Assembly: GCA_002794775.1 (NCBI GenBank)
Contig: NBAY01000084.1
Coordinates: 1 to 64,000 of the forward strand
DNA: 64,000 nt
Direction of reading: 5' to 3'
Source: Porodaedalea pini
Lineage: Eukaryota > Basidiomycota > Agaricomycetes > Hymenochaetales > Hymenochaetaceae
A program made the position numbers and the translations under genes. The first letter of the stretch is position 1. The number at the start of each line of letters is the position of its first letter. This document shows positions 1-64,000 of this stretch, piece after piece. The notes beneath the pieces are model-generated. The model was given only the letters and a program-made list of their open reading frames with translations, ran no database searches and had not been told where the DNA came from.

Positions 1-1133
1 CTAGGAGCCCACCAACCACCCCACCCATCACCAACACCATCGCCTATCATGGCGGAACCCAAGCCCCAGACGCACCAGTGGCCGGAGCTCCGACGATCTC
101 AAACGACATGATGCAGGAGATCATCAATGCGCTACATGGCCTAGGATTACTAGCAACCCCCACGCCAGCAGCTGCAGCAGCACCTGTCCCTCCACCAACA
201 AGCCGCAGTGGAGGAAGACACATCGCCAAACCCGAGGCATTCAACGGGCGAGACTATAAGAAGTTCGAACGTGCCATCACCCTTTACGTTGAAGCTAACG
301 CAGAGGACTTCGTGAACGACAAGGACTACTTCCTTTTCGTGTTATCGTTCATGACGGAAGGCTCGGCTGCACTCTGGGCACAGAACTTCCTGGAAAGCAT
401 CAAAATGGATGGCTATCTGATCTTTTCACTCGTCAGTCGCCAGAAGTTCAACGAACAACTGGAGAAAGTGTTCGGAGATCCGAACGAACGCATGAACGCC
501 ATGCAGAAATTGGACAGCTGGAAACACACCCGGGACATCACAGCCGACCAATTCTTCCAGCAGTTCGATATCTATCGCCGTGCGGCAGGATACAGCGATG
601 ACGCCAAAAATGACGACACCCTCATCCACAAACTGACGAAAGCCTTGGATAGAGAGATCGTATACCGGATCGAAATGAGTGACACAGTCCCAACCACGTA
701 CAAAGGCTGGCAAGAAAAAGCCATTCGATTTGACAACGCTAGACGTCAGATGAAAGCCATTGAACAAATGCGCGCTGCCCCGTCCAGACCTCAGGCACCC
801 CCACCAAAACCTGCCCAGACATTCGCACCTAGAATCCCCAAAAGGCGCGATGCCACCGGAGTCACATACGGAGGCATGGGGAAGCCGATGGACGTCTCAC
901 TCAAAGAGCTGAGGAAAGCAGGACTCTGCTACTACTGCAAAGAATCTGGGCATCTACAGAGGAATTGCCCAATGCAGAAGAAGGTGATAAGGGCTGTGTT
1001 AATGGGGATGGAACCCCGAGAGAGAAAAGTCTGGGCAGACGAGACCGCGACGCTCAAGGAGTCAGACTTTGCGGAGGAAGAAGAGGAGGCGCTCTTTGAG
1101 CAGGAGTTGGATTTTGCGGAGCCCCAGCAGTGA
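1..1133 (+). CDS. Gag polyprotein of the chromovirus, 5'-partial
   Basis: The frame starting at base 3 is open to a TGA at 1131-1133. Its N-terminus is outside the window: no ATG lies in this frame near the edge, and the ATG at 49 belongs to another frame. A retrotransposon Gag region runs through the middle and is followed by one CCHC zinc knuckle (C-x2-C-x4-H-x4-C, bases 927-968, motif CYYCKESGHLQRNC), which binds nucleic acid in particle assembly. The C-terminal tail is very acidic. The stop overlaps the beginning of the pol frame by a few bases, which suggests a programmed frameshift or re-initiation to make Pol. Confidence 0.93.
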   Translation, partial: RSPPTTPPITNTIAYHGGTQAPDAPVAGAPTISNDMMQEIINALHGLGLLATPTPAAAAAPVPPPTSRSGGRHIAKPEAFNGRDYKKFERAITLYVEANAEDFVNDKDYFLFVLSFMTEGSAALWAQNFLESIKMDGYLIFSLVSRQKFNEQLEKVFGDPNERMNAMQKLDSWKHTRDITADQFFQQFDIYRRAAGYSDDAKNDDTLIHKLTKALDREIVYRIEMSDTVPTTYKGWQEKAIRFDNARRQMKAIEQMRAAPSRPQAPPPKPAQTFAPRIPKRRDATGVTYGGMGKPMDVSLKELRKAGLCYYCKESGHLQRNCPMQKKVIRAVLMGMEPRERKVWADETATLKESDFAEEEEEALFEQELDFAEPQQ

Positions 1134-4100
1134 ACACGGCACTGACTGGGATAGGTTCAGTTTCGGTTTTTCAAACGGCCATTTTTGATAATTCTATGGA
1201 CTCTGTAGATAATTTAGATAAAACACAAAAAAATGTAAAAAGCAATGTCACTCGCAAAAATATTCCTTCTGTTCCTGTACCAGTAGCTAGTAGTGTAGAT
1301 ATGCCTACATGTAACAACACTTCTGCCTCATCATCTTGTTCTACTCCTGTGTCAAAAAATCATGTAAAACCCTATTCCGAATCTTTTAATTCTATTTCTT
1401 CCTTGGCCGGAACTGAACCGAAATCCATGAAAAATGAAAACTCGTCGAAACAAGCTGAGAGGAAGTCCCGGAGAGATCGCCCTGTCCCCTTTACTGCCCC
1501 ATGGGTGGTACAGCGTCTCAAAGAGGATAAACTCGAAAGTGCTTTAACGACTCTCCAAGTGTGGATGAAACAGCAGAGGCATGCTGAAGCGAATGAAGAG
1601 ACGGTGCATCAAATCATTGCGCTAGAAGAATCAGATGCCGTGGCAGCTGTTAGGGACCTGAGGGGTCCGAAATGGTTCGTAAGAGGGTCTCGGGGGCAAC
1701 AGCTCATGGTACCGATTCTCCTTCAAACGACCGACACCGGTAACCAGTTCAAGGTAGACGCCCTACTGGACAGTGGCTGCACTGGCTCGTGTATCAACCG
1801 ATCCTTCGTCGAAAAGCATCAGATCAGGACAAAAAAGACACCCATCCCAATCCGAGTCTATAATGCTGACGGCACGCTCAACAAGGACGGCTCGATCACA
1901 GAGTTTGTGGAAATGCGCATGACAATTAAGGATCATTCAGAGCGCATCCACTTCGCAGTCACAGATCTAGGGAAAACAGATGTGTTCATCGGACATGAAT
2001 GGTTAAAGCTGCACAATCCCAACATCGACTGGCAAAAATCAACGATCGAATTCGATCGATGCCCCGATGTATGCGGCTATATCCGTAGTCTAGAGGACAT
2101 TGATGCAGACCCCGACGAAAACCTTGATTTGGTGGAACTTGAAGACGGCGATCAGCTCTTCCTCTTCGATTGGGACAGGTACATTAAGTCCGATCTGAGA
2201 AAAGCGCTGAAGGTCAGACAACAGGTGCTCGAGGAAGTCCCAAACTATGTCAAAGAGTTCGCGGACGTCTTCAGTGAACAGGAATTTGATCAGTTACCAG
2301 AGAGACGCCCTTGGGATCATGCTATTGAACTCAAGCCGGGTTCAAAGCTCTCTGACTGTAAAATCTACCCGCTCAGTCCATCCGAACAGGTGGCACTGGA
2401 CAAATTCCTCACCGAAAACTTGAGAACTGGCCGTATTCGTAACTCTCAATCTGAGATGGCATCCCCCTTCTTCTTCATAAAAAAGAAGGATGGCAAGCTT
2501 CGCCCCGTACAGGATTATCGCCGGCTCAACGAGATGACGGTTAGGAACAAATACCCGTTACCTCTAATCCAAGAGCTCATCGACAAAACAAAACAGGCGA
2601 AATTCTTCACGAAGCTTGACATACGTTGGGGTTACAATAACATTTGGATTCGAGAGGGTGACGAGCATAAAGCCACCTTCAGGACAAACCGCAGTCTATT
2701 CAAACCAACGGTCATGTTTTTTGGTCTCACAAACTCACCGGCAACCTTCCAAGGATTCATGAACGAGATCTTCCGAGAACTCATCAATGATGGACATGTC
2801 ATAGTCTACATGGATGACATTCTGATCTTCGCACGAACTCACGAACATCATGACAAACTCGTCCGACAAGTCCTGGAAGTGTTGCGAGCAAACAAGTTGT
2901 TCTTAAAGCCAGAAAAGTGCAGCTTCGCTCAAGAGACTGTGAACTATCTTGGGCATATCCTTGGCAATGGACAGATTCACATGGATCCAGCCAAAGTGGC
3001 AGGTGTAAAAGATTGGCCAGTGCCTAAGAACAAGAAAGAACTACAGTCTTTCCTTGGGTTCTGCAACTATTACCGCCGCTTTATCCTAGCATTCAGTCAT
3101 TATGCAAAGCCCTTGACAGTGTTGACCGGAGATGTAGAGTGGAAGTGGGAGGTGGAGCAACAGGAGGCCTTTGAACGTCTGAAGCAGAAGCTCTGTGAAG
3201 AACCCGTACTCACAGTGCCTACTGATGACGGTCAATTTCGAGTGGAGGCCGATTCGTCGCATTTCGCTAACGGCGCCATTCTGTCCCAATTCATTGACGG
3301 AAAGTGGCATCCAATCGCATACCGATCGCAAGCGCTTAGCCAAGCAGAGCGCAACTACGAAATCTATGACAAAGAGATGTTCGCAATCATGTGCGCACTG
3401 GATGACTGGCGACAATATCTTCTAGGGGCAACGCAAACCTTCGAAATCTGGTCGGATCACCTCAACCTCCAGTATTTCCGAAAACCCCAGAAGATTAACC
3501 ACCGACAAGCAAGATGGCTACAGGAGTTAGCAGACTACGACTTCAAACTGTTCCATAAACCAGGTGCCCTGATGACTAAGGCTGACCTCCTCTCGAGACG
3601 AGCAGATCATGAGAGGGGGGAGAACGACAATATCAACATCGTTTTGCTCAAGCCGGACCTATTTGTAAACGAAACACTGCTAGAAGCGCTGGATGCAGAC
3701 TTTGTTAAACGAATTAAAAGGGTACGAAACAACAGGGACAGAGCAGTTGTGAAGGCGTTAGAGTGGAAGGAACGAGAATGGGATGAAGAAGAAGGGTTGT
3801 TGATGTGGAAGGGCAGGATCTACGTGCCGAAAGACCATAAACTCCGAGAAGACATCATTCGAAACCATCACGACAGCACGCTTGCAGGACACCCAGGACG
3901 CTACAAGACCCATGAGTTGATCACATGCAACTACTGGTGGCCAGGAATCCAACGAGATGTTCGAATATATGTCGAGGGATGTGATGCGTGCCAACGTACC
4001 AAGGCACACAGAGCGAAACCGCATAATCCCCTGAACCCGAACGAGATCCCGAAAGGTCCGTGGGAAATCGTCACAGCAGACCTGATCGGCGAACTACCCG

Positions 4101-5269
4101 AGTCCAATGGGCATAACGCAATCTGTGTCTTCGTTGACAGGTTCAGTAAACAGGTGCATGCGATCCCTACCTCTGTGAGCATAACGTCGGAAGGAATGGC
4201 GAGACTCTATCGGGATCATGTCTTCAGGCTACACGGCATACCGCGCAAGTTTATTCATGACAGAGGATCACAGTTCGAGTCCAAATTCATGAACGAACTA
4301 TACCGGTTACTGGGCATCGAGGGAAACCCGTCAACGGCATATCACCCACAGACAGATGGTCAGACAGAACAGATAAACCAAGAGATTGAACAGTACCTTC
4401 ATCTCTTTGTTAACCACCATCAGTCAGACTGGGCGGAATGGCTTGCGCTAGCGGAATTCGCGTACAATGACAAAGAACAAATGTCGACAGGAGCGTCACC
4501 CTTTTTCGTCAACCATGGGAGACACCCATATAAGGGCACGAATCCTAGACGCGAATCGACCAATGAGTCCGCTAAGCAGTTTGCCGACCGGATGGCCAAG
4601 ATCAGGGAGGAAACCGAATCGGCGTTAAAGCATGCGGCTGAAACCATGAAGCGCTTCTATGACAGGATGAAGGGAGAATCCATCGAGTATAAACCTGGGG
4701 ATAAGGTCATGCTCAAAGGAACTCACTTAAAGACAGATCGTCCTATGAAGAAGCTGGGAGATAAACGCTATGGGCCTTTCATCGTCGAAAAGAAAATCGG
4801 CACATCAGCATATAGGCTCAAACTTCCACGTACATGGAAAAAAGTCTATACAGTTTTCAATGAAGTGCTCCTCTCCCCATACCACGAGCTGCAGTATACG
4901 TCGCAAAAACAAGATCCTCCACCCCCGCCCGAGATCATTGATGATGTGCCGGAATATGAGGTCGAAAAGGTTGTCGACTCCAAACTTGTGCGAGGGAAGC
5001 TCAAATACCTCGTACATTGGAAAGGGTATCCGAACGAAGAACGCACCTGGGAGCCAATTGAGAATTTGATAAACTCTCAAAAAGCCATTGACGAATTTCA
5101 TAAATCGACTCCCAGTGCTCCTCGCACCCTCAACACCCTAGAGATGTCACAGCTGAAGTTCCGACCCGTATTTGAAATGACGGAGCCTGAGAGACAGGAA
5201 GGAGTGGCACAGTGGTGGGCCGGTAAGTTCCAGGGTAGGGAACAAGGGCGATCGGGACACCCGCCTTGA
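1130..5269 (+). CDS. Pol polyprotein (PR-RT-RNase H-IN-chromodomain)
   Basis: About 1,380 codons are open to TGA at 5267-5269. Counting from 1130, domains in order are: a low-complexity Ser/Thr-rich region (about 1-110); an aspartic protease with the active-site triplet DSG (about residue 210); reverse transcriptase with YMDD (about 560); RNase H beginning near 705; an integrase HHCC zinc finger (about 912-960); the DDE integrase core (D in TADLIGEL near 982, D in IHDRGSQF, E in EQINQEIEQY); and a chromodomain (about 1275-1315, with YLVHWKGY and RTWEPIENL). Every catalytic residue checked is present. The start is uncertain: the frame overlaps gag and the first ATG is at about 1196, so synthesis as a Gag-Pol fusion is likely. 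Confidence 0.95.
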   Translation: MNTALTGIGSVSVFQTAIFDNSMDSVDNLDKTQKNVKSNVTRKNIPSVPVPVASSVDMPTCNNTSASSSCSTPVSKNHVKPYSESFNSISSLAGTEPKSMKNENSSKQAERKSRRDRPVPFTAPWVVQRLKEDKLESALTTLQVWMKQQRHAEANEETVHQIIALEESDAVAAVRDLRGPKWFVRGSRGQQLMVPILLQTTDTGNQFKVDALLDSGCTGSCINRSFVEKHQIRTKKTPIPIRVYNADGTLNKDGSITEFVEMRMTIKDHSERIHFAVTDLGKTDVFIGHEWLKLHNPNIDWQKSTIEFDRCPDVCGYIRSLEDIDADPDENLDLVELEDGDQLFLFDWDRYIKSDLRKALKVRQQVLEEVPNYVKEFADVFSEQEFDQLPERRPWDHAIELKPGSKLSDCKIYPLSPSEQVALDKFLTENLRTGRIRNSQSEMASPFFFIKKKDGKLRPVQDYRRLNEMTVRNKYPLPLIQELIDKTKQAKFFTKLDIRWGYNNIWIREGDEHKATFRTNRSLFKPTVMFFGLTNSPATFQGFMNEIFRELINDGHVIVYMDDILIFARTHEHHDKLVRQVLEVLRANKLFLKPEKCSFAQETVNYLGHILGNGQIHMDPAKVAGVKDWPVPKNKKELQSFLGFCNYYRRFILAFSHYAKPLTVLTGDVEWKWEVEQQEAFERLKQKLCEEPVLTVPTDDGQFRVEADSSHFANGAILSQFIDGKWHPIAYRSQALSQAERNYEIYDKEMFAIMCALDDWRQYLLGATQTFEIWSDHLNLQYFRKPQKINHRQARWLQELADYDFKLFHKPGALMTKADLLSRRADHERGENDNINIVLLKPDLFVNETLLEALDADFVKRIKRVRNNRDRAVVKALEWKEREWDEEEGLLMWKGRIYVPKDHKLREDIIRNHHDSTLAGHPGRYKTHELITCNYWWPGIQRDVRIYVEGCDACQRTKAHRAKPHNPLNPNEIPKGPWEIVTADLIGELPESNGHNAICVFVDRFSKQVHAIPTSVSITSEGMARLYRDHVFRLHGIPRKFIHDRGSQFESKFMNELYRLLGIEGNPSTAYHPQTDGQTEQINQEIEQYLHLFVNHHQSDWAEWLALAEFAYNDKEQMSTGASPFFVNHGRHPYKGTNPRRESTNESAKQFADRMAKIREETESALKHAAETMKRFYDRMKGESIEYKPGDKVMLKGTHLKTDRPMKKLGDKRYGPFIVEKKIGTSAYRLKLPRTWKKVYTVFNEVLLSPYHELQYTSQKQDPPPPPEIIDDVPEYEVEKVVDSKLVRGKLKYLVHWKGYPNEERTWEPIENLINSQKAIDEFHKSTPSAPRTLNTLEMSQLKFRPVFEMTEPERQEGVAQWWAGKFQGREQGRSGHPP

Positions 5270-5278
5270 AGGGGAGGG
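5269..5278 (+). other. Polypurine tract of the chromovirus
   Basis: A run of purines (AAGGGGAGGG) lies immediately after the pol stop and three bases before the 3' LTR. This is the standard place for the plus-strand primer of an LTR retrotransposon. Confidence 0.75.
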
Positions 5279-5281
5279 TCA

Positions 5282-5730
5282 TGTCATGGATGCTTTTTAA
5301 TTATTTTATTCTCTTATCATTTTCCCTTATCTTATCTTATCATATCTTATCCACTCATTACTAATCACACCTATTTCGACTTACTCATATCCATTACGCC
5401 CCTTTCTCACACTGTCATTATTCGCTGACTGATACTATGACGCTATTGTTCTACAAAGTTCCACGACATTCTTTCATCTATCTTTATGTAGTAGCTAATT
5501 CCCTGGTCCGTGCGCAGCCGCTGCAGGGTATATAAGTAGGTAGTCCTCCTGTACTTATCCCTTAGTTTTGACCTGGTCAATTCTACCTGGCTACGTCCAG
5601 AAGCTGCCCCCTTACCTCTGCACTGTGTCAGTTCCCCTGGCTCACCGTTCTCTCTCTTTCCTCCCTCCTCCTCTGACTGAGTTCCGCGCGACCCGGCTAC
5701 CCCTTGCGTACCCGTAGTCCGTCGCTGACA
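5282..5730 (+). repeat. 3' LTR of the chromovirus (449 bp)
   Basis: The segment starts TGTCA and ends TGACA, a five-base inverted repeat of the TG...CA kind expected at LTR ends. It follows the polypurine tract, and its right edge coincides with the point where the older element's RT frame continues. It contains a TATA-like box (TATATAAG, 5529-5536) and a pyrimidine-rich downstream part. The matching 5' LTR is outside the window, so the boundaries rest on the terminal repeat and the clean junction. Confidence 0.88.
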
Positions 5731-7762
5731 GCCGGCCCTTTTATGGGTACATCGTCAATGTATGGGAATGCCACGTCCGGGATTTCGTCCTTCAGAATGA
5801 ATGTGACATCGGCGTGCATGATTTGCTGGGAGTTCGTATACCCCATGGGAATCGATGTGAGTCGGAATGCTCCTAGTGGCGTCTGGAATGTCATTATGTC
5901 CCTACTTCGTATGGCGAGTTTTCTTTGGTCGAACGCTACGAATAAGTCCAAAGTTGTATAACAGGATCGGCCCCCGAAAGACTCGGCGATGTGTTCTGTT
6001 GGATATGGTACCAATGGATCTCGTATCGTGACTGCGTTTAGAGGTTGAAGATTGTGGACTATTCTCAGCGACTTTCCGTCCTTCTTTACTACGCAGAACC
6101 ACCTGGATCGATACGATGAGTTTGATGGTTCGTAAACACCGGACATGATTTTGTCTTTGATGATTGCGACGACCCTGTCAAATATTCCCGGTGGGATAGG
6201 AATATTCTTCAGTACCCATGGAATATGTTCGATCGTTGGGATAAGGACTGGGGCGAAGTAGTCGTAGTCGAGTGCGCCCTTTTCTGTTTCGTCCCACGCG
6301 AACGCCATTTCCTGCGTACGGATGACCCACCACGCAAGATCCTTTTCTTCAGGGAGTAGGAATCTGGCCGGGTCTATGTTCATTTCGTCGTATCATTCCT
6401 GGGTGAGTCTTTTCCCAGGTGAGAATGGTGGCGGATGGGTCGGCAGTTCCGGAAGGTCCTTCAGAGGATTGGGGTGTTGTGTCCTGGTGATTCGATATTC
6501 TTCGGGGAGTGTGGTTGGAACCGGCTTTATACGATCGGCGACCTTTTTGTACTTGTAGAATGGCTGAGTCGTTCGGCGGGTCTGATTTTTTCGAGGAAGT
6601 AGAGATTCGTTGTCGTATGGGTGATTAATGGAGAATAGTCCTGTTCCGCCGTTCGTTTGGATTTTGTTGTTTTTTGTATTTTGTTTTGATTTTACGCCTC
6701 CCTTTTCTGTGATGGTGATTTCAATAGACTGCCTGTCAAAAGAAATATGTACTGCGTCTGACTCCGGGATATTTGTGGTATAGCATGGTTGCATCTCTGG
6801 TTCGTCTCGTCGATATTGTACTGATTCATCGACTATCAAAAATCCTCGTTCTCAGCTGGTTGCTTTCGGCGTGTTCGTTCTCGAGTTGGAATTGATACAT
6901 CTTCTTCCGTTACCGGGTGGATTAGTTCTAGTACCTGGTCGTCGATGTCTATATCCACCAACCGAGCCTTGCAGTGTGCGAGGAACGGTCGGCCGAGTAG
7001 GATGTCGAACAGTGCCGGGTGTATGACTTGTGCTTGTACGAGTACCGAGAATCCTCCGAGTCCTATCCTGAGTCGCGGTATTAGTCCGAGCAACTGGGTC
7101 CTAGACGCATCTGCTGTTTCGATAGTGATTCGTTCATTGTTCAGAGTTGGCAATCCTAGATGTTTCCACACGTCCCACGAGAGTCCGATAAATGAAGCTC
7201 CAGTGTCGAGTAGTCCTTCTACCTCGACCTTTCCATCCAGCCATACATCGATGACTCGAATTGGTACGGTTGCTGGCGCGACTGGTTCCTTTTCCATTGT
7301 CTCGTCCGGCGATCCCGGCCTGGGTCCTACCAAGTACATGGCCGTGCCTTCATCTTCAAGATTTATTGGACTTCGCTTTGCCATCATCATATCCTTGCAC
7401 TTTCGCCTGACTTCCGGCGAGGTTGCCAACAATTCTCGACCTGATATTGACACTGTGGAATCCAAGAATCGGTGAAACACTGCATCGACCATTGCGGGGT
7501 CGTTAGCCGGTGTGCTGTATTTGAACTGAGGCCTCTGTATGTCTACCGTTGGGTTTGGATGTCCAGGCTTTGGTTCCGTCCTTTCTCGTGGTGGTGCTAC
7601 ATGGACTTGCGTAGGCTCGCTCGGTGGTAGATAGTCTGGTATTGTTTCTTTGATTGTTCTGGGCTCGACCGATTCTTTCTCCTTTCCTTGGTCTGTTTCA
7701 GTTTCCGGTACGCCCGAGTCCGTAGCTGGTTCGCGTACCTCTCGTTCTTTCGTTGGTTTCAT
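5731..7762 (-). pseudogene. Broken pol (protease-RT) of the older gypsy element
   Basis: The protease part (6836-7762) has the active-site run LLDTGASFIG and ends at a TGA at 6836-6838. The RT part continues in a different frame from about 6839. The join falls in a run of five T residues (minus strand), so a one-base homopolymer loss explains the shift. A further in-frame TGA lies at 6393-6395. The RT shows KKDGKSLRIVHNLQPLN, a TLDLFVAFDQ segment and the catalytic YIDD box, and is cut immediately after the residues PIKGPA at 5731 by the nested chromovirus. RNase H and integrase are not in the window. The protein is not expected to be made. Confidence 0.9.
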
Positions 7763-7794
7763 CGTACGCTTAGGTGAAGGAGGGTTGACTTTTC

Positions 7795-9372
7795 CTATAT
7801 TTGCCAGTCTTGCAGATCGTCTCTGCTGGCCGTGAGAATTTGCCGTATCGTCGAACCTTCCTTCCTTCCTTCCCCTACATATTCATCCTGGATTTCTTCG
7901 ATATGGGCTTCCTCCTTACATGGCTGGGTCGGCATATACATACTTGGTCCTGATATGGCGGGATAGTACGTATCGAACAAGTTTGCAGTCTGATGTGGTG
8001 GTGGATCTCGTAGCGCCGTCATATCAACAGGAAGAGTCGTACCTGGAGGGACTTCGTTCGGGTGGTCTCGGTAGTACAAGTTCATTCGATCCAGTAGAGA
8101 GGAGCCTTGAGGTCCCGGAGGTAGTCATGTTCCTCCTGGCATCACAACGAATCCTTGTGCATCCAAGGCCAATAGTTGCCGGTTCAGCAACGTGTCTCTG
8201 ATCGTACAGTCCCTGAATAGGTGTGCGGTGCTGTGGCACATGGCACACGTTCGGGGTCCTGTATTCCTTACCTGCATATTTCTAGCTGGAGGTGGGCCTC
8301 TCGGTGGTGCCCTGTACTCCTCTCGTGGTCGTCCGTAATCGTTGGGTCGCTGGTACTCCCGTGGTTCATTAGGGGCATACGGCCGATCTCGAGCGTATCG
8401 ATCCTTGTAGTCCCGTCTTCAGTACTCCTCCTTCCTTTCACCCCGGAGATCTCTTACTTCAGCTTGTAAGTCCGATACCATACGTGTGAGCAGGCTCAGT
8501 TCTGAGTCCTCTTGTTTGATAGGGTTTGGTGCGTATGGTCCAGATGCTGCGGTGACGTGTTGCTGAGTAAAGTATGGAGGTGCTGCGGGTATCCCGAATG
8601 TTCCATACTGCGGTACTGCGTAGCCTTGCTGCGCACCGGGGCCAGTTACTAGGACTCCTCCTGCTATGAGTCGGTTGAGTTCATTGTATAGTACCGGTAT
8701 ATCCCAAGGGACGCCAGCTGGGTGTCGAAAGTCAACCAACCGAAGCTGTTGTTCGAGATGCTGATTGGTGAGCCGATTCAGGCCTTCTCGATAGAACCGT
8801 TTTTGGTCTAACTCCGAAATGACTCCTTCTTGAACCAGGTATGACGTAATACGCATAAAGCTTCGATGGTATTCTCCCAGGGCAGCTGTGCTCATTAAAA
8901 CCTTGTTGGAATTCTCGGCAACAAAGTTGATTAGATCTCCGTAAGTGTATCTTATCGTTGCCGCTGGATAGAAGCCTAGGGCGGCTGTTTTGAATGATGC
9001 GAAATCATTTTGTCGTGCCTGTGGGAGAGTCGACCATAGTAATTCCTCGCGTACCGGTGCATAGTAACGTGCCCAATTGATTTTCTGTAGGTCAGTGATC
9101 CCTGCATTCGATCCTAAGATGTTAACCTCTTCAAAGAATCACGGAATCCCTTCCGGTTCTACATCGGCGTTCATTGCTGGTGCTCGTTTGTCATGTCTGT
9201 TTGGCATTGTCGCTCCTGGAACCGGAGGATTTGGTCCGGTGATCGGGAGATTTCTGGACTCGGCAAGGTCTGGAAGAGGATTGGCGACATTGGGTATGGG
9301 TTGTGTCGGTGGTGCCGTTGGTGGGGCTTGTGAAGGTCCTTGGCTCGATCCTTGTGCGGTAGAATTAGCCAT
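7795..9372 (-). pseudogene. Broken gag of the older gypsy element
   Basis: A single minus-strand frame can be followed from an ATG at 9372 (MANSTAQG) to the stop at 7795, but it is crossed by TGA codons at 9139-9141, 8419-8421 and 8125-8127. Translation across them gives a typical Gag: a Pro/Ala-rich N-terminus, a capsid-like region (YYAPVREELLWSTL and neighbours), an Arg/Pro-rich stretch, then a CCHC knuckle C-x2-C-x4-H-x4-C (CAMCHSTAHLFRDC, about 8206-8250). At each stop the neighbouring residues fit an original CGA (Arg). The gag end overlaps the pol frame, as in elements that frameshift. Confidence 0.85.
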
Positions 9373-10410
9373 GACTGCTCTGACTATTGGTGGCGCCACG
9401 ATATGGAGAGTCGGCGGAGCCGGTGTGGGTACGCGTGAGGGTGGAGTCGGCTGTTCCGGAGTCGAAGGGCAAGTTTCTGGGTATGGGTCCACGATCCTTG
9501 ATATCGCAACAGGCACCGTTCCTTCTGGAGTTGGTGGTGGTGCTGGTGGAGGTAGGTCTTCCTCCGATGTCTCGGACCGAGTTTGTGGTGATCCTGGGGT
9601 TGGTCGTCCTTCTTGGTCGGGGGTAGGATTCTCAGGTTCCGAGTTTCGTTTTGTTGGTCCTTCTATTGGTCCTCCTGTTTGAATCAGAGGTTCGTCGATC
9701 CATCTTCTGATGGCTTGTCTGCCCCAATTAAGTGGTGACCCTGGTCTTGTGGGTGACAACAATCCGAGTGACTGGTTTCGATACGGTGTTGCCGATTCTC
9801 GTGGTCCTGGCGATACCAGTCTCCTGACCACTTCTTCGGATCTGGAGCGACTTCGTTCCCTTGTTGGACTCCTGTATCCTTCGAGCCCTGGATTCTTTTC
9901 CTCGCTTTCGGGTGTTCCCCTGGGTCGTTGTGTCTGCCGACTGAGCAGTGTACTGGCGATGCTGAAATGCAACCTGTTGCCGGTTATGAAGCTTCCTGGG
10001 ATACGAAGTGATATCGGTGTTTCGATGAGATCAGGTAGGATCCTTCTAGATTCGACTGGTCGTCCTCGTTCTTGTGTGAGTTCGGGTTCAGTTACTAAGG
10101 GTGGCTGTTGTTGCTCGGTATCCTGAAGTGTGTTTTCTGGGTTGGTGATTCCAGATTGGCAAAAGGGTGACGACGACGCTTCTCTGGGAGCGTGTAAGAT
10201 TCGAGGGGTGGCTGTGGTCGGTGGACGTCCTCTTGGTCTTCCTCGGCCTTGTCCTCTGGGTGGTGGTGGTGGGTTGCTCGGTTCTTCTTGGACCTTTGCC
10301 TGTATGCGCGTAGAGCGCCGAGGAGCTTCAGACGTTGACCTGATACTTAGGCGAGGCACCTTGTCCCCCTTGCGGTGGGCTCCAATGTGTAGGGGTGCAG
10401 ACTCTTCCAA
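9373..10410 (-). other. Proline/arginine-rich leader frame upstream of gag
   Basis: About 345 codons in the gag frame are open upstream of the probable gag ATG, although no in-frame ATG opens them. The translation is Pro-, Ser- and Arg-rich with an RS-like patch (RERSRSRS). It may be an N-terminal extension reached by splicing or by a start lost to mutation, or simply biased leader sequence. Its openness, beside a gag carrying three stops, is unexpected. I do not recognise a domain. Confidence 0.45.
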
Positions 10411-10649
10411 TCTGAAGGGCGATTCAGGCTACGGCTCATGATCGACCCAAGGGGGACTGCGGTGACTCGGTATACCGAGAGGGACAACCTAAGTAGAGTG
10501 AGGTTCGAGATATGAAGACTCGGCGATACAGATATGTGCGGGATTCCGGTTGGACCAAGACTCGGACGGGTAGAATCGGCACTTGTGGCAGCGGCCAAGG
10601 GCGTTTGGTGATTGGGTGATGGAGTTCTGAGAGTCGGTGACAGAGTCAG

Positions 10650-11233
10650 TGTATACTGTTTTCAGAATGAGAGTCGGGCAAGTAGTGCGTAGTAATGCAT
10701 GTAGTAGATTGCGGTCTAGAGGTGGAGAGGGGACTGTCTGTCTCTGTACTTGTCTCGTATCTCCCTGTCTCCGTCTGTCATATATCTATGTGTGTACAAA
10801 CTACTGCGAATTTATACTAAACTGAAGCAGAGAAAGCGGTGCAGGACTCGGCCGAGTCTGTGTGAACAGATGTGAAGGTGAGTCGGCGATCGGCCTGCGC
10901 ACATCACGCAGCCGATCATCGTGGAGTGATATTGTAGTGCCCAACCTGCTCTCTCATCTCCCACCACTGCACAACTGTATCCCACGTCCTTGTCCTACTC
11001 CCCTAAATCCTTCCACCTGTGCCCACGAGAGTCGGTCGTCCATGTGCTGATCGAGTTCGTACGACATCCGTCCGTCCGATCGTGTCCATACCAAGAATTA
11101 ATAATAAAGAGTAGGCCGCCGATTACGAATGAATAAATGGTAATGTTCGGCGGCCGGTAAAGGGAGTCAAAGGAGTAGTGTAAGTGAGGGCAGAAAGACT
11201 CGGCCGGCGCGTAGGCGATAGTTAATCGCTACA
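10650..11233 (-). repeat. Candidate 5' LTR of the older gypsy element (584 bp)
   Basis: On the minus strand this stretch begins TGTAGCGATT and ends AGTATACA, so it has TGTA/TACA inverted termini, and it precedes the gag region. A TATA-like motif (TATAAATT, minus strand, near 10815) lies inside it. No second copy is in the window because the element's other end is missing, so the boundaries are provisional. Confidence 0.5.
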
Positions 11234-11289
11234 CCGCCTGTATTGGATGGTCGACTATCAACTCTTTTGTCGGCGGATAAGCCCTGCAT

Positions 11290-11520
11290 GCTGTATCCGA
11301 CTCGCACCAGATCCCAGAGGCAGCCGCTATCATTATCATCGCCATTCTTACCGCCGGTTTTGCGCTCTTCGGGTACCGCTATGTCCATCTGTACGAGTGC
11401 TACTTGAGGATCCTCATCCTCATCATCTTTATTATCTCCCTTGTACTCTCGGCAGAATATATGGACTCTGGGCCGTTTGCGGGCACGGGATCTGTCGAGG
11501 TCAAGTCTTGCGGCTGATTA
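11290..11520 (+). pseudogene. Fragment encoding two hydrophobic segments, unrecognised
   Basis: An open frame beginning near QIPEAAAIII contains two strongly hydrophobic stretches of about 20 residues separated by a short loop (FGYRYVHLYECYLR), and ends at a TGA about 70 codons later. It looks like a piece of a polytopic membrane protein cut off by the neighbouring LTR. It has weak resemblance to TMEM198/DUF4203-type proteins, which I would not press. No convincing start codon, promoter or partner exon was found. Confidence 0.3.
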
Positions 11521-11918
11521 TACGGTGAAGCTGCCTGAGGATGTCAGCGCGAGCGCTGTTTCTGGCTTACCTATGCTGGCCTCAAATTTCCATACATTTA
11601 TCAAGTGCCTTGGTGCTGCTGCAGGAACGGTTATTTGTTTCTCTAAGCGTGCTTTGCTAACCGGAGCAACCCATGTCTTGTTCCAGAGCTCAATGAAAAA
11701 TGTCAATATATAACTATTAGCATGAGGAGCACGCGTGTATCTTGTGCTTATCATTCTTGTCGCACTTCTAGAGCTCCAGAGTTCTCCCCAATGCGTCATA
11801 CAGAATACAGCTCGACTATAGCCTGACGCAAAGACAAAGTCTGTCACTCGGAGGAAGACTCACGGAGGCTTATAGGGTTCATCTTTTCTGCACCTGTTTG
11901 TCCCTTCAAAGTAGTAAT

Positions 11919-13125
11919 AAGTATGCTCATGAATAAGAAGCAACAGCGACTTTGAAGTACCGGTGGACATTTTCACTGATCACAAGGCTTGGAGTGGCCA
12001 GCGTATCGCCGCGGTCCGGTGTTTGGACAGCTCATGTTTCGTGAGCATCTGGAACGAACCATGTCAATACAAGACATCTTTCATAAAGGGTGCCACACTA
12101 TACACTTACGCAACGAAGTCCTACAGGTTCCGCTTTTGGTCTCAGGGGATTAAATGCATCAAGGATGCCCTGAACTTGTCGCGTCCGAAGCTGTAACCTC
12201 GATATGCCAGCGCCTACCTTTCCCCTTTTGTGGATCGCGCTTATTAGAAAAAATGTGCGCGATTGAAATTCATACTTGCATCCTCTTAGATAGGAGGAAT
12301 ACTACCTGATGCCCGTAGGTTCAACCGTTCTGCGGATTATTCTTTAGCATGTCTTAGCGCGCATCCAGCTACAAGTTGCATCCTAACGAGCTTTGCACCG
12401 TGTATCACCCCCCAAAAAGTAAGTCCCATCGGCAAGTTGATTCCTGACCTATGTACTGCAAAGGAAGAAAGTGCGAGGAATACAACTGCATGGTTTGCTT
12501 GCTTCACGAAATGAGAGTCATGAGGTGAAGGTTTAGCGCCGTGCTTGCCAATTGGAATAAAACTTCATATCTTCCGACAGCTATGTATAAGTGTATGTAA
12601 CTGAACTGTGGCGCAACGAAGAAAGCATGCCTTACGAGCAATCGTATCAATGATAGCACACGGAGTCTTTCACCTTAACGGGATTCATTCCTGTTCAGTA
12701 GTTGTCAGGGCTAATGACAGGTGAAGCTAAGCAATAACCTCCCACATCGCCAGGCTCATTCCATTAGTATTGGCCCCTTCTCCCTGCCGTGTACTGCTCC
12801 TTCTCCACGCGCCCGTCTGCATAAAGATCAAACGTCTGTAGGTCTGCTAGTTCTCTTTACCCGTGCATGTGCTTCAATGCGGGCACATCAAAGTTGATGA
12901 TACGCGAAGCAGCTCGGAAGCTGATGCATGCCGGTAGTGGAAGAAGTACCAAATAAGCGCCATAAGCTCCATGACGGGCAGCTCGGGGTAGAGAGAGATG
13001 TTTTCGACAGGTGAGAAGACAGGCGGGAAGCACACCTTGGACTTCGCGGCCGAAATGTGACAAGCAGAGTTAATGTGTGAGTGCTAAGATCAAAGAATTG
13101 GGGACGTACAGAGTATGATTAGGGA
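11919..13125. repeat. Dispersed direct duplication, copy 1
   Basis: This stretch is closely similar to 15770-16925 and in the same orientation. Shared landmarks include AGCGACTTTGAAGTACCGG (11947 and 15798) and TTTACCCGTGCATGTGCTT near the other end. Copy 1 carries extra sequence near 12705-12790 that copy 2 lacks. On its minus strand copy 1 keeps only the 3' part of an unrecognised membrane-protein gene that is longer beside copy 2. No terminal repeats or target duplications were found, so it reads as a segmental duplication rather than a transposon. Confidence 0.85.
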
Positions 13126-13240
13126 GATGCCCCATGTAGACACCGCGATGGTCATGGCTGTCATTCTTCTCTAGACCGAGATTGGAGGGTTCGTCAATTG
13201 GTATGTTCTGGTTCCTTCTTCGATCAGAAGCTTGGTACTG
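13120..13240 (+). pseudogene. Short siderophore-transporter (SIT) fragment
   Basis: The translation MPHVDTAMVMAVILL, then a stop, then TEIGGF matches a transmembrane segment of the SIT copy at 20706-21957 (VPHIDVAMVTIVAIL, stop, IEIGG). The sequence just after it matches that copy's intron, including AAGCTTGGTACTGACGAG, before similarity stops near 13240. It is an orphan exon-intron fragment of the same family, ending where the dispersed duplication ends. Downstream codons to 13420 are open but unrelated to SIT and unrecognised. Confidence 0.6.
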
Positions 13241-13631
13241 ACGAGCGTCTTTCGGCTAAGCTAGCTGCTGCTTTGGTTGAACGCATGGCAGGCGCTAAAG
13301 GAGACTACGATGCGATATTGAGTTCCGACCTCACCGAGGAGGAGAAGCGTGGTGTAGACGATGAAGCCCTTGAAGCCGGTCGTGAGTGGGGAAGAGGGTC
13401 TCGAGGCAGTCGAGTAGCCTTGGTATAACTCTTGCCATATTTAGATTTACGAGACTGATTCGGTACACTAAATGCCATGTTTTCTCTGCTCCTCTTCTTT
13501 TTTTTATATATCGCCAGTCCCTGTTCGCAACTCATGCACAGCGGCTACAACAGGTGGGAATGCAGGTAAGTAGAAGGTACTAAACAGAAACACTGGGTTA
13601 GGTATCAGGAGTACAAATACTTACTATCATC

Positions 13632-13862
13632 TAGGGCTCCGCAGCGTATCGTATAACGCGTATGATACGCCGTATATAGGATACGCCCGTATGCGTATAG
13701 GATTTTCTGTACATATACGGTGTATACGACACGTATATGGCATATACGATCTATACGCCGTAAGCATATGGAATATTTCAGGCACCATATAATATACGCC
13801 CGTATCCGTATAAGGCTTAGAATATATGGCTGTATCCAAATACGATACGGTGCGGAGCCCTA
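13632..13862. mobile_element. hAT-type MITE (231 bp) with 8-bp target duplication
   Basis: The element begins TAGGGCTCCGCA and ends TGCGGAGCCCTA, a 12-base inverted repeat of the TAGGG type common in hAT elements. It is flanked on both sides by the identical 8-bp repeat CTATCATC (13624-13631 and 13863-13870), the target-duplication length that defines hAT. The interior is dominated by CGTATA/TATACG units in both orientations, so the whole element can fold. It encodes nothing and would need a transposase from elsewhere. Confidence 0.92.
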
Positions 13863-13870
13863 CTATCATC

Positions 13871-14883
13871 CACGAGAGAACATCACCACTGCCAGGCTGA
13901 GGTCACCTGAGCATCCAATAAGATGCAAGTTGCAACGTGCCTACTGCGAATCGTTAGGGCTTCAGTAGCGATCTTCGCACCTCTCACCCCATACCTTCCA
14001 GTCCAGAAGGACCCCGCTTGCATTCTCCCCATATCCGTCTTGCGGTCATCAGAGCATTCGTTTACTTATAACAATTATCCTCTCCCAGATATTTCCTTTA
14101 GTCAATGCAGTACCAAAGCACCCACCACCATATTCAAAGTCTCAAATTTCTGCGCTCATATGATCTATCAGTCCGGACCAGTGAATTTAGGTCACAAAAA
14201 GTACGAGTATCCCAGATGCTTACGGGAAGTCATCCACTAATGGACTAAAGCACAATGAAATCAAATATACGCATGTCTCAAGCCCTTCTTGACGATAATT
14301 ACCATCTCGATCTCTTCATTTGCGTTTATGCAGATTGTGAAGCGCCTCGGCAGTATCTGCTCCGGCTATTTCAAATTTGTGGCATGCCTCAACGAATTGT
14401 GTCTCGTGTGTTATAGTTGGCTAATAAAGGAATAGGCGAGGAACGATGAGCCATAGATCAAACACGAGCCGGAATATGCAGCAGTGGTGAGTACCTCAGC
14501 TCTAAGTCCTTCCGCTAAATTGGTGAACCTGTCTCGCTTTTTACATACAAGGTTCTACCGTGTTTCTGCAGAAGTCCTCCTATCTGCGCAGTCGCAAATA
14601 ATACTGCTACATCCTAATCCATCCCGATGTAGCCGAGCATCTGTCGAGCATTTCGGGAGTTCGTGTTCCTGTTCAAGTCTTTAATGCCCAAACCAATACA
14701 TTCTGTGTCCACATGGTTGGAGGTGGGAAGCACAAATCAACAGAAGGTCGTGATGCGCGAAGAGGATTGTTGGTGCTTTGCACCCTTCGACTGAGCTGAT
14801 ACGTTATAGAACTAGCCGGCAGGTGTTCTGCTTGAATATGGTAGCCACGCTGAGTCACTCGGAGAATATTTACATTTGAAAGC
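13871..14883. other. No recognisable gene; upstream region of the small gene
   Basis: Short open stretches occur on both strands but none has a start, splice pattern or family resemblance that I can support. The right end acts as the upstream region of the gene at 14986. Confidence 0.5.
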
Positions 14884-14890
14884 TATATAA
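14884..14890 (+). promoter_or_regulatory. TATA box of the 86-residue gene
   Basis: TATATAA lies about 100 bp upstream of the ATG at 14986 and is followed by a C/T-rich leader. This spacing is usual for strongly expressed fungal genes. Confidence 0.6.
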
Positions 14891-14985
14891 ACCCTCAGCT
14901 CTTTGCTGAAGTCCCCAGACTCACCGTCAAGCTCGTTCCTGCCTCTAAAGCTGCTGCATCCTACTCACTACAGTAAAGTCACAAC

Positions 14986-15432
14986 ATGGTCGTCAAAGTC
15001 TCCGTTGAGTTCTCCAATGAAGGCAAGGATATCATCACCATGAGTTACACCGACTCCAACAACAACAACTACGGACCAGACGTGAGCATCCTCTTGAGTC
15101 ACTCAATGTATTCACTTCTATGGTAACACTGTGTTTCCCTGAGCTCAGAACATTACGGGGGGATCCAAAATCAAGAAGGATATGGAGATCAACAAGAATT
15201 TCGACTTCACACTCCAGCGTGGCGGCAAAACAAGGACATTCTCGTATGTTGCCCTTTTCTTTCCTTCATCGTATTACACGAGCTGACTTGTCATCTCGAT
15301 CTACAGCCAGACGTTCTCTGGCGACACGGAAATCAAACTGGACAGCCACTTCGAAAACGGTACAGTACCCACTTGAGCTCCAGCATCTCACTTTGTGCTC
15401 ATGGACTCTTCACAGCTACTAAGGAAGCTTGA
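14986..15432 (+). CDS. Small four-exon gene, 86-residue protein of unknown function
   Basis: Exons 14986-15081, 15149-15243, 15307-15359 and 15416-15432 join without a stop into 87 codons. All three introns (67, 63 and 56 bp) have GT...AG ends and typical fungal size. The protein is hydrophilic, rich in Asn, Asp, Lys and Thr, with alternating polar/hydrophobic strands (VVKVSVEFSN, KNFDFTLQRG, TEIKLDSHFEN). That suggests a small beta-sandwich. There is no signal peptide or membrane segment, so it is probably cytosolic. I do not recognise the family. A TATA box at 14884, clean splice sites and consistent phase argue that the gene is real and expressed. Confidence 0.75.
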
Positions 15433-15769
15433 ATTCGTGTCGATTCTTCGTCGGCGTGGAATGAGGATATAGTAACAAAGGATATGTTTGACTCAGAGAA
15501 ATATTCGAGAGAATGCGATGTATGAACAATCAATAATATATCAGCTGATGATGCGACACCGTGCTGTATTATTCCTGCCATTTGCATAAGTGTGAATAGC
15601 ATCACTGTATGGTCAAAAAAAAAAAAAAAAAAAAGGACATGAATGAGGGTGATAGAAAAGACGAGAGAAAGTGAGACAAAAAAATACACCTCTCCTAAAA
15701 TTTAACCTAGTCAGCACCATGCTGATTCCACTGTTCATCGCATTGTCGCATCGCCCAAGTGGCCAAACC

Positions 15770-16925
15770 AGATAAGTATGTTCAGGACTAAGAAGCGACA
15801 GCGACTTTGAAGTACCGGTGGACATTTTCACTGATCACAAGGCTTGGAGTGGCCAGCGTGTATCGCCGCGGTCCGGTGTTTGGACAGCTCATGTTTCGTG
15901 AGCATCTGGAACGAACCATGTCAATACAAGACATCTTTCATAAAGGGGTGCCACTATACACTTACGCGACGAAGTCCTACAGGTTCCGCTTTCGGTCTCA
16001 GGGGATTACACGCATCAAGGATGCCCTGAACTTGTCGTGTCCGAAGCTGTAACCTCGATATGCCAGCGCCTACCTTTCCCCTTTTGTGGATCGCGCTTAT
16101 TAGAAAAAATGTGCGCGATCGAAGAAGTTTGTGCTTGCATCCTCTCAGGTAGAAGCAATACTACCTCATGCCCGGGACTTCGACCATTCTGCGGTTTGTT
16201 CTATAGCAATGTCTTAGCGCGCGTCCAGCTACAAATTGCATCTTAACGATCTTCGCACCGTGTATCACCCCCCAAAAGTAAGCCCCATCGGCAGGTTGAT
16301 TGCTGACCTATGTACGGCAAAGGAAGAAAGTGGGAACATGGTTTGCTTGCTTCACGAAATGAGAGTCATGAGGTGAAGGTTTAGCGCCGTGCTTGCCAAT
16401 TGGAATAAAAATTCTTATCTTCTGACAACTACGTATAAGTGTAACTGAACTGTGGCGCAACGAAGAAAGCACGCCTTACGACCAATCGTATCAATATTGG
16501 CATACGGAGCCTGTCACCTTAACGGAATTCATTCCTGTTCAGTAGTTGTCAAGGTTTAACGACTGCTCCTTCTCCGCGCGCCCGTCTGCATAAAGATCAA
16601 ACGTCTGCAGGTCTACTAGTTCTCTTTACCCGTGCATGTGCTTTAATGCGGGCACATCAAAGTTGATGACACGCGAAGCAGCTCGGAAGCTGATGCATGC
16701 CGGTGCGCAGAAGAGTACCAAATAAGCGCCATAAGCTCCATGACGGGTAGCTCGGTTTAGAGAAAGATGAAGTTGACGGGCGAGAAGACAGGCGAGAAGG
16801 GCATCCAGCTTCGGACTTCATATATGAAATTCGACGAGCAGAGTCAATGCGAAAGTGAAGATCAAAGAGTCGGATGATAGAGCGAAGAAGGAAGAACATA
16901 CAGAGTATGGCTAGAGGGACGATGA
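15770..16925. repeat. Dispersed direct duplication, copy 2
   Basis: This is the partner of 11919-13125 in the same orientation, with the two copies about 3.85 kb apart. The hAT MITE and the 86-residue gene lie between the copies. It lacks about 80 bp present in copy 1. A 20-base A tract at about 15616-15635 lies just before it; I do not see a retroposed gene attached to that tract. Confidence 0.85.
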
Positions 16926-17295
16926 TCACAACGAAGAGAGGACCCCAGGACCATATCCTCTCAGCATGGAACTTCGTCTTGGACAAAGGCCGGTCCTGCG
17001 TGACGCATGCCTTGCGGAATCGCCAGCTTACGAGCTTAATTGAGAGCTAGGCAATTAGGGTACAAAGCTCATCAGAACATGTACTATGTGACTGCATCAA
17101 AGAAAAAATAGAAGAGAAGAGATAAGGAAAGAGAATGGGAGAGAGTGAAGAGTGGAGACGAAACGGACCTTGTTGGATACTCCGACAATTTCTGCAGTCA
17201 CTCCCAAAGCACTCCAAACTCAACGAAGGAGCTTGCGAAGCAAGTGTGCTGCTACTGACCGTGCCGAGGATGTATGCAAGGGGACGCTTCAAGAG
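16600..17295 (-). CDS. Uncertain minus-strand gene for a membrane protein
   Basis: On the minus strand an exon-like stretch opening with MKRPLAYILGTVSS is followed by a GT...AG interval, then a strongly hydrophobic run (WGPLFVVIIVPLAILCMFFL), a further GT...AG interval, and a last stretch ending INFDVPALKHMHG before a stop near 16615. The 3' part is repeated in the dispersed duplication at 12857-13063. I do not recognise the protein. I cannot join all pieces in one frame with confidence, so it may be a pseudogene. Confidence 0.3.
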
Positions 17296-17299
17296 GTCG

Positions 17300-18040
17300 T
17301 GTGTACGAAGAAGCGAGGGCCAGACGAGGCGAGGAGGTTGAAAGGGAATAGTGGATGCCTAGGATTACGTTCAAGTCATATAATAGGAAGAGTAAGGAGT
17401 ACAAGAACGAACGCGTTCCGACACAAGGTGTGTGACTCCCGGCAGAGTGGACGGAAATGATGATGAGCGGTGTTTATGAAGGATGCATCAATATTAATGT
17501 CTTCATTTCATTTCATTCGTCAAACGTACATACTATTGTCAGATCATCATATTTTGCAAGCACAGATATGAACGACACGCGCTGGACCAAGCCTCACGAA
17601 ATCCGATCGTGAACGCAGATGTCGCTGTCGAGCAATTTGAAAGGTATGGCTTGTCGTAGGGTACTGGTGACGATAAAAACGAGAAGTGTAAAGCTATGTA
17701 GTAAATCCCAATGACAACCTACCATTGAGACCGATCATAGGAATCTCGAGCGAGACTGCTCACGGCGAAGCAACAGAAACACACCCATCTCGCAGCACGG
17801 TCAGTGTATTCACTTAGGTAAGAGACGAGAAATACGATTGAGATGGAAAGCTGAGTGCGAATGTATGTGGCTTCCGAAAGTCTCGTGACCTCTTCTACAG
17901 TCATACGTGAACGAGAGCGAGAATCGTAGTTCAACTAGTTGCATGCCGACAATTCCATCCTCAATTGTTGGCGGCGTACAAAGGATACGCGTACGTTCTC
18001 AGATCATGCATTGGGATCTGATGCACTTGCCTTTTCGTGC
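17300..18040. other. No recognisable gene
   Basis: Only short open stretches are present. This is where the 5' half of the SIT pseudogene should be, and I could not find its N-terminal exons here. Confidence 0.4.
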
Positions 18041-18044
18041 GAGG

Positions 18045-19740
18045 CATCACCGCCGACTTCCTCTCTGAAAAGACGCGCTCTCATCTCGTCGCTCGTCACC
18101 ATGTCCTCCATCGTCAACGTCTTCATCGGTGCTAACAATGCAAGTGCATTGCTCGACAGGGCAGTTGGGGGTGAGGTTGTACGTCTTCTTATACGTCTTC
18201 TATAACTGCACAACTTAGCTAAAAGATGGCACACGCAGATGGAATGTTCGCAATCCTGGTGCCTGCAACGCTCATTCCGCTTATTATCACCCTATCCTGG
18301 ACCGAGCGCAAGGCAAAACGGCTCGGTCTCATCACTGACGCGCTCGTGGCGGAGGACGTGCCCGAAGAAGTGCTGGCCTTCGGCCTAAAAAGAGCCTCGT
18401 ACAGCGCGCACGGCTTGTAAGGGAGCAACTCGACGTCGTGGGTACCGTCTTTCTCAGCGCCGCCGTCGCGCTCTTCCTCCTTCCCCTTATACTTGTAGAG
18501 AACATGAAGGACCGCTGGAAGAACGGTCAGTCTCTACCCCGCCCGTCCGTCCGAACGAACGAAAGATTACAGCCATTTTCATAAGTCCTGCGACACGTGC
18601 ATGTCACGTGAAGTGAGCCGCGTCAGAGCCAAAATGTCAAAAAAATAGAGTAAATGTTGATTTTCTCTGTAAATTCTGCACAGTACCTGCTCATTAAGTA
18701 CTCAAAAAGAAGGCATGGTTCTCAGGAGCAGAAATATGTAAAATATGGAGCAATACATTGACTGTGTAGGTGGGTAGAGATCAAACAAGTGCAGCCAGTC
18801 TGTTCTCTCATACATTTCCACTGAGATTCAAAAATTATGGCTCCCCTACATCTACCTATAAAATTCTTTCCTGTGTCTGTAAATTAAGTATATGACTATA
18901 CCAGCATCTCCTGCAAGTTTAAAGCCAATCCATTCAGTATTCATGGTGCAGCAGCAAGGTTTGTGTTCCACTTTGAGCTCTTTCCATCCTTGCAGCATGA
19001 CCAAGAGTGGAACACAAACCTTGCTGCTGCACCATGAATACTGAATGGATTGGCTTTAAACTTGCAGGAGATGCTGGTATAGTCATATACTTAATTTACA
19101 GACACAGGAAAGAATTTTATAGGTAGATGTAGGGGAGCCATAATTTTTGAATCTCAGTGGAAATGTATGAGAGAACAGACTGGCTGCACTTGTTTGATCT
19201 CTACCCACCTACACAGTCAATGTATTGCTCCATATTTTACATATTTCTGCTCCTGAGAACCATGCCTTCTTTTTGAGTACTTAATGAGCAGGTACTGTGC
19301 AGAATTTACAGAGAAAATCAACATTTACTCTATTTTTTTGACATTTTGGCTCTGACGCGGCTCACTTCACGTGACATGCACGTGTCGCAGGACTTATGAA
19401 AATGGCTGTAACGAGCTCATGTTGTGTTAGCTTCGATGATCGCGGTGCTTGTTGTCGTTGTCGCTCTCTTCTCCGGATTTGTGGTCTGGGATCTGCGCTT
19501 CGCCGCGCTTTGTACACAACCGCTCCGTCGTACTCGCGAGTTGGATCAGATTCTTCGATTTCGTAAGACTCATCCATCCTATTGTCGCATATTCTATGTG
19601 CTGACACCACCGACCATCCGCAGTTTTCCTATTATCTGACCTATGTATACCTCTACTCGCTCGTGTTGGTCGAAAAGTCGTGGAGAGCACTCGATGCGAC
19701 CTACTTCATGTCTATTAACGCAGACCGTTGTGCTCACCTT
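18045..19740 (+). pseudogene. Siderophore-iron transporter (SIT/ARN-type MFS) pseudogene, copy A
   Basis: Exon pieces match the middle of fungal MFS siderophore-iron transporters: RALISSLVTMSSIVNVFIGA, then GMFAILVPATLIPLIITLSW and ERKAKRLGLITDALVAEDVP, then LVREQLDVVGTVFLSAAVA, then SMIAVLVVVVALFSGFVVWD, then YYLTYVYLYSLVLVEKSW. These proteins import ferric siderophores across the plasma membrane through 14 transmembrane helices. The copy lacks its N-terminus, has frame changes near 18380-18420 and after about 19500, and stops matching near 19720 where a glutaryl-CoA dehydrogenase fragment begins. An 845-bp palindromic element occupies the intron between the NMKDRWKN and SMIAVLV exons. It is not functional. 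Confidence 0.85.
18567..19411. mobile_element. 845-bp palindromic foldback element, copy 1
   Basis: Two 406-bp arms (18567-18972 and 19006-19411) are near-perfect inverted repeats around a 33-base loop. The arms have equal length, so no indel separates them. Ends are TTACAGCC...GGCTGTAA, consistent with CAGCC...GGCTG flanked by a TA duplication as in Tc1/mariner-type elements. It codes for nothing obvious. It lies in an intron of SIT copy A, and the paralogue at 20740-20795 shows the empty intron with no such insert. A transcript through it would fold into a hairpin of about 400 bp. A second copy is at 45446-46301. Confidence 0.93.
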
Positions 19741-19754
19741 ATAGGCACAAGCCG

Positions 19755-20705
19755 AACTCTCACTCCCTCAGTGTCCGCCTTGTCGAGGACGTTATTCCGT
19801 ATCTCAAGCACACTCTCCGCAATGCGCTCGGTATCGCGGAGGCATGCGTCTCCTTTTGCAAAGTACAACTGGAAGGTGTGTTTACCCCCTTGACTCCGAG
19901 CTTAGCTCACACTAGGGTGTGCAGGACCCGCTCAACCTTGAGTCACTGCTGACGAAAGAGGAGGAGGCTGTTCGGTGGGTCATTTATCCTTCGAAGGCAG
20001 TATATATATTTTAATCTATATATGTAGAGATACAGCACGGGCGTACTGTCAGGTTTGTAGGCAACTAAGATTGTATCTGTCAGAGTCTTACCAACCCATT
20101 CTTGCTATAGGAGAAGCTCCTCTCTCGAGTGCTTGAAGCTCGGCGAACAGAAAGTATAACTTGGTCTTTTCTCCCTCGTTGCCCTTTTTTCTAAGTGTGT
20201 TGCAGAATTCACGCCAGAGATCTTGCCTGAGATGGGCGAGCTTCGCCTGCTAGGTCCGACAATAAAAGGCTACGGCTGTGCAGGTGTGGATAGCGTAGCA
20301 TATGGACTCGTCGCACGCGAAGTAGAGCGGTTCGTCACATCTGCTATGAAGCGAGTTTTTAGAGCGATAGTTTGACATTTTAGCAGGGCGGAAGCTGGCT
20401 ATCGCTCGACCATGGGCGTTCAATTCTCTCTCGTTATGCATCCAATTGACGCGTTCGGGTCTGACGCTCAAAAGGAGAGATACATCCCGTGACTTGCAAA
20501 GGCTGAACTCATTTGAGTGTTTTGTGCGTTTTGCCATCTCCTTATACTCAGCTTCCGCCTGATATATGTGTGCAGGGCCTTCACGAACCGAGCCATGGTT
20601 CCGACCTGCCGGTATGGAGACGACCGTCGAGGACGTCGACGGTGGATTTGTTCTCAACGGATCCAAGACCTAGATCTCGAATGCACCCGTTGCAGACGTC
20701 CTTAG
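19755..20705 (+). pseudogene. Glutaryl-CoA dehydrogenase pseudogene, 5' half
   Basis: Exon-like pieces follow the N-terminal half of glutaryl-CoA dehydrogenase, the mitochondrial flavoenzyme of lysine and tryptophan breakdown. In order they are [61 protein letters not shown], a [20 protein letters not shown] segment and GLHEPSHGSD. Short introns lie between them. There are in-frame stops (after [10 protein letters not shown]) and frame changes, and the match ends abruptly near 20705, where SIT sequence resumes mid-exon. The C-terminal half with the catalytic base is absent. It is flanked on both sides by SIT pseudogene sequence, so it was captured or rearranged into this place. Confidence 0.8.
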
Positions 20706-21957
20706 AGAATGCGAAGGGCCGCGAGAAGAACGGTTGGTCTCTACTCCGTCCCCTCTCACCAACGGGGAGTAACAAATTCGTTCTGTGTTAGCTTTGATGA
20801 TCACGATGCTGGCCGTTGGGAATCGTCCTCTTCTTTGTCTTTGTCTGGGACCGTGCTTCGCAGGTCGTCCCGTCGTATGTAGTACCGCGCCTTGTAAGCA
20901 TCCTTTCCTCCGTGCACGTGAGCTGGATTGGGTTCTTCGACTTCGCATGTTTCATCCATCCGTAACCCATTCTTCTACTTGCTGATAGAACCGGTCGTTC
21001 GCAGGCTCCCTATTATCTGACCTACGTGTACCTCTACTAGTTCGTGTTGGTCGTGAGGCCGTGGAGAACACTCGACGTGATATACTTCATGTTGACCCAG
21101 GCTCTCATGCTCATTATTTTCGTTGGAGCCGCCGGAGCTCTCATGTTATGGGTACGCCGCTACAAGATCATCCTCATCGGCTACCTCTGTACCCGTTTGC
21201 TGTATGTCGGATCTTCTCTCCTGCGAATCCAGACTAACTCACCGTGTACAGTTGGTGCGGTTTGATGATCCACTCCCGCGGCGCTAACGCATCGACAGTG
21301 GAGATCGTGTGGACGCAGATCCTTCAGGGTATCGGAGGCAGTTTCGCAGCTGTCGTGATGCAAGTTGGCGCACAAGCCAGCGTGCCCCACATAGACGTCG
21401 CGATGGTCACGATTGTCGCTATTCTCTAGATAGAGATCGGAGGCGCAGTCGGTGGCATAATTGGTACGTTCTCTTACTTCGATCGTAAGCTTGGTACTGA
21501 CGAGTGGCTTTTAATGTTGATAGCGGGTGCGGGTACGATCTGGTCAAACGCAATGCCCGGGAGGAACGCGAAAGCTCTGCTGGACATCTCAGAGGAGCAG
21601 CGCGCCGCGCTCTACGAGAGCATCACCAACGTGCTCGCGTACCCGTGCGGGACTGAGATTCGGGAGGGCGTCATCTCCGGTGAGTCCACAACCCCTCCCT
21701 TTCCGCTTCTGATTTCATCTTTCCTTCTCTGATGTAGCCTATGGCGCAACGATGAAGGACAAGATCATCGCCGCTACCTCAGCCTCGGCCGTGCCCATCC
21801 TTCTCTCGCTCGCTTTGCCCTATAGTATCTTGGCGGCAAGCAGAACGCAGTCGACGAGGAGGATATCGATGGCGAAGTGTACGGGACGCGGATGTCAGTA
21901 AGGTGGATCGCAATATACGTTAGACGAGGGTATAGTAGAGGTCATTTTGGTTATTGA
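20706..21957 (+). pseudogene. Siderophore-iron transporter pseudogene, copy A' (C-terminal half)
   Basis: Starting with RENAKGREKNG the sequence follows the second half of the SIT family: APYYLTYVYLY, then a stop, then FVLVVRPWRTLD; ALMLWVRRYKIILIGYL; MIHSRGANASTVEIVWTQIL; GAQASVPHIDVAMV; AGAGTIWSNAMPGRNAKALL; SEEQRAALYESITNVLAYP; and the terminal region near QNAVDEEDIDGE. Intron positions agree with the other copies. In-frame stops (for example before FVLVV and at 21427) and indels show it is dead. The order SIT C-terminus followed by a minus-strand MFS remnant repeats the arrangement at 42390-45005. Confidence 0.88.
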
Positions 21958-22244
21958 CATTTTCTTGCACGCATTTTGCTGCATAATATTTCTTGTTGCC
22001 TATGTTCATTGGCTGTCGAATTAATCATGAAGCGTACGATAGCTTAGCTGTCTACATCTCGAAATTAATTGCAGTATGAGAATAAATATATGTTGTTTCT
22101 CTTTTAGTGCGATTTGGTCTACCGAAGTCTATGGATATGATTTTCGTTTCGTTTGACTAAAAAGAGAGTTGGCGAAGGGAGACGACGATGTGGATGAACG
22201 ATGGATAGCGGGTAAAATGAATCAGAAGAATCATAAATATTGCT

Positions 22245-22685
22245 CTCCACGGTACTTCCGGCAACCTCTAACCAATAACAAGCGAGACTCCCACTAGCGT
22301 AATCATGACCGCACAAACACACGCCACGCCTTCTTCACCTTCCCGCCGATCTCAAGCACAGAGCCCGGTAGCGGGTCCGAGATTGCTCGTTGTCTCAGCT
22401 AGAAACCCGCTGTCACGTCCGTACTCCCACGCGAGCCCACGCGCAAAGAGCACAGATGCAGTGTACGGCCCGACGCAGCGCATTGCGGGGACGGTACACC
22501 GTGTCAGGCCATTCACCGCGCCCGGTGTTGATTTTCTCCGAGCGACCTTTCGAGATTTCTTGAGTCCGGGTTTCTGGGGCGATGAAAAGGCTGAAGAAGA
22601 AGTGACGAGCGTCGCACTAGAAGACGAGGAAGACGTAGCCGGATGGGCGGCATAATTGGATTTCATTCGCCGCAGCTATGATAGT
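22245..22685 (-). pseudogene. C-terminal remnant of a DHA1-type MFS transporter
   Basis: The minus strand from 22685 matches the last exon of the intact MFS gene at 42999-43530: IIAAANE at the exon start, VARRKSTPGAVNGLTRCTV, VGPYTASVLFARGLAWEYGR, then in another frame VMITLVGVSLVIG and RLPEVPWRA. Upstream exons are missing and the frame is broken. It lies tail-to-tail with SIT copy A', as the intact pair does at 42.4-45 kb. Confidence 0.82.
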
Positions 22686-22689
22686 ACGA

Positions 22690-24690
22690 TTTGATAATCG
22701 GCGAGTGTTAAAAGACATGAAAAGCGCTCAGATTCTAATACACTAGTCGCATCAATGTACAATGTACTGAAAGAGGGGCGGGGGCGAAAGAAGCCCGAGA
22801 TGGGAAACGGAGAGTCTAGGTCAGGTATCATGCCGTTGATGGCCCTATACAAGTAGCATGTTGTGTTCGAAGACGGAGTTCAGGACACTTTGATCGCTTG
22901 TCGGTCATCAACGGCATTGGAGCCAGAGGTGTGGACGGGCGCAGGCAAGAAGGCAGGCAAGACGTGAGTAATACGCAGCACTTAACGGATCATTAGCTCG
23001 ACAGATGTCCGGAACATCTAAGCCCCGTGCTGGCTGTGGCCGATAGATCGCTTGATATCTGCTCGGTACCAGCGGCCATCCATTGCTATACTGTACAGCA
23101 GGCTCCTGAAACAGTGGCACAATGCGCTCAGGATACCTACTCAATGAGAATCGCTAGATTCCATTTTGTGGGACGAGTAAGCCGGATGCAAAGTGCCGGC
23201 TCACCTTTAATCGCACTTTTTCTGAGCTCAAAATATATATCATACCCAAGATACTCGTAGCAATCAATGGCAGACCCTTTTAAGCGATAATCTAAGCTGC
23301 TCTGCTGACATAGAGAAGAAACGAAGAGCACTCGGCATGAAGCCCGGCGTTTCTCATATGGTAAGAACTCTGATCGGTTTCGGAACTTGCTGCAAGCTTT
23401 GCTCCTTGGCCTCTCCGCTGTCCTGCATAGAAATCCAGTTTGAAAAGATTTCCGCTTTGTGTTCCAAGCTATCGAAACACGTCGTTGTTCCCATGGGAGG
23501 CCTACTAGCTCCGCCTACTACTTTATCTTTTAGAAAGTTCTCGGTAAGAAAAGTTTGGGGTGCACAGGAGGCATGTATAAAAGCGGAGGAAGACCAGGGT
23601 AGAATAACCGCTTGTTAACCCTTGCATACTTCTTTTACATAGGACCCTGCTCACGGACAGTTGATGCGCCTTCTGGCAGTTTCACCGTCGCTTTTTCAGT
23701 GTATTGTCTTGGTCGTTTGGTCATCCTGAGTCGTTGTGCAGGAGAGCCAGTCTAACAGCGTCTCGAAAACGAAGACAGTAGCCAGAAAGGATAAAGGCGA
23801 GAATAGGACGCAGAAAACGTAGAGTAAATTCAAGTTGTGATTTGGCCGACATTTAGATCTTACGTCATAATACATCTAAGAATGCTGACAAATTTCCGCA
23901 CCGACTCGTTAGCTACGGTTTTACTTTGCCTGTGCTATCGCTACCAGTAGGAGCGAGTATAATGCCGCTGCCCACCTCAAACTATTGGTGTGCAGATTCA
24001 AAAAATACCGGTCATCGGCTGGAGGGTCTTTCCCAGTCATCGAAGACTTAACTTTTCTGGCATGGGTATGCTTGAGAGCGGCGCCGACGACTTACACCGA
24101 CGATCACCGGATTGATTCAACAATATGGGTTAGTTCATAGTCCCGCTCAAGGCTCTGGCTCACAACTCATTCCAGCATACTAGAATCGGCTACATCCAGT
24201 GTTATTGTTTGCAAGAGGATTTCGGACGGAACCTGAACACGACATGTTTGTCCCGGGCACAGACGTCCCATTCGTCAAACCTGTACCAGACCCTCAAACC
24301 AGGAAACATTTTTTGGAGAATGAGCTCCACCACAATCACTTGCTACAGCGCCCATTCGCTCCGATTCTATCGAAATCCGCGTTACACGTATGATAGCTAA
24401 TCAAAATCTGATGTGCGGTCTGTTTGACAGGAGCCTGCATTCTCTGTAGGAATTGCGATGGCGGACTCATTCGCGCAAGACGGATAGGCCACATGAAACC
24501 AACCCACAGCTTTGAATGGGATCTTGCGATTCACAGAAGTCAGATTGGTAGGAACTATGGTCCTTCCGCCGAATCCCCCAAGTCACCACCCCACACCTTT
24601 TTTCTTTAAAAGCGCTCCCTTTTCGCTTCACCTCCCCCATCGTTCTTCATCTTTCTCCAGCTTCTGTATCCCATCAACCACATCTGTTCT
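22690..24690. other. About 2 kb with no recognisable gene
   Basis: Open stretches here are short and none resembles a family I know. The last 100 bp, with a C/T-rich stretch at 24600-24695, is the former promoter region of the tyrosinase pseudogene. Confidence 0.5.
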
Positions 24691-24696
24691 CCCATC

Positions 24697-26204
24697 ATGA
24701 CCGATGCTCACACAAAACATTCTAAGTACTACCACGTAGAAGGCGTTCGTCCTGGAGTTCTACCTGGAAAAGTTCCCCCCCTTCGCAAGGAATTCAACGA
24801 GTTTGTCAAGGACGCCGACGTCCTTAACCTCTACATACAGGCCCTCGCCCGTCTCCAGGAATTTGATCAGAAGAAACTGACAAGCTTCTTCCAGGTCGGA
24901 GGTGAATGAGCTCTCCTTTATCCTTTCCGATTCCTGACGTGTGCTAATGACGTTGACCCAAGGTATCCATGGCATGCCTTACATCCCATGGGATAACGTC
25001 GCAATTGATGAAAACGCCAAGTTTGGCGGATACTGCACTCATGGGAGCGTCATCTTCCCAACCTGGCACCGATCGCCTTCTAGCCCTCTGGCAAGCTGTC
25101 AATCCTGAGCTTTGGGTCGTTCCTGGCAACTCCGAGGACGGCAGCGCCACCATTCAGGCCGGGACTGAAGTTGATGTCTTCACAGACCTCACGCCTTTCC
25201 ATGTTGACGACACTACCTACTGGAAGTCAGCGAGCAGTTACAAATATGAGGAGTTTGGATCGACCTATGCCGAAGTCAGCAATAAGAATGCTAGCCCTTC
25301 CGAATTGAAGAAGATCGTCACGGAGGAAATCATAAAGCTCTACGGACCTCGCCGCGCCCCGCGTTCCGAAAGTGGCGGGTCCAAGGAAGTGGGTCAAGAG
25401 AAAGGCCATGTTTCTGGTGATCCTTCCACCAACCGTACGTTCCGCCTCCATACTGCATCTAGTCTCTTTGCCCTCCTTCATCTTCTTTTCTTCTAATTTG
25501 GGACGCTCACTGACTTTTTTCCCTGCAGCCGGCCAGAAGGAACTTATTCTCAAAGATTCTGCCGTCTCGGGCCCGCTCTACCCTAGTGACGATCACCGCG
25601 ATTGGATCGTGACCGTCTCAGTCAATCCCTACCAGTTTGCGAGAAGCGCGTACATTCACATCTTTCTGGCTGAGAACGTCCCATCGGAGAACTGGACGCT
25701 TGCACCCGAGCTGGTTGGTGACGTTGCTATCTTCAGAAACACGAGTGGCCAGTGTGCCAACTGTAACGAACGCGAGACTGCGGGCGAGATAGTTTCTGGA
25801 CATGTTCCTCTCACGAGTAGGGTTCTTCCCCTTGATGTGTCTGGTGATAGACGACTGACAATGGTTGTAGGTGCATTGTTGGAAGGAAAGAAGGATCTCA
25901 ACAACGAAGAGGATATAGTTGCGTATCTCGAGGCGCATTTGCACTGGCGTTGCGAGCTTGTATGTTTTCCGACTTCTCTTCCTCCTTAACTCTTTTCTAA
26001 AAGGCCCGATTACTTTGCTAGGTTGATGGCACAGAGGTACCCCTTAAGGATGTCCCATCGCTTAAAGTGCGTGTCTCTTCGGCACCGATCTCGTTGGGCG
26101 AGCACAGAGGCGGCGGCGTTGAATTTCCGAAGCGCGGAACGTTCAAGACCCACCACTCGATTACGCACGGCCGCGTGGGTGGCTTTAGTTTGGAGGATGA
26201 ATGA
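24697..26204 (+). pseudogene. Tyrosinase (polyphenol oxidase) pseudogene, CuB half deleted
   Basis: Exon 1 (24697-24901) and the start of exon 2 (from 24963) carry the fungal tyrosinase N-terminus with the three CuA histidines in [15 protein letters not shown] and FPTWHR. Directly after HR at about 25068 the sequence jumps to [15 protein letters not shown], which in the family follows the last CuB histidine. The whole CuB region, roughly 200 residues by family knowledge, is missing and the frame changes at the join. Later exons keep the C-terminal domain (KLYGPRRAPR, VPLKDVPSLKVRVS, THHSITHGRVGGF) and end at TGA 26202-26204. The intact enzyme oxidises phenols to quinones for melanin; this copy cannot be active. 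Confidence 0.9.
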
Positions 26205-26335
26205 GGTGGCGAGCAGTAAGTGTCGCCAAAGGTTTTTCATTTGCATCTCGATCGCAAGTGCTTAAGCAGTTATCCATTCCATGCAGCTTCCATCTGTGTA
26301 CTATATGAATTCCGCCTCTTTGACTGTAGTATGAA

Positions 26336-26354
26336 GGGGGGGGGGGGGGGGGGG
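26336..26354 (+). repeat. G homopolymer, 19 bases
   Basis: An uninterrupted run of 19 G residues lies just after the tyrosinase pseudogene. Such runs are prone to length change, and the exact count may be a sequencing artefact. Confidence 0.7.
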
Positions 26355-26635
26355 CTACAGAATAATTATGATGTTTCTTGTTTAAATGACCGTTGCCTGA
26401 TGAACGGACTACGAAGTAGACGGAATACTACGTTCGAATCTGATTGTATGGAAACAGAGCTCAGTTGTTTTAACAAGTCTACTTAAGTTCGTGATACAGC
26501 AATTGTCTATTTAAAACGAGAGTTGGCGAAGAGCGACGTGGACGTAAATGCAGTTCAAAAGCTTTACGATCAATGCACGGAAGCAAACAAAACAGAAAGC
26601 GGGAGAAAATGAAGCAGACTCAAACATTGCTCTTC

Positions 26636-26790
26636 AAGTTCTCTTTCCTCCTCTGTAGCACGCCACGGCATTTCCGGCAACCTCGGTCTCAAAGCAAATG
26701 CGACACCCACAAGTGCAACCATACCCATATACGTTATCACTCCCCCGAGGCTCCATCACACCCATCCCCTTCCCCATCTGACGGAATGAT
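26636..26790 (-). pseudogene. Second MFS C-terminal remnant
   Basis: On the minus strand ITYMGMVALVGVAFALRPRL and PEMPWRATEEERELEEQ match the last helix and acidic tail of the intact MFS protein at 42999-45005. Only this last piece is convincing; the upstream sequence to about 26890 is too diverged to align by eye. With 22245-22685 and the intact gene, it makes three copies of this 3' end in the window. Confidence 0.65.
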
Positions 26791-26799
26791 TCCGCCGTT

Positions 26800-29090
26800 C
26801 TCACACCCGCCAGACAATTGAAACCATAGTTTCTGAAGCGACGACGAGGATGGCGAATCGATAGACGACTTTGGCGGCGTTGAGCAAGCTTAGCGGTGTT
26901 TGGAGGCCTCACAGGACTTGAAGTTAGACCGAAACTGGTCGGCGACGCGCCTCCAGAGTACCGCGGACTCAACATGGGGCATTTTGGACCTTTTACTGGC
27001 ATCTGAACGAGCAGACCCGCACCTCCCCAGTGATCTACAGCGATAGACCTGCCCAGCGGCAACGCTTTCGTCATGCTTGTACTTCCTCCGGCTAGCAATC
27101 GTCCAAGCTCTGTCTCTATCACGGTTCGAATCTTTGTCACAGCCCTTGCAGCGTTGGCCATTCGTTGAGTGGCGCAACCTGTTTCCACTGCTTTTCCTCT
27201 TCGATGACAGGAGAGCACGATGCCGAATATCGGGCTTGTTTCCTTGACCAATGAGCAGGTTACAATACTCGGCGGGGACGAGCTCCTTCAGAAGAGAAGC
27301 ATGGACATGGTGCGCGGGTCGGGCGGGGCACTGCGGTTGAAGGATGAGCTGAGGGAGGGGTATGAAGTAGTCGAAGACTGTAGCGTAATGGCGGAAGAGA
27401 CCTCAAATCGACCTGTCTAGTATACGTTGTTGGAGGACCAAAGGTGAGCAATTGCGCCTGGCCGCCGTCAGCAGAGGCGGTTATTATGACGGGTGGGGTG
27501 TGATCAACAGGCACAAGGTTTGCACCAAAGCTTGTCTCGAGTGCTTGAATGGCATTGAAATACATGCCTAGACTATAAATTTTGGACGTGGTTTCCACAA
27601 GAGGTGCATTAGACACAATCAATTTACGTGACAATTTTATTGTACGCACCAGCGCTTAATTGCACTCCTTAGTAAACGTCGTCTCACTCCTGTACATCTG
27701 TCCACGTAGATCACAAAACACATCCAAAAAGCTTTCCTCGATCACGTCCTCCCTCTCGTCCATGATCGATGCCGAGTCCCAACCAAACAACGAAAACAAC
27801 CCTTCCGGAAATCTTCTTCAGCTTGCGGTGCATCTCCTTCTCCTGTGCGGGCCACTGCTAGACAGTCTGCGCAAGGTGCACTGCGCACTGAAGGGTCTGG
27901 TTAAGGCTCACGTCGCTGCGCTGAGCCCTGCGGCGCTGAAATCATTCCATTTGAGCAACTGGTGCATAGAAGAGCTCGCATTACACGCCCTCTCAATAGT
28001 CGAACCGGCGCAGAGGACATAGCAGCTTCGTCGTTAAACCCGAGCAAGGATAATTCGCTCGACTTTGTGTCCGTCAGACTGCGTGATCTGGTCCGACCGG
28101 ACAGTAAAGAGCTCATGCACAGGCGCCGAGGGTGGAGAAGAGAGCGAAAAAAATACAGAGGTTGAGTTCCTTTCAGCATGCGCCTACCAAGTCTTCCAAA
28201 TAAAGCCTCACATTCCGACAATCACGTGCTCCAGGTCTCAGAGTCGCGGCTACACGCCGTCGAGCACCGCCCTCTATCCGAGCTCACAACATCTACAGTA
28301 CCTACGTCATGTGCCTTACGTTCCCTGCTGGCATAAACATTAGGGTGTGGGGGAGCACATCGTGGTTAATGTGACTTCCAAACCGTACCTCAGCCCGAAG
28401 GTGTGTCTATCCAACTCGACTCGAAAATCGAGGGAAAGCTCCGATGATGCACCATTCAACAGAGCGACGAGGGTCTCTGTATGTGCGTACCTTATACGAT
28501 GTTTTGTTTCCGATTTGTTTTCATGCTGACTGTGCCTTCCGCCACTCTTACATGTAGTGACAGACATCGTTGGTGGTCTCATCAGGACTGCCGTAGGTCT
28601 TGTCCATCGGGCCCTTTGAACGCGACATATCGCCAATAGTAGTAGACAACTGATTTGGCGCATATGCAACCTTTCACAAGTCGTTGTCCCGTTTGCCGTG
28701 TTGTTGATCACTCTTCTGCAGGCTTTGACGCCTTTGAAAACTTAAAAGAAAACAAGAGCAGCTTTCTTCGTCCCCCACCCTCTTACTTTTACAGTTCTGG
28801 CTAGTGCAAGAACCATCCTCTTCATACTCGTTGTCTACTAAATTTGGAGGTTACCAATCGGGGCCTATCCGGAAACGCGGAAACGGACTGGATGTGGTCC
28901 ACGTTCCTGCATTGGTACTGAAGGGAGATGAACGGTACCGTTAGAGCAAAGAGTTAAAGTTTCGACTTATAGTTATTCTATCATTCTGACATGTTATATT
29001 TACTTTTACTGTATTTTTCACAACTAATGACAGTCCGTGAATATCATGAAAGTGTTTCGGAAAGTCATGTGGCGATCGGCACTGCTGATC
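26800..29090. other. About 2.3 kb with no gene I can support
   Basis: An open minus-strand run near 27260-27649 and an open plus-strand run from an ATG at about 27763 (MIDAESQPNNENNPSGNLLQ) both lack any family resemblance or a convincing splice partner. Either could be a hypothetical gene. Confidence 0.4.
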
Positions 29091-29100
29091 AACACCCATA

Positions 29101-29783
29101 CAGTCGAACCTGTGTATAAGCATTGGCCTCGGTGGACATGTCGGCCAATGCTTATACACAGGAATGCTTGTCCGCATTATTGCATAATAAACAAATAAAG
29201 TTATTTCCATTTATGGAATGCTGTCTCACGCAATCCAATGTTAAGACCCACGCATGCAGGTGAAGACATTTACATTACTTTCAGCTGTTAAATAGTTGCA
29301 AGGGACACTTTAAGAGAAATAACTATGAATATTAGCATTTAGACCTTTGTTGATTTCCTTCTGGAGCTCCCGCCACAGCTTTGGACCTTTGGTAACAGCT
29401 TGTGTGTCTGACTGAACTCTGCACTGGTCTGGCTTTTGAAAAAGCTCATTAGCTGCAAGAGTGCATGGCAAGTAAGGGTATCTGACAGGTGCTTTTTTTT
29501 TTTTGCCTTATCTATCTACTTTCTGCAGGCCACAAAAATCATTGCTTGCCAAGCCACATACCATCACAAGAGCATCCATATGGGGGTATATATGGTCATG
29601 TGATGACCTCTAGATAAGCATTTTTGGTTTAAATTTTTGTTCAAATCTTAATGTCAAATGCTTATGGGGATAATGCTTATAGGACCCTGAATTCTCCGCC
29701 TACCGAGTTCGGTGGATCAAAAATTCAATGCTTATGTACAGGTAATGCTTATGCACCGGTATGCTTATACACAGGTTCGACTG
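29101..29783. mobile_element. Tc1/mariner-type MITE (683 bp)
   Basis: The ends are CAGTCGAACCTGTGTATAAG and its reverse complement, each flanked by TA (29099-29100 and 29784-29785), the target site of Tc1/mariner and pogo elements. Subterminal copies of ATGCTTATACACAGG recur inside in both orientations, including a second inverted copy close to the left end that makes a local hairpin (about 29108-29162). No open frame of transposase size exists, so the element is non-autonomous. Confidence 0.9.
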
Positions 29784-30079
29784 TATTTGGATAGATTTAT
29801 TGAGTTTCTGACGTCAACTCGATTTACAATTTATGTTGGTCAGCCTTTCCAGGTCCATTGGTGCCAGAATAGTCGGAACAACGGCCTCACCTGATCTCGC
29901 TTTGAAGCCGCGACCACCCGTGAAACATTCCTTTCGTTTTCTGACTGTCATTATTTGTGAAAAACACAGTAAAGCGCTCTAATGTAGTCAGAGGATCAAA
30001 AGACCGGTGGGAGGCAGAGAATATGACGCCTTTCAGACACTGTTCGAACAAATGTATTGAGAACAATCTCCTTCGCGTA

Positions 30080-30786
30080 CTAAACCCCAGAACAAAATAT
30101 ACAATCTCTGCTCGTCCTTAGAAGCGAATCTCCACATCTATTATAACTCCTGCCGTACGTTTCTTTCCGACACCTAAATATGTCATGTCCAATTATGTGA
30201 CCAGTCTCGCACCTATCCCGCCTTGTCAAATGCTCTGTAACGTGCGTTTGCATTTTCATCTCTCGCGCGCGACTTATCTCGAAGGCATACTGAAAGCCAA
30301 TCTTATATACTTCTTCATCCGTCAATGGGGTCCGGCGGTTCGTCAGTGCAGCTACAGCAGGACCGAACCACTCCGCTATCTCGAGGTCGCGAGCCATTTT
30401 GATGCCTTGGACTGGATCAAAACTCTTGGTGAGCAGCTCGGTTGCGGCCAAATGCTTGATCCCGACGAACGACCACATGTGTGCGAGATCGAGGACGGAC
30501 ATCCACTCTTCCTTTGACAGTTGCACCATCCCGCGATGTAACCTGTCATTTCCAGATGTCACTAATGTATTACAGACTAGACAAAGGCGACTCACGGCGC
30601 GTACATTGCTGTCAAAAATACACGAAAGTCCTCTGCTGCAACTCCGTCGAGACGGATGGGGTGCTCGTCGTCAGATCCTTCGACCGCATTGTCGGCATCT
30701 CCTGCTGGCATTGAGAACATGCTCCGAAAGACATCAGAGTCTGTTTCGAAAGGCTTTCGATCAACGGTAAACAAGCGGTCCTGAAC
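30080..30786 (-). CDS. BTB/POZ-domain gene (5' end unclear)
   Basis: Two exons, 30596-30786 and 30080-30542, join through a 53-bp GT...AG intron without a stop. The translation follows the basidiomycete BTB family: LFTVDRKPFETDSDVFRSMF, EHPIRLDGVAAEDFRVFLTA, WMSVLDLAHMWSFVGIKHLA, then DPVQGIKMARDLEIAEWFGP. BTB domains mediate protein-protein contacts, often as adaptors for cullin-3 ubiquitin ligases. No ATG opens the first exon; it seems to begin at an acceptor (AAG before GTTCAG, near 30787), and I could not place an upstream exon in 30787-31200 with confidence. The usual residues before LFTVDRKPF are therefore missing and the copy may be truncated. The C-terminal 50 residues are not typical of the family. 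Confidence 0.65.
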
Positions 30787-31614
30787 CTTCAGACCACGAC
30801 CTATCGTGAGCGATAAGCTGAGTGCAGCATTGAATAAATACTGACACGGAATACAACAAGTGAAGGACGAAATGCATCATCTCTGGTAATGTCTTCAGAC
30901 ATATCGCAGAGGTGGTAAGCAAAGAAGGGGTGGGCGATGGAACTGTCAGGCAGGACAGACCTCCTCGTTCACTTGAACATGAGGCAAACGCGTTCTGATA
31001 TATGTAGTTCGGGCAGATGTTCTTTTGAACCGGACCATCCCGCATGATGCTTCGAAGTCTCAACATCAAGATGAAGCCCTTCCCAACGATCACCAAGTCC
31101 TCTTCCATGCATGTGTGTCTCACGCACGGGGGAATGCCTATCTCCGTGTTGCCCGATCTGCTGTTCTTCACCGCCTATTATCGCCAGTTTAGACACTTTC
31201 TGCCTAAGAATAGAAATCTCTACATGCCTTCGATTGAAGTTTTGCCGGCTGTGTTCCGGATCGCTGGAGGTATTAATACGAGCGACGGCTAGCCTGAGGT
31301 TGAAAAAGAGGAAATGAAAGAGCAGAGCACAATCTGATGCGAATTGAAAGTAACGCTCACATAGATGGCTTACCTACAATATCTGCTCTTAGCAGCGTTA
31401 GTGTTCAGGGGATGTACGAACACAATAAGCTCACGTTTCTTCGTATTCATTATATGACTTGCTTGCGTTGTCACTCAGCTGGTCCTGGACGCCTTGTCAT
31501 CCAATTTCGGTTAGCACACCCCCCGCGAAGATAAAGTGAAGAGTCAAAAGCATCGTCCATGTATGGGACAAAATACATATAGTCTGACGTAGGAGACATC
31601 GCACAAGGCACAGT

Positions 31615-34288
31615 CTATCCGGAAGCAAGGCCAACACTCTCGCAATCTGCTGCAGTTTCCCAATCTTCGTCAGTAGTTTCTTCAACATCATCGTCATCTC
31701 CTACGCCCAAACTGTCGTGGTATGCGCCTTGGGACTGATATTCGCTTTCGTTTCTGTCGAACCCGTTGAGACCTGATTCCAGATCCAAACTGTATGCACC
31801 CGTATGCGATACCCAGGGTTTCCACGAATATGGACCGGTTGGATATAAACCGTGTCCATCATTAGAAGCTCCGCATATGAGTTCTCTGCGACGTGAGTAC
31901 GATTCCGGCGCATAGCGCAGGACGTAAATGACGATATACGACGGGACTACCTTCTTTCTCTTCCCGTCCTTATCCCATAAATGCATCCGTAAATCTTCGG
32001 GCTTTGCGCCGTTCGCAACTACAATACACTCTCCCTCGTAGCCATCTCTGCTCACTGGCCAAGCAATGTAAGTCTCTCTTCCCGTGGAATCAATCCCTGC
32101 AGAAAGTGGATGATGTCCTTCAGCCGAGAAGGACGAGCCGCTTGGTATATGAAGCTCAAGCACACCAGATGACTGGAGCTCAAGGGTGTACTTTGCTCCG
32201 TCATGTCTATAGCAGCATGCCCAATCTCCACCCTGGAAAGATGATGACCTGTAAGTAAGGAGGACCTGACAAAGAGATGATACACGAGACTCACATAGTG
32301 TAACTTAATATGAAGTGGCTTCCCGTCTGTATCCCAATGGCAAGCCAGTGACGTCTCACTAAGCGGTTTGAACCAGCTAGGTGGAGTCGTGTCTACTACC
32401 TCTGTATCTTCTATTGTACGTTTGTAGTTTAACGTCTGAGAAAAACGAGTTTTAGATAAGGCGAGCAAGGATGCTCTTCGACAATAGTCATCAACGGCGA
32501 GCAAATACTCGAAAGTGTGTATAGCACGTTCGCGGACCACAGTAGTGTCGCTAGAGAGAGAGCGAATGGCTTAGTGCTGACAGTAAATCCTGAGCTCGGC
32601 ATCGTACCTATCAACACATCGAGCTAGATCTCTGCACATGCTCTGTAGTACTTTAGCGTGCGTGACTCTTCCTACGTCCCCAAATCTGAGATAGGGCATA
32701 GGCGCGGCACCGTTCTCGAGACCGTGTCTCATACAGATGACTTTGTGCAGTATGAGCTCTGGCATACAGCGGACTCTGTGAAGAAGAGGCTGTGCGGCAG
32801 GATGCTCGTATATCTTCCGCAGCGAAGCAAGGTCGGGGTAGAAGATAACGCCATCTTGAAGGTCATTTGCAAATGCGATGCCACGTAGAAGAAATATTGT
32901 GAGATAAGCGTGCATGAGATTGACACCGTACTTGGTATTATCGAATGCCGAGAACCAAATGAAGAATTCTGAACCTATTGTTGATGGTAGTCTCTCTGGA
33001 TACCTAGTGAACTACTCAGCGATATCACCGCTGTTTCGTCACTCAAGCACTTACCGCAAGATGAATTCTAACAGAGCGGAAAGCTCAGGAGAGACAGGGA
33101 CTAGTTTATGGCTCTTGATTTCAAGCAAGAGCTTTAGGTACCAGGAGATAAACTGGTCGAGAGTGGACCATTCGAGGTAGTCGTGGGGAATTTCGTCTAG
33201 GTTTACTATCCGTCCGAATAGAAGGCTGACACCGAAGAAACCGTCCGAGCGTCTCTCCAGATCGTGCTTCAAATACCGAATGACAAGGAAGGCGGTGTCA
33301 GGATGACTGAAAATGAAGTATGAGTTCCCGAGATAAGCCGAATGGGTTCTCGAATTCTGCACCTTAACAATTGTTTGAGCCTTCGGCAAGGCTCCTTTGT
33401 ATCGTTGAAACTGCTGTAGACCGAAAGGGATCCAATGTCTCGAGCGATAAGGTGAATATCTGTGTCTGTTATTGACAGAAGTGCTTTTCTAGAGCTGCTC
33501 AACAACTCAGGCGAAAAGTCGGTCCAGGGTGAATCGCGCCTCCACAGGGAATCCAGGATTTGATCCGCCTTCATGGCGAGGAAAATATTGCGGATAAAAT
33601 GGTCATCTACCACAAGATCAACAATTCGCTCCAGAGCTTGCACACGAGTCGATAGCATCGGGGAGCTAAATTCAAATCACATAAGACCTGCTTAATGAAA
33701 TGAAGTCTAATGCACTTACTGAACATATTTAAGCAGCTTCTCTGCATCCTTTTGCACCTTCGCATTCTTTTTGGAATTGTTCTCCGCATCAATTGAAAGA
33801 CTCAGTGCCTTCATGCGGCGACGCTGAATCCTAACAGCTGCCATTCGCGGCCCCTTTCCCATCTTCTCCGCAAGCTTCCCAAGACGATACTCCAAGCGGT
33901 TGCCGGCTGAGGTGTAAAAGAGTCCGATAGTACGACCAGCACCTGGAAGACCGTCCGCGGTCGCATTGCTGCTTATTGATGAGACGAGCGAGCAGCATTC
34001 TTCGTCGAAGTCCAGGTCAGCGCCTGTTGCTGAGTCGCGTGGATGCGAATGATGATTAGCTATATCCGGTTGCGCAGGTCCGTGGCCGATTTGGCTGAGT
34101 TTGGGCATTAAAGCTGTAAGTCCTCTCTCCAAATGCCTCCCTGCGAATCCATAGAGATTACCGAGAGTGCGACCGAGCCCATCAAGGTCATCGTCAGTCG
34201 CATTCGTGCTTGTTCTTGAGATTAACGAGCATGTTTCCCAAGAAGCGGTCGAGCTTGAGTCTACGTAATCAGCCTGAGGAGGCTCCAT
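31615..34288 (-). CDS. 790-residue protein with LPGAGR-type repeats and a possible DM9-like C-terminus
   Basis: Six exons (33720-34288, 33422-33665, 33055-33356, 32608-32991, 32295-32550, 31615-32232) join in frame into 791 codons. Introns are 54-65 bp; the third uses a weak GAG acceptor, the least certain step. The N-terminal third has two similar units, DDLDGLGRTLGNLYGFAGRH and DGLPGAGRTIGLFYTSAGNR, each followed by LE and a helical stretch. A helical middle region follows (LLKYV, ALERIVDLVVDDHFI). The C-terminus has HHPLSAGIDSTGRETYIAWP, loosely like a DM9/DUF3421 domain, then an acidic tail. No signal peptide or membrane segment is obvious. A 399-residue paralogue lies at 57992-59304. I know of no function for this family. 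Confidence 0.72.
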
Positions 34289-35540
34289 ATTGCTGAAGGT
34301 GAAGAAGCAGTAAACGTAGGGGCGCAACGTTGAGGAATGCTAGGACAATGCTTGCACCTCGTGGCAGAGTCGTGCGTTTCTATACGCTGATTACGAGCAG
34401 ATAGCAGAATAACTATGCAGTGTATCCATATCTTTCTCCAGGCTGTGCAAGTGTTCCATTCATAACAGGCTGGTGCAGTGCAGAAGCACTGGGTCCTATT
34501 GCTACATGAGTGAGCAAACAACTGAAGCGAGCAGAGCCTCAGTGCCACAGCAGACAGTGCAATATCGCCTCACGGCAAAGGCCGAACAAGGCTTGAGACT
34601 CGGCTTGCTCTTCACTTCCAACATTCAATAACACTTCACCCATTTTCCGAGTCAAACTTCTGTCAACAACCAATTGTTATTGACTGAACTTATCCTTTAT
34701 AACATGGCCTTGATGTCAAGCTCGGGATATCGTCATCTCTGTATGAAGTGCGTGTCTTCTCATTGCTCGCGTTCCCAACTGACCAACACAGCCCTAGTTG
34801 AATTCATCGAGCCTTCTGATGACGCTCAAGCTGCCGCCTGCACCGCTCTATGCAGGTATGACTGCATCGACACCTAGTGCGGGCATCGTTCACGGAAAGG
34901 AGTGATTCTCGACCATCGTGCAGAAGAGTTCGAAAGGTGACGGACGAGTGTCGGCGGCTTGTTGCATAGCATTCAGGCGGCTAGACAGCAGACGGAGAGA
35001 CTAGTCGACTCGGGTAACATCGTCTCGATATTGACGACGAGTAGGTGCGTGAGCTATACCTCCTTCACACATCACCCACGATAAATTTTTGCTTCGTACT
35101 AGAACCAGCACATAATATCAGCAACTCCGCCGTCTTTTAGATGGACCGCAGTGTAATGAGTATGCCCTTAGTGGGTATATCTACACCATGTACGCCTTTC
35201 GTACCTCTTTCCCTTCTCAAAGCCAATATAACATTCTCTGGTATCTGTTGGGCCATTGCGTATCTCGACGTCCTTGCTCATCATCATGTACGACATCAGA
35301 ATCCCAAGGAATGAATCAAAGCTGGTGCGAAAGGAGATAATGAGGATGAAGCTGAGGGTCTTACACGCGGCTTCGGCATGTGCAACTTCTGCATGAAGCA
35401 GCTAGAGAAGGTCATTGGGCTCGGGATCGAGACGTCTCATGTGAGTTTTTCCTACATATACCTTACCGTCCGTGAGCCCTTCCCCTTTCTCCGAGGTTTA
35501 TCCATGATCGCAAACCTAGAGCTGATGTTTCTACCTGCAG
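34289..35540. other. No supported gene; possible short ORF at 34704
   Basis: An ATG at 34704 opens MALMSSSGYRHLCMK and could be spliced to a downstream piece, but the product would be very short and unrecognised. A stretch near 35152-35230 reads like a hydrophobic-aromatic protein fragment (YIYTMYAFRTSFPSQS) and is probably decayed. Confidence 0.35.
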
Positions 35541-35544
35541 AGAT

Positions 35545-36990
35545 ATTCTACGTGCTCGGGTACATCATTATCGCCAGCGCCCAGAGCATCGGCGCCATCA
35601 CAGTGAGAGTTTCATCTACGCTATGTACGTCCTTGCTCGTTTTTATGAGTTGCAATACAAAGAGTGGCTTCATGTTGTTCTATCTATTCCAACATATCGC
35701 TGTTTCTCGCTTCAATGACTAATTTAATGCGCCGCTCTCTGTCCGATGTCATGGCAACATAGCGACCCCAATGGTTGGCGATGTACAGTGGATGTATGTA
35801 CGTTCGCTCGTTCTCCGAGTATGCGTCAAAGCGCTAACGCAGTTACCTCTTTCCTCCATTCCCTCAATCTACACAAGCAGCAGCCTGCAGTTCTTCACTT
35901 AGATTATCGTCGCAGATCTCACCACCCTGAAATGGCGTGCCCTCGTCTCCTCGCTCGTCTGCATTCACTTCATCGCAGACGCAGTGCTCAATAGGAGGGG
36001 GTGGGGTGGGGATGTACGTCTCTTGTACCTCTATAATTGCATGGCTTAGCTTACGGATACTGCGCTCTCAGATTGAATGTTCGCGAATCTCGTGCCTGCG
36101 ACGCTCTTCCCGCTCATTATTACTACGTTCTGGGCTAAACGTAAGGGGAGGCGACTTGGTATCATCGCTGATGCGCTCGCTGCGGAGGGTGTACCTAAAG
36201 AATCACTGACCTTCGGTACATCCCGCTGAATTTCTCTCCCCACCCTTTTCTAACATATCCGTTTTCTCTTATCGAACAAATTCGTGCAGTGGCAAGGCTT
36301 GTAACGGAGCAACTCGACGTTGAAGGCCACGCCCCTCGGTATCACCATCGCACTTCTTCCGCTCACCTCAGAAAACGCGAAGGGCCACTGGAAGAACGGT
36401 CAGTCTCTACTCCTCCCTCTTTCACGAGTTTCGGACTGACAAGTTCGATTCGTGATAGGTTCGATGATTGCGAAGCTCGTCTTCGGGGTTGTTCTTTTCT
36501 TATTTTTTTCGACTTTGCGGTCTGGGACCTGCGCTTCGCCAGCCGTCCCGTCATCGCACCGCGCTTTGTATGCAACCGCTCCGTCGTACTTGCAAGCTGG
36601 CTCGGATTCTCCGACTTTGTGAGTCTCATCAGTCCTATTCCCATTCAGCCTCTACGTGCTTACACCACCGATCTTTCCCAAGTTTGCTATTATTTGACCT
36701 ACATGTATGTGTTCCTCTACTCGTTCGTGTTGGTTGTAAAGCCATAGCGTACGCCCGACGCGACATACTTGATGTCAATGCAGACTGTCGAGCTCACCGC
36801 TCTATTCTTGCTGCTACAGAATCATCCTCATCGCGGCCTCTGCACTTGTTTACTGCATGTCCGCTTTCTACTCTTCCTATGAACCCAGTCTGACTAATTG
36901 CCTGCAGCAGATGCGGCTTGATGATTCACACGAAACCGTAATCGCGCCCTATCTTGTCAGCTTACGCGGACCGTGTTAGAGATCTCGATA
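35545..36990 (+). pseudogene. Siderophore-iron transporter pseudogene, copy B (front and middle)
   Basis: Pieces match SIT proteins in order: IFYVLGYIIIASAQSIGAIT; IIVADLTTLKWRALVSSLVC; MFANLVPATLFPLIITTFWA with RKGRRLGIIADALAAEGVPK; VARLVTEQLDVEG; DLRFASRPVIAPRFVCNRSV; CYYLTYMYVFLYSFVLVVKP; DATYLMSMQTVELT. In-frame stops, frame changes and a short deletion after SSLV show it is dead. Similarity fades near 36990, where the gene for the gasdermin-like candidate begins in the opposite direction. The 3' part of the same SIT gene reappears at 42405-42793. Confidence 0.85.
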
Positions 36991-37390
36991 TACTCTTCGT
37001 TTCGCTTAGGATCCTGGTATCTTAGAAGATGTGATTATCTCAACCGTACCTCCTCGCAGTCGAGTACCTCGATGTGAGCTGGGACTATCTACATATATAA
37101 TATAGTCCACAACCTGCTGTATAGCGCATAAAGGGACCGTGCACCTTGGGATTAAATTTATTAATGAGGAAGCGATGGTCCTTCTGAAGAGCCCGGCTGC
37201 TGAATCTTTTAATCTTTGTGTTTGATGTTGCACGACGTCTAGCCGGAGTCAAGAACGAGAAATGCTTTGGTTGCATATTGCCGAAGAAAAAAAACTTTGG
37301 CATATTTCTGATTCATCAAACTACAATTTCTGACAATCTCGATAGTCAACATCTGGAAAACATATTCAATTTAGCGGACATAGTCTCGCT

Positions 37391-38494
37391 TCAATCGGAA
37401 TCCTAACGTGTATTTGTCAGAACACGTTCAGACTATTATCAGAAACAGACTTACCGAAAGCACTTCCTCACGCTCCTCATCGCCGTCATCCTCCAGATGG
37501 CCCCATGGAACATCCACCTCCGCCCAACTATCAACAGAGATGTAGACCTGCGCACACGCAGACTAGAATAGTACTCACCGGTCTCCAGTAGGAGCGTTCG
37601 GATCAACTTTGTCTCGCCGCCTACGAGGTGGAGGCTTGATGGTCTTGATGAGATATAACGGCGTGAAGTTCGCCTCATGGCTGAATCCCTTTCGAAACAG
37701 CCCAGAGTCGCCGTCGGTCCACCACATAGCGTCAACGTCAGCACCAGCTGAAACGGCTGGATTAACAGGTGCGTCTGCCTTCAGAGCAATCTTGACAGTC
37801 TCGTTATCTATGCAAACGGATAAACACCAGCTTGAACCGCATACATAAGAATCAGATACTTACTCTTGTTAGAAAGATAAAGGGCGTAAGCATGACAAGA
37901 GAATACCTGGGTCACGAGCATTTTTCCTTTCAGGAACTTGTTGGAGATGGTTGCGTTGCAGAACTCGTCCGGTACTACGGACATCTGAGGCTTGTGCATG
38001 ACGAGCAAAGCTCCGCGTGTCTTGTCGAAATGCCACTGGGTCGCGAACGCTGCATTCGCAAGCCCATGGACATCCCTGCGAGCTCAATGAAGTTAGATGT
38101 GGATAGAAAAAAAGATTAGAAAAAGGAATAAATGCTTACACGAGTGCGCTAGCGTCGATTTTGCCTTTTCTCGCGTTCAGAGAGCTTGCAATGTATTCTT
38201 TCTCTGTCGGCGGGTAAGTCGGCAAATAGGAAGCCGCAATGCTGGCAGTAGACGGGTGAGTGTAGATATTGCCCTCCCTCTCAAATTGGCCGGAATCGTA
38301 ATTGATGCCGCCGAAATCGCCTGCCTGTAAGCCAAATGAGAAGAGAAAGAAAAGAAAAGACGGCCATAGGGACATTAACAGCTGACCTTGATGCAGAGCG
38401 GCGGATCCCAGTTCGCCCACTTGGACGAGGTGTGCTTGATCAGGTCAACATATTTGCGCGAGGCCTGTTTCTTCTTGAACCAGCCGTCAAACAT
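37391..38494 (-). CDS. Candidate fungal gasdermin-like pore-forming protein, 272 residues
   Basis: Six exons (38387-38494, 38140-38324, 37864-38075, 37579-37807, 37455-37527, 37391-37402) join in frame into 273 codons; all introns are GT...AG, 51-64 bp. The start MFDGWFKKK is the most likely; an in-frame upstream ATG (38584) would add 30 residues. Features are a short basic N-terminus, KWANWDPP, a mostly beta-strand body, a basic Pro/Arg linker (PPPRRRRDK, about residues 227-235), then a 37-residue, largely acidic tail ending EEVLSDSD. Size, general layout and the neighbouring CHAT-protease gene fit fungal gasdermins (RCD-1/HET-Q1 family), which kill cells when a small C-terminal piece is cleaved off. 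I infer the family from these traits and a general impression of the sequence, without a search. The gene shows no damage. Confidence 0.55.
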
Positions 38495-39364
38495 CGTGTA
38501 GATGATCAGGGAGATGAAGAGGTGGCAGGCATCGCTGCGCTGCTTTATATGTGCAGCATAAGCGCTAAGGCTTGCTCTATTCATGGTATCAGCTTCATCT
38601 AACGATGAAAGTCAGCCGACCAAGCTCCTTCCATGACTTCGAGGCTCTCTAAGCCCGGTAGACTCCATTGATAGCAGCATGAGTATGCACGGAAGGAGCT
38701 TCGTATCATTTTGCAATTCTGACAGTGAGTAGGCAGTTGCCAATTTGAAGCGTGGGAAATTTTGTACTGACCGGTACGTATCACCAGCAAAACTTGAAGT
38801 CACGGTTGTGCATTGTGAATCGGCGCATACCTGCTGGGTGACATTACTTATGTATACTTTACAATACGCTGCACCTGCAATACCAGTATTACCAGCGAGA
38901 GCTCAATGCTTGTCATAGCGTGAGACTTGCCAATGAAAGCCGCGCCCTGTCAACGTGGCTGATTGTACCTCAAGCCATTTCCAGTAACAGTCTTGTGCTT
39001 TATGTTTTCGTAACACGTATCTTACTATCTAACACGTTGTTGGTGATGTCTTGACCATTGACATTTTTCTGCCCTAGACCCCTCTTTCCTCCCTCCATCT
39101 GAGACACACAGTTAGCATTACGCAGTTCCTAGATAAAGGTATGACACTGCATTTGCAAACGTTGCATCGTAGCTGATCAAGTCTGCCTTGCAGTGTCTCC
39201 TAGGTATATCGATCCAATTCAAGGATTTCTAGTGTCGCTGAAGGGTAAGGCTTTAGACACTGGCCTATTCTATTTCCATTTTCTTACTTTGCTTCTTAGC
39301 ATTCTTCGCCGCAACTATTTCGACTCGGAGACGACACGGAACATTCGCAGATTCAGCTTAACTA
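38495..39364. promoter_or_regulatory. Shared divergent promoter region
   Basis: About 870 bp separate the ATG codons of the candidate gasdermin-like gene (leftwards) and the CHAT-TPR gene (rightwards), so both may be controlled from here. A possible intron in the 5' leader of the CHAT gene runs from GTAAGG at 39245 to an AG at 39299. I found no clear TATA box and no specific operator-like repeat. Confidence 0.4.
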
Positions 39365-42031
39365 ATGGACAACCTCGACGAGAAAGTCACTCGCTGTCGC
39401 GATGTTTTGGGTTTGCATCCTCCTGGACATCCAGACCGTTCTAGCTCATTATATGATCTTTCTTATGCTTTGCGGAGTCGTTTCATACAAACTGGGAGGA
39501 CGAAAGACCTTGACGAGTCGATAGCATGTGATCGTGACGCGCTTCTACTACGACCTGAAGGTCATGCTAGCCGCCTAGCGTCCCTGTGGAGCCTCTCCAT
39601 CTCTCTCATGGTTCGATTCGGACAGAACGGTCGAATGGAGGATCTGGAAGAGTCGATTCCACTGCACCGTGATGTGTTGGATCTCCATCCTACCGGCCAC
39701 CCTGATCGTTCCGGTTCATTGATTAACCTTGCAGCCGCTGTTTTGACTCGATTCGGACAGAGCGGTCGATTGGAGGACTTGGAAGAGTCGATTTCACTGT
39801 ACCGTACCGCATTGGATCTCCGCCCTGCCGGCCACCCTAATCGTTCCAGTTCATGATAAACCTTGCAGACGCGCGCTGTCAAAACTCGATTCACGCAGAA
39901 CGTTCGAATGGAGGACTTGGAAGAGTCGATTAAACTGCACCACTCCGTATTGGATCTCCTCCCTCCCGGCCACCCTGATCGTTCCAGTTCGTTGATGAAC
40001 CTTGCAAACGCTGTCACAACTCGATTCCAGAAGATCGGTCGAATGGAGGACCTGGAAGAGTCAATTGAACTGTACCGTACCGCATTGGATCTCCGCCCTC
40101 CCGGCCACCCTAATCGTTCCATGTCGTTGATGAACCTTGCGAACGCTGTCAAAACTCGATTCGAGCAGAACGGTCTAACGGAGGACCTGGAAGAGTCAAT
40201 TGACCTGTACCGTACCGCATTGGATCTCTGCCCTCCCGGCCACCCTCTTCGTTTCATGTCGTTCATGAACCTTGCAAGCGCTGTCGAAACTCGATTCAAG
40301 CAGTCATATCACGAGAAAGATCTTGAGGAGGCCATTGAACTGCTGGAGTCTGGCGCTCGTCATGAATTTTCCAGCTCATTGACGCGCCTCCAATCGGCTT
40401 GCCGATGGACGAATCTCGCACGATCGCATACCCATACCACTGCTCTCAGCGCATACAACACTGCACTGCACCTCCTTGAGCGCTCTCTGAACGTCGTCCC
40501 CACTGTGAACATGCAGCACGAGCTATTAAATGGAAAAAATGGCTATCCATCGCTAGCCGTAGATGCTGCGTCGTATGCTATTGAAAAGGGCGATCTCGCC
40601 CAAGCCGTTGAGTTTCTTGAGCAAGGGAGGGCCTTGCTCTGGTCCCAAATGCGTGGCTTCAGGATGACTATCGATCGTCTCGCGGAAGTCAACAAAGAAC
40701 TGGCCGACAACTTCAAGGACGTTAGTAACGAATTGGAGGCACTTGTCACTGGCGCATCGCCCGAGATGCACTTTCCTGGATCGAGGGTAGCTGACGGCCT
40801 TGCAGACGGATTGCGGACGGGACGTTTATCACTTGATGAAATGATGGCACGGAGTCGGCGTCTTTCAGAGGACCGAAAGAAACTAATCGGCAAAATACAG
40901 GAACTACCTGGCTTCGAAGACTTTCAGCGACCTACCCGATTCACAACGTTACGGGATGCGGCTGATGAGGGCCCCATCATTGTTATCAATCACTCCAGCT
41001 ATCGCTCCGATGCCATCATTGTTACTAATGACCACGATCCCGTCCTCGTTCCGCTATCAGAAAGCGTCCCCGAGTTCTATGAAACGGCATTCGACCTGTA
41101 CAGGCGTCTCACAGACGCACGTCGAGATCTTTCATCCCTTCCGAATAATTACAACGAAATCCTTAGATTTGTAATGGAGAAATCATGGACGCTGGTCGTG
41201 TCTAAGGTGATCGAGAAGCTCAAGGAGATCGGAGTTGAGGAACAACATCGGATTTGGTGGTGCCCGACTTCGATTTTGCAGGCCTTACCATTGCATGCTG
41301 CCGGGATATGGTCCAAGGACGACAGGGGTATAACGGGCTATCGCTCACACAAATATATATCATCTTATACACCTACTCTCCAAGCCCTAATCCAGGCTCG
41401 GTCCAACATGTCCCCTGACTCTGCGCATAAACCGCCATTTCTCGTCGTTGGCCAGCCGGACGAGAGTCTCCAAAACGTCGGACACGAAATCGATCTGATA
41501 GGGAACTCTGGAAGATCCATGACGTGCCTTGTCGGAAAGCAAGCGACTAGCAGCGAAGTAATCAGAAGCCTCAAAGAACACCCATGGGTCCATTTCGCGT
41601 GTCACGGGGAACTTGTTCCAGGCAGACCTTTCGATTCGTCTTTCCGGCTTTTCGGAGATGATCGCCTTAGTTTGCTCGAAATTGTTCGCGCTCGTCTCCC
41701 AAACGCCGAGGTCGCCTTCTTAGCTGCCTGTCATACTGCGGAGCAGACTGTTGATAGCGCTCACGACGAGGTGCTTCACCTCGCTGCGGGCGTGCAGTTC
41801 TGCGGATTTCGGAGCGTGATTGGGACGATGTGGGCAATGCTCGATGAGGACGGGCCAGCCCTTGCGCAGAAATTCTACTCTCCTATGTTTGCAGAAGACG
41901 GGATGCCGGAAGCGCGGTTCAAGCGATCCGCCCGAGCTCTTCATAACGCAATAAAGGAGATGCGAAGGAAGATGCGAAAGGAGAAAGACTCGCTTGAAAG
42001 ATGGGTGAACTTTGTTCATATTGGAGCATAA
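39365..42031 (+). CDS. CHAT-domain protease with TPR-like repeats, frame broken near 39854
   Basis: An ATG at 39365 opens a frame that, apart from adjacent TGA and TAA codons at 39854-39859, runs to the stop at 42029-42031. The first half has about seven 45-residue repeats (pattern DLEESI, LYRTALDLRPPGHPxR, NLANAVxTRF) of the TPR type. The second half is a CHAT domain, a caspase/separase-related cysteine protease, with catalytic His in HFACHG (codon 41603-41605) and Cys in LAACHT (41729-41731). Around the stops, comparison with sister repeats suggests a one-base loss followed within about 25 bases by a four-base gain, so the frame is regained. This is either a recent inactivation or a sequence error. 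Fungal CHAT proteases are reported beside gasdermin genes, as here. Confidence 0.85.
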
Positions 42032-42404
42032 ACTGCGTTCCGTGAGCACGCGAGGTCTCTTTGATTCCATTCTATCTCATACTCATGTTTGTCAGGTCCC
42101 TTTCTTCGTATCTACCATTCTCAGCTTCCATGTTGTCGAGGAGAGCTTCTCAGAGGTATATTGTACCATTTACCACCTTTTTCCTGTCTTGATGTTGTCC
42201 CATTACTGCAAGAGCAATACAATTTATGTGCACTTTCGAGCTCTGTTCCAAGTACTAAATTTGGTTTCAGCTTTACTGAGACGAGGAATGAATGCTTGAC
42301 ACTACTCGATACAAGGATGCATAGACTCTTCTCGCTCTACCGCCTTCTTTCCGTTCGTATCCCCCGGAGCGATACAGATCTATTTGACTCCCTTTGAAGG
42401 CGCT

Positions 42405-42793
42405 CAATGCATTAGACCAGAACTGAGGTTCGGGAGGATGTCGTCTGCGGTGTGCGCAAAATCCTTCTCTTTTTGCCCTTCTGCAGCTGACTCAATCGTC
42501 ACTCTCTCTTCTGATGCAGCATACGAGACGACGATGAAGAACATGATCATCGCCGCCACCATAATCTCGGCCGTGCCCATTCTCTCGTTCGCACTAGTAG
42601 TTGCTCCAGCTATACTTGCTCGCTATGCCAAACCGGTACCTTGGGCGACAAGCAAAACGCAATCGACGAGGAGGATCTCAATGGCGAGATACTCCAACGT
42701 CCATGTCAGCAGAACGAGGACATGGATCGCGATTTACCTTCTCGTATAGGATCGGGGGCTCCTGAGGGCTCATTCGAGATCGAAGTTCACTAA
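42405..42793 (+). pseudogene. Siderophore-iron transporter pseudogene, copy B (3' end)
   Basis: From about 42405 the DNA matches SIT copy A' near 21650 (ACTGAG-TTCGGGAGG). After an intron, YETTMKNMIIAATIISAVPI follows, then, across an extra G near 42645 that shifts the frame, NAIDEEDLNGEILQR and a stop at 42791-42793. It is the missing C-terminal part of copy B, separated from the rest by the gasdermin-like/CHAT segment. About 300 bp of SIT sequence between the two parts is gone. Confidence 0.85.
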
Positions 42794-42998
42794 GACATCA
42801 CGGTAACAAAGACTAAGTTTTATTCTTTCAACGATGGGGACAAGAGCCTCTTTTAATCCGATTTGGTCTACCTAAGTCTGTGAACATGATTTTGTCTATG
42901 TAAAAGAAAAGGTGGATAACAGAGACAACGAAGTACCAATGAACCACGCACGGAACCCAGCAAAATAGAACGCGGGTAGAAACGAAAGCAGAGAACGA

Positions 42999-45005
42999 TC
43001 ATTGATCTCCAGGGTTCCCTTCCTCCTCCTCAGTGTCATCCTCATCCTCCGCAGCACTCCACGGCACCTCCGGCAACATCGACCCAACAGCAAGCGTAAC
43101 GCCCACAAGCGCAATCATCACCGCATACACCATCACTCCCCCGAGCCTCCTCCACAGCATGCCTTTCTCCACCCCGATAACCTCAAGAACAGAATCCGGT
43201 AGCGGGTCCGATATAGGTCCGCTATCCCCACCAGGGAGCGGAATCCCGCTATCGCGCCCGTACTCCCATGCGAGCCCGCGCGCAAAGAGGGCAGAAGCGG
43301 TATACGGCCCGACGCAGCGCATCACGGAGACGGTACACTGAGCGAGGCCGTTCACCGCGCCTAATGTCGATTTGCCTCTTCGCGGCTTCTTCGTCCTTCG
43401 GTTTTTCTTGATTCCGGGTTTTCTGGACGAGGAAGATACGACCAGGGTCGCACTGGATGAGGAGGACGAGACAGGCGGACGTGTGGGATGGTCGGATTTC
43501 AGTGGGATGGCGTTCGCCGCAGCTGTGATACTAGACATTCACAACTCAACGGATACTCAGACATACGCAAAAACAGAAACGACGTACAAAATGAAAACGC
43601 TCCCGTAGCACATATTGAGCAACAGAGTCAGCCCAAGCTGAAGTGTCACAAGCACGACCAACGCCGGACTAGTCGTGAATTCTTCCACACCAGACACCGA
43701 AGTGGATACTCGGTCCTCCGCACGCACAACGGCACTCATAGTCGGGAACAGCACAAATATCGGCGCCGCACTCGCAATACCAACGAGGTACACCGTCTTA
43801 TTCCCCCATCGGCGAGTAAGGCGCGCAAAGAACCCGACCTGGAAGATCCCATTCGCGAGTCCCAGAAATGCAAGTGCCACACCTATAGCATGAGGAGGGA
43901 GGCCGAGTCCTCCCAGGGAGCGTGGAGTCGCATAGAACACGGGCTGCAGAGCGCGATACGCGATGTCGAGCAAGGAAAGGAGGGCGTACGCCGCGGTTGA
44001 AAGGAGAACAGGCGGAGTGAGTAATTTTCGTAGAGGCGGCGCCTCTGGAATGGACGGAGTGCTGGGGCCCGGATCAAGTTTCAGCGAGTTCGAAGATGGG
44101 TAAGTGCGACGCGGGAGAAGCGCACGGAAAGAGAATCCAGTCGGGTTTGTCTCTTTAAGGAAAAAATATGTAATACTCCAAGCTAGGATACTGAATGTTG
44201 CCGGAATCGAACAAGGCAAGAAGTACGGGTACTTTTTCAAGAACGCGCTTCCTCCAAAGACGCTCGGAAACCGCTCCGTAGGATGGGAGAATGCACCTCC
44301 GATAAGAGGCCCAATCGTTGCTCCTGTGCTCCAGGAAATAGGCTGATATGCGAAAGCTCGAGCGACGTTCGTGGAATCTGTCAACTCGCCCATCATGCTC
44401 TTTATCACGCCTATGTTTCCATTAAGGACTCCGTTCTGTCGGTTTGTTATGAAAACGGGCCAAGTCAATACGTAGAGTTTTCCTGAAAGTCCCGAAGACT
44501 CACGAGAGATCGTGCTACGACGAGAGCAGGGAAGGATCTTGCAAGTCCAAAGCAATACATGGAAAGAGAGAGCCCCACAAGGCCAACGAGAATAACAGGC
44601 TTGCGCCCTACACGATCCGAGATGCGGGACCAATGAAGCACGGTGAGGGCTTGAGTGGCAAAGAAAATGCTTTGCTGGAATGACAAGGTCAGTTGGGTGG
44701 CGAGTAAAGGATGTACGCACACGCACCATAATCCCTACATAGTATCCCACCTTCTTATCATCCCCTCCCGTAACGCCAGTCTCACGAATGAGCTGAGGAA
44801 CAAACGGGTAAATGACCTATCGAGGGGTAGGAGAGTTAGTCAAGAACTAGCGGGAAAAAAACACTGAAGGACGTGCTTGTGATGACATGGGTTCAGCTAA
44901 CTGCAGAACCAACGTGATGGAGAACTGGCCCCATGGAATTGGTGTCTCCTTCGGCTCTTCGTCAGCGTCGCTGTTTTGTAGCAGAGGCGTCTCCTCGTCC
45001 CTCAT
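42999..45005 (-). CDS. DHA1-type MFS transporter, 589 residues
   Basis: Five exons (44877-45005, 44727-44816, 44504-44674, 43588-44435, 42999-43530) join into 590 codons with no stop. The protein follows the fungal DHA1 family of proton-driven drug/metabolite exporters: QFSITLVLQLAEPMSSQVIY, GVTGGDDKKVGYYVGIM, then the loop motif WSRISDRVGRKPVIL, GVLNGNIGVIKSMMGELTD, and the terminal half from KTVYLVGIASAA to KSTLGAVNGLAQCTVSV. About 12 helices are expected at the plasma membrane or vacuole. MRDEETPLLQN is the likely start and the C-terminus is acidic. Intron 1 has a GC donor (CAA|GCACGT); the others are GT...AG. It lies tail-to-tail with SIT copy B, an order repeated at 20.7-22.7 kb. Confidence 0.9.
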
Positions 45006-45445
45006 TTCGTGAGGTCGTGGTCGTGGTCGTGGACAAAGGAAGAAAGGGGAAGAGTCATCGTGAACGTCTTGAAGATGGTGAATTACGTGATGGCCTAGAT
45101 GGAAGTCGAGGACCGAGTCAACTGTCGATCGCGAGTTCCGTGGACGTGTAACACTGTAAGCGCGCAAGAGCGCGGAGCCAGGTCCGGACAGGCGCCCTAA
45201 TCCGGCTTCGGCCGATGATAGCCCGAGATAGCTCCGAACGAACCATTTCAAGCTCTGCCCGTGACCAGGTTCTTTCCATCCATGCTCAGATCAACGTGTT
45301 TGTAAATATAACTTGAAATCAGCCTATATTCCAATTGCAAGTCGCTTTGCAATGACAAAATCTAAAAACCGACCTCCGATCGTTCTTGAGAACGGATAAC
45401 TCTGGATCGCTTCCGTCGTCGCAAAGTTCGTCAATAGCAACATCC

Positions 45446-46301
45446 TTACAGCCTTTTTCATAAGTCCTGCGACACGTGCATGTCACGTGAAATGAGCCGC
45501 GTCAGAGCCAAAGTGTCGAAAAATTAGAATGAATGACTATTTTCTCTGTAGATTCTGCACAGAACCTGCTCATTAAGTACTCAAAAAAAAAGGCACGGTT
45601 CTCAGGAGAAGAAATATGTAAAATATGGAGCAATAAATTGACTGTGTAGGCAGGTGGAGATCAAACAAGTGCAGCTGGTCTGTTCTCTTACCCATTTCCA
45701 CTGAGATTCAAAAATTATGGCTCCCCTACATCTACCTATAAAACTCTTTCCTGTGTCTGTAAATTAAGTATATGACTATACCAACATCTCCTGAAAGTTT
45801 GAAGCCAATCCATTCAGTATTCATGGTCCAGCAGCAAGATTTGTGTTCTACTCTGCAAGACCTGTTGTGAGAAAAGGAGGGTGGAAAGAGCTTGAAGTGG
45901 AACACAAATCTTGCTGCTGGACCATGAATACTGAATGGATTGGCTTCAAACTTTCAGGAGCTGTTGGTATAGTCATATACTTAATTTACAGACACAGGAA
46001 AGAATTTTATAGGTAGATATAGGGGAGCCATAATTTTTGAATCTCAGTGGAAATGGGTAAGAGAACAGACCAGCTGCACTTGTTTGATCTCCACCCACCT
46101 ATACAGTCAATTTATTGCTCCATATTTTACATATTTCTTCTCCTGAGAACCGTGCCTTTTTTTTGAGTACTTAATGAGCAGGTTCTGTGCAGAATCTACA
46201 GAGAAAATAGTCATTCATTCTAATTTTTCGACACTTTGGCTCTGACGCGGCTCATTTCACGTGACATGCACGTGTCGCAGGACTTATGAAAAAGGCTGTA
46301 A
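45446..46301. mobile_element. 856-bp palindromic foldback element, copy 2
   Basis: Arms 45446-45852 and 45896-46301 are near-perfect inverted repeats around a 43-base loop. The ends TTACAGCC...GGCTGTAA and most of the arm sequence match copy 1 at 18567-19411. Read as reverse complement, the loop resembles that of copy 1 (AGCTCTTTCCA...CTTGCAG), so the two copies sit in opposite orientation. It lies about 440 bp upstream of the MFS start codon. It carries no open frame of note. Confidence 0.93.
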
Positions 46302-46602
46302 CTTACAAATTCGAAAGACGGTGCACGTATTCCACAGGCCTCATTACAGAAATATCATGGTAAAAAAAGTTCGTGTAGAGATAGATGGAGGTGAAAAAGT
46401 ATAGAGCAAAACACCAAGGTGCATCAAGGATCTCCATCATAGTGAAGCCTTGCTCCTACACTCGTCGAAACGGTGACAGAGCCAAGCTTTAAGAGTAAAT
46501 TCCGCACTCATCAATAGGTTCATGCGCAGAGTAGAGTATAATGACGTCAAATACCGCGCACCAAGTCAGACTCGTGCTTGTTCGAGGCTGATCAACTCAG
46601 CA

Positions 46603-48601
46603 TTACCTTTTCCGAGTCCTCTCTTTCGTTGGCGTTTCCATCTCTATATCTCCGCCGTCGTCCATTCGCATCGACACCCGGCGCGGATTTACACCTGGCC
46701 CACTGCCCTTCCGCACCCTCGCTGCAGGCGAGGGCGAAACCATGGTATTCATACCATCAGCATCGCTGAGGAGCATCACGTTCGATGAGCCAAACGAGTC
46801 CATGAAGCTATCGTCGGCATTCTCGTCGAGCTTACTGTCCGCTATATTCTTCAGACTTGAGCGCTGCGATGGACGTAGAGACCGCGAAGAAGCCTGAGAC
46901 GTGGTCGAGGTCTTCTTAATTCGTGCTTTTGAAGCCTTGACCGCTACAGGCGCCGAATAATCCGGACCATCAACAGCCATAGGTGACAGACGCGAAAGGG
47001 TGTCTTGATGTTCCAGCTGGCGTTTACGCGTCACGAGAGGTGTGTCCTCAATGCACACGTTACTAGGCGAACTCGAACTTGTCGGCGGTGGACTCGGCAC
47101 AGAGCTGGCCGCTGCGGCAAATTGAATGTGCAATTGCGATTGCTGGCCCCAAGATCTTGCATTCTGCCCGTCGAAGCCCGAGTCCGCACGCCTTCGCTTG
47201 ACAGGCGTCTCCTCCACGAGCGTTACACCCACATCACGCTTCAGCTTCGGTCTCACGGGCTTCGGCTCTGGCGCCTTGGGCTTCGGATACGCCTTTGGTT
47301 TCTCCTTGAACACGCGGCTCATGCTGACCTCTCGACTCAGCCCACGCTTCTGCTCGACGAAGCTTGCTCGTTGTGACGCCTCGTCCTGCGCGAGTGAGAC
47401 GCTCAGCGAGCGGCTCCTACTCCGCTGTAGGCCAGATCCAGTGGAAGCAACGGAAGGAAGGCGCGATAGAGGTCCGCGCGATACAGGCGGTGCACGCGAG
47501 CCAGCACGTGAGTTCCTCCCGTCCAACAAAGTCTCGACGTCCGAGTCTTCTGCATCCGAGAAAGGCGATTCTGGGAAGACCTTCGAGCGAAAGAGTTCAC
47601 ATTGTTCAGGGAGTTCTGCCTTGAAGCTATGACCAAATTATCAGGAACTTCCCTAAATGAGAGTTTCGAATTGGTACGCACAGCGGTTCGACAATGTCTT
47701 CGCAGAACGCCTGCGTCCAATGCCTGTCTGCTTTCGCCTTTCCCTGGCTTGAGCCCATGCCCTGGGAAGATGGCTGGCTCCCTTCCAAGGACTCAGTGAG
47801 TTGCCACACTGCAATCTTGTCCATGTAACTCTCAAGGCGCTCCGCGTCCGTCTCCGGCAGTAATTCGTGTTTACCCTGTTTCTTCTGTTTCTTCTGTTTC
47901 TTCGTCGACTCTCCCGCAGCTACCGGCTTCGGGCCCGGCAGACTGAGTTTGAGTATATTGAGCAGAATCTGTATCATCGTCCTGCAAATAGAATTTGAGT
48001 CTCGCAGACGAAAGCGCAATCGCAAATGCTTACTCTCGTCTCTCGAGCCGCTCGAGCCACGTCTTCCGCCACTTCTCTTCATCGATATCCCCTCCTTCTT
48101 CTCTACCTGCCTCCTCATACTCCCAAACGTACCACATCATCATCTCCTCCTGCTCACCCGCGCCACCGCCATCTGCAAGGATCTGCACAAGTTCCGTTCG
48201 GTATTTGTCGGAAGCTGCGCGTGTCGATAACAACAAAGGTTCGAGAAAGGAATGCAAAGGATGGGGCTGGGACGATCTCTCGCCAGATGACGGGACGATG
48301 CGACGAAGTGACGAGATGAGGTGGGAAAGTGGGTTGAAGGACTGCAGAAGCGTGTCAGTGTACAGAAGCATAGAAAGTGATATGTGACTCACTTCGGGAA
48401 GCCACAACGTCTCGAGATATCTCCGAATCACATAATTCTCGTCTGTATTTTCCTGATTCAAACTTGGCGGCGTCAGGGAAACATAGACATGCTCGCAGAA
48501 CGTTCTACGCACAAGGGATAATCGTGATGAAGCTGGGATTCCGCTGAATCCGTCCAGGAGACCGGACAGGATTCATCTAGCGAGTAAAGCTGCGATATCA
48601 T
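46603..48601 (-). CDS. sld3: DNA replication regulator Sld3-like protein
   Basis: The last exon (46603-47626) opens with FKAELPEQCELFRSKVFPES and then PFSDAEDSDV, a signature of fungal Sld3. The preceding exon (47682-47981) contains IQILLNILKLSLPGP, KHELLPETDAERLESYMDKI and CEDIVEPL. Earlier coding reaches 48034-48512 (YVIRRYLETLWLPE, WRKTWLERLERRE), with short introns near 48345-48395 and 48465-48512. The first clear ATG is at 48601, but an upstream exon ending ASLHHLSQ near 48662 may be needed, with a very short (39-bp) intron. Sld3/Treslin loads Cdc45 onto the MCM helicase at origins and is essential. The C-terminal half is Ser/Pro/Lys-rich and presumably phosphorylated. A LINE lies directly upstream. 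Confidence 0.8.
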
Positions 48602-49033
48602 AGACGCTGCACCCGTGATGTCCCTAAGGTGGACAACTCTTTCAAGGACGTCTAGATGTTACTGGCTGAGATGGTGCAGTGACGCGTCGTGCGCAAGTTG
48701 AAGTGTAACGAGCTTCAGAGGTATACGCGTCACTGGATTTTCGATGGCTCTCGTCGTATTGTCGCAAATGATGGAAAGCGAGGTGGCGTAACGAGTCCGA
48801 CCTTGGCTAGAGGTCGTGGCTACGGTAGAGTCGTGAGCTTTGGCGGACCGGACTAGGCGGCATACGCGATCACGTGGCTTCGGCTTTATAATACATCTGC
48901 TATCTACTACACGACAGATATCCAACCGCACAGGAAAAGGAACTGAAAACAAAGAACAACGGACGATGCGCTCGAAGGGGTGTTAGCTAGAAGAAATACG
49001 ACGTGGTAAAAAAAGGAAGATTTCGATGTAGTA

Positions 49034-52000
49034 CTAGAGGTGGTATGTGGAAGGGAGTTCGGAGAAAAGTGGCATGGCGTCCGGGGGGCGACGAAAAGAA
49101 AAATAGGCAAATTGAAGTAGTAAAAGGAAGTTGTTAGGACGGAACCAGTCCGAAAAGGTAAGAGGTAAAAGGCGATGACGAAAAAGGCCGTGGCGAATAT
49201 GAGAAAAGAAAGGGCAAACATTAAGGGTGTGACGGACATCATGCTTGACGCAGAGGGGGTCCGGGCAACGAGGTTCCAGGTTACGGTTATGCAGGTCAAG
49301 GGCGTTAAGCAGTAGGCTTATGGCGCGTCCGTGAACTAGACGGGATATTCTCTTCTCGGGGTTAAGTTTGAGGAATGCGCGAAATGATCGGGTGGGGGAA
49401 AGGATAAACGATGATGGTTCGCCAATCGATCGATGGCTGCGCAAGTTGATGGTACGCATTTTCCAGTCTCGAAGGAGATCGAGCTGGAGTTGCACGTTAA
49501 GATTCGGTAATGATTCCGGTATGGGCTCGCGGACGTGTTTAGAGGCGGCGTCTTTGGCCAGTTTATCGGCTTTCGAATTGCCCAAGACTCCTTTATGAGA
49601 AGGGAGCCATTGGACAACAATATGCGATGCAGGGTGATGTAGTGCGAGAAAAATCCCGCAAAGGCGACGAAAGAGTGTGATGAAGTCTGCGTGTCGTGCA
49701 TCGTTGGTGAAAATGAGGTTGGCGCAGTTAAGCGAGTCGGTAACGATATGAATGTGTACCGGGGTTGAACATTTCGAGAGAAGAGAAGATATCCGGCGTA
49801 AGGCTGCGATGAGCGCTTCCTGCTCTTCGAACAGTATGTTCGAATGAGAGTGCGCTGCTGAAGTAAAGACAGCAAGTTCGACGTGACCGTGCATAATGAC
49901 GTATCCGTGGCCACCGTTGGCGGATCCAGTGTCATCTGTAATGATGGAGCCATCTGTGAAAATAAAGTATTGATAAGGAGGGGGTCGTAGGTAGAAGGAA
50001 TTGAATGAACGAATCGCTCTCTGGCGTTGGTCGGGTGCAGGGATGGGAGTGAGAATGAGTCTGGAATGTACAGGGACGAAAGTCGGGTAAGGGGGGTTTT
50101 TGGGAATTGAAATGTTAGGAAGGAGTAAATCGCAGAGGTAGCTGTTGTTGTTTTGGGTTTTGTTAGAGTGAGAATAATAGGATAGCAAAAAACGCTGTGA
50201 AAGTGAACGAATGAAGAGATCCAATGGAGGAATGGAAAGAACAGATTCTGCAATGGACGGGTTTATACTGGAATGAAGGACAGAATGAAGGAAATCGTTC
50301 TGAATAGGTTGTAGGAGAGAAAGGATAAAGTTGGAATTGGGAAAGAGGACTGCGCCGTAAATGGCGACGGAACGGATGAGACCGAAATATAAGAGTCGGG
50401 CGTATTGAAGGTGGGCCCCGTTAAAAGAATTGAATAGAAAAGAACGTTGGCGTAATGTGGAGAGTGCTTTGTTCGCGCGCGAGAGAAAATGGAGTTTGGG
50501 GGAAAGGTCGTAAGAAAGAATGATCCCGAGCCATGTAAGGTGTTTGGACGGTGGAATAACGAGACTGCCAGGAAGCGACAGAGAGGGGGTAAAGGATGGA
50601 TTCTGATTGGAAAGAAAAGACTGGAAATGGAAGCGGGCGAGTTGTGGATGGGGAATAATATGTAAAAGCTCGATGGCGTTCGGGTCAATTGACAGACCGA
50701 GCGCTTGGAATTGAGAGGAAAGGAAAGAAAATTGGTTACGAAGTCGTACCAAGTTCGTTTTAATACTGAGAGAACGGGCAGAAAGAAGATGGTCGTCCAT
50801 GTATGCGAGTAAAGGACGGTGGGGGCCAAAACGCTTGGAGTAAGCGAAGATGACATCAGCTGAAGCGAAAATTGAAATGAGAGGAGAAAGAGGTGACCCT
50901 TGAGGGACCCCTCGGTTCGGTTTTATGAACGGGGAAGAAAAGAAATTGTTGAAATGAAATGAAATGGGGCGGTCGGCGAGCCAGACAGCCAATACATGAA
51001 TGAAATTTGGATGAACATTGGAACGAATGAGTTTGTTAAGAAGAAGGGAATGAGAAATGTTGTCAAAAAAACCCTGAATATCCACGGTCAAGATGGAGGT
51101 AATGTAGTGGCGATGACGACGGTTGACGCGATCAACAACCGTTTCGCCCAGAAGAATGTAAGGGTTGGAACAGATAAGTGAAAGAAGTTCGTAGCAGGCT
51201 GTGAGGGATGAGCGATGTTTTCGGCACCCATGTTGGGTGTCAGGGAGAAGGTTGTTCTTTTCGAAAAAAGGTTGTAAAAAATTGAACAGGATACGTTCGA
51301 AAAGTTTCCCGATTGTGTCGACTAAAGAAATGGGTCGGAAAGCACGAGGCACGGAAAAATCGGTGCGCTTGGGTTTGGGAATGAAGGTGACAAGAGAAGT
51401 TTTAAATGAAAGAGGAAAATGGCCCAATTTAAGGCATAAGGAGAAAAGATCCGCAAAGAATTGGCCTTGATGTTCGACCAGCAAAGAAAGGTGTTGGTAC
51501 GAGATATGGTTGTTACCAGGGCTCGTTTCTTTATCGATACCGCGAAGGGCATAGAAGACGTCATCCGTCGACACCGTTGGACCGTCAGAAAGGGCCGGGA
51601 GGCGGACCGGCTCTGGCGGGGACGAAAGAGGTGGGAAGAATGTATTGCGAAACACGGAGGCCTTATCTTCCTCGGTGAGAGAGAAGGAGCCGTTTGGCAT
51701 ACGAAGTGCACCAATAGGGGAACGGCGACGCGCAACGCCAGTAAACTGGCGATGCCAGATCGAGTGCTGATTGGAGCTTTGAAGGCGTGCTCCGTAGAAT
51801 GCGGTTTTGCATCGGGAAAGTTCGACTTCCAGACGGTGTTTCGTTTCTGCCGACGGATTCCGGCAATGTTCGCGGTAGAGTTTCGAACACATTTCCGACC
51901 ACCAGGCGTTGGGGCCAAAATATGTGCGAGGCTTTCTTTTGCGGAGGAACGACCTAGCGAAAGAAGATAAAGAGTCTTGAAAAGAGAAAAGTAAGTCGTC

Positions 52001-52861
52001 CAGCGACTGGGTTGAGTGAATGTTTTGAAGATTAAAGGAAAACAATTTTGAATTGCAGAACTCGGATATGAAAGTTGGTAAATCACGAGAACGAATAGAA
52101 CGAAGGGGAGGTTGAGGAGGAGCGTCAAAGATGTTGAGCCTGAACGAGAACGTAATGGGGAAGTGATCTGAAGAAACGGTTAGGGAAGGGTCTGCAATAA
52201 TAACAGATTCGGAAATTTCAGAAGAAAATTCGTCAGATGAAAGAACGAGGTCGATGATGGATCGACTGTTCGTAGAACGATTGAGATACGTGGGTTGGTC
52301 CGGTGGGCTACAAATAACGAGGCCGGTCTCACTGATCCAGTCGGTGAAGACGCGGGAAAGATGGAATTGATGTGATTGTTCTGGGAGTGACCACAAAGCC
52401 GAATGGCGATTGAAATCGCCGACGAAAATATTAGAGGGAGAATTAAGAACGGGTAAATGTGACTCGAATTCCCGTTCGGAAGGGGAATTGTAAACGTTCC
52501 AGAGGAGAAGAGGGGTAGGAAGGTCCCTGGAAATAGAAATAACAGAAATACAAGGAGAAGGATTGGGAGTTTGAAAGAGGGAGACGCGATGAATAAGGCG
52601 GGAGTGAACATAAGTACAACAACGGGGTTTCCCCGGGACTGGCGGGAGAAACGCCGTGTAGGGTGCGTAATTGCGAGAATCGAAAGCCCGTGAACCAGAA
52701 GGGTCGGACTTGGAGGGAATAATTCGTTGGATAACTGGGATTTCCTGAAGGCAAACGATGTCCGGAGCCGGAAGGGTAGAAGAGAATGAACGAAACAAGA
52801 AATCGAAGGAGGGATTAGAATTGCGAATATTAAGGGAGAGGACGGATATTTTTTCCGACAT
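49034..52861 (-). CDS. LINE ORF2: endonuclease-RT-RNase H, 1275 residues
   Basis: An ATG at 52859-52861 lies five bases after the ORF1 stop. Residues about 1-230 form an EEP endonuclease (LSLNIRN, CLQEI, VGDFNRHS, SSDHFPITF). The RT follows, with FRPISLVDTIGKLFERILF, VDIQGFFDNIS, GVPQGSPLSPL and the catalytic YMDD at about residue 687. The RNase H domain starts near 968 (IFTDGSI, EEQEALIAAL, VTDSLNC, LPSHKGVLGNSKADKLA). A C-x4-C-type knuckle (CPDPLCVKHDVRHTLNVC) lies near 1200. All catalytic motifs are present and no stop interrupts the frame, so the enzyme could be active. It nicks target DNA and reverse-transcribes the element RNA in place. Confidence 0.95.
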   Translation of the reverse strand: MSEKISVLSLNIRNSNPSFDFLFRSFSSTLPAPDIVCLQEIPVIQRIIPSKSDPSGSRAFDSRNYAPYTAFLPPVPGKPRCCTYVHSRLIHRVSLFQTPNPSPCISVISISRDLPTPLLLWNVYNSPSEREFESHLPVLNSPSNIFVGDFNRHSALWSLPEQSHQFHLSRVFTDWISETGLVICSPPDQPTYLNRSTNSRSIIDLVLSSDEFSSEISESVIIADPSLTVSSDHFPITFSFRLNIFDAPPQPPLRSIRSRDLPTFISEFCNSKLFSFNLQNIHSTQSLDDLLFSFQDSLSSFARSFLRKRKPRTYFGPNAWWSEMCSKLYREHCRNPSAETKHRLEVELSRCKTAFYGARLQSSNQHSIWHRQFTGVARRRSPIGALRMPNGSFSLTEEDKASVFRNTFFPPLSSPPEPVRLPALSDGPTVSTDDVFYALRGIDKETSPGNNHISYQHLSLLVEHQGQFFADLFSLCLKLGHFPLSFKTSLVTFIPKPKRTDFSVPRAFRPISLVDTIGKLFERILFNFLQPFFEKNNLLPDTQHGCRKHRSSLTACYELLSLICSNPYILLGETVVDRVNRRHRHYITSILTVDIQGFFDNISHSLLLNKLIRSNVHPNFIHVLAVWLADRPISFHFNNFFSSPFIKPNRGVPQGSPLSPLISIFASADVIFAYSKRFGPHRPLLAYMDDHLLSARSLSIKTNLVRLRNQFSFLSSQFQALGLSIDPNAIELLHIIPHPQLARFHFQSFLSNQNPSFTPSLSLPGSLVIPPSKHLTWLGIILSYDLSPKLHFLSRANKALSTLRQRSFLFNSFNGAHLQYARLLYFGLIRSVAIYGAVLFPNSNFILSLLQPIQNDFLHSVLHSSINPSIAESVLSIPPLDLFIRSLSQRFLLSYYSHSNKTQNNNSYLCDLLLPNISIPKNPPYPTFVPVHSRLILTPIPAPDQRQRAIRSFNSFYLRPPPYQYFIFTDGSIITDDTGSANGGHGYVIMHGHVELAVFTSAAHSHSNILFEEQEALIAALRRISSLLSKCSTPVHIHIVTDSLNCANLIFTNDARHADFITLFRRLCGIFLALHHPASHIVVQWLPSHKGVLGNSKADKLAKDAASKHVREPIPESLPNLNVQLQLDLLRDWKMRTINLRSHRSIGEPSSFILSPTRSFRAFLKLNPEKRISRLVHGRAISLLLNALDLHNRNLEPRCPDPLCVKHDVRHTLNVCPFFSHIRHGLFRHRLLPLTFSDWFRPNNFLLLLQFAYFSFRRPPDAMPLFSELPSTYHL

Positions 52862-52866
52862 AAGAA

Positions 52867-55104
52867 TTAATAGGGAGAGCGATAATTGCGGCGAGCGGGA
52901 CAGTCAGAAGACCGTGCGCTATGGTTTCCCTGGCAGTTAATACATAAAGCAAAATGGTCACATTGTAGGTTGTTGGCCGCTGTGCACGGAGCGCATTTGG
53001 CGACATGGACAGCGGTGCGATGGGTTTCTGAACAAATAGCACAACGGGCTACAGAGCAGCATTTAGAAGCAGCATGCCCAAGGCGGTGGCAATTGTCGCA
53101 TTGGTGGATAATGGGGCGTGCCTTCATCTCTTCGAGGCGACGAATGACGCCGAAGACGGGGACTGAACGGTTGCCGTGTAGGAAGAAATGGTCGAAAGAA
53201 AGACGGTCAGGGTCCTTCATCACGACGGAAATGTTGCAGAAGTCCCGTTCGTTAAGGCGTTCGGGAGAGGACATGAATCTTGGCGGGAACATAAACTCTC
53301 GTCCTTCGAATTGTGGTAGGGTCGAGATCTCGTTAAAGAGGTCTGTCTCGCTGTAGATCAGTTTGGATTCCCTGTCGAAAACGGGGACGCCGGGGATAAT
53401 CATTTTGAATTGCGGGGACGGGATGAAGGGTTTCGCTCCGCTAATATTGATAATATGACTGAGCTGGGTGGCGAGAGTGGGGTAGTTAGCATCGAAATCG
53501 GCTCGGATGTTAGTGAAGGAGATGAGGAGGTTGCTGTTCGAGGTGTACTCGACATTCAGCACGACCAGGTGTTTGAACGAAGGGCTGCCCTTCAGCCCTG
53601 CCCTTACGGAATTTTTAACTGATTGGGTTAGTGGGCGAACTGCTAGGTCCCCAGGGAGGGAAAAATAGACGCGTTTGATATTGGATGAGCGAATATTAAC
53701 CGATCCGTTGGAACGGTTGACAGGTACCGTTGAGATTTCCCCGTCAGGGTTCTCTGCGGTGTGGCGAAGCACTTTGGTTGGAGTCGTCTTAGCCTTTTTC
53801 TGGGCCACTTTCGCGTAGGTTACTGTGGTAAATCCGTCTCTGTCAGTACCAACAGATTCAACCTTCGGATGATAGATGGAGGTCTTGCCCGGTCTAGGGG
53901 CGTTGTGTGCGGAGTGAGCATAGCCATCAGGACCATAAATGATGCCTTCCGAGCTCATGCGAAAACCGGATCCAGGGACGCGTGTATTGGCAATGGCTGT
54001 AGCATAGTCGGACTTCCCATTCTTTGGGGTTTGGACCCGCTGTTTGACGATGGGGGGATCCGGGGGGATCCGGTTATCATGTACGAAGCGTACGCCAATC
54101 GGGTCAGGGAGAAGTTTGCCCTGTGGCTTGTTAGTTGCGAAAGAAGTCTTGGGAACTGCAGAAGAAGGAGAAGGGCGAGTCAACTGTTTTTCAAGGTTAT
54201 TAGTTTTATCAACAAGCGAGGAAACGAGAGACGTGAGAGACTGAATTGAACGGGACATGGAAGACATATCCTCGGCGATATGTTGTTCTCGAATGGCCTG
54301 TGCTGAAATGTGAACATCATCGAAAACATGTTTAAAATCGGGTGAATGAATGCGATAAGACGAATGGAAAGCTTGTAGTCCTTCGTTAGCTTTATTTTCT
54401 TTAACAGTTTCGTCATCAAAACAATGCGCTTTGCTGAGCCAAGATACAAGATTGGAGGCCACATCTGCAAGGGCTTTGCCGGCACGGATCGGATCTTCGT
54501 GCCACGGCGTGGGAGAGGTCCAGGAAGGCTGAGTAATAAGAACGGCGATGTGATCGATAGTTTCCTTAGTCAGGTGTGTATAGGAGGAAGAAACTCGTTC
54601 GGCGATTTGCGGGTCCTCGTATTCCGATAACGACCGGTCGTCCATTTCGTCGTCGACCTGGGGGGCTTGGCTCGAGTTAGGAACGTAGAGGTCGTCGGCC
54701 TCCATGTCCATGATATCATCAATGCGCTGGGGTGGCTGTAGTGCATGGTGTTCCTCTTCCGAGTTAGAGCGTTTGAGGGACGGTTGTGAATCTATAGTGG
54801 GCGTAGGGGGGAGATTCCCTTGCTTACGCAGGGCGGCTGCATGGGCGTCCGCCTCGACATCGGGAGACCAATTGGCCCGGTTCTTCGCTACGGTGTCACA
54901 GACGGCGTCGGTGTGGTTATAGGTCTTATCGCGACCACAGACGACGCAGAGTTTATCTTTGCCGCTAACACAGCTGCGGCTGTGATAGGGGAGATCCGAT
55001 TTACACTCCTCACACTTGGTGGGGTCCTTGGGATTGGCAAGGGAAAGAGACGACTTTGTTTTATGGAGAGATGCTTTGGCTCTGGTCAGCATTTTGCTGT
55101 CCAT
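52867..55104 (-). CDS. LINE ORF1: zinc-knuckle RNA-binding protein, 745 residues
   Basis: The first ATG in the frame (MDSKMLTRAK, 55102-55104) is taken as the start; the frame is open a little further upstream. The N-terminus has two CxxC pairs (CEECKSD, CVVCGRD) that look like a zinc finger. The middle contains a mainly helical region and long Ser/Pro-rich linkers. The C-terminus has a series of cysteine/histidine knuckles (CDNCHRLGHAASKC, CAICSETHRTAVHVAKC, CINCQGNHSARSSDC). By analogy with other LINE ORF1 proteins it coats the element RNA and assists target-primed reverse transcription. The stop and ORF2 start are close enough for termination-reinitiation. Confidence 0.9.
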   Translation of the reverse strand: MDSKMLTRAKASLHKTKSSLSLANPKDPTKCEECKSDLPYHSRSCVSGKDKLCVVCGRDKTYNHTDAVCDTVAKNRANWSPDVEADAHAAALRKQGNLPPTPTIDSQPSLKRSNSEEEHHALQPPQRIDDIMDMEADDLYVPNSSQAPQVDDEMDDRSLSEYEDPQIAERVSSSYTHLTKETIDHIAVLITQPSWTSPTPWHEDPIRAGKALADVASNLVSWLSKAHCFDDETVKENKANEGLQAFHSSYRIHSPDFKHVFDDVHISAQAIREQHIAEDMSSMSRSIQSLTSLVSSLVDKTNNLEKQLTRPSPSSAVPKTSFATNKPQGKLLPDPIGVRFVHDNRIPPDPPIVKQRVQTPKNGKSDYATAIANTRVPGSGFRMSSEGIIYGPDGYAHSAHNAPRPGKTSIYHPKVESVGTDRDGFTTVTYAKVAQKKAKTTPTKVLRHTAENPDGEISTVPVNRSNGSVNIRSSNIKRVYFSLPGDLAVRPLTQSVKNSVRAGLKGSPSFKHLVVLNVEYTSNSNLLISFTNIRADFDANYPTLATQLSHIINISGAKPFIPSPQFKMIIPGVPVFDRESKLIYSETDLFNEISTLPQFEGREFMFPPRFMSSPERLNERDFCNISVVMKDPDRLSFDHFFLHGNRSVPVFGVIRRLEEMKARPIIHQCDNCHRLGHAASKCCSVARCAICSETHRTAVHVAKCAPCTAANNLQCDHFALCINCQGNHSARSSDCPARRNYRSPY

Positions 55105-55242
55105 AGCAGAGGAGAGAAAAGACGAGTTAGCAACAAGATTCCCACGGTCCAGATGATGGTAGTAGGAGTTCAAGAGTGGCTTCGGCGCTTATTTCCCATG
55201 CGTTGCATCCGCGTTGCTTCCAAGTTTTGATTCCGGTCCATC

Positions 55243-57366
55243 ATGTCCCAAAGCAAAAAACGATCATCCACGGGTCACGTACTTCTGCCTGCTTCACATT
55301 CTCGAGAACAGGATGTCCACAAACCTCTGTTTGCTCATCGAGATGTAGGCTCTTGGACCTTCGGCAAGGGAACAGTCGTAAGCACAGCGATACTGCCCCT
55401 TTGTACTGATATCCACTGTCTTTCCAGGTTTGGACCATATGGCCTGCTGTCCTACTGCATTCCGTATTCGCAGCAGGTATGAGGCAACACTTTTTCTCGG
55501 AGCTGATTTCTAAGTTTTTAGTATAGCGGTGACTTCTGTCTCCCTTACTACGCAGTTCTACCTGGCAGTGCCGCCCGTTCTGATCACTGTGCTCGGTGTC
55601 GTGATCGGATTCGTGATATCATATCGAGCCTCAAGCGGGTACGAGACGTAATCTTTGCTATCATGCTCACGACTCACTTTTCTGCAGGTACGAGAGATAT
55701 TGGTCAGGTCGATGTTGTTGGACCGATGTCATAAAAACATCGCGGATGATGAGCCGGTTAGTCTGGATCCATGTTCCCTTGAGAGTCGACAAAGACGTGC
55801 CATCCGATGATTTGACACACGCTGAGAAATGCATGCAAGAAAAACGGCTTGCACTCGACTTGACAGAAGGGTAAGTGATACTCCATAAATGCAGGCGCTA
55901 TATTATTCGGACATTCTTTCATAGTTTCGCCGTTGCTCTTAAGCACCATCTTCGAGGCTAGTTGTGTCACCGCCTCTGTAAGCCGAGCTTGAGGCTGATT
56001 ATCTCGATCTTAATAGGTGAAGCCGGGATATATTATGAAGACCTCTATCATCTCGTCAAGCCACTGCACGAAGTTCGTCCTCCAGCTTTTATAAAATATA
56101 CTCATATTAAAACGCGATCAGCATTCACATCTCCATCCTAAATCAAAGCTATCGCGAGCTCGCAAACATCAAGGAGCTTTGAATACTACGAGTACCGCTG
56201 TCAACATATCCTCTTCAATCTCGTCAGCACGTCATATACCAACTTTGCCCCCGGATCCCGAAATCCCCGCTATCAATGAGTATGGAACCTTCTGTCCGGG
56301 CTCCTCGTGCTCCAGCGCCGACGAGTCCGAGCGACCATTCTTGTTTCCCTCCTCACCAAACCACTCGTCTCGCCCGAGGATCCTTACCGAATTAGTCCCG
56401 TTTTCCTCATTTTTCTCCTCTCTTGGTCCTCTATTCGGTCTTCGGAAGAAAGCGACCGCAGAGTTCATTTTTCATAGCGATGATATAAGCGCTGACGGTC
56501 ACTTGGAGATCAAGCAACGAATAGCTGGATCGTCCGGGCGTAAGTTCAGGCCTGTCCTTGCAGGTGGAGGAAAGAATCTCCCACTGGAAGTCTTACGGTG
56601 CCTGAGCGAATGGATAGCCTTGCTCGACGAACGGGGCGTTGTTTCTGGTTCGCATTCTCCTGGTTTCTATTATCTCTATTTCCTAATCCGTTGGTTAGGA
56701 AATCCTCTGGGTGGCATGTACGGTTGTCTTGCGTCATTCGAAGACAGCCTTTCCGGTACGTCTGCTACTCAACTGTCAAATCTATATTAAAACTTTGAAC
56801 TCTTGCGTCTAGCTTTAGAGCGAATCTTAACGACCCCGCTTCCTTTGTAAGCGTTACCCGTCAATGGCGCACATTGCATTTCTCTGACCAAAATACGTCG
56901 ACAGTGTGTACTCAGCGCACATACGCCAGTAAGTCTACGTTTTCATTCCTCGGAGAACTGATATAAGAAATGACGTTATGCACACAGATGCGTTTGGCTC
57001 TACCTCTTCCTCCTTCCCTTTTAACTCGTCGAACAATTTGGATGGTTCACGATACCTGGCGTTGGAATCGCCGCGTTCTTCTACATCGGTTTCCTCGCTG
57101 CTGGTGAAGAGATTGAGCAGCCCTTTGGGTATGACGAGGTCTGATATAAGCCTTTCTTCGCTTCTTGTCGAATTGCAGCTTACACAGGTTACTTTCAGAA
57201 CGACCTCAACCTCGACTTGTTCTGTCGCGACATCATACACGCAAATATTGAGGCTTTGAAGCGAATGCACTGCGCAAATGTTTATCTGCCGGAGACAGGC
57301 GTAGATTCTGACGTGTTTGCTTCACATAGTCCACCTAGCATCGAACGTCTCGTATGTGATGATTGA
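55243..57366 (+). CDS. Bestrophin-like (UPF0187/YneE type) anion channel
   Basis: An ATG at 55243 and about nine short introns give a protein with the family's features: GSWTFGKGTV, VWTIWPAVLLHSVFAA, TQFYLAVPPVLITVLGVVIG and FVISYRASSGYERYWSGR, FAVALKHHLRG, EAGIYYEDLYHLVKPLHE. A variable Ser/Pro-rich insert follows, then NLPLEVLRCLSEWIALL, YSAHIRQ, WLYLFLLPFQLVEQFGWFTI and GFLAAGEEIEQPFGYDE, to NDLNLDLFC and a stop at 57364-57366. Such proteins form chloride-permeable channels in fungal membranes. One intron near 55960 appears to use a GC donor (CGAG|GCTAGT), another a weak GTTCGT donor near 56075. The exons reconcile in frame, so I call the gene intact. The LINE starts within about 140 bp of its ATG. 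Confidence 0.82.
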
Positions 57367-57991
57367 CATTCTCGACATTCCACTTGTGCCAATGAAAGAT
57401 CGATATTGATCAATACAAATACGTGTCATATCATATACCCTCTTCTCATCGTTACTGTTTGCTCTCTTCGCCACCACGGATCCTAATTTGCTATCTGTTG
57501 AGTTTTGGTCGGGGACTTCTCTGACCTGTCACTACAGCATGGCGACAAACACATATTCCCAGAAAACACACATCGAAACCATCGTTCACCTCTAGTCTTC
57601 TGCAGCCAGAATTCATTCGGCGTCATTATACTCAGAATCTGGACATTATATTCCCGGTATTCGCGGTCTCGTTCGCACAGAAGGTAGGCTTAACTTTACC
57701 TATGTAATTTTCATCTCGCGTAGAAAGAAGCTCCCGGCATAAATCCAGCGGAGAGAGCTGACAGAGAAACGTATGAATATAGTCTGATGTACGCTCTAAT
57801 CGAGTTATTTGCTAAGGCTGGATATATACACATGAAAAACAATGCATATTCGTAGTTCAAGCTAAGTCATCCATAGTAATGCAGGACGTCATTTGTTCTC
57901 TAATGACGGATGAATAAAAGGGCCAAGCGCGTGAACTGCAAATAAGACAATTAAGTATGATCAACGTAGCACTTTTAATTGTTAGAAAGCC
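57367..57991. other. Intergenic, nothing recognised
   Basis: This lies between the ends of two convergent genes. Only short open stretches are present and no repeat or RNA gene is evident. Confidence 0.6.
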
Positions 57992-59304
57992 TTACTTTAT
58001 GTCTTCTAAAAAATCTTTACTTCTACCAGGACCATTGCAGAATATTCTTAGAAGGTATAAGAGGAATGCGAAATAAGGCCATTCGATCGATTCGGGAGTC
58101 GAGCGTTCAAGAAGACAACACAGCGCTCCTGTAAGGGCTATGTATATCCTATTCATCCTGCTGTACAAGGCAGAGTCGCCAAGGGTGAGTCCAAGCCGTT
58201 TACATTCCTCTGCCTTGTCCTTGTAGGCTTTCAAGATAGAGTATAGGCAGGCGTCGAGATAGCGCAAGGCAAGAAACGACTGGTACGATCCTCTGCGGGG
58301 TCGGAATCAAAATCATGTTTGCAGGCAGAGAAAAAAGCATACTGGGCAATTTGATCGATGAGCCATTCCACACAATCCAATATAGTGATCCAAAGCACGC
58401 GCAGGCGGTCATCTTCGGCTTGGAGTCCCAAGCTATTAGTCAAGTAAAGAGTATGCTGTTCTATATTTACAGCTTTCTGGCCCACTGTATTCATTTCAGC
58501 TTCGACGATGCATGTGAGTGCTCTACGCGATGGGGAAAGTAGGCGGTCGCGTCGTTTATCCTGCTCGGCTTGAATGAAAACGAAGCCTACTATTCGTGCA
58601 GCTCCAAGCTCTGAGAGCATCTCATATATGCATGGGTGGTAGAGGGCGAGGTCTATGATGATTTCGAGGGCAAGCTCTTGATTGCATATGAAATCCGATC
58701 TTTCAGTAAATAGAACACTAGTATCAGCCTTGTAAATCATACAGAATAAGTTTCCTACGCACTTCACATATTTCAGCAGCGTCGCAAGGTCTTTTTGCGC
58801 CTTTGCACGTTCGACATAATCGGAAGGAGGGGCGCTGTTTCTGCGGTAATAGGTCCATTTGCTAAGTCGTTCTCTGATTCCATTTGGTCCAAATCCGAAT
58901 TGTTCCATCTTTCGACTCGCTACACCTTCCAGCCGACGACCCAAAAATGTGAAGAGCTTTCCAAGCGTCCGGCCTGCTCCAGGAAGATTGTCTGCTGTTG
59001 CAGTGGTACTGAGAGTCGTCACTGAGTCCGCTAACGATTGAACATCATCCGTAACAGAGCTGACGTTCGCTAAGAGCGGTGATAATGCCTCGGCAGAAGC
59101 ACCTTTGCGCTTTTCTGAAATTCTGGCCAAGCGGCGTTCGATCCGTCGTCCCAAGAAGTTGTATGCCAAACCTACGACTCGTCCCGCACCAGGAAGATTA
59201 TCCGCAGTCGCAGTAGTGCTGATTGAACTTTCCGAAAGTAGATCTTCTACATCATCAAGTATTTCGTCACAAGCGTCCAGAGTACAGTTGGAATAGTCGT
59301 CCAT
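57992..59304 (-). CDS. 399-residue paralogue of the LPGAGR-motif protein
   Basis: Three exons (58763-59304, 58343-58699, 57992-58292) join in frame into 400 codons through introns of 63 and 50 bp. The N-terminus has two copies of a motif, TATADNLPGAGRVVGLAYNF and TATADNLPGAGRTLGKLFTF, each followed by LGRRLE or LGRRIE and a basic helix. A region shared with the protein at 31615-34288 follows (KDLATLLKYV, ELALEIIIDLALYHP, LLSPSRRALTCIVEAEMN). The last exon is helical and Leu-rich. It lacks the C-terminal domain of the longer paralogue. No signal peptide or membrane helix is evident. The function is unknown; the repeated glycine-rich loop could bind a nucleotide or membrane, but this is speculation. 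Confidence 0.8.
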
Positions 59305-62300
59305 GTTGTGGGAGGAACAGTGTGGACGTGCCGTCGTACAAGTGTCACGGTGCAGTCAGTTGGCTGCCACGAGGTCACTCATTGACCAACTACGTCCAGT
59401 ATCTTTCCTCACGCCCGTCCAAGGAGGCAAAACTGGATGCCATGAACGTCAATTCAACGTTCCAAATTTACGTGGCCTCGGTCCCGTGTCGCCTTATTGG
59501 CGCGCTCTGCGCCTTCGTCGTCGGCCTCGCTGTGTGCGAGACGGTGGATGTGAAGAGAACGGCCTGCCACGTAGTACTGGGCTGAGCGGCTTCAAGCGCG
59601 TCGAGCTCGGGTTGGGGGGAGTTTATCGTGATTCAGGTGGGCTCACTGCATCCTACTCTTTGTTTGCCAGCTGCTGACTGTAGATGATTTCAGATCGAAA
59701 TACCGCATTTACGCAGGCGCAACAACGTACACGTATTTCATGCCTGCCTCTTGCACATCCGCGACGAGCATCATTCGCGGCAGTACTTGTTGACGCGTGA
59801 CCAGGACTGCATTTCGCTCAAATGGCTGCTGTGTCGATCTCGAGCAAAGAAATCGTACTGGAAGAGTGTGGGATGGCGGGGAATCTCCTGGATTTGATCC
59901 AGAAAAACATGGCGGCGGTGGAACAGGCTGTCGGCGGGGCGCGTTTCGTTCATTCGTGCGTTTCCTTCGAGTCTTGTTCTTGAATGTTCGACTCATCCGA
60001 CTTCACAGGAGTCTTTCTGCTACGTGGTCGACAACCAGTAAGCCGTCGGGACAACTGCGATTGGTACGGCGTTTGTCCGTGTGAGAGCTTGTGCATTGAC
60101 GGATTGCGGTTTCAGCGGACTTTTGCTCTTCATCGGCCTGAAAGAAACCAGCTGAGTCGCGCGAAAAGCGTATTTACCGACATCGCGGACATCTTGTTCC
60201 TGAATGTTCTCGTCTGGCTTTTGCAGCGATAGTGAAGTACCACCGTGACGCGTTCAGCAACTAGCTTCGTGATTCAAATGAGTTGATCAGTGAATATGGC
60301 AATGCGACGCTGCTGCTCGCGCTTCCGTATGTACAGGAACGCTGTTACTTTATTTCATCTCGTTCCCTGAGAGTGATCGGACTAAAATCATTATCCCTAC
60401 AAAGCAGTTCTCGGCCTACGCACGACGATATGAAGGGCTGGTTCACTGGGTTTATCTCCCGCCTGGGTTGCGCTACAGTCTCTTCCTCCTTTCGCCTTAG
60501 CTAATGCTCATGTTGCTGAAAGGTATCCTCGTCCAACTAGCAAGGGATGACCAGGGCCTGGGAGAAGTCACTGAGACGAAGCACGCATTTGAAGATGGAG
60601 ATGATCTGTCCACCGAGGCGATGACGAATGTAGTCATGCGTATTGGACGATATTCTGAGTTTCCGTCGTATCTCCGTCGTACGAAAGGCGTCTGCGCTGT
60701 CCCTTTCTCTTCTCGCACGCACGGACAGAACACATGCACTCTTCACCGTCATGAAACTGAGGGGTCTTGTCATTTGCTCAGTTGTTGTCATATGCCGAAG
60801 CGGTATCAGACTGGTTTGGCTTGTATCTTATGGACTACGGATACATGAATATTAGGGTATCGATGCATGCTCTTTTTTTGTTCTGGGTCCAGTGCACGCT
60901 TCACTACAGGGCTTTTGGCCTCGCTCGTTATAATCTGAATCAAGATATGACTGTCAATGTGACTTCGTGGGGATGACGGACACGAGTCCACGACCTATTG
61001 GAGGTCGAAGCATTGGTATGCCCGCCGAGACGAGATGGCGAAATATATTCGCCTTGATACTCCAGAAATACTCTTGCCTTCCGGCCAAATTGAACACTCA
61101 CAGCTTAGTTTGACGACCGTTTCCCTGCCAACTATTTGTCCACAGTGCGCCTGAAAGGAGTCCTCACGGAACTTGCGGGGACAGCCTTGAGCCGCAAAAG
61201 AGGCAGTTACAGAACATGAGACTCAAAAGTCCTTTTGTGGAAACACACGACGCTGCGTGGTCCTCGTCCCGTACACCGTACAAAGAACTCTCGCTCGCTA
61301 GACGTCTTGCTCCCTGAATATTCCCTGCACGTCAATGTTCTTTGTTTCCAGACTGAGCTTGAATCTTTTAATTCAAATTCAAATACCAACAAGTTGTCTT
61401 GGTTTATCACCTTTTCCAGCAGCAATTTTTGTAAGAACTAAAGCCTCATCGGCAGTCCATTTGTTGTCGTACTTGCACTCAGCCACGAAAGTCCGGTATG
61501 GGCATGCCAGGCAATGCCTTTCTTCTCCTACTTGCATATCTCTATCGGACTGCACCGACTCGACCGGTTTCCTCTTCTTTGTGCGACAAAATATCCGGTC
61601 TTTCAAGTTGACGAAGAATTTTCGCCAAAGATCCGACATCCTGTGCAAAGCCGCAGACTACGGGTGCGGCGCATAACATGATAATCCCATGAATCCGACT
61701 CAGCTGAGTTGTCTTTGTGTCGCTTACCCGAAATGTGTCTGAATTGTTTGATTGTTTTGTCGAAGGGAGAATCTATTTGGCTCTGACTAGGCTTGAGGGA
61801 TATCAACTTTCGTGTTTACCAACTCGGTATGTGCCGGACGCCGATGCACCTTGCTCGCTCTAAATCGCTCAGCTCAACGACGCGACTCCGTTTCATTGTC
61901 AGGCAGATCCTTGCAAGGCACGTTTACTCTTTCTCAAAAAGCTTCTCATATCTAATCTTAATCAAGCGTCGTCACATCCATATCTGGTGGACAATGGCGA
62001 GGGTGCGTTTCGTTTTCAGTCCTGGGTTTGGAAAGTCTTACGGCTCCCACGAGGATATGCTTGCCTTTTCGAGTGTTCAATAGAAAAACAACGGTAGAAA
62101 TGCAGATGGAAGCCTACGGATGACAACGCCAACCCATGGATCCACTATAACGGTCGGCAAGCTACTCTTGATTATACTCGCATACGCAAGATGTTCCTAA
62201 GTTACCATCCAACTGAGAGATCGAGCTTGTCGTCTTCCTCTAGCTTCGCAAGGCCTCCATATTCTTATACTGAGATACTGACCGGATCGAGGCCAGCAAA

Positions 62301-62795
62301 ACGAGCTCACGAGATTGACTTGGCATCTATGTGAGCATCAGAGCTAGCACTGCTCAGAGGGTTGAAATCCGCTCATCTACGCCTTGTACACAATCATCTC
62401 GATTTCAGTTCTAGGAAGCCGAGCTCAATCTTCAATAACTCACAAATCAATGTTATATACGGACTACTCGTAAACACGAATCCATCCTCCCAAATATTCG
62501 AAGAAAGCTCCTCCACGAGCTCCTTTATGGTGCATTCGGATCCTGCTCAGGAGTTATTGATTTGAATCGGTATGCTAGACGCTCAGAGCTCAGCCCGAGA
62601 ATTTCTGCGGAGCGGTTGCCGAGAGCGAGGTGAATGTCAAAACCTCATGGAATTTAACCTAGTGCCAAAGCAATGATTGAGATTCGATACGCGTGGCTGA
62701 TCCTTGGCTCAACAGCTTTTGCAGATCGCTGCTGCTACGTCCAGTCGCAAGCTAGCCACACGTCAAATCTGGGTTCTATGTAGCGCGAGACTCGT
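59305..62795. other. About 3.5 kb with no recognisable gene
   Basis: Many short open stretches occur on both strands. One near 59420-59680 (LSGFKRVELGLGGVYRDSGG) and one near 60504-60770 have codon texture but no start, splice structure or family resemblance I can defend. They may be decayed host genes. No inverted or direct terminal repeats were noticed. Confidence 0.45.
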
Positions 62796-63074
62796 TTAGT
62801 GCCCAGCTTCACGAGCAATCACACGGAATTTGCCGATATGGTCGTCGTTGTGCTCTCGTCCGCCATAAGCGAGTGCTTCGTATGCTTCATGAAAGTCGAA
62901 ACAAAGCTCTCTTCGTTGGTGGATCGAGCTGCCGTTGTCGTTGCTATCTAATCTAATATAGCAGGCAGTTCCGATGATGTTCGAGGAAAGGTCATGGTAC
63001 ACATTGAGAAACGAATATTTCGACCTCAGGCGAGACCTCACGGCCTCATCACCAGAACATCCGGTTGAATCCAT
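62796..63074 (-). CDS. Hypothetical 92-residue protein
   Basis: A minus-strand ATG at 63074 opens 92 codons to a stop at 62796-62798. The product is hydrophilic and contains DFHEAYEALAYGGREHNDDH. It has no recognised domain. Its length is only modestly above chance for this sequence, so I give low confidence. Confidence 0.25.
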   Translation of the reverse strand: MDSTGCSGDEAVRSRLRSKYSFLNVYHDLSSNIIGTACYIRLDSNDNGSSIHQRRELCFDFHEAYEALAYGGREHNDDHIGKFRVIAREAGH

Positions 63075-63331
63075 ATAAATGCAGTGCTGCTAAACACGTG
63101 TCTCGGGCACAATGCGAAGCACCAGAGGTGAGCGGCAATCTCAGACGTGTAGTAACATGTATCGAGACGATTCACTGTTGTTCTCCTACCCGTTCACAAT
63201 CAGAACTGTGTATACGAAGTCTGTGCCTCTTCTAGCGGTATATATAATAGTAGTTTGCGCCTTCGAACAAGAAGTATTCGCGTTCAAATCTACCTCTGGT
63301 CATCCCGAACCAAAGCAATCTTACGTACCAT

Positions 63332-64000
63332 AATGTCGCTCTCTCTTCGATCCGATGTCGAACCAATCGATCCTAGCCAGGTGCCATTCTGGGTTTCAGA
63401 AAAAACTGTCGAACAGTATTTTCAAGTAGCAATTGTCACGATCTTGGTCTATGACACCAGTACGTATAATGCATTATGATCAAGAGTGTTTCAACAAAGC
63501 TTACGGCTATCGAAGTGATTACAATGGATAAAGAGGTAAAGCCGCGTTCCCCCTAATCTTTCCGTGCAAGCGAATGACCTACTATTTCTTCCAGGTCAAA
63601 TATTTCTGGGTATGTATTGCAGTTGATCCGCCTCGAGCTGTTATGCAGCAGCGCTTACACCAGATAAACTGAAGAAAATTCCACGGAGAACCGTGAATAT
63701 TGTTTATTTTTCGGTGCGTAACGTACTAGCAGCCCATTGACTGAGTAGCTGAGACATCATCAGAACCGATATATCGGACTCCTGGGTGCAGTCTCTACTA
63801 TATTTTGTGAGCAATATTTATTATGTGATTATTTCTTCGAAAAAACTCTATTAACCACCCTCGAAGGGAACTCGTACAGAGTAGATCTTCCTTTGTGAGT
63901 TTCGCAGTTTGATCCCACGTGGGAAATGTTGACAGCATTGTAGGTGTGCGTTGCAAAGTCTCGAGACCAAGTAGAGGTCACTAACATCTCTCAGGTAATT
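63332..64000 (+). CDS. DUF6533-type membrane protein, 3'-partial
   Basis: An ATG at 63332 (MSLSLRSDVEPIDPSQ) begins a protein whose spliced continuation reads VEQYFQVAIVTILVYDT, VITMDKEVKYFW, then TPDKLKKIPRRTVNIVYFS and NRYIGLLGAVSTIF. This is the N-terminal pattern of the DUF6533 family (a YD...LT.D.EV..FW segment followed by NRY) that is abundant in Agaricomycetes and predicted to be seven-pass membrane proteins of unknown role. Introns have GTACGT, GTAAAG, GTATGT and GTGCGT donors. The gene continues beyond the window, so completeness cannot be judged. Confidence 0.75.

What the first reader, a model, noticed from the sequence alone, without database searches (positions are those of the whole stretch)
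37391..42031. Candidate gasdermin-like effector divergently paired with a CHAT-TPR protease
Seen: an undamaged six-exon gene for a 272-residue beta-rich protein, with a basic Pro/Arg linker about 45 residues from the end and a mostly acidic tail, lies 870 bp from and divergent to a CHAT-domain protease with TPR-like repeats. Known: fungal gasdermins (RCD-1, HET-Q1) cause allorecognition cell death, HET-Q1 loses a C-terminal piece of about 5 kDa to the protease HET-Q2, and most fungal gasdermin genes are clustered with subtilisin-like or caspase-related protease genes. Inference: the pair is a self-contained cell-death module in which the CHAT enzyme, sensed through its repeats, would cut the linker region.
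Basis: partly seen in the sequence, partly recalled or inferred. Interest (0 to 1): 0.9.

Follow-up and report, generated by a model that had tools for sequence, protein, structure and literature searches.

The report
Mushroom gasdermin paired with CHAT protease
A mushroom-type fungus carries a gene for a predicted gasdermin, a membrane-punching cell-death protein, beside a caspase-like protease with a repeat-built sensor arm, and the same gene pair recurs elsewhere in its genome and apparently in a related species.

Summary

The pairing recurs. Seven of eight copies (five of six loci) are divergent to a CHAT gene. In Coniferiporia weirii the relatives bear consecutive locus tags.

Two corrections. 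The window's CHAT frame has two adjacent stops (39854-39859) in its TPR array; the apparent other haplotype is open, with about six more repeats. And gasdermin/CHAT-TPR clusters are already known in fungi, one with experimental activation (PMC12881547).

New here: a sequence-divergent basidiomycete gasdermin family, and haplotypes differing in their sensor arrays. Cleavage, killing and allorecognition are inferred.

The parts
37391..38494 (-). Gasdermin-like gene, six exons, 272 residues
   Evidence: Splice model, spliced re-alignment, 22 relatives, predicted fold of two relatives
37579..37634 (-). Codons of most of the basic Pro/Arg linker (about residues 227-245), the inferred cleavage region
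   Evidence: Sequence. Mean column identity 0.40 over the matching residues of P0009, against 0.45-0.48 for the body, although one Arg (R233) is nearly invariant in A2; block mean pLDDT 55 in the P0009 model
37391..37526 (-). Exons 5-6: conserved acidic tail (W-x5-PW-x2-L-x3-G), inferred inhibitory piece
   Evidence: P and W in 26 of 26, L and G in 25 of 26, first W in 24 of 26 aligned members; first tail block pLDDT 89 in the P0009 model
38495..39364 (.). Divergent intergenic region, possibly a shared promoter
   Evidence: 870 bp here and in C78, 781-788 bp in four paralogous copies at 82.5-84.5% identity, no higher than the introns of the one paralogue compared (85.0%); 3 of 870 positions differ from C78
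39365..39853 (+). First part of the CHAT gene: start and the first TPR units of 45 residues
   Evidence: TPR_12 at 2.3e-6, just below its curated cut-off; units listed
39854..39859 (+). Two adjacent in-frame stop codons (TGA TAA) inside the TPR array
   Evidence: the C78 copy is open across this region
39860..42031 (+). Second part of the CHAT gene: remaining TPR units, hinge and CHAT domain (723 residues)
   Evidence: Pfam CHAT 3.7e-33, TPR_12 6.8e-11
41222..42028 (+). CHAT (caspase-like) domain
   Evidence: PF12770 residues 455-723 of the second frame
41603..41605 (+). Candidate catalytic histidine (FACHG motif)
   Evidence: Motif found; the catalytic role is recalled from the caspase/CHAT family
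41729..41731 (+). Candidate catalytic cysteine (LAACHT motif)
   Evidence: Motif found; the catalytic role is recalled from the caspase/CHAT family

Best explanation
This is a two-gene cell-death module of the fungal gasdermin/CHAT-TPR kind. The 272-residue protein has a gasdermin-like pore-forming body held inactive by a short conserved tail. A CHAT caspase-like protease, switched on through its TPR array, cuts the linker before the tail; the freed body assembles pores and kills the cell. Supported here: the gasdermin fold (predicted, on relatives), the conserved tail, the recurring divergent pairing, apparently intact His and Cys motifs, and a sensor array that differs between apparent haplotypes. 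Inferred: autoinhibition, cleavage, pore formation, death, and the trigger. In this haplotype the CHAT frame is interrupted, so the intact C78 copy or another CHAT may have to act in trans.
Confidence: 0.72

Rival explanations
1. The protein is a gasdermin but is not activated by cleavage: the CHAT-TPR partner binds it or acts on another target, and the pores form as in RCD-1, by contact between variants.
For: Cleavage is untested here. RCD-1 kills by co-expression of two variants (PMC10197012, passages). The two apparent haplotypes encode gasdermin-like proteins that differ at 3 residues.
Against: The pair is kept together. The tail is conserved, as expected for a cut-away inhibitor. The two haplotype proteins agree at 269 of 272 residues, whereas rcd-1 alleles are described as highly polymorphic (PMC10989679, passages).
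Confidence: 0.12
2. The protein is a distant MACPF/CDC-like or unrelated beta-rich protein, and the gasdermin match is only superfamily resemblance.
Against: Every Foldseek row with E <= 0.001 in both models is a gasdermin. The two bacterial gasdermin pores stand more than 3 Z units above the RCD-1 rows and 5 or more above the CDC rows. Size, short tail and protease partner fit microbial gasdermins.
Confidence: 0.1
3. This haplotype is a decaying relic: the CHAT copy is dead and the gasdermin gene survives only by recency, with no current role.
For: Two adjacent stops in the CHAT frame. A neighbouring pair, C44:263k, has an open 1234-codon CHAT frame but a stop in the gasdermin-like frame as I modelled it, so decay may occur in this family.
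Against: The gasdermin frame is intact, with 10 synonymous and 3 replacement codon differences to the C78 copy. The CHAT part after the TPR array keeps its His and Cys motifs and differs at 16 of 564 residues. The stops could be an assembly error in a repeat array.
Confidence: 0.3

Closest known systems
Fungal gasdermin with TPR-bearing CHAT protease, two-gene cluster of Podospora anserina (Clave 2022, as cited in PMC12881547)
   Same: Gasdermin gene beside a CHAT gene with TPR repeats
   Different: Basidiomycete; no sequence similarity to known gasdermins found in the libraries searched; conserved W-x5-PW-x2-L-x3-G tail motif; no experiment yet
HET-Q1/HET-Q2 of Podospora anserina
   Same: HET-Q1 loses a C-terminal piece of about 5 kDa (PMC12881547, passages); here a conserved tail of comparable position
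   Different: The HET-Q2 protease is subtilisin-like and the two genes are idiomorphs; here CHAT and gasdermin genes lie side by side
RCD-1-1/RCD-1-2 of Neurospora crassa
   Different: RCD-1 acts by meeting of two variants (PMC10197012, passages); here a protease gene is the neighbour
Bacterial gasdermins (Vitiosangium, Runella, Bradyrhizobium)
   Same: Best structural matches (8sl0, 9a84_A); short tail; protease genes clustered nearby (PMC10197012 section 15)
   Different: About 10% sequence identity in the structural alignment; eukaryotic gene with five introns
Fungal NLRs with highly internally conserved TPR repeats (Dyrka 2014, PMC4986451)
   Same: Near-identical repeats, repeat-number polymorphism, variable positions that recur between repeats
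   Different: The receptor here is TPR-CHAT with no NOD domain matched by Pfam in the window's two pieces

Membership tests
Gasdermins (fungal) | Gasdermin N-terminal pore-forming fold | tested here: met
Gasdermins (fungal) | Sequence similarity to known gasdermins | tested here: inconclusive
   None found with Pfam, PADLOC, NCBIfam, PDB profile or protein database search. I had no RCD-1/HET-Q1 alignment for a profile-profile test
Gasdermins (fungal) | Short C-terminal inhibitory tail behind a cleavable linker | tested here: inconclusive
   Conserved tail behind a somewhat less conserved, low-confidence linker; inhibition and cutting cannot be tested here
Gasdermins (fungal) | Gene clustered with a protease gene | tested here: met
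   7 of 8 copies divergent to a CHAT gene; C. weirii neighbours by locus tag and contig length
Gasdermins (fungal) | Membrane pores and cell death | not testable with these tools
   Needs expression and liposome assays
CHAT-TPR proteases (caspase-like) | CHAT domain with His and Cys motifs | tested here: met
   PF12770 3.7e-33; FACHG and LAACHT motifs
CHAT-TPR proteases (caspase-like) | TPR repeats and CHAT domain in the same open frame | tested here: met
   The 723-residue frame holds TPR_12 (three stretches) and CHAT; but in this haplotype two stops cut off the earlier part of the array. The C78 copy is one open frame
CHAT-TPR proteases (caspase-like) | Proteolytic activity | not testable with these tools
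   Needs an enzyme assay
Allorecognition (het) locus | Incompatible alleles that trigger death on fusion | not testable with these tools
   Only two apparent haplotypes of one genome seen; repeat number differs between them

The most novel reading that the evidence does not exclude
These pairs are somatic-incompatibility loci of mushroom-forming fungi: a gasdermin family missed by sequence profiles, whose CHAT-TPR sensors differ in repeat number and repeat content between the two nuclei of one dikaryon. The window haplotype, with intact gasdermin and broken protease, would be the primed half of a pseudogenised idiomorph like het-Q1/het-Q2, and C44:263k, with open CHAT and apparently broken gasdermin, the reciprocal half.
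Probability: 0.15. Interest if true: 0.85.

Novelty: new variant of a known kind. Interest (0 to 1): 0.6.

Why it matters
Current models of somatic incompatibility rest on ascomycetes (PMC8229728, start of abstract in the listing), and fungal gasdermins are described as clearly more abundant there (PMC10197012 section 15). A divergent basidiomycete gasdermin family linked to CHAT-TPR sensors would give named candidate genes for death-based non-self recognition in mushrooms, and would show that the profile libraries searched here miss gasdermins that structure prediction can find.

Tried and rejected
Subtilisin-type partners: the 5 S8 matches listed lie on contigs C33, C8, C56, C149 and C6, none with a copy of the gene (such counts are lower bounds). 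Hidden partners at unpaired CHAT genes: a profile of the family over loci L046-L054 gave no hit above the inclusion threshold (one below it at E 0.045, L054). More distant gasdermins by sequence: the profile search scored 7998 candidates and returned 27 proteins at E <= 1, none with gasdermin in the name shown. An intron removing the stop pair: neither scanned donor motif in the 204 bases up to the stops.

Positive selection on the TPR array: positions picked in C44_259k gave dN/dS 0.57-2.03 against 0.15-0.34 elsewhere in seven other genes, one of which (C44_241k) shares near-identical units with C44_259k. But positions picked in C44_230k gave 0.30-1.47 against 0.24-0.44, with no rise in C136 or C44_355k, and positions picked in C90 gave no consistent rise. 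So diversifying selection is suggested, not shown.

A shared constrained promoter: between paralogues the intergenic region (83.0% for C44_352k) is no more conserved than the introns (85.0%).

Searches failed by script error; their comparison, also missed, was made. In one search the C44_355k piece was cut in the wrong frame and not used. The Lactifluus subvellereus match of contig lengths (P0016 and P0116, 101656 bases) is weak because that species has many CHAT genes.

Full report
What is in the sequence. The minus-strand gene at 37391-38494 has six exons and five introns of 51-64 bp with GT..AG ends. From the start used by its relatives it encodes 272 residues; an upstream in-frame ATG would give 302. 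The divergent CHAT gene starts at 39365, 870 bp away, and ends at 42031. Pfam finds CHAT (3.7e-33) and TPR families over their cut-offs in its second part. The CHAT reading frame holds TGA and TAA at 39854-39859 inside the TPR array, so in this haplotype it is two pieces.

Tail and linker. In the 26-member alignment the residues of the tail (242-258 of P0009) average 0.60 identity, the linker (229-241) 0.40, the body 0.45-0.48 and the first 30 residues 0.65; I chose these boundaries. The tail holds a Pro-Trp pair in 26 of 26, Leu and Gly in 25 of 26, and a Trp in 24 of 26. The linker is thus only a little less conserved than the body, and one of its Arg residues is nearly invariant. In the P0009 model the linker block 231-240 has mean pLDDT 55, the next block 89 and the one after 70; in the P0001 model the blocks from 231 read 65, 52, 80, 67. 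This fits a flexible linker followed by a docked tail. That the tail inhibits, and that the linker is cut, is inference from other gasdermins.

The pairing. G000, the window's assembly, has 53.3 Mb in 201 contigs. Eight places hold the gene: C84 (window), C78, C44 near 235k, 244k, 263k and 352k, C136, and C90 near 60k. The CHAT search gave 17 rows; 7 of them are the divergent neighbours of 7 of the 8 places (coordinates) and 10 are not paired. C78 is collinear with the window, 93-98% identical, and C136 with C44:352k at 97.7-98.7%. I take these as two haplotypes of a partly phased assembly and count six loci, five of them paired. A simple random-placement estimate for at least five of six loci is 4e-14, but it ignores duplication of the pair as a unit, which is likely for the four pairs on C44. 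The C44:235k pair is diverged (effector about 35-37% by tblastn, CHAT 50%) and still paired. Outside this genome, the best effector relative is M0805_001922 of Coniferiporia weirii on a contig listed as 30256 bases, and the second-best of 1706 CHAT relatives is M0805_001923, also on a contig listed as 30256 bases (120 of 1706 listed). I take these as neighbouring genes; orientation could not be read. For the other named relatives no gene order could be read. The best CHAT relatives are from Phellopilus, Coniferiporia and Fomitiporia, so the host is probably one of the Hymenochaetales (the placement of these genera is recalled).

The sensor arm. The CHAT proteins carry 45-residue TPR units: 13 found in C78, 6 in C44_355k, 8 in C136. 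The stretch from the ATG to the end of the array is 972 nt in the window and 1779 nt in C78, a difference of 5.98 units. The rest of the locus differs less: left flank 3.28%, effector gene 1.9%, intergenic 0.34%, CHAT after the array 2.42%, right flank 4.02%. Variable positions recur between genes (entropy correlations 0.41-0.83); in C78 several sit 3-4 residues apart (24, 27, 31, 34, 37, 41), as on one face of a helix. Tests for selection were mixed (see Tried and rejected). This resembles the highly internally conserved TPR repeats of fungal NLRs, with repeat-number polymorphism and variable concave-face positions (PMC4986451, passages). The unpaired CHAT genes C90 and C50 also show such repeats, so this is not special to the pairs.

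Compared with what is known. Reviews state that about 80% of fungal gasdermin genes are clustered with protease genes, about 19% with CHAT (PMC10197012, section 15 read), and that in P. anserina a TPR-bearing CHAT protease activates its clustered gasdermin (PMC12881547, section 21 read). The primary paper (Clave 2022) was not held, so I cannot say whether it already lists this family. In the listings (30 of 38 papers shown; 25 of 1,792 shown), and in the passages that I opened, I saw no description of it; the library holds open-licence papers only.

Verdict. What is new is the divergent basidiomycete family, its conserved tail, its recurring divergent pairing with CHAT-TPR, and apparent haplotypes that differ in the sensor. 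The state of this particular CHAT copy needs long-read confirmation.

Noticed in passing
window 45446-46301: A repeat of about 856 bp with many copies over the genome (108 match rows; 40 of 515 candidates scored); copies match on both strands, so the element is a long imperfect palindrome.
   Followed up: no
L041 (C44:238500-247500): The CHAT gene of this pair looks chimeric: hinge region like C44:259k up to about residue 112, then a catalytic half 73% identical to the neighbouring C44:230k CHAT and 49% to the window type.
   Followed up: partly
L042 (C44:256500-266000): Open 1234-codon CHAT frame, but a stop in the gasdermin-like frame as modelled: the reverse of the window's state, if the splice model is right.
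   Followed up: partly
L044 (C136) compared with L043 (C44:352k): The two apparent haplotype copies of the gasdermin-like gene region differ by a 21-bp gap, in exon 2 by my placement, and 2 mismatches.
   Followed up: no
window 38495-39364: The intergenic region differs at 3 of 870 positions between apparent haplotypes, far less than the flanks (3.3-4.0%): gene conversion or constraint.
   Followed up: partly
G000 C90 near 60k (L045): A divergent orphan copy of the gasdermin-like gene; the nearest CHAT match on its contig is about 46 kb away.
   Followed up: partly
window 1100-5266 and 49037-52903: Retroelement frames: an LTR-type polyprotein with integrase and chromodomain, and a non-LTR type with endonuclease, reverse transcriptase and RNase H.
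   Followed up: no
P0013 (Hygrophoropsis aurantiaca): A relative annotated with a hydrophobin domain fused in front (Pfam PF01185); possibly a merged gene model.
   Followed up: no
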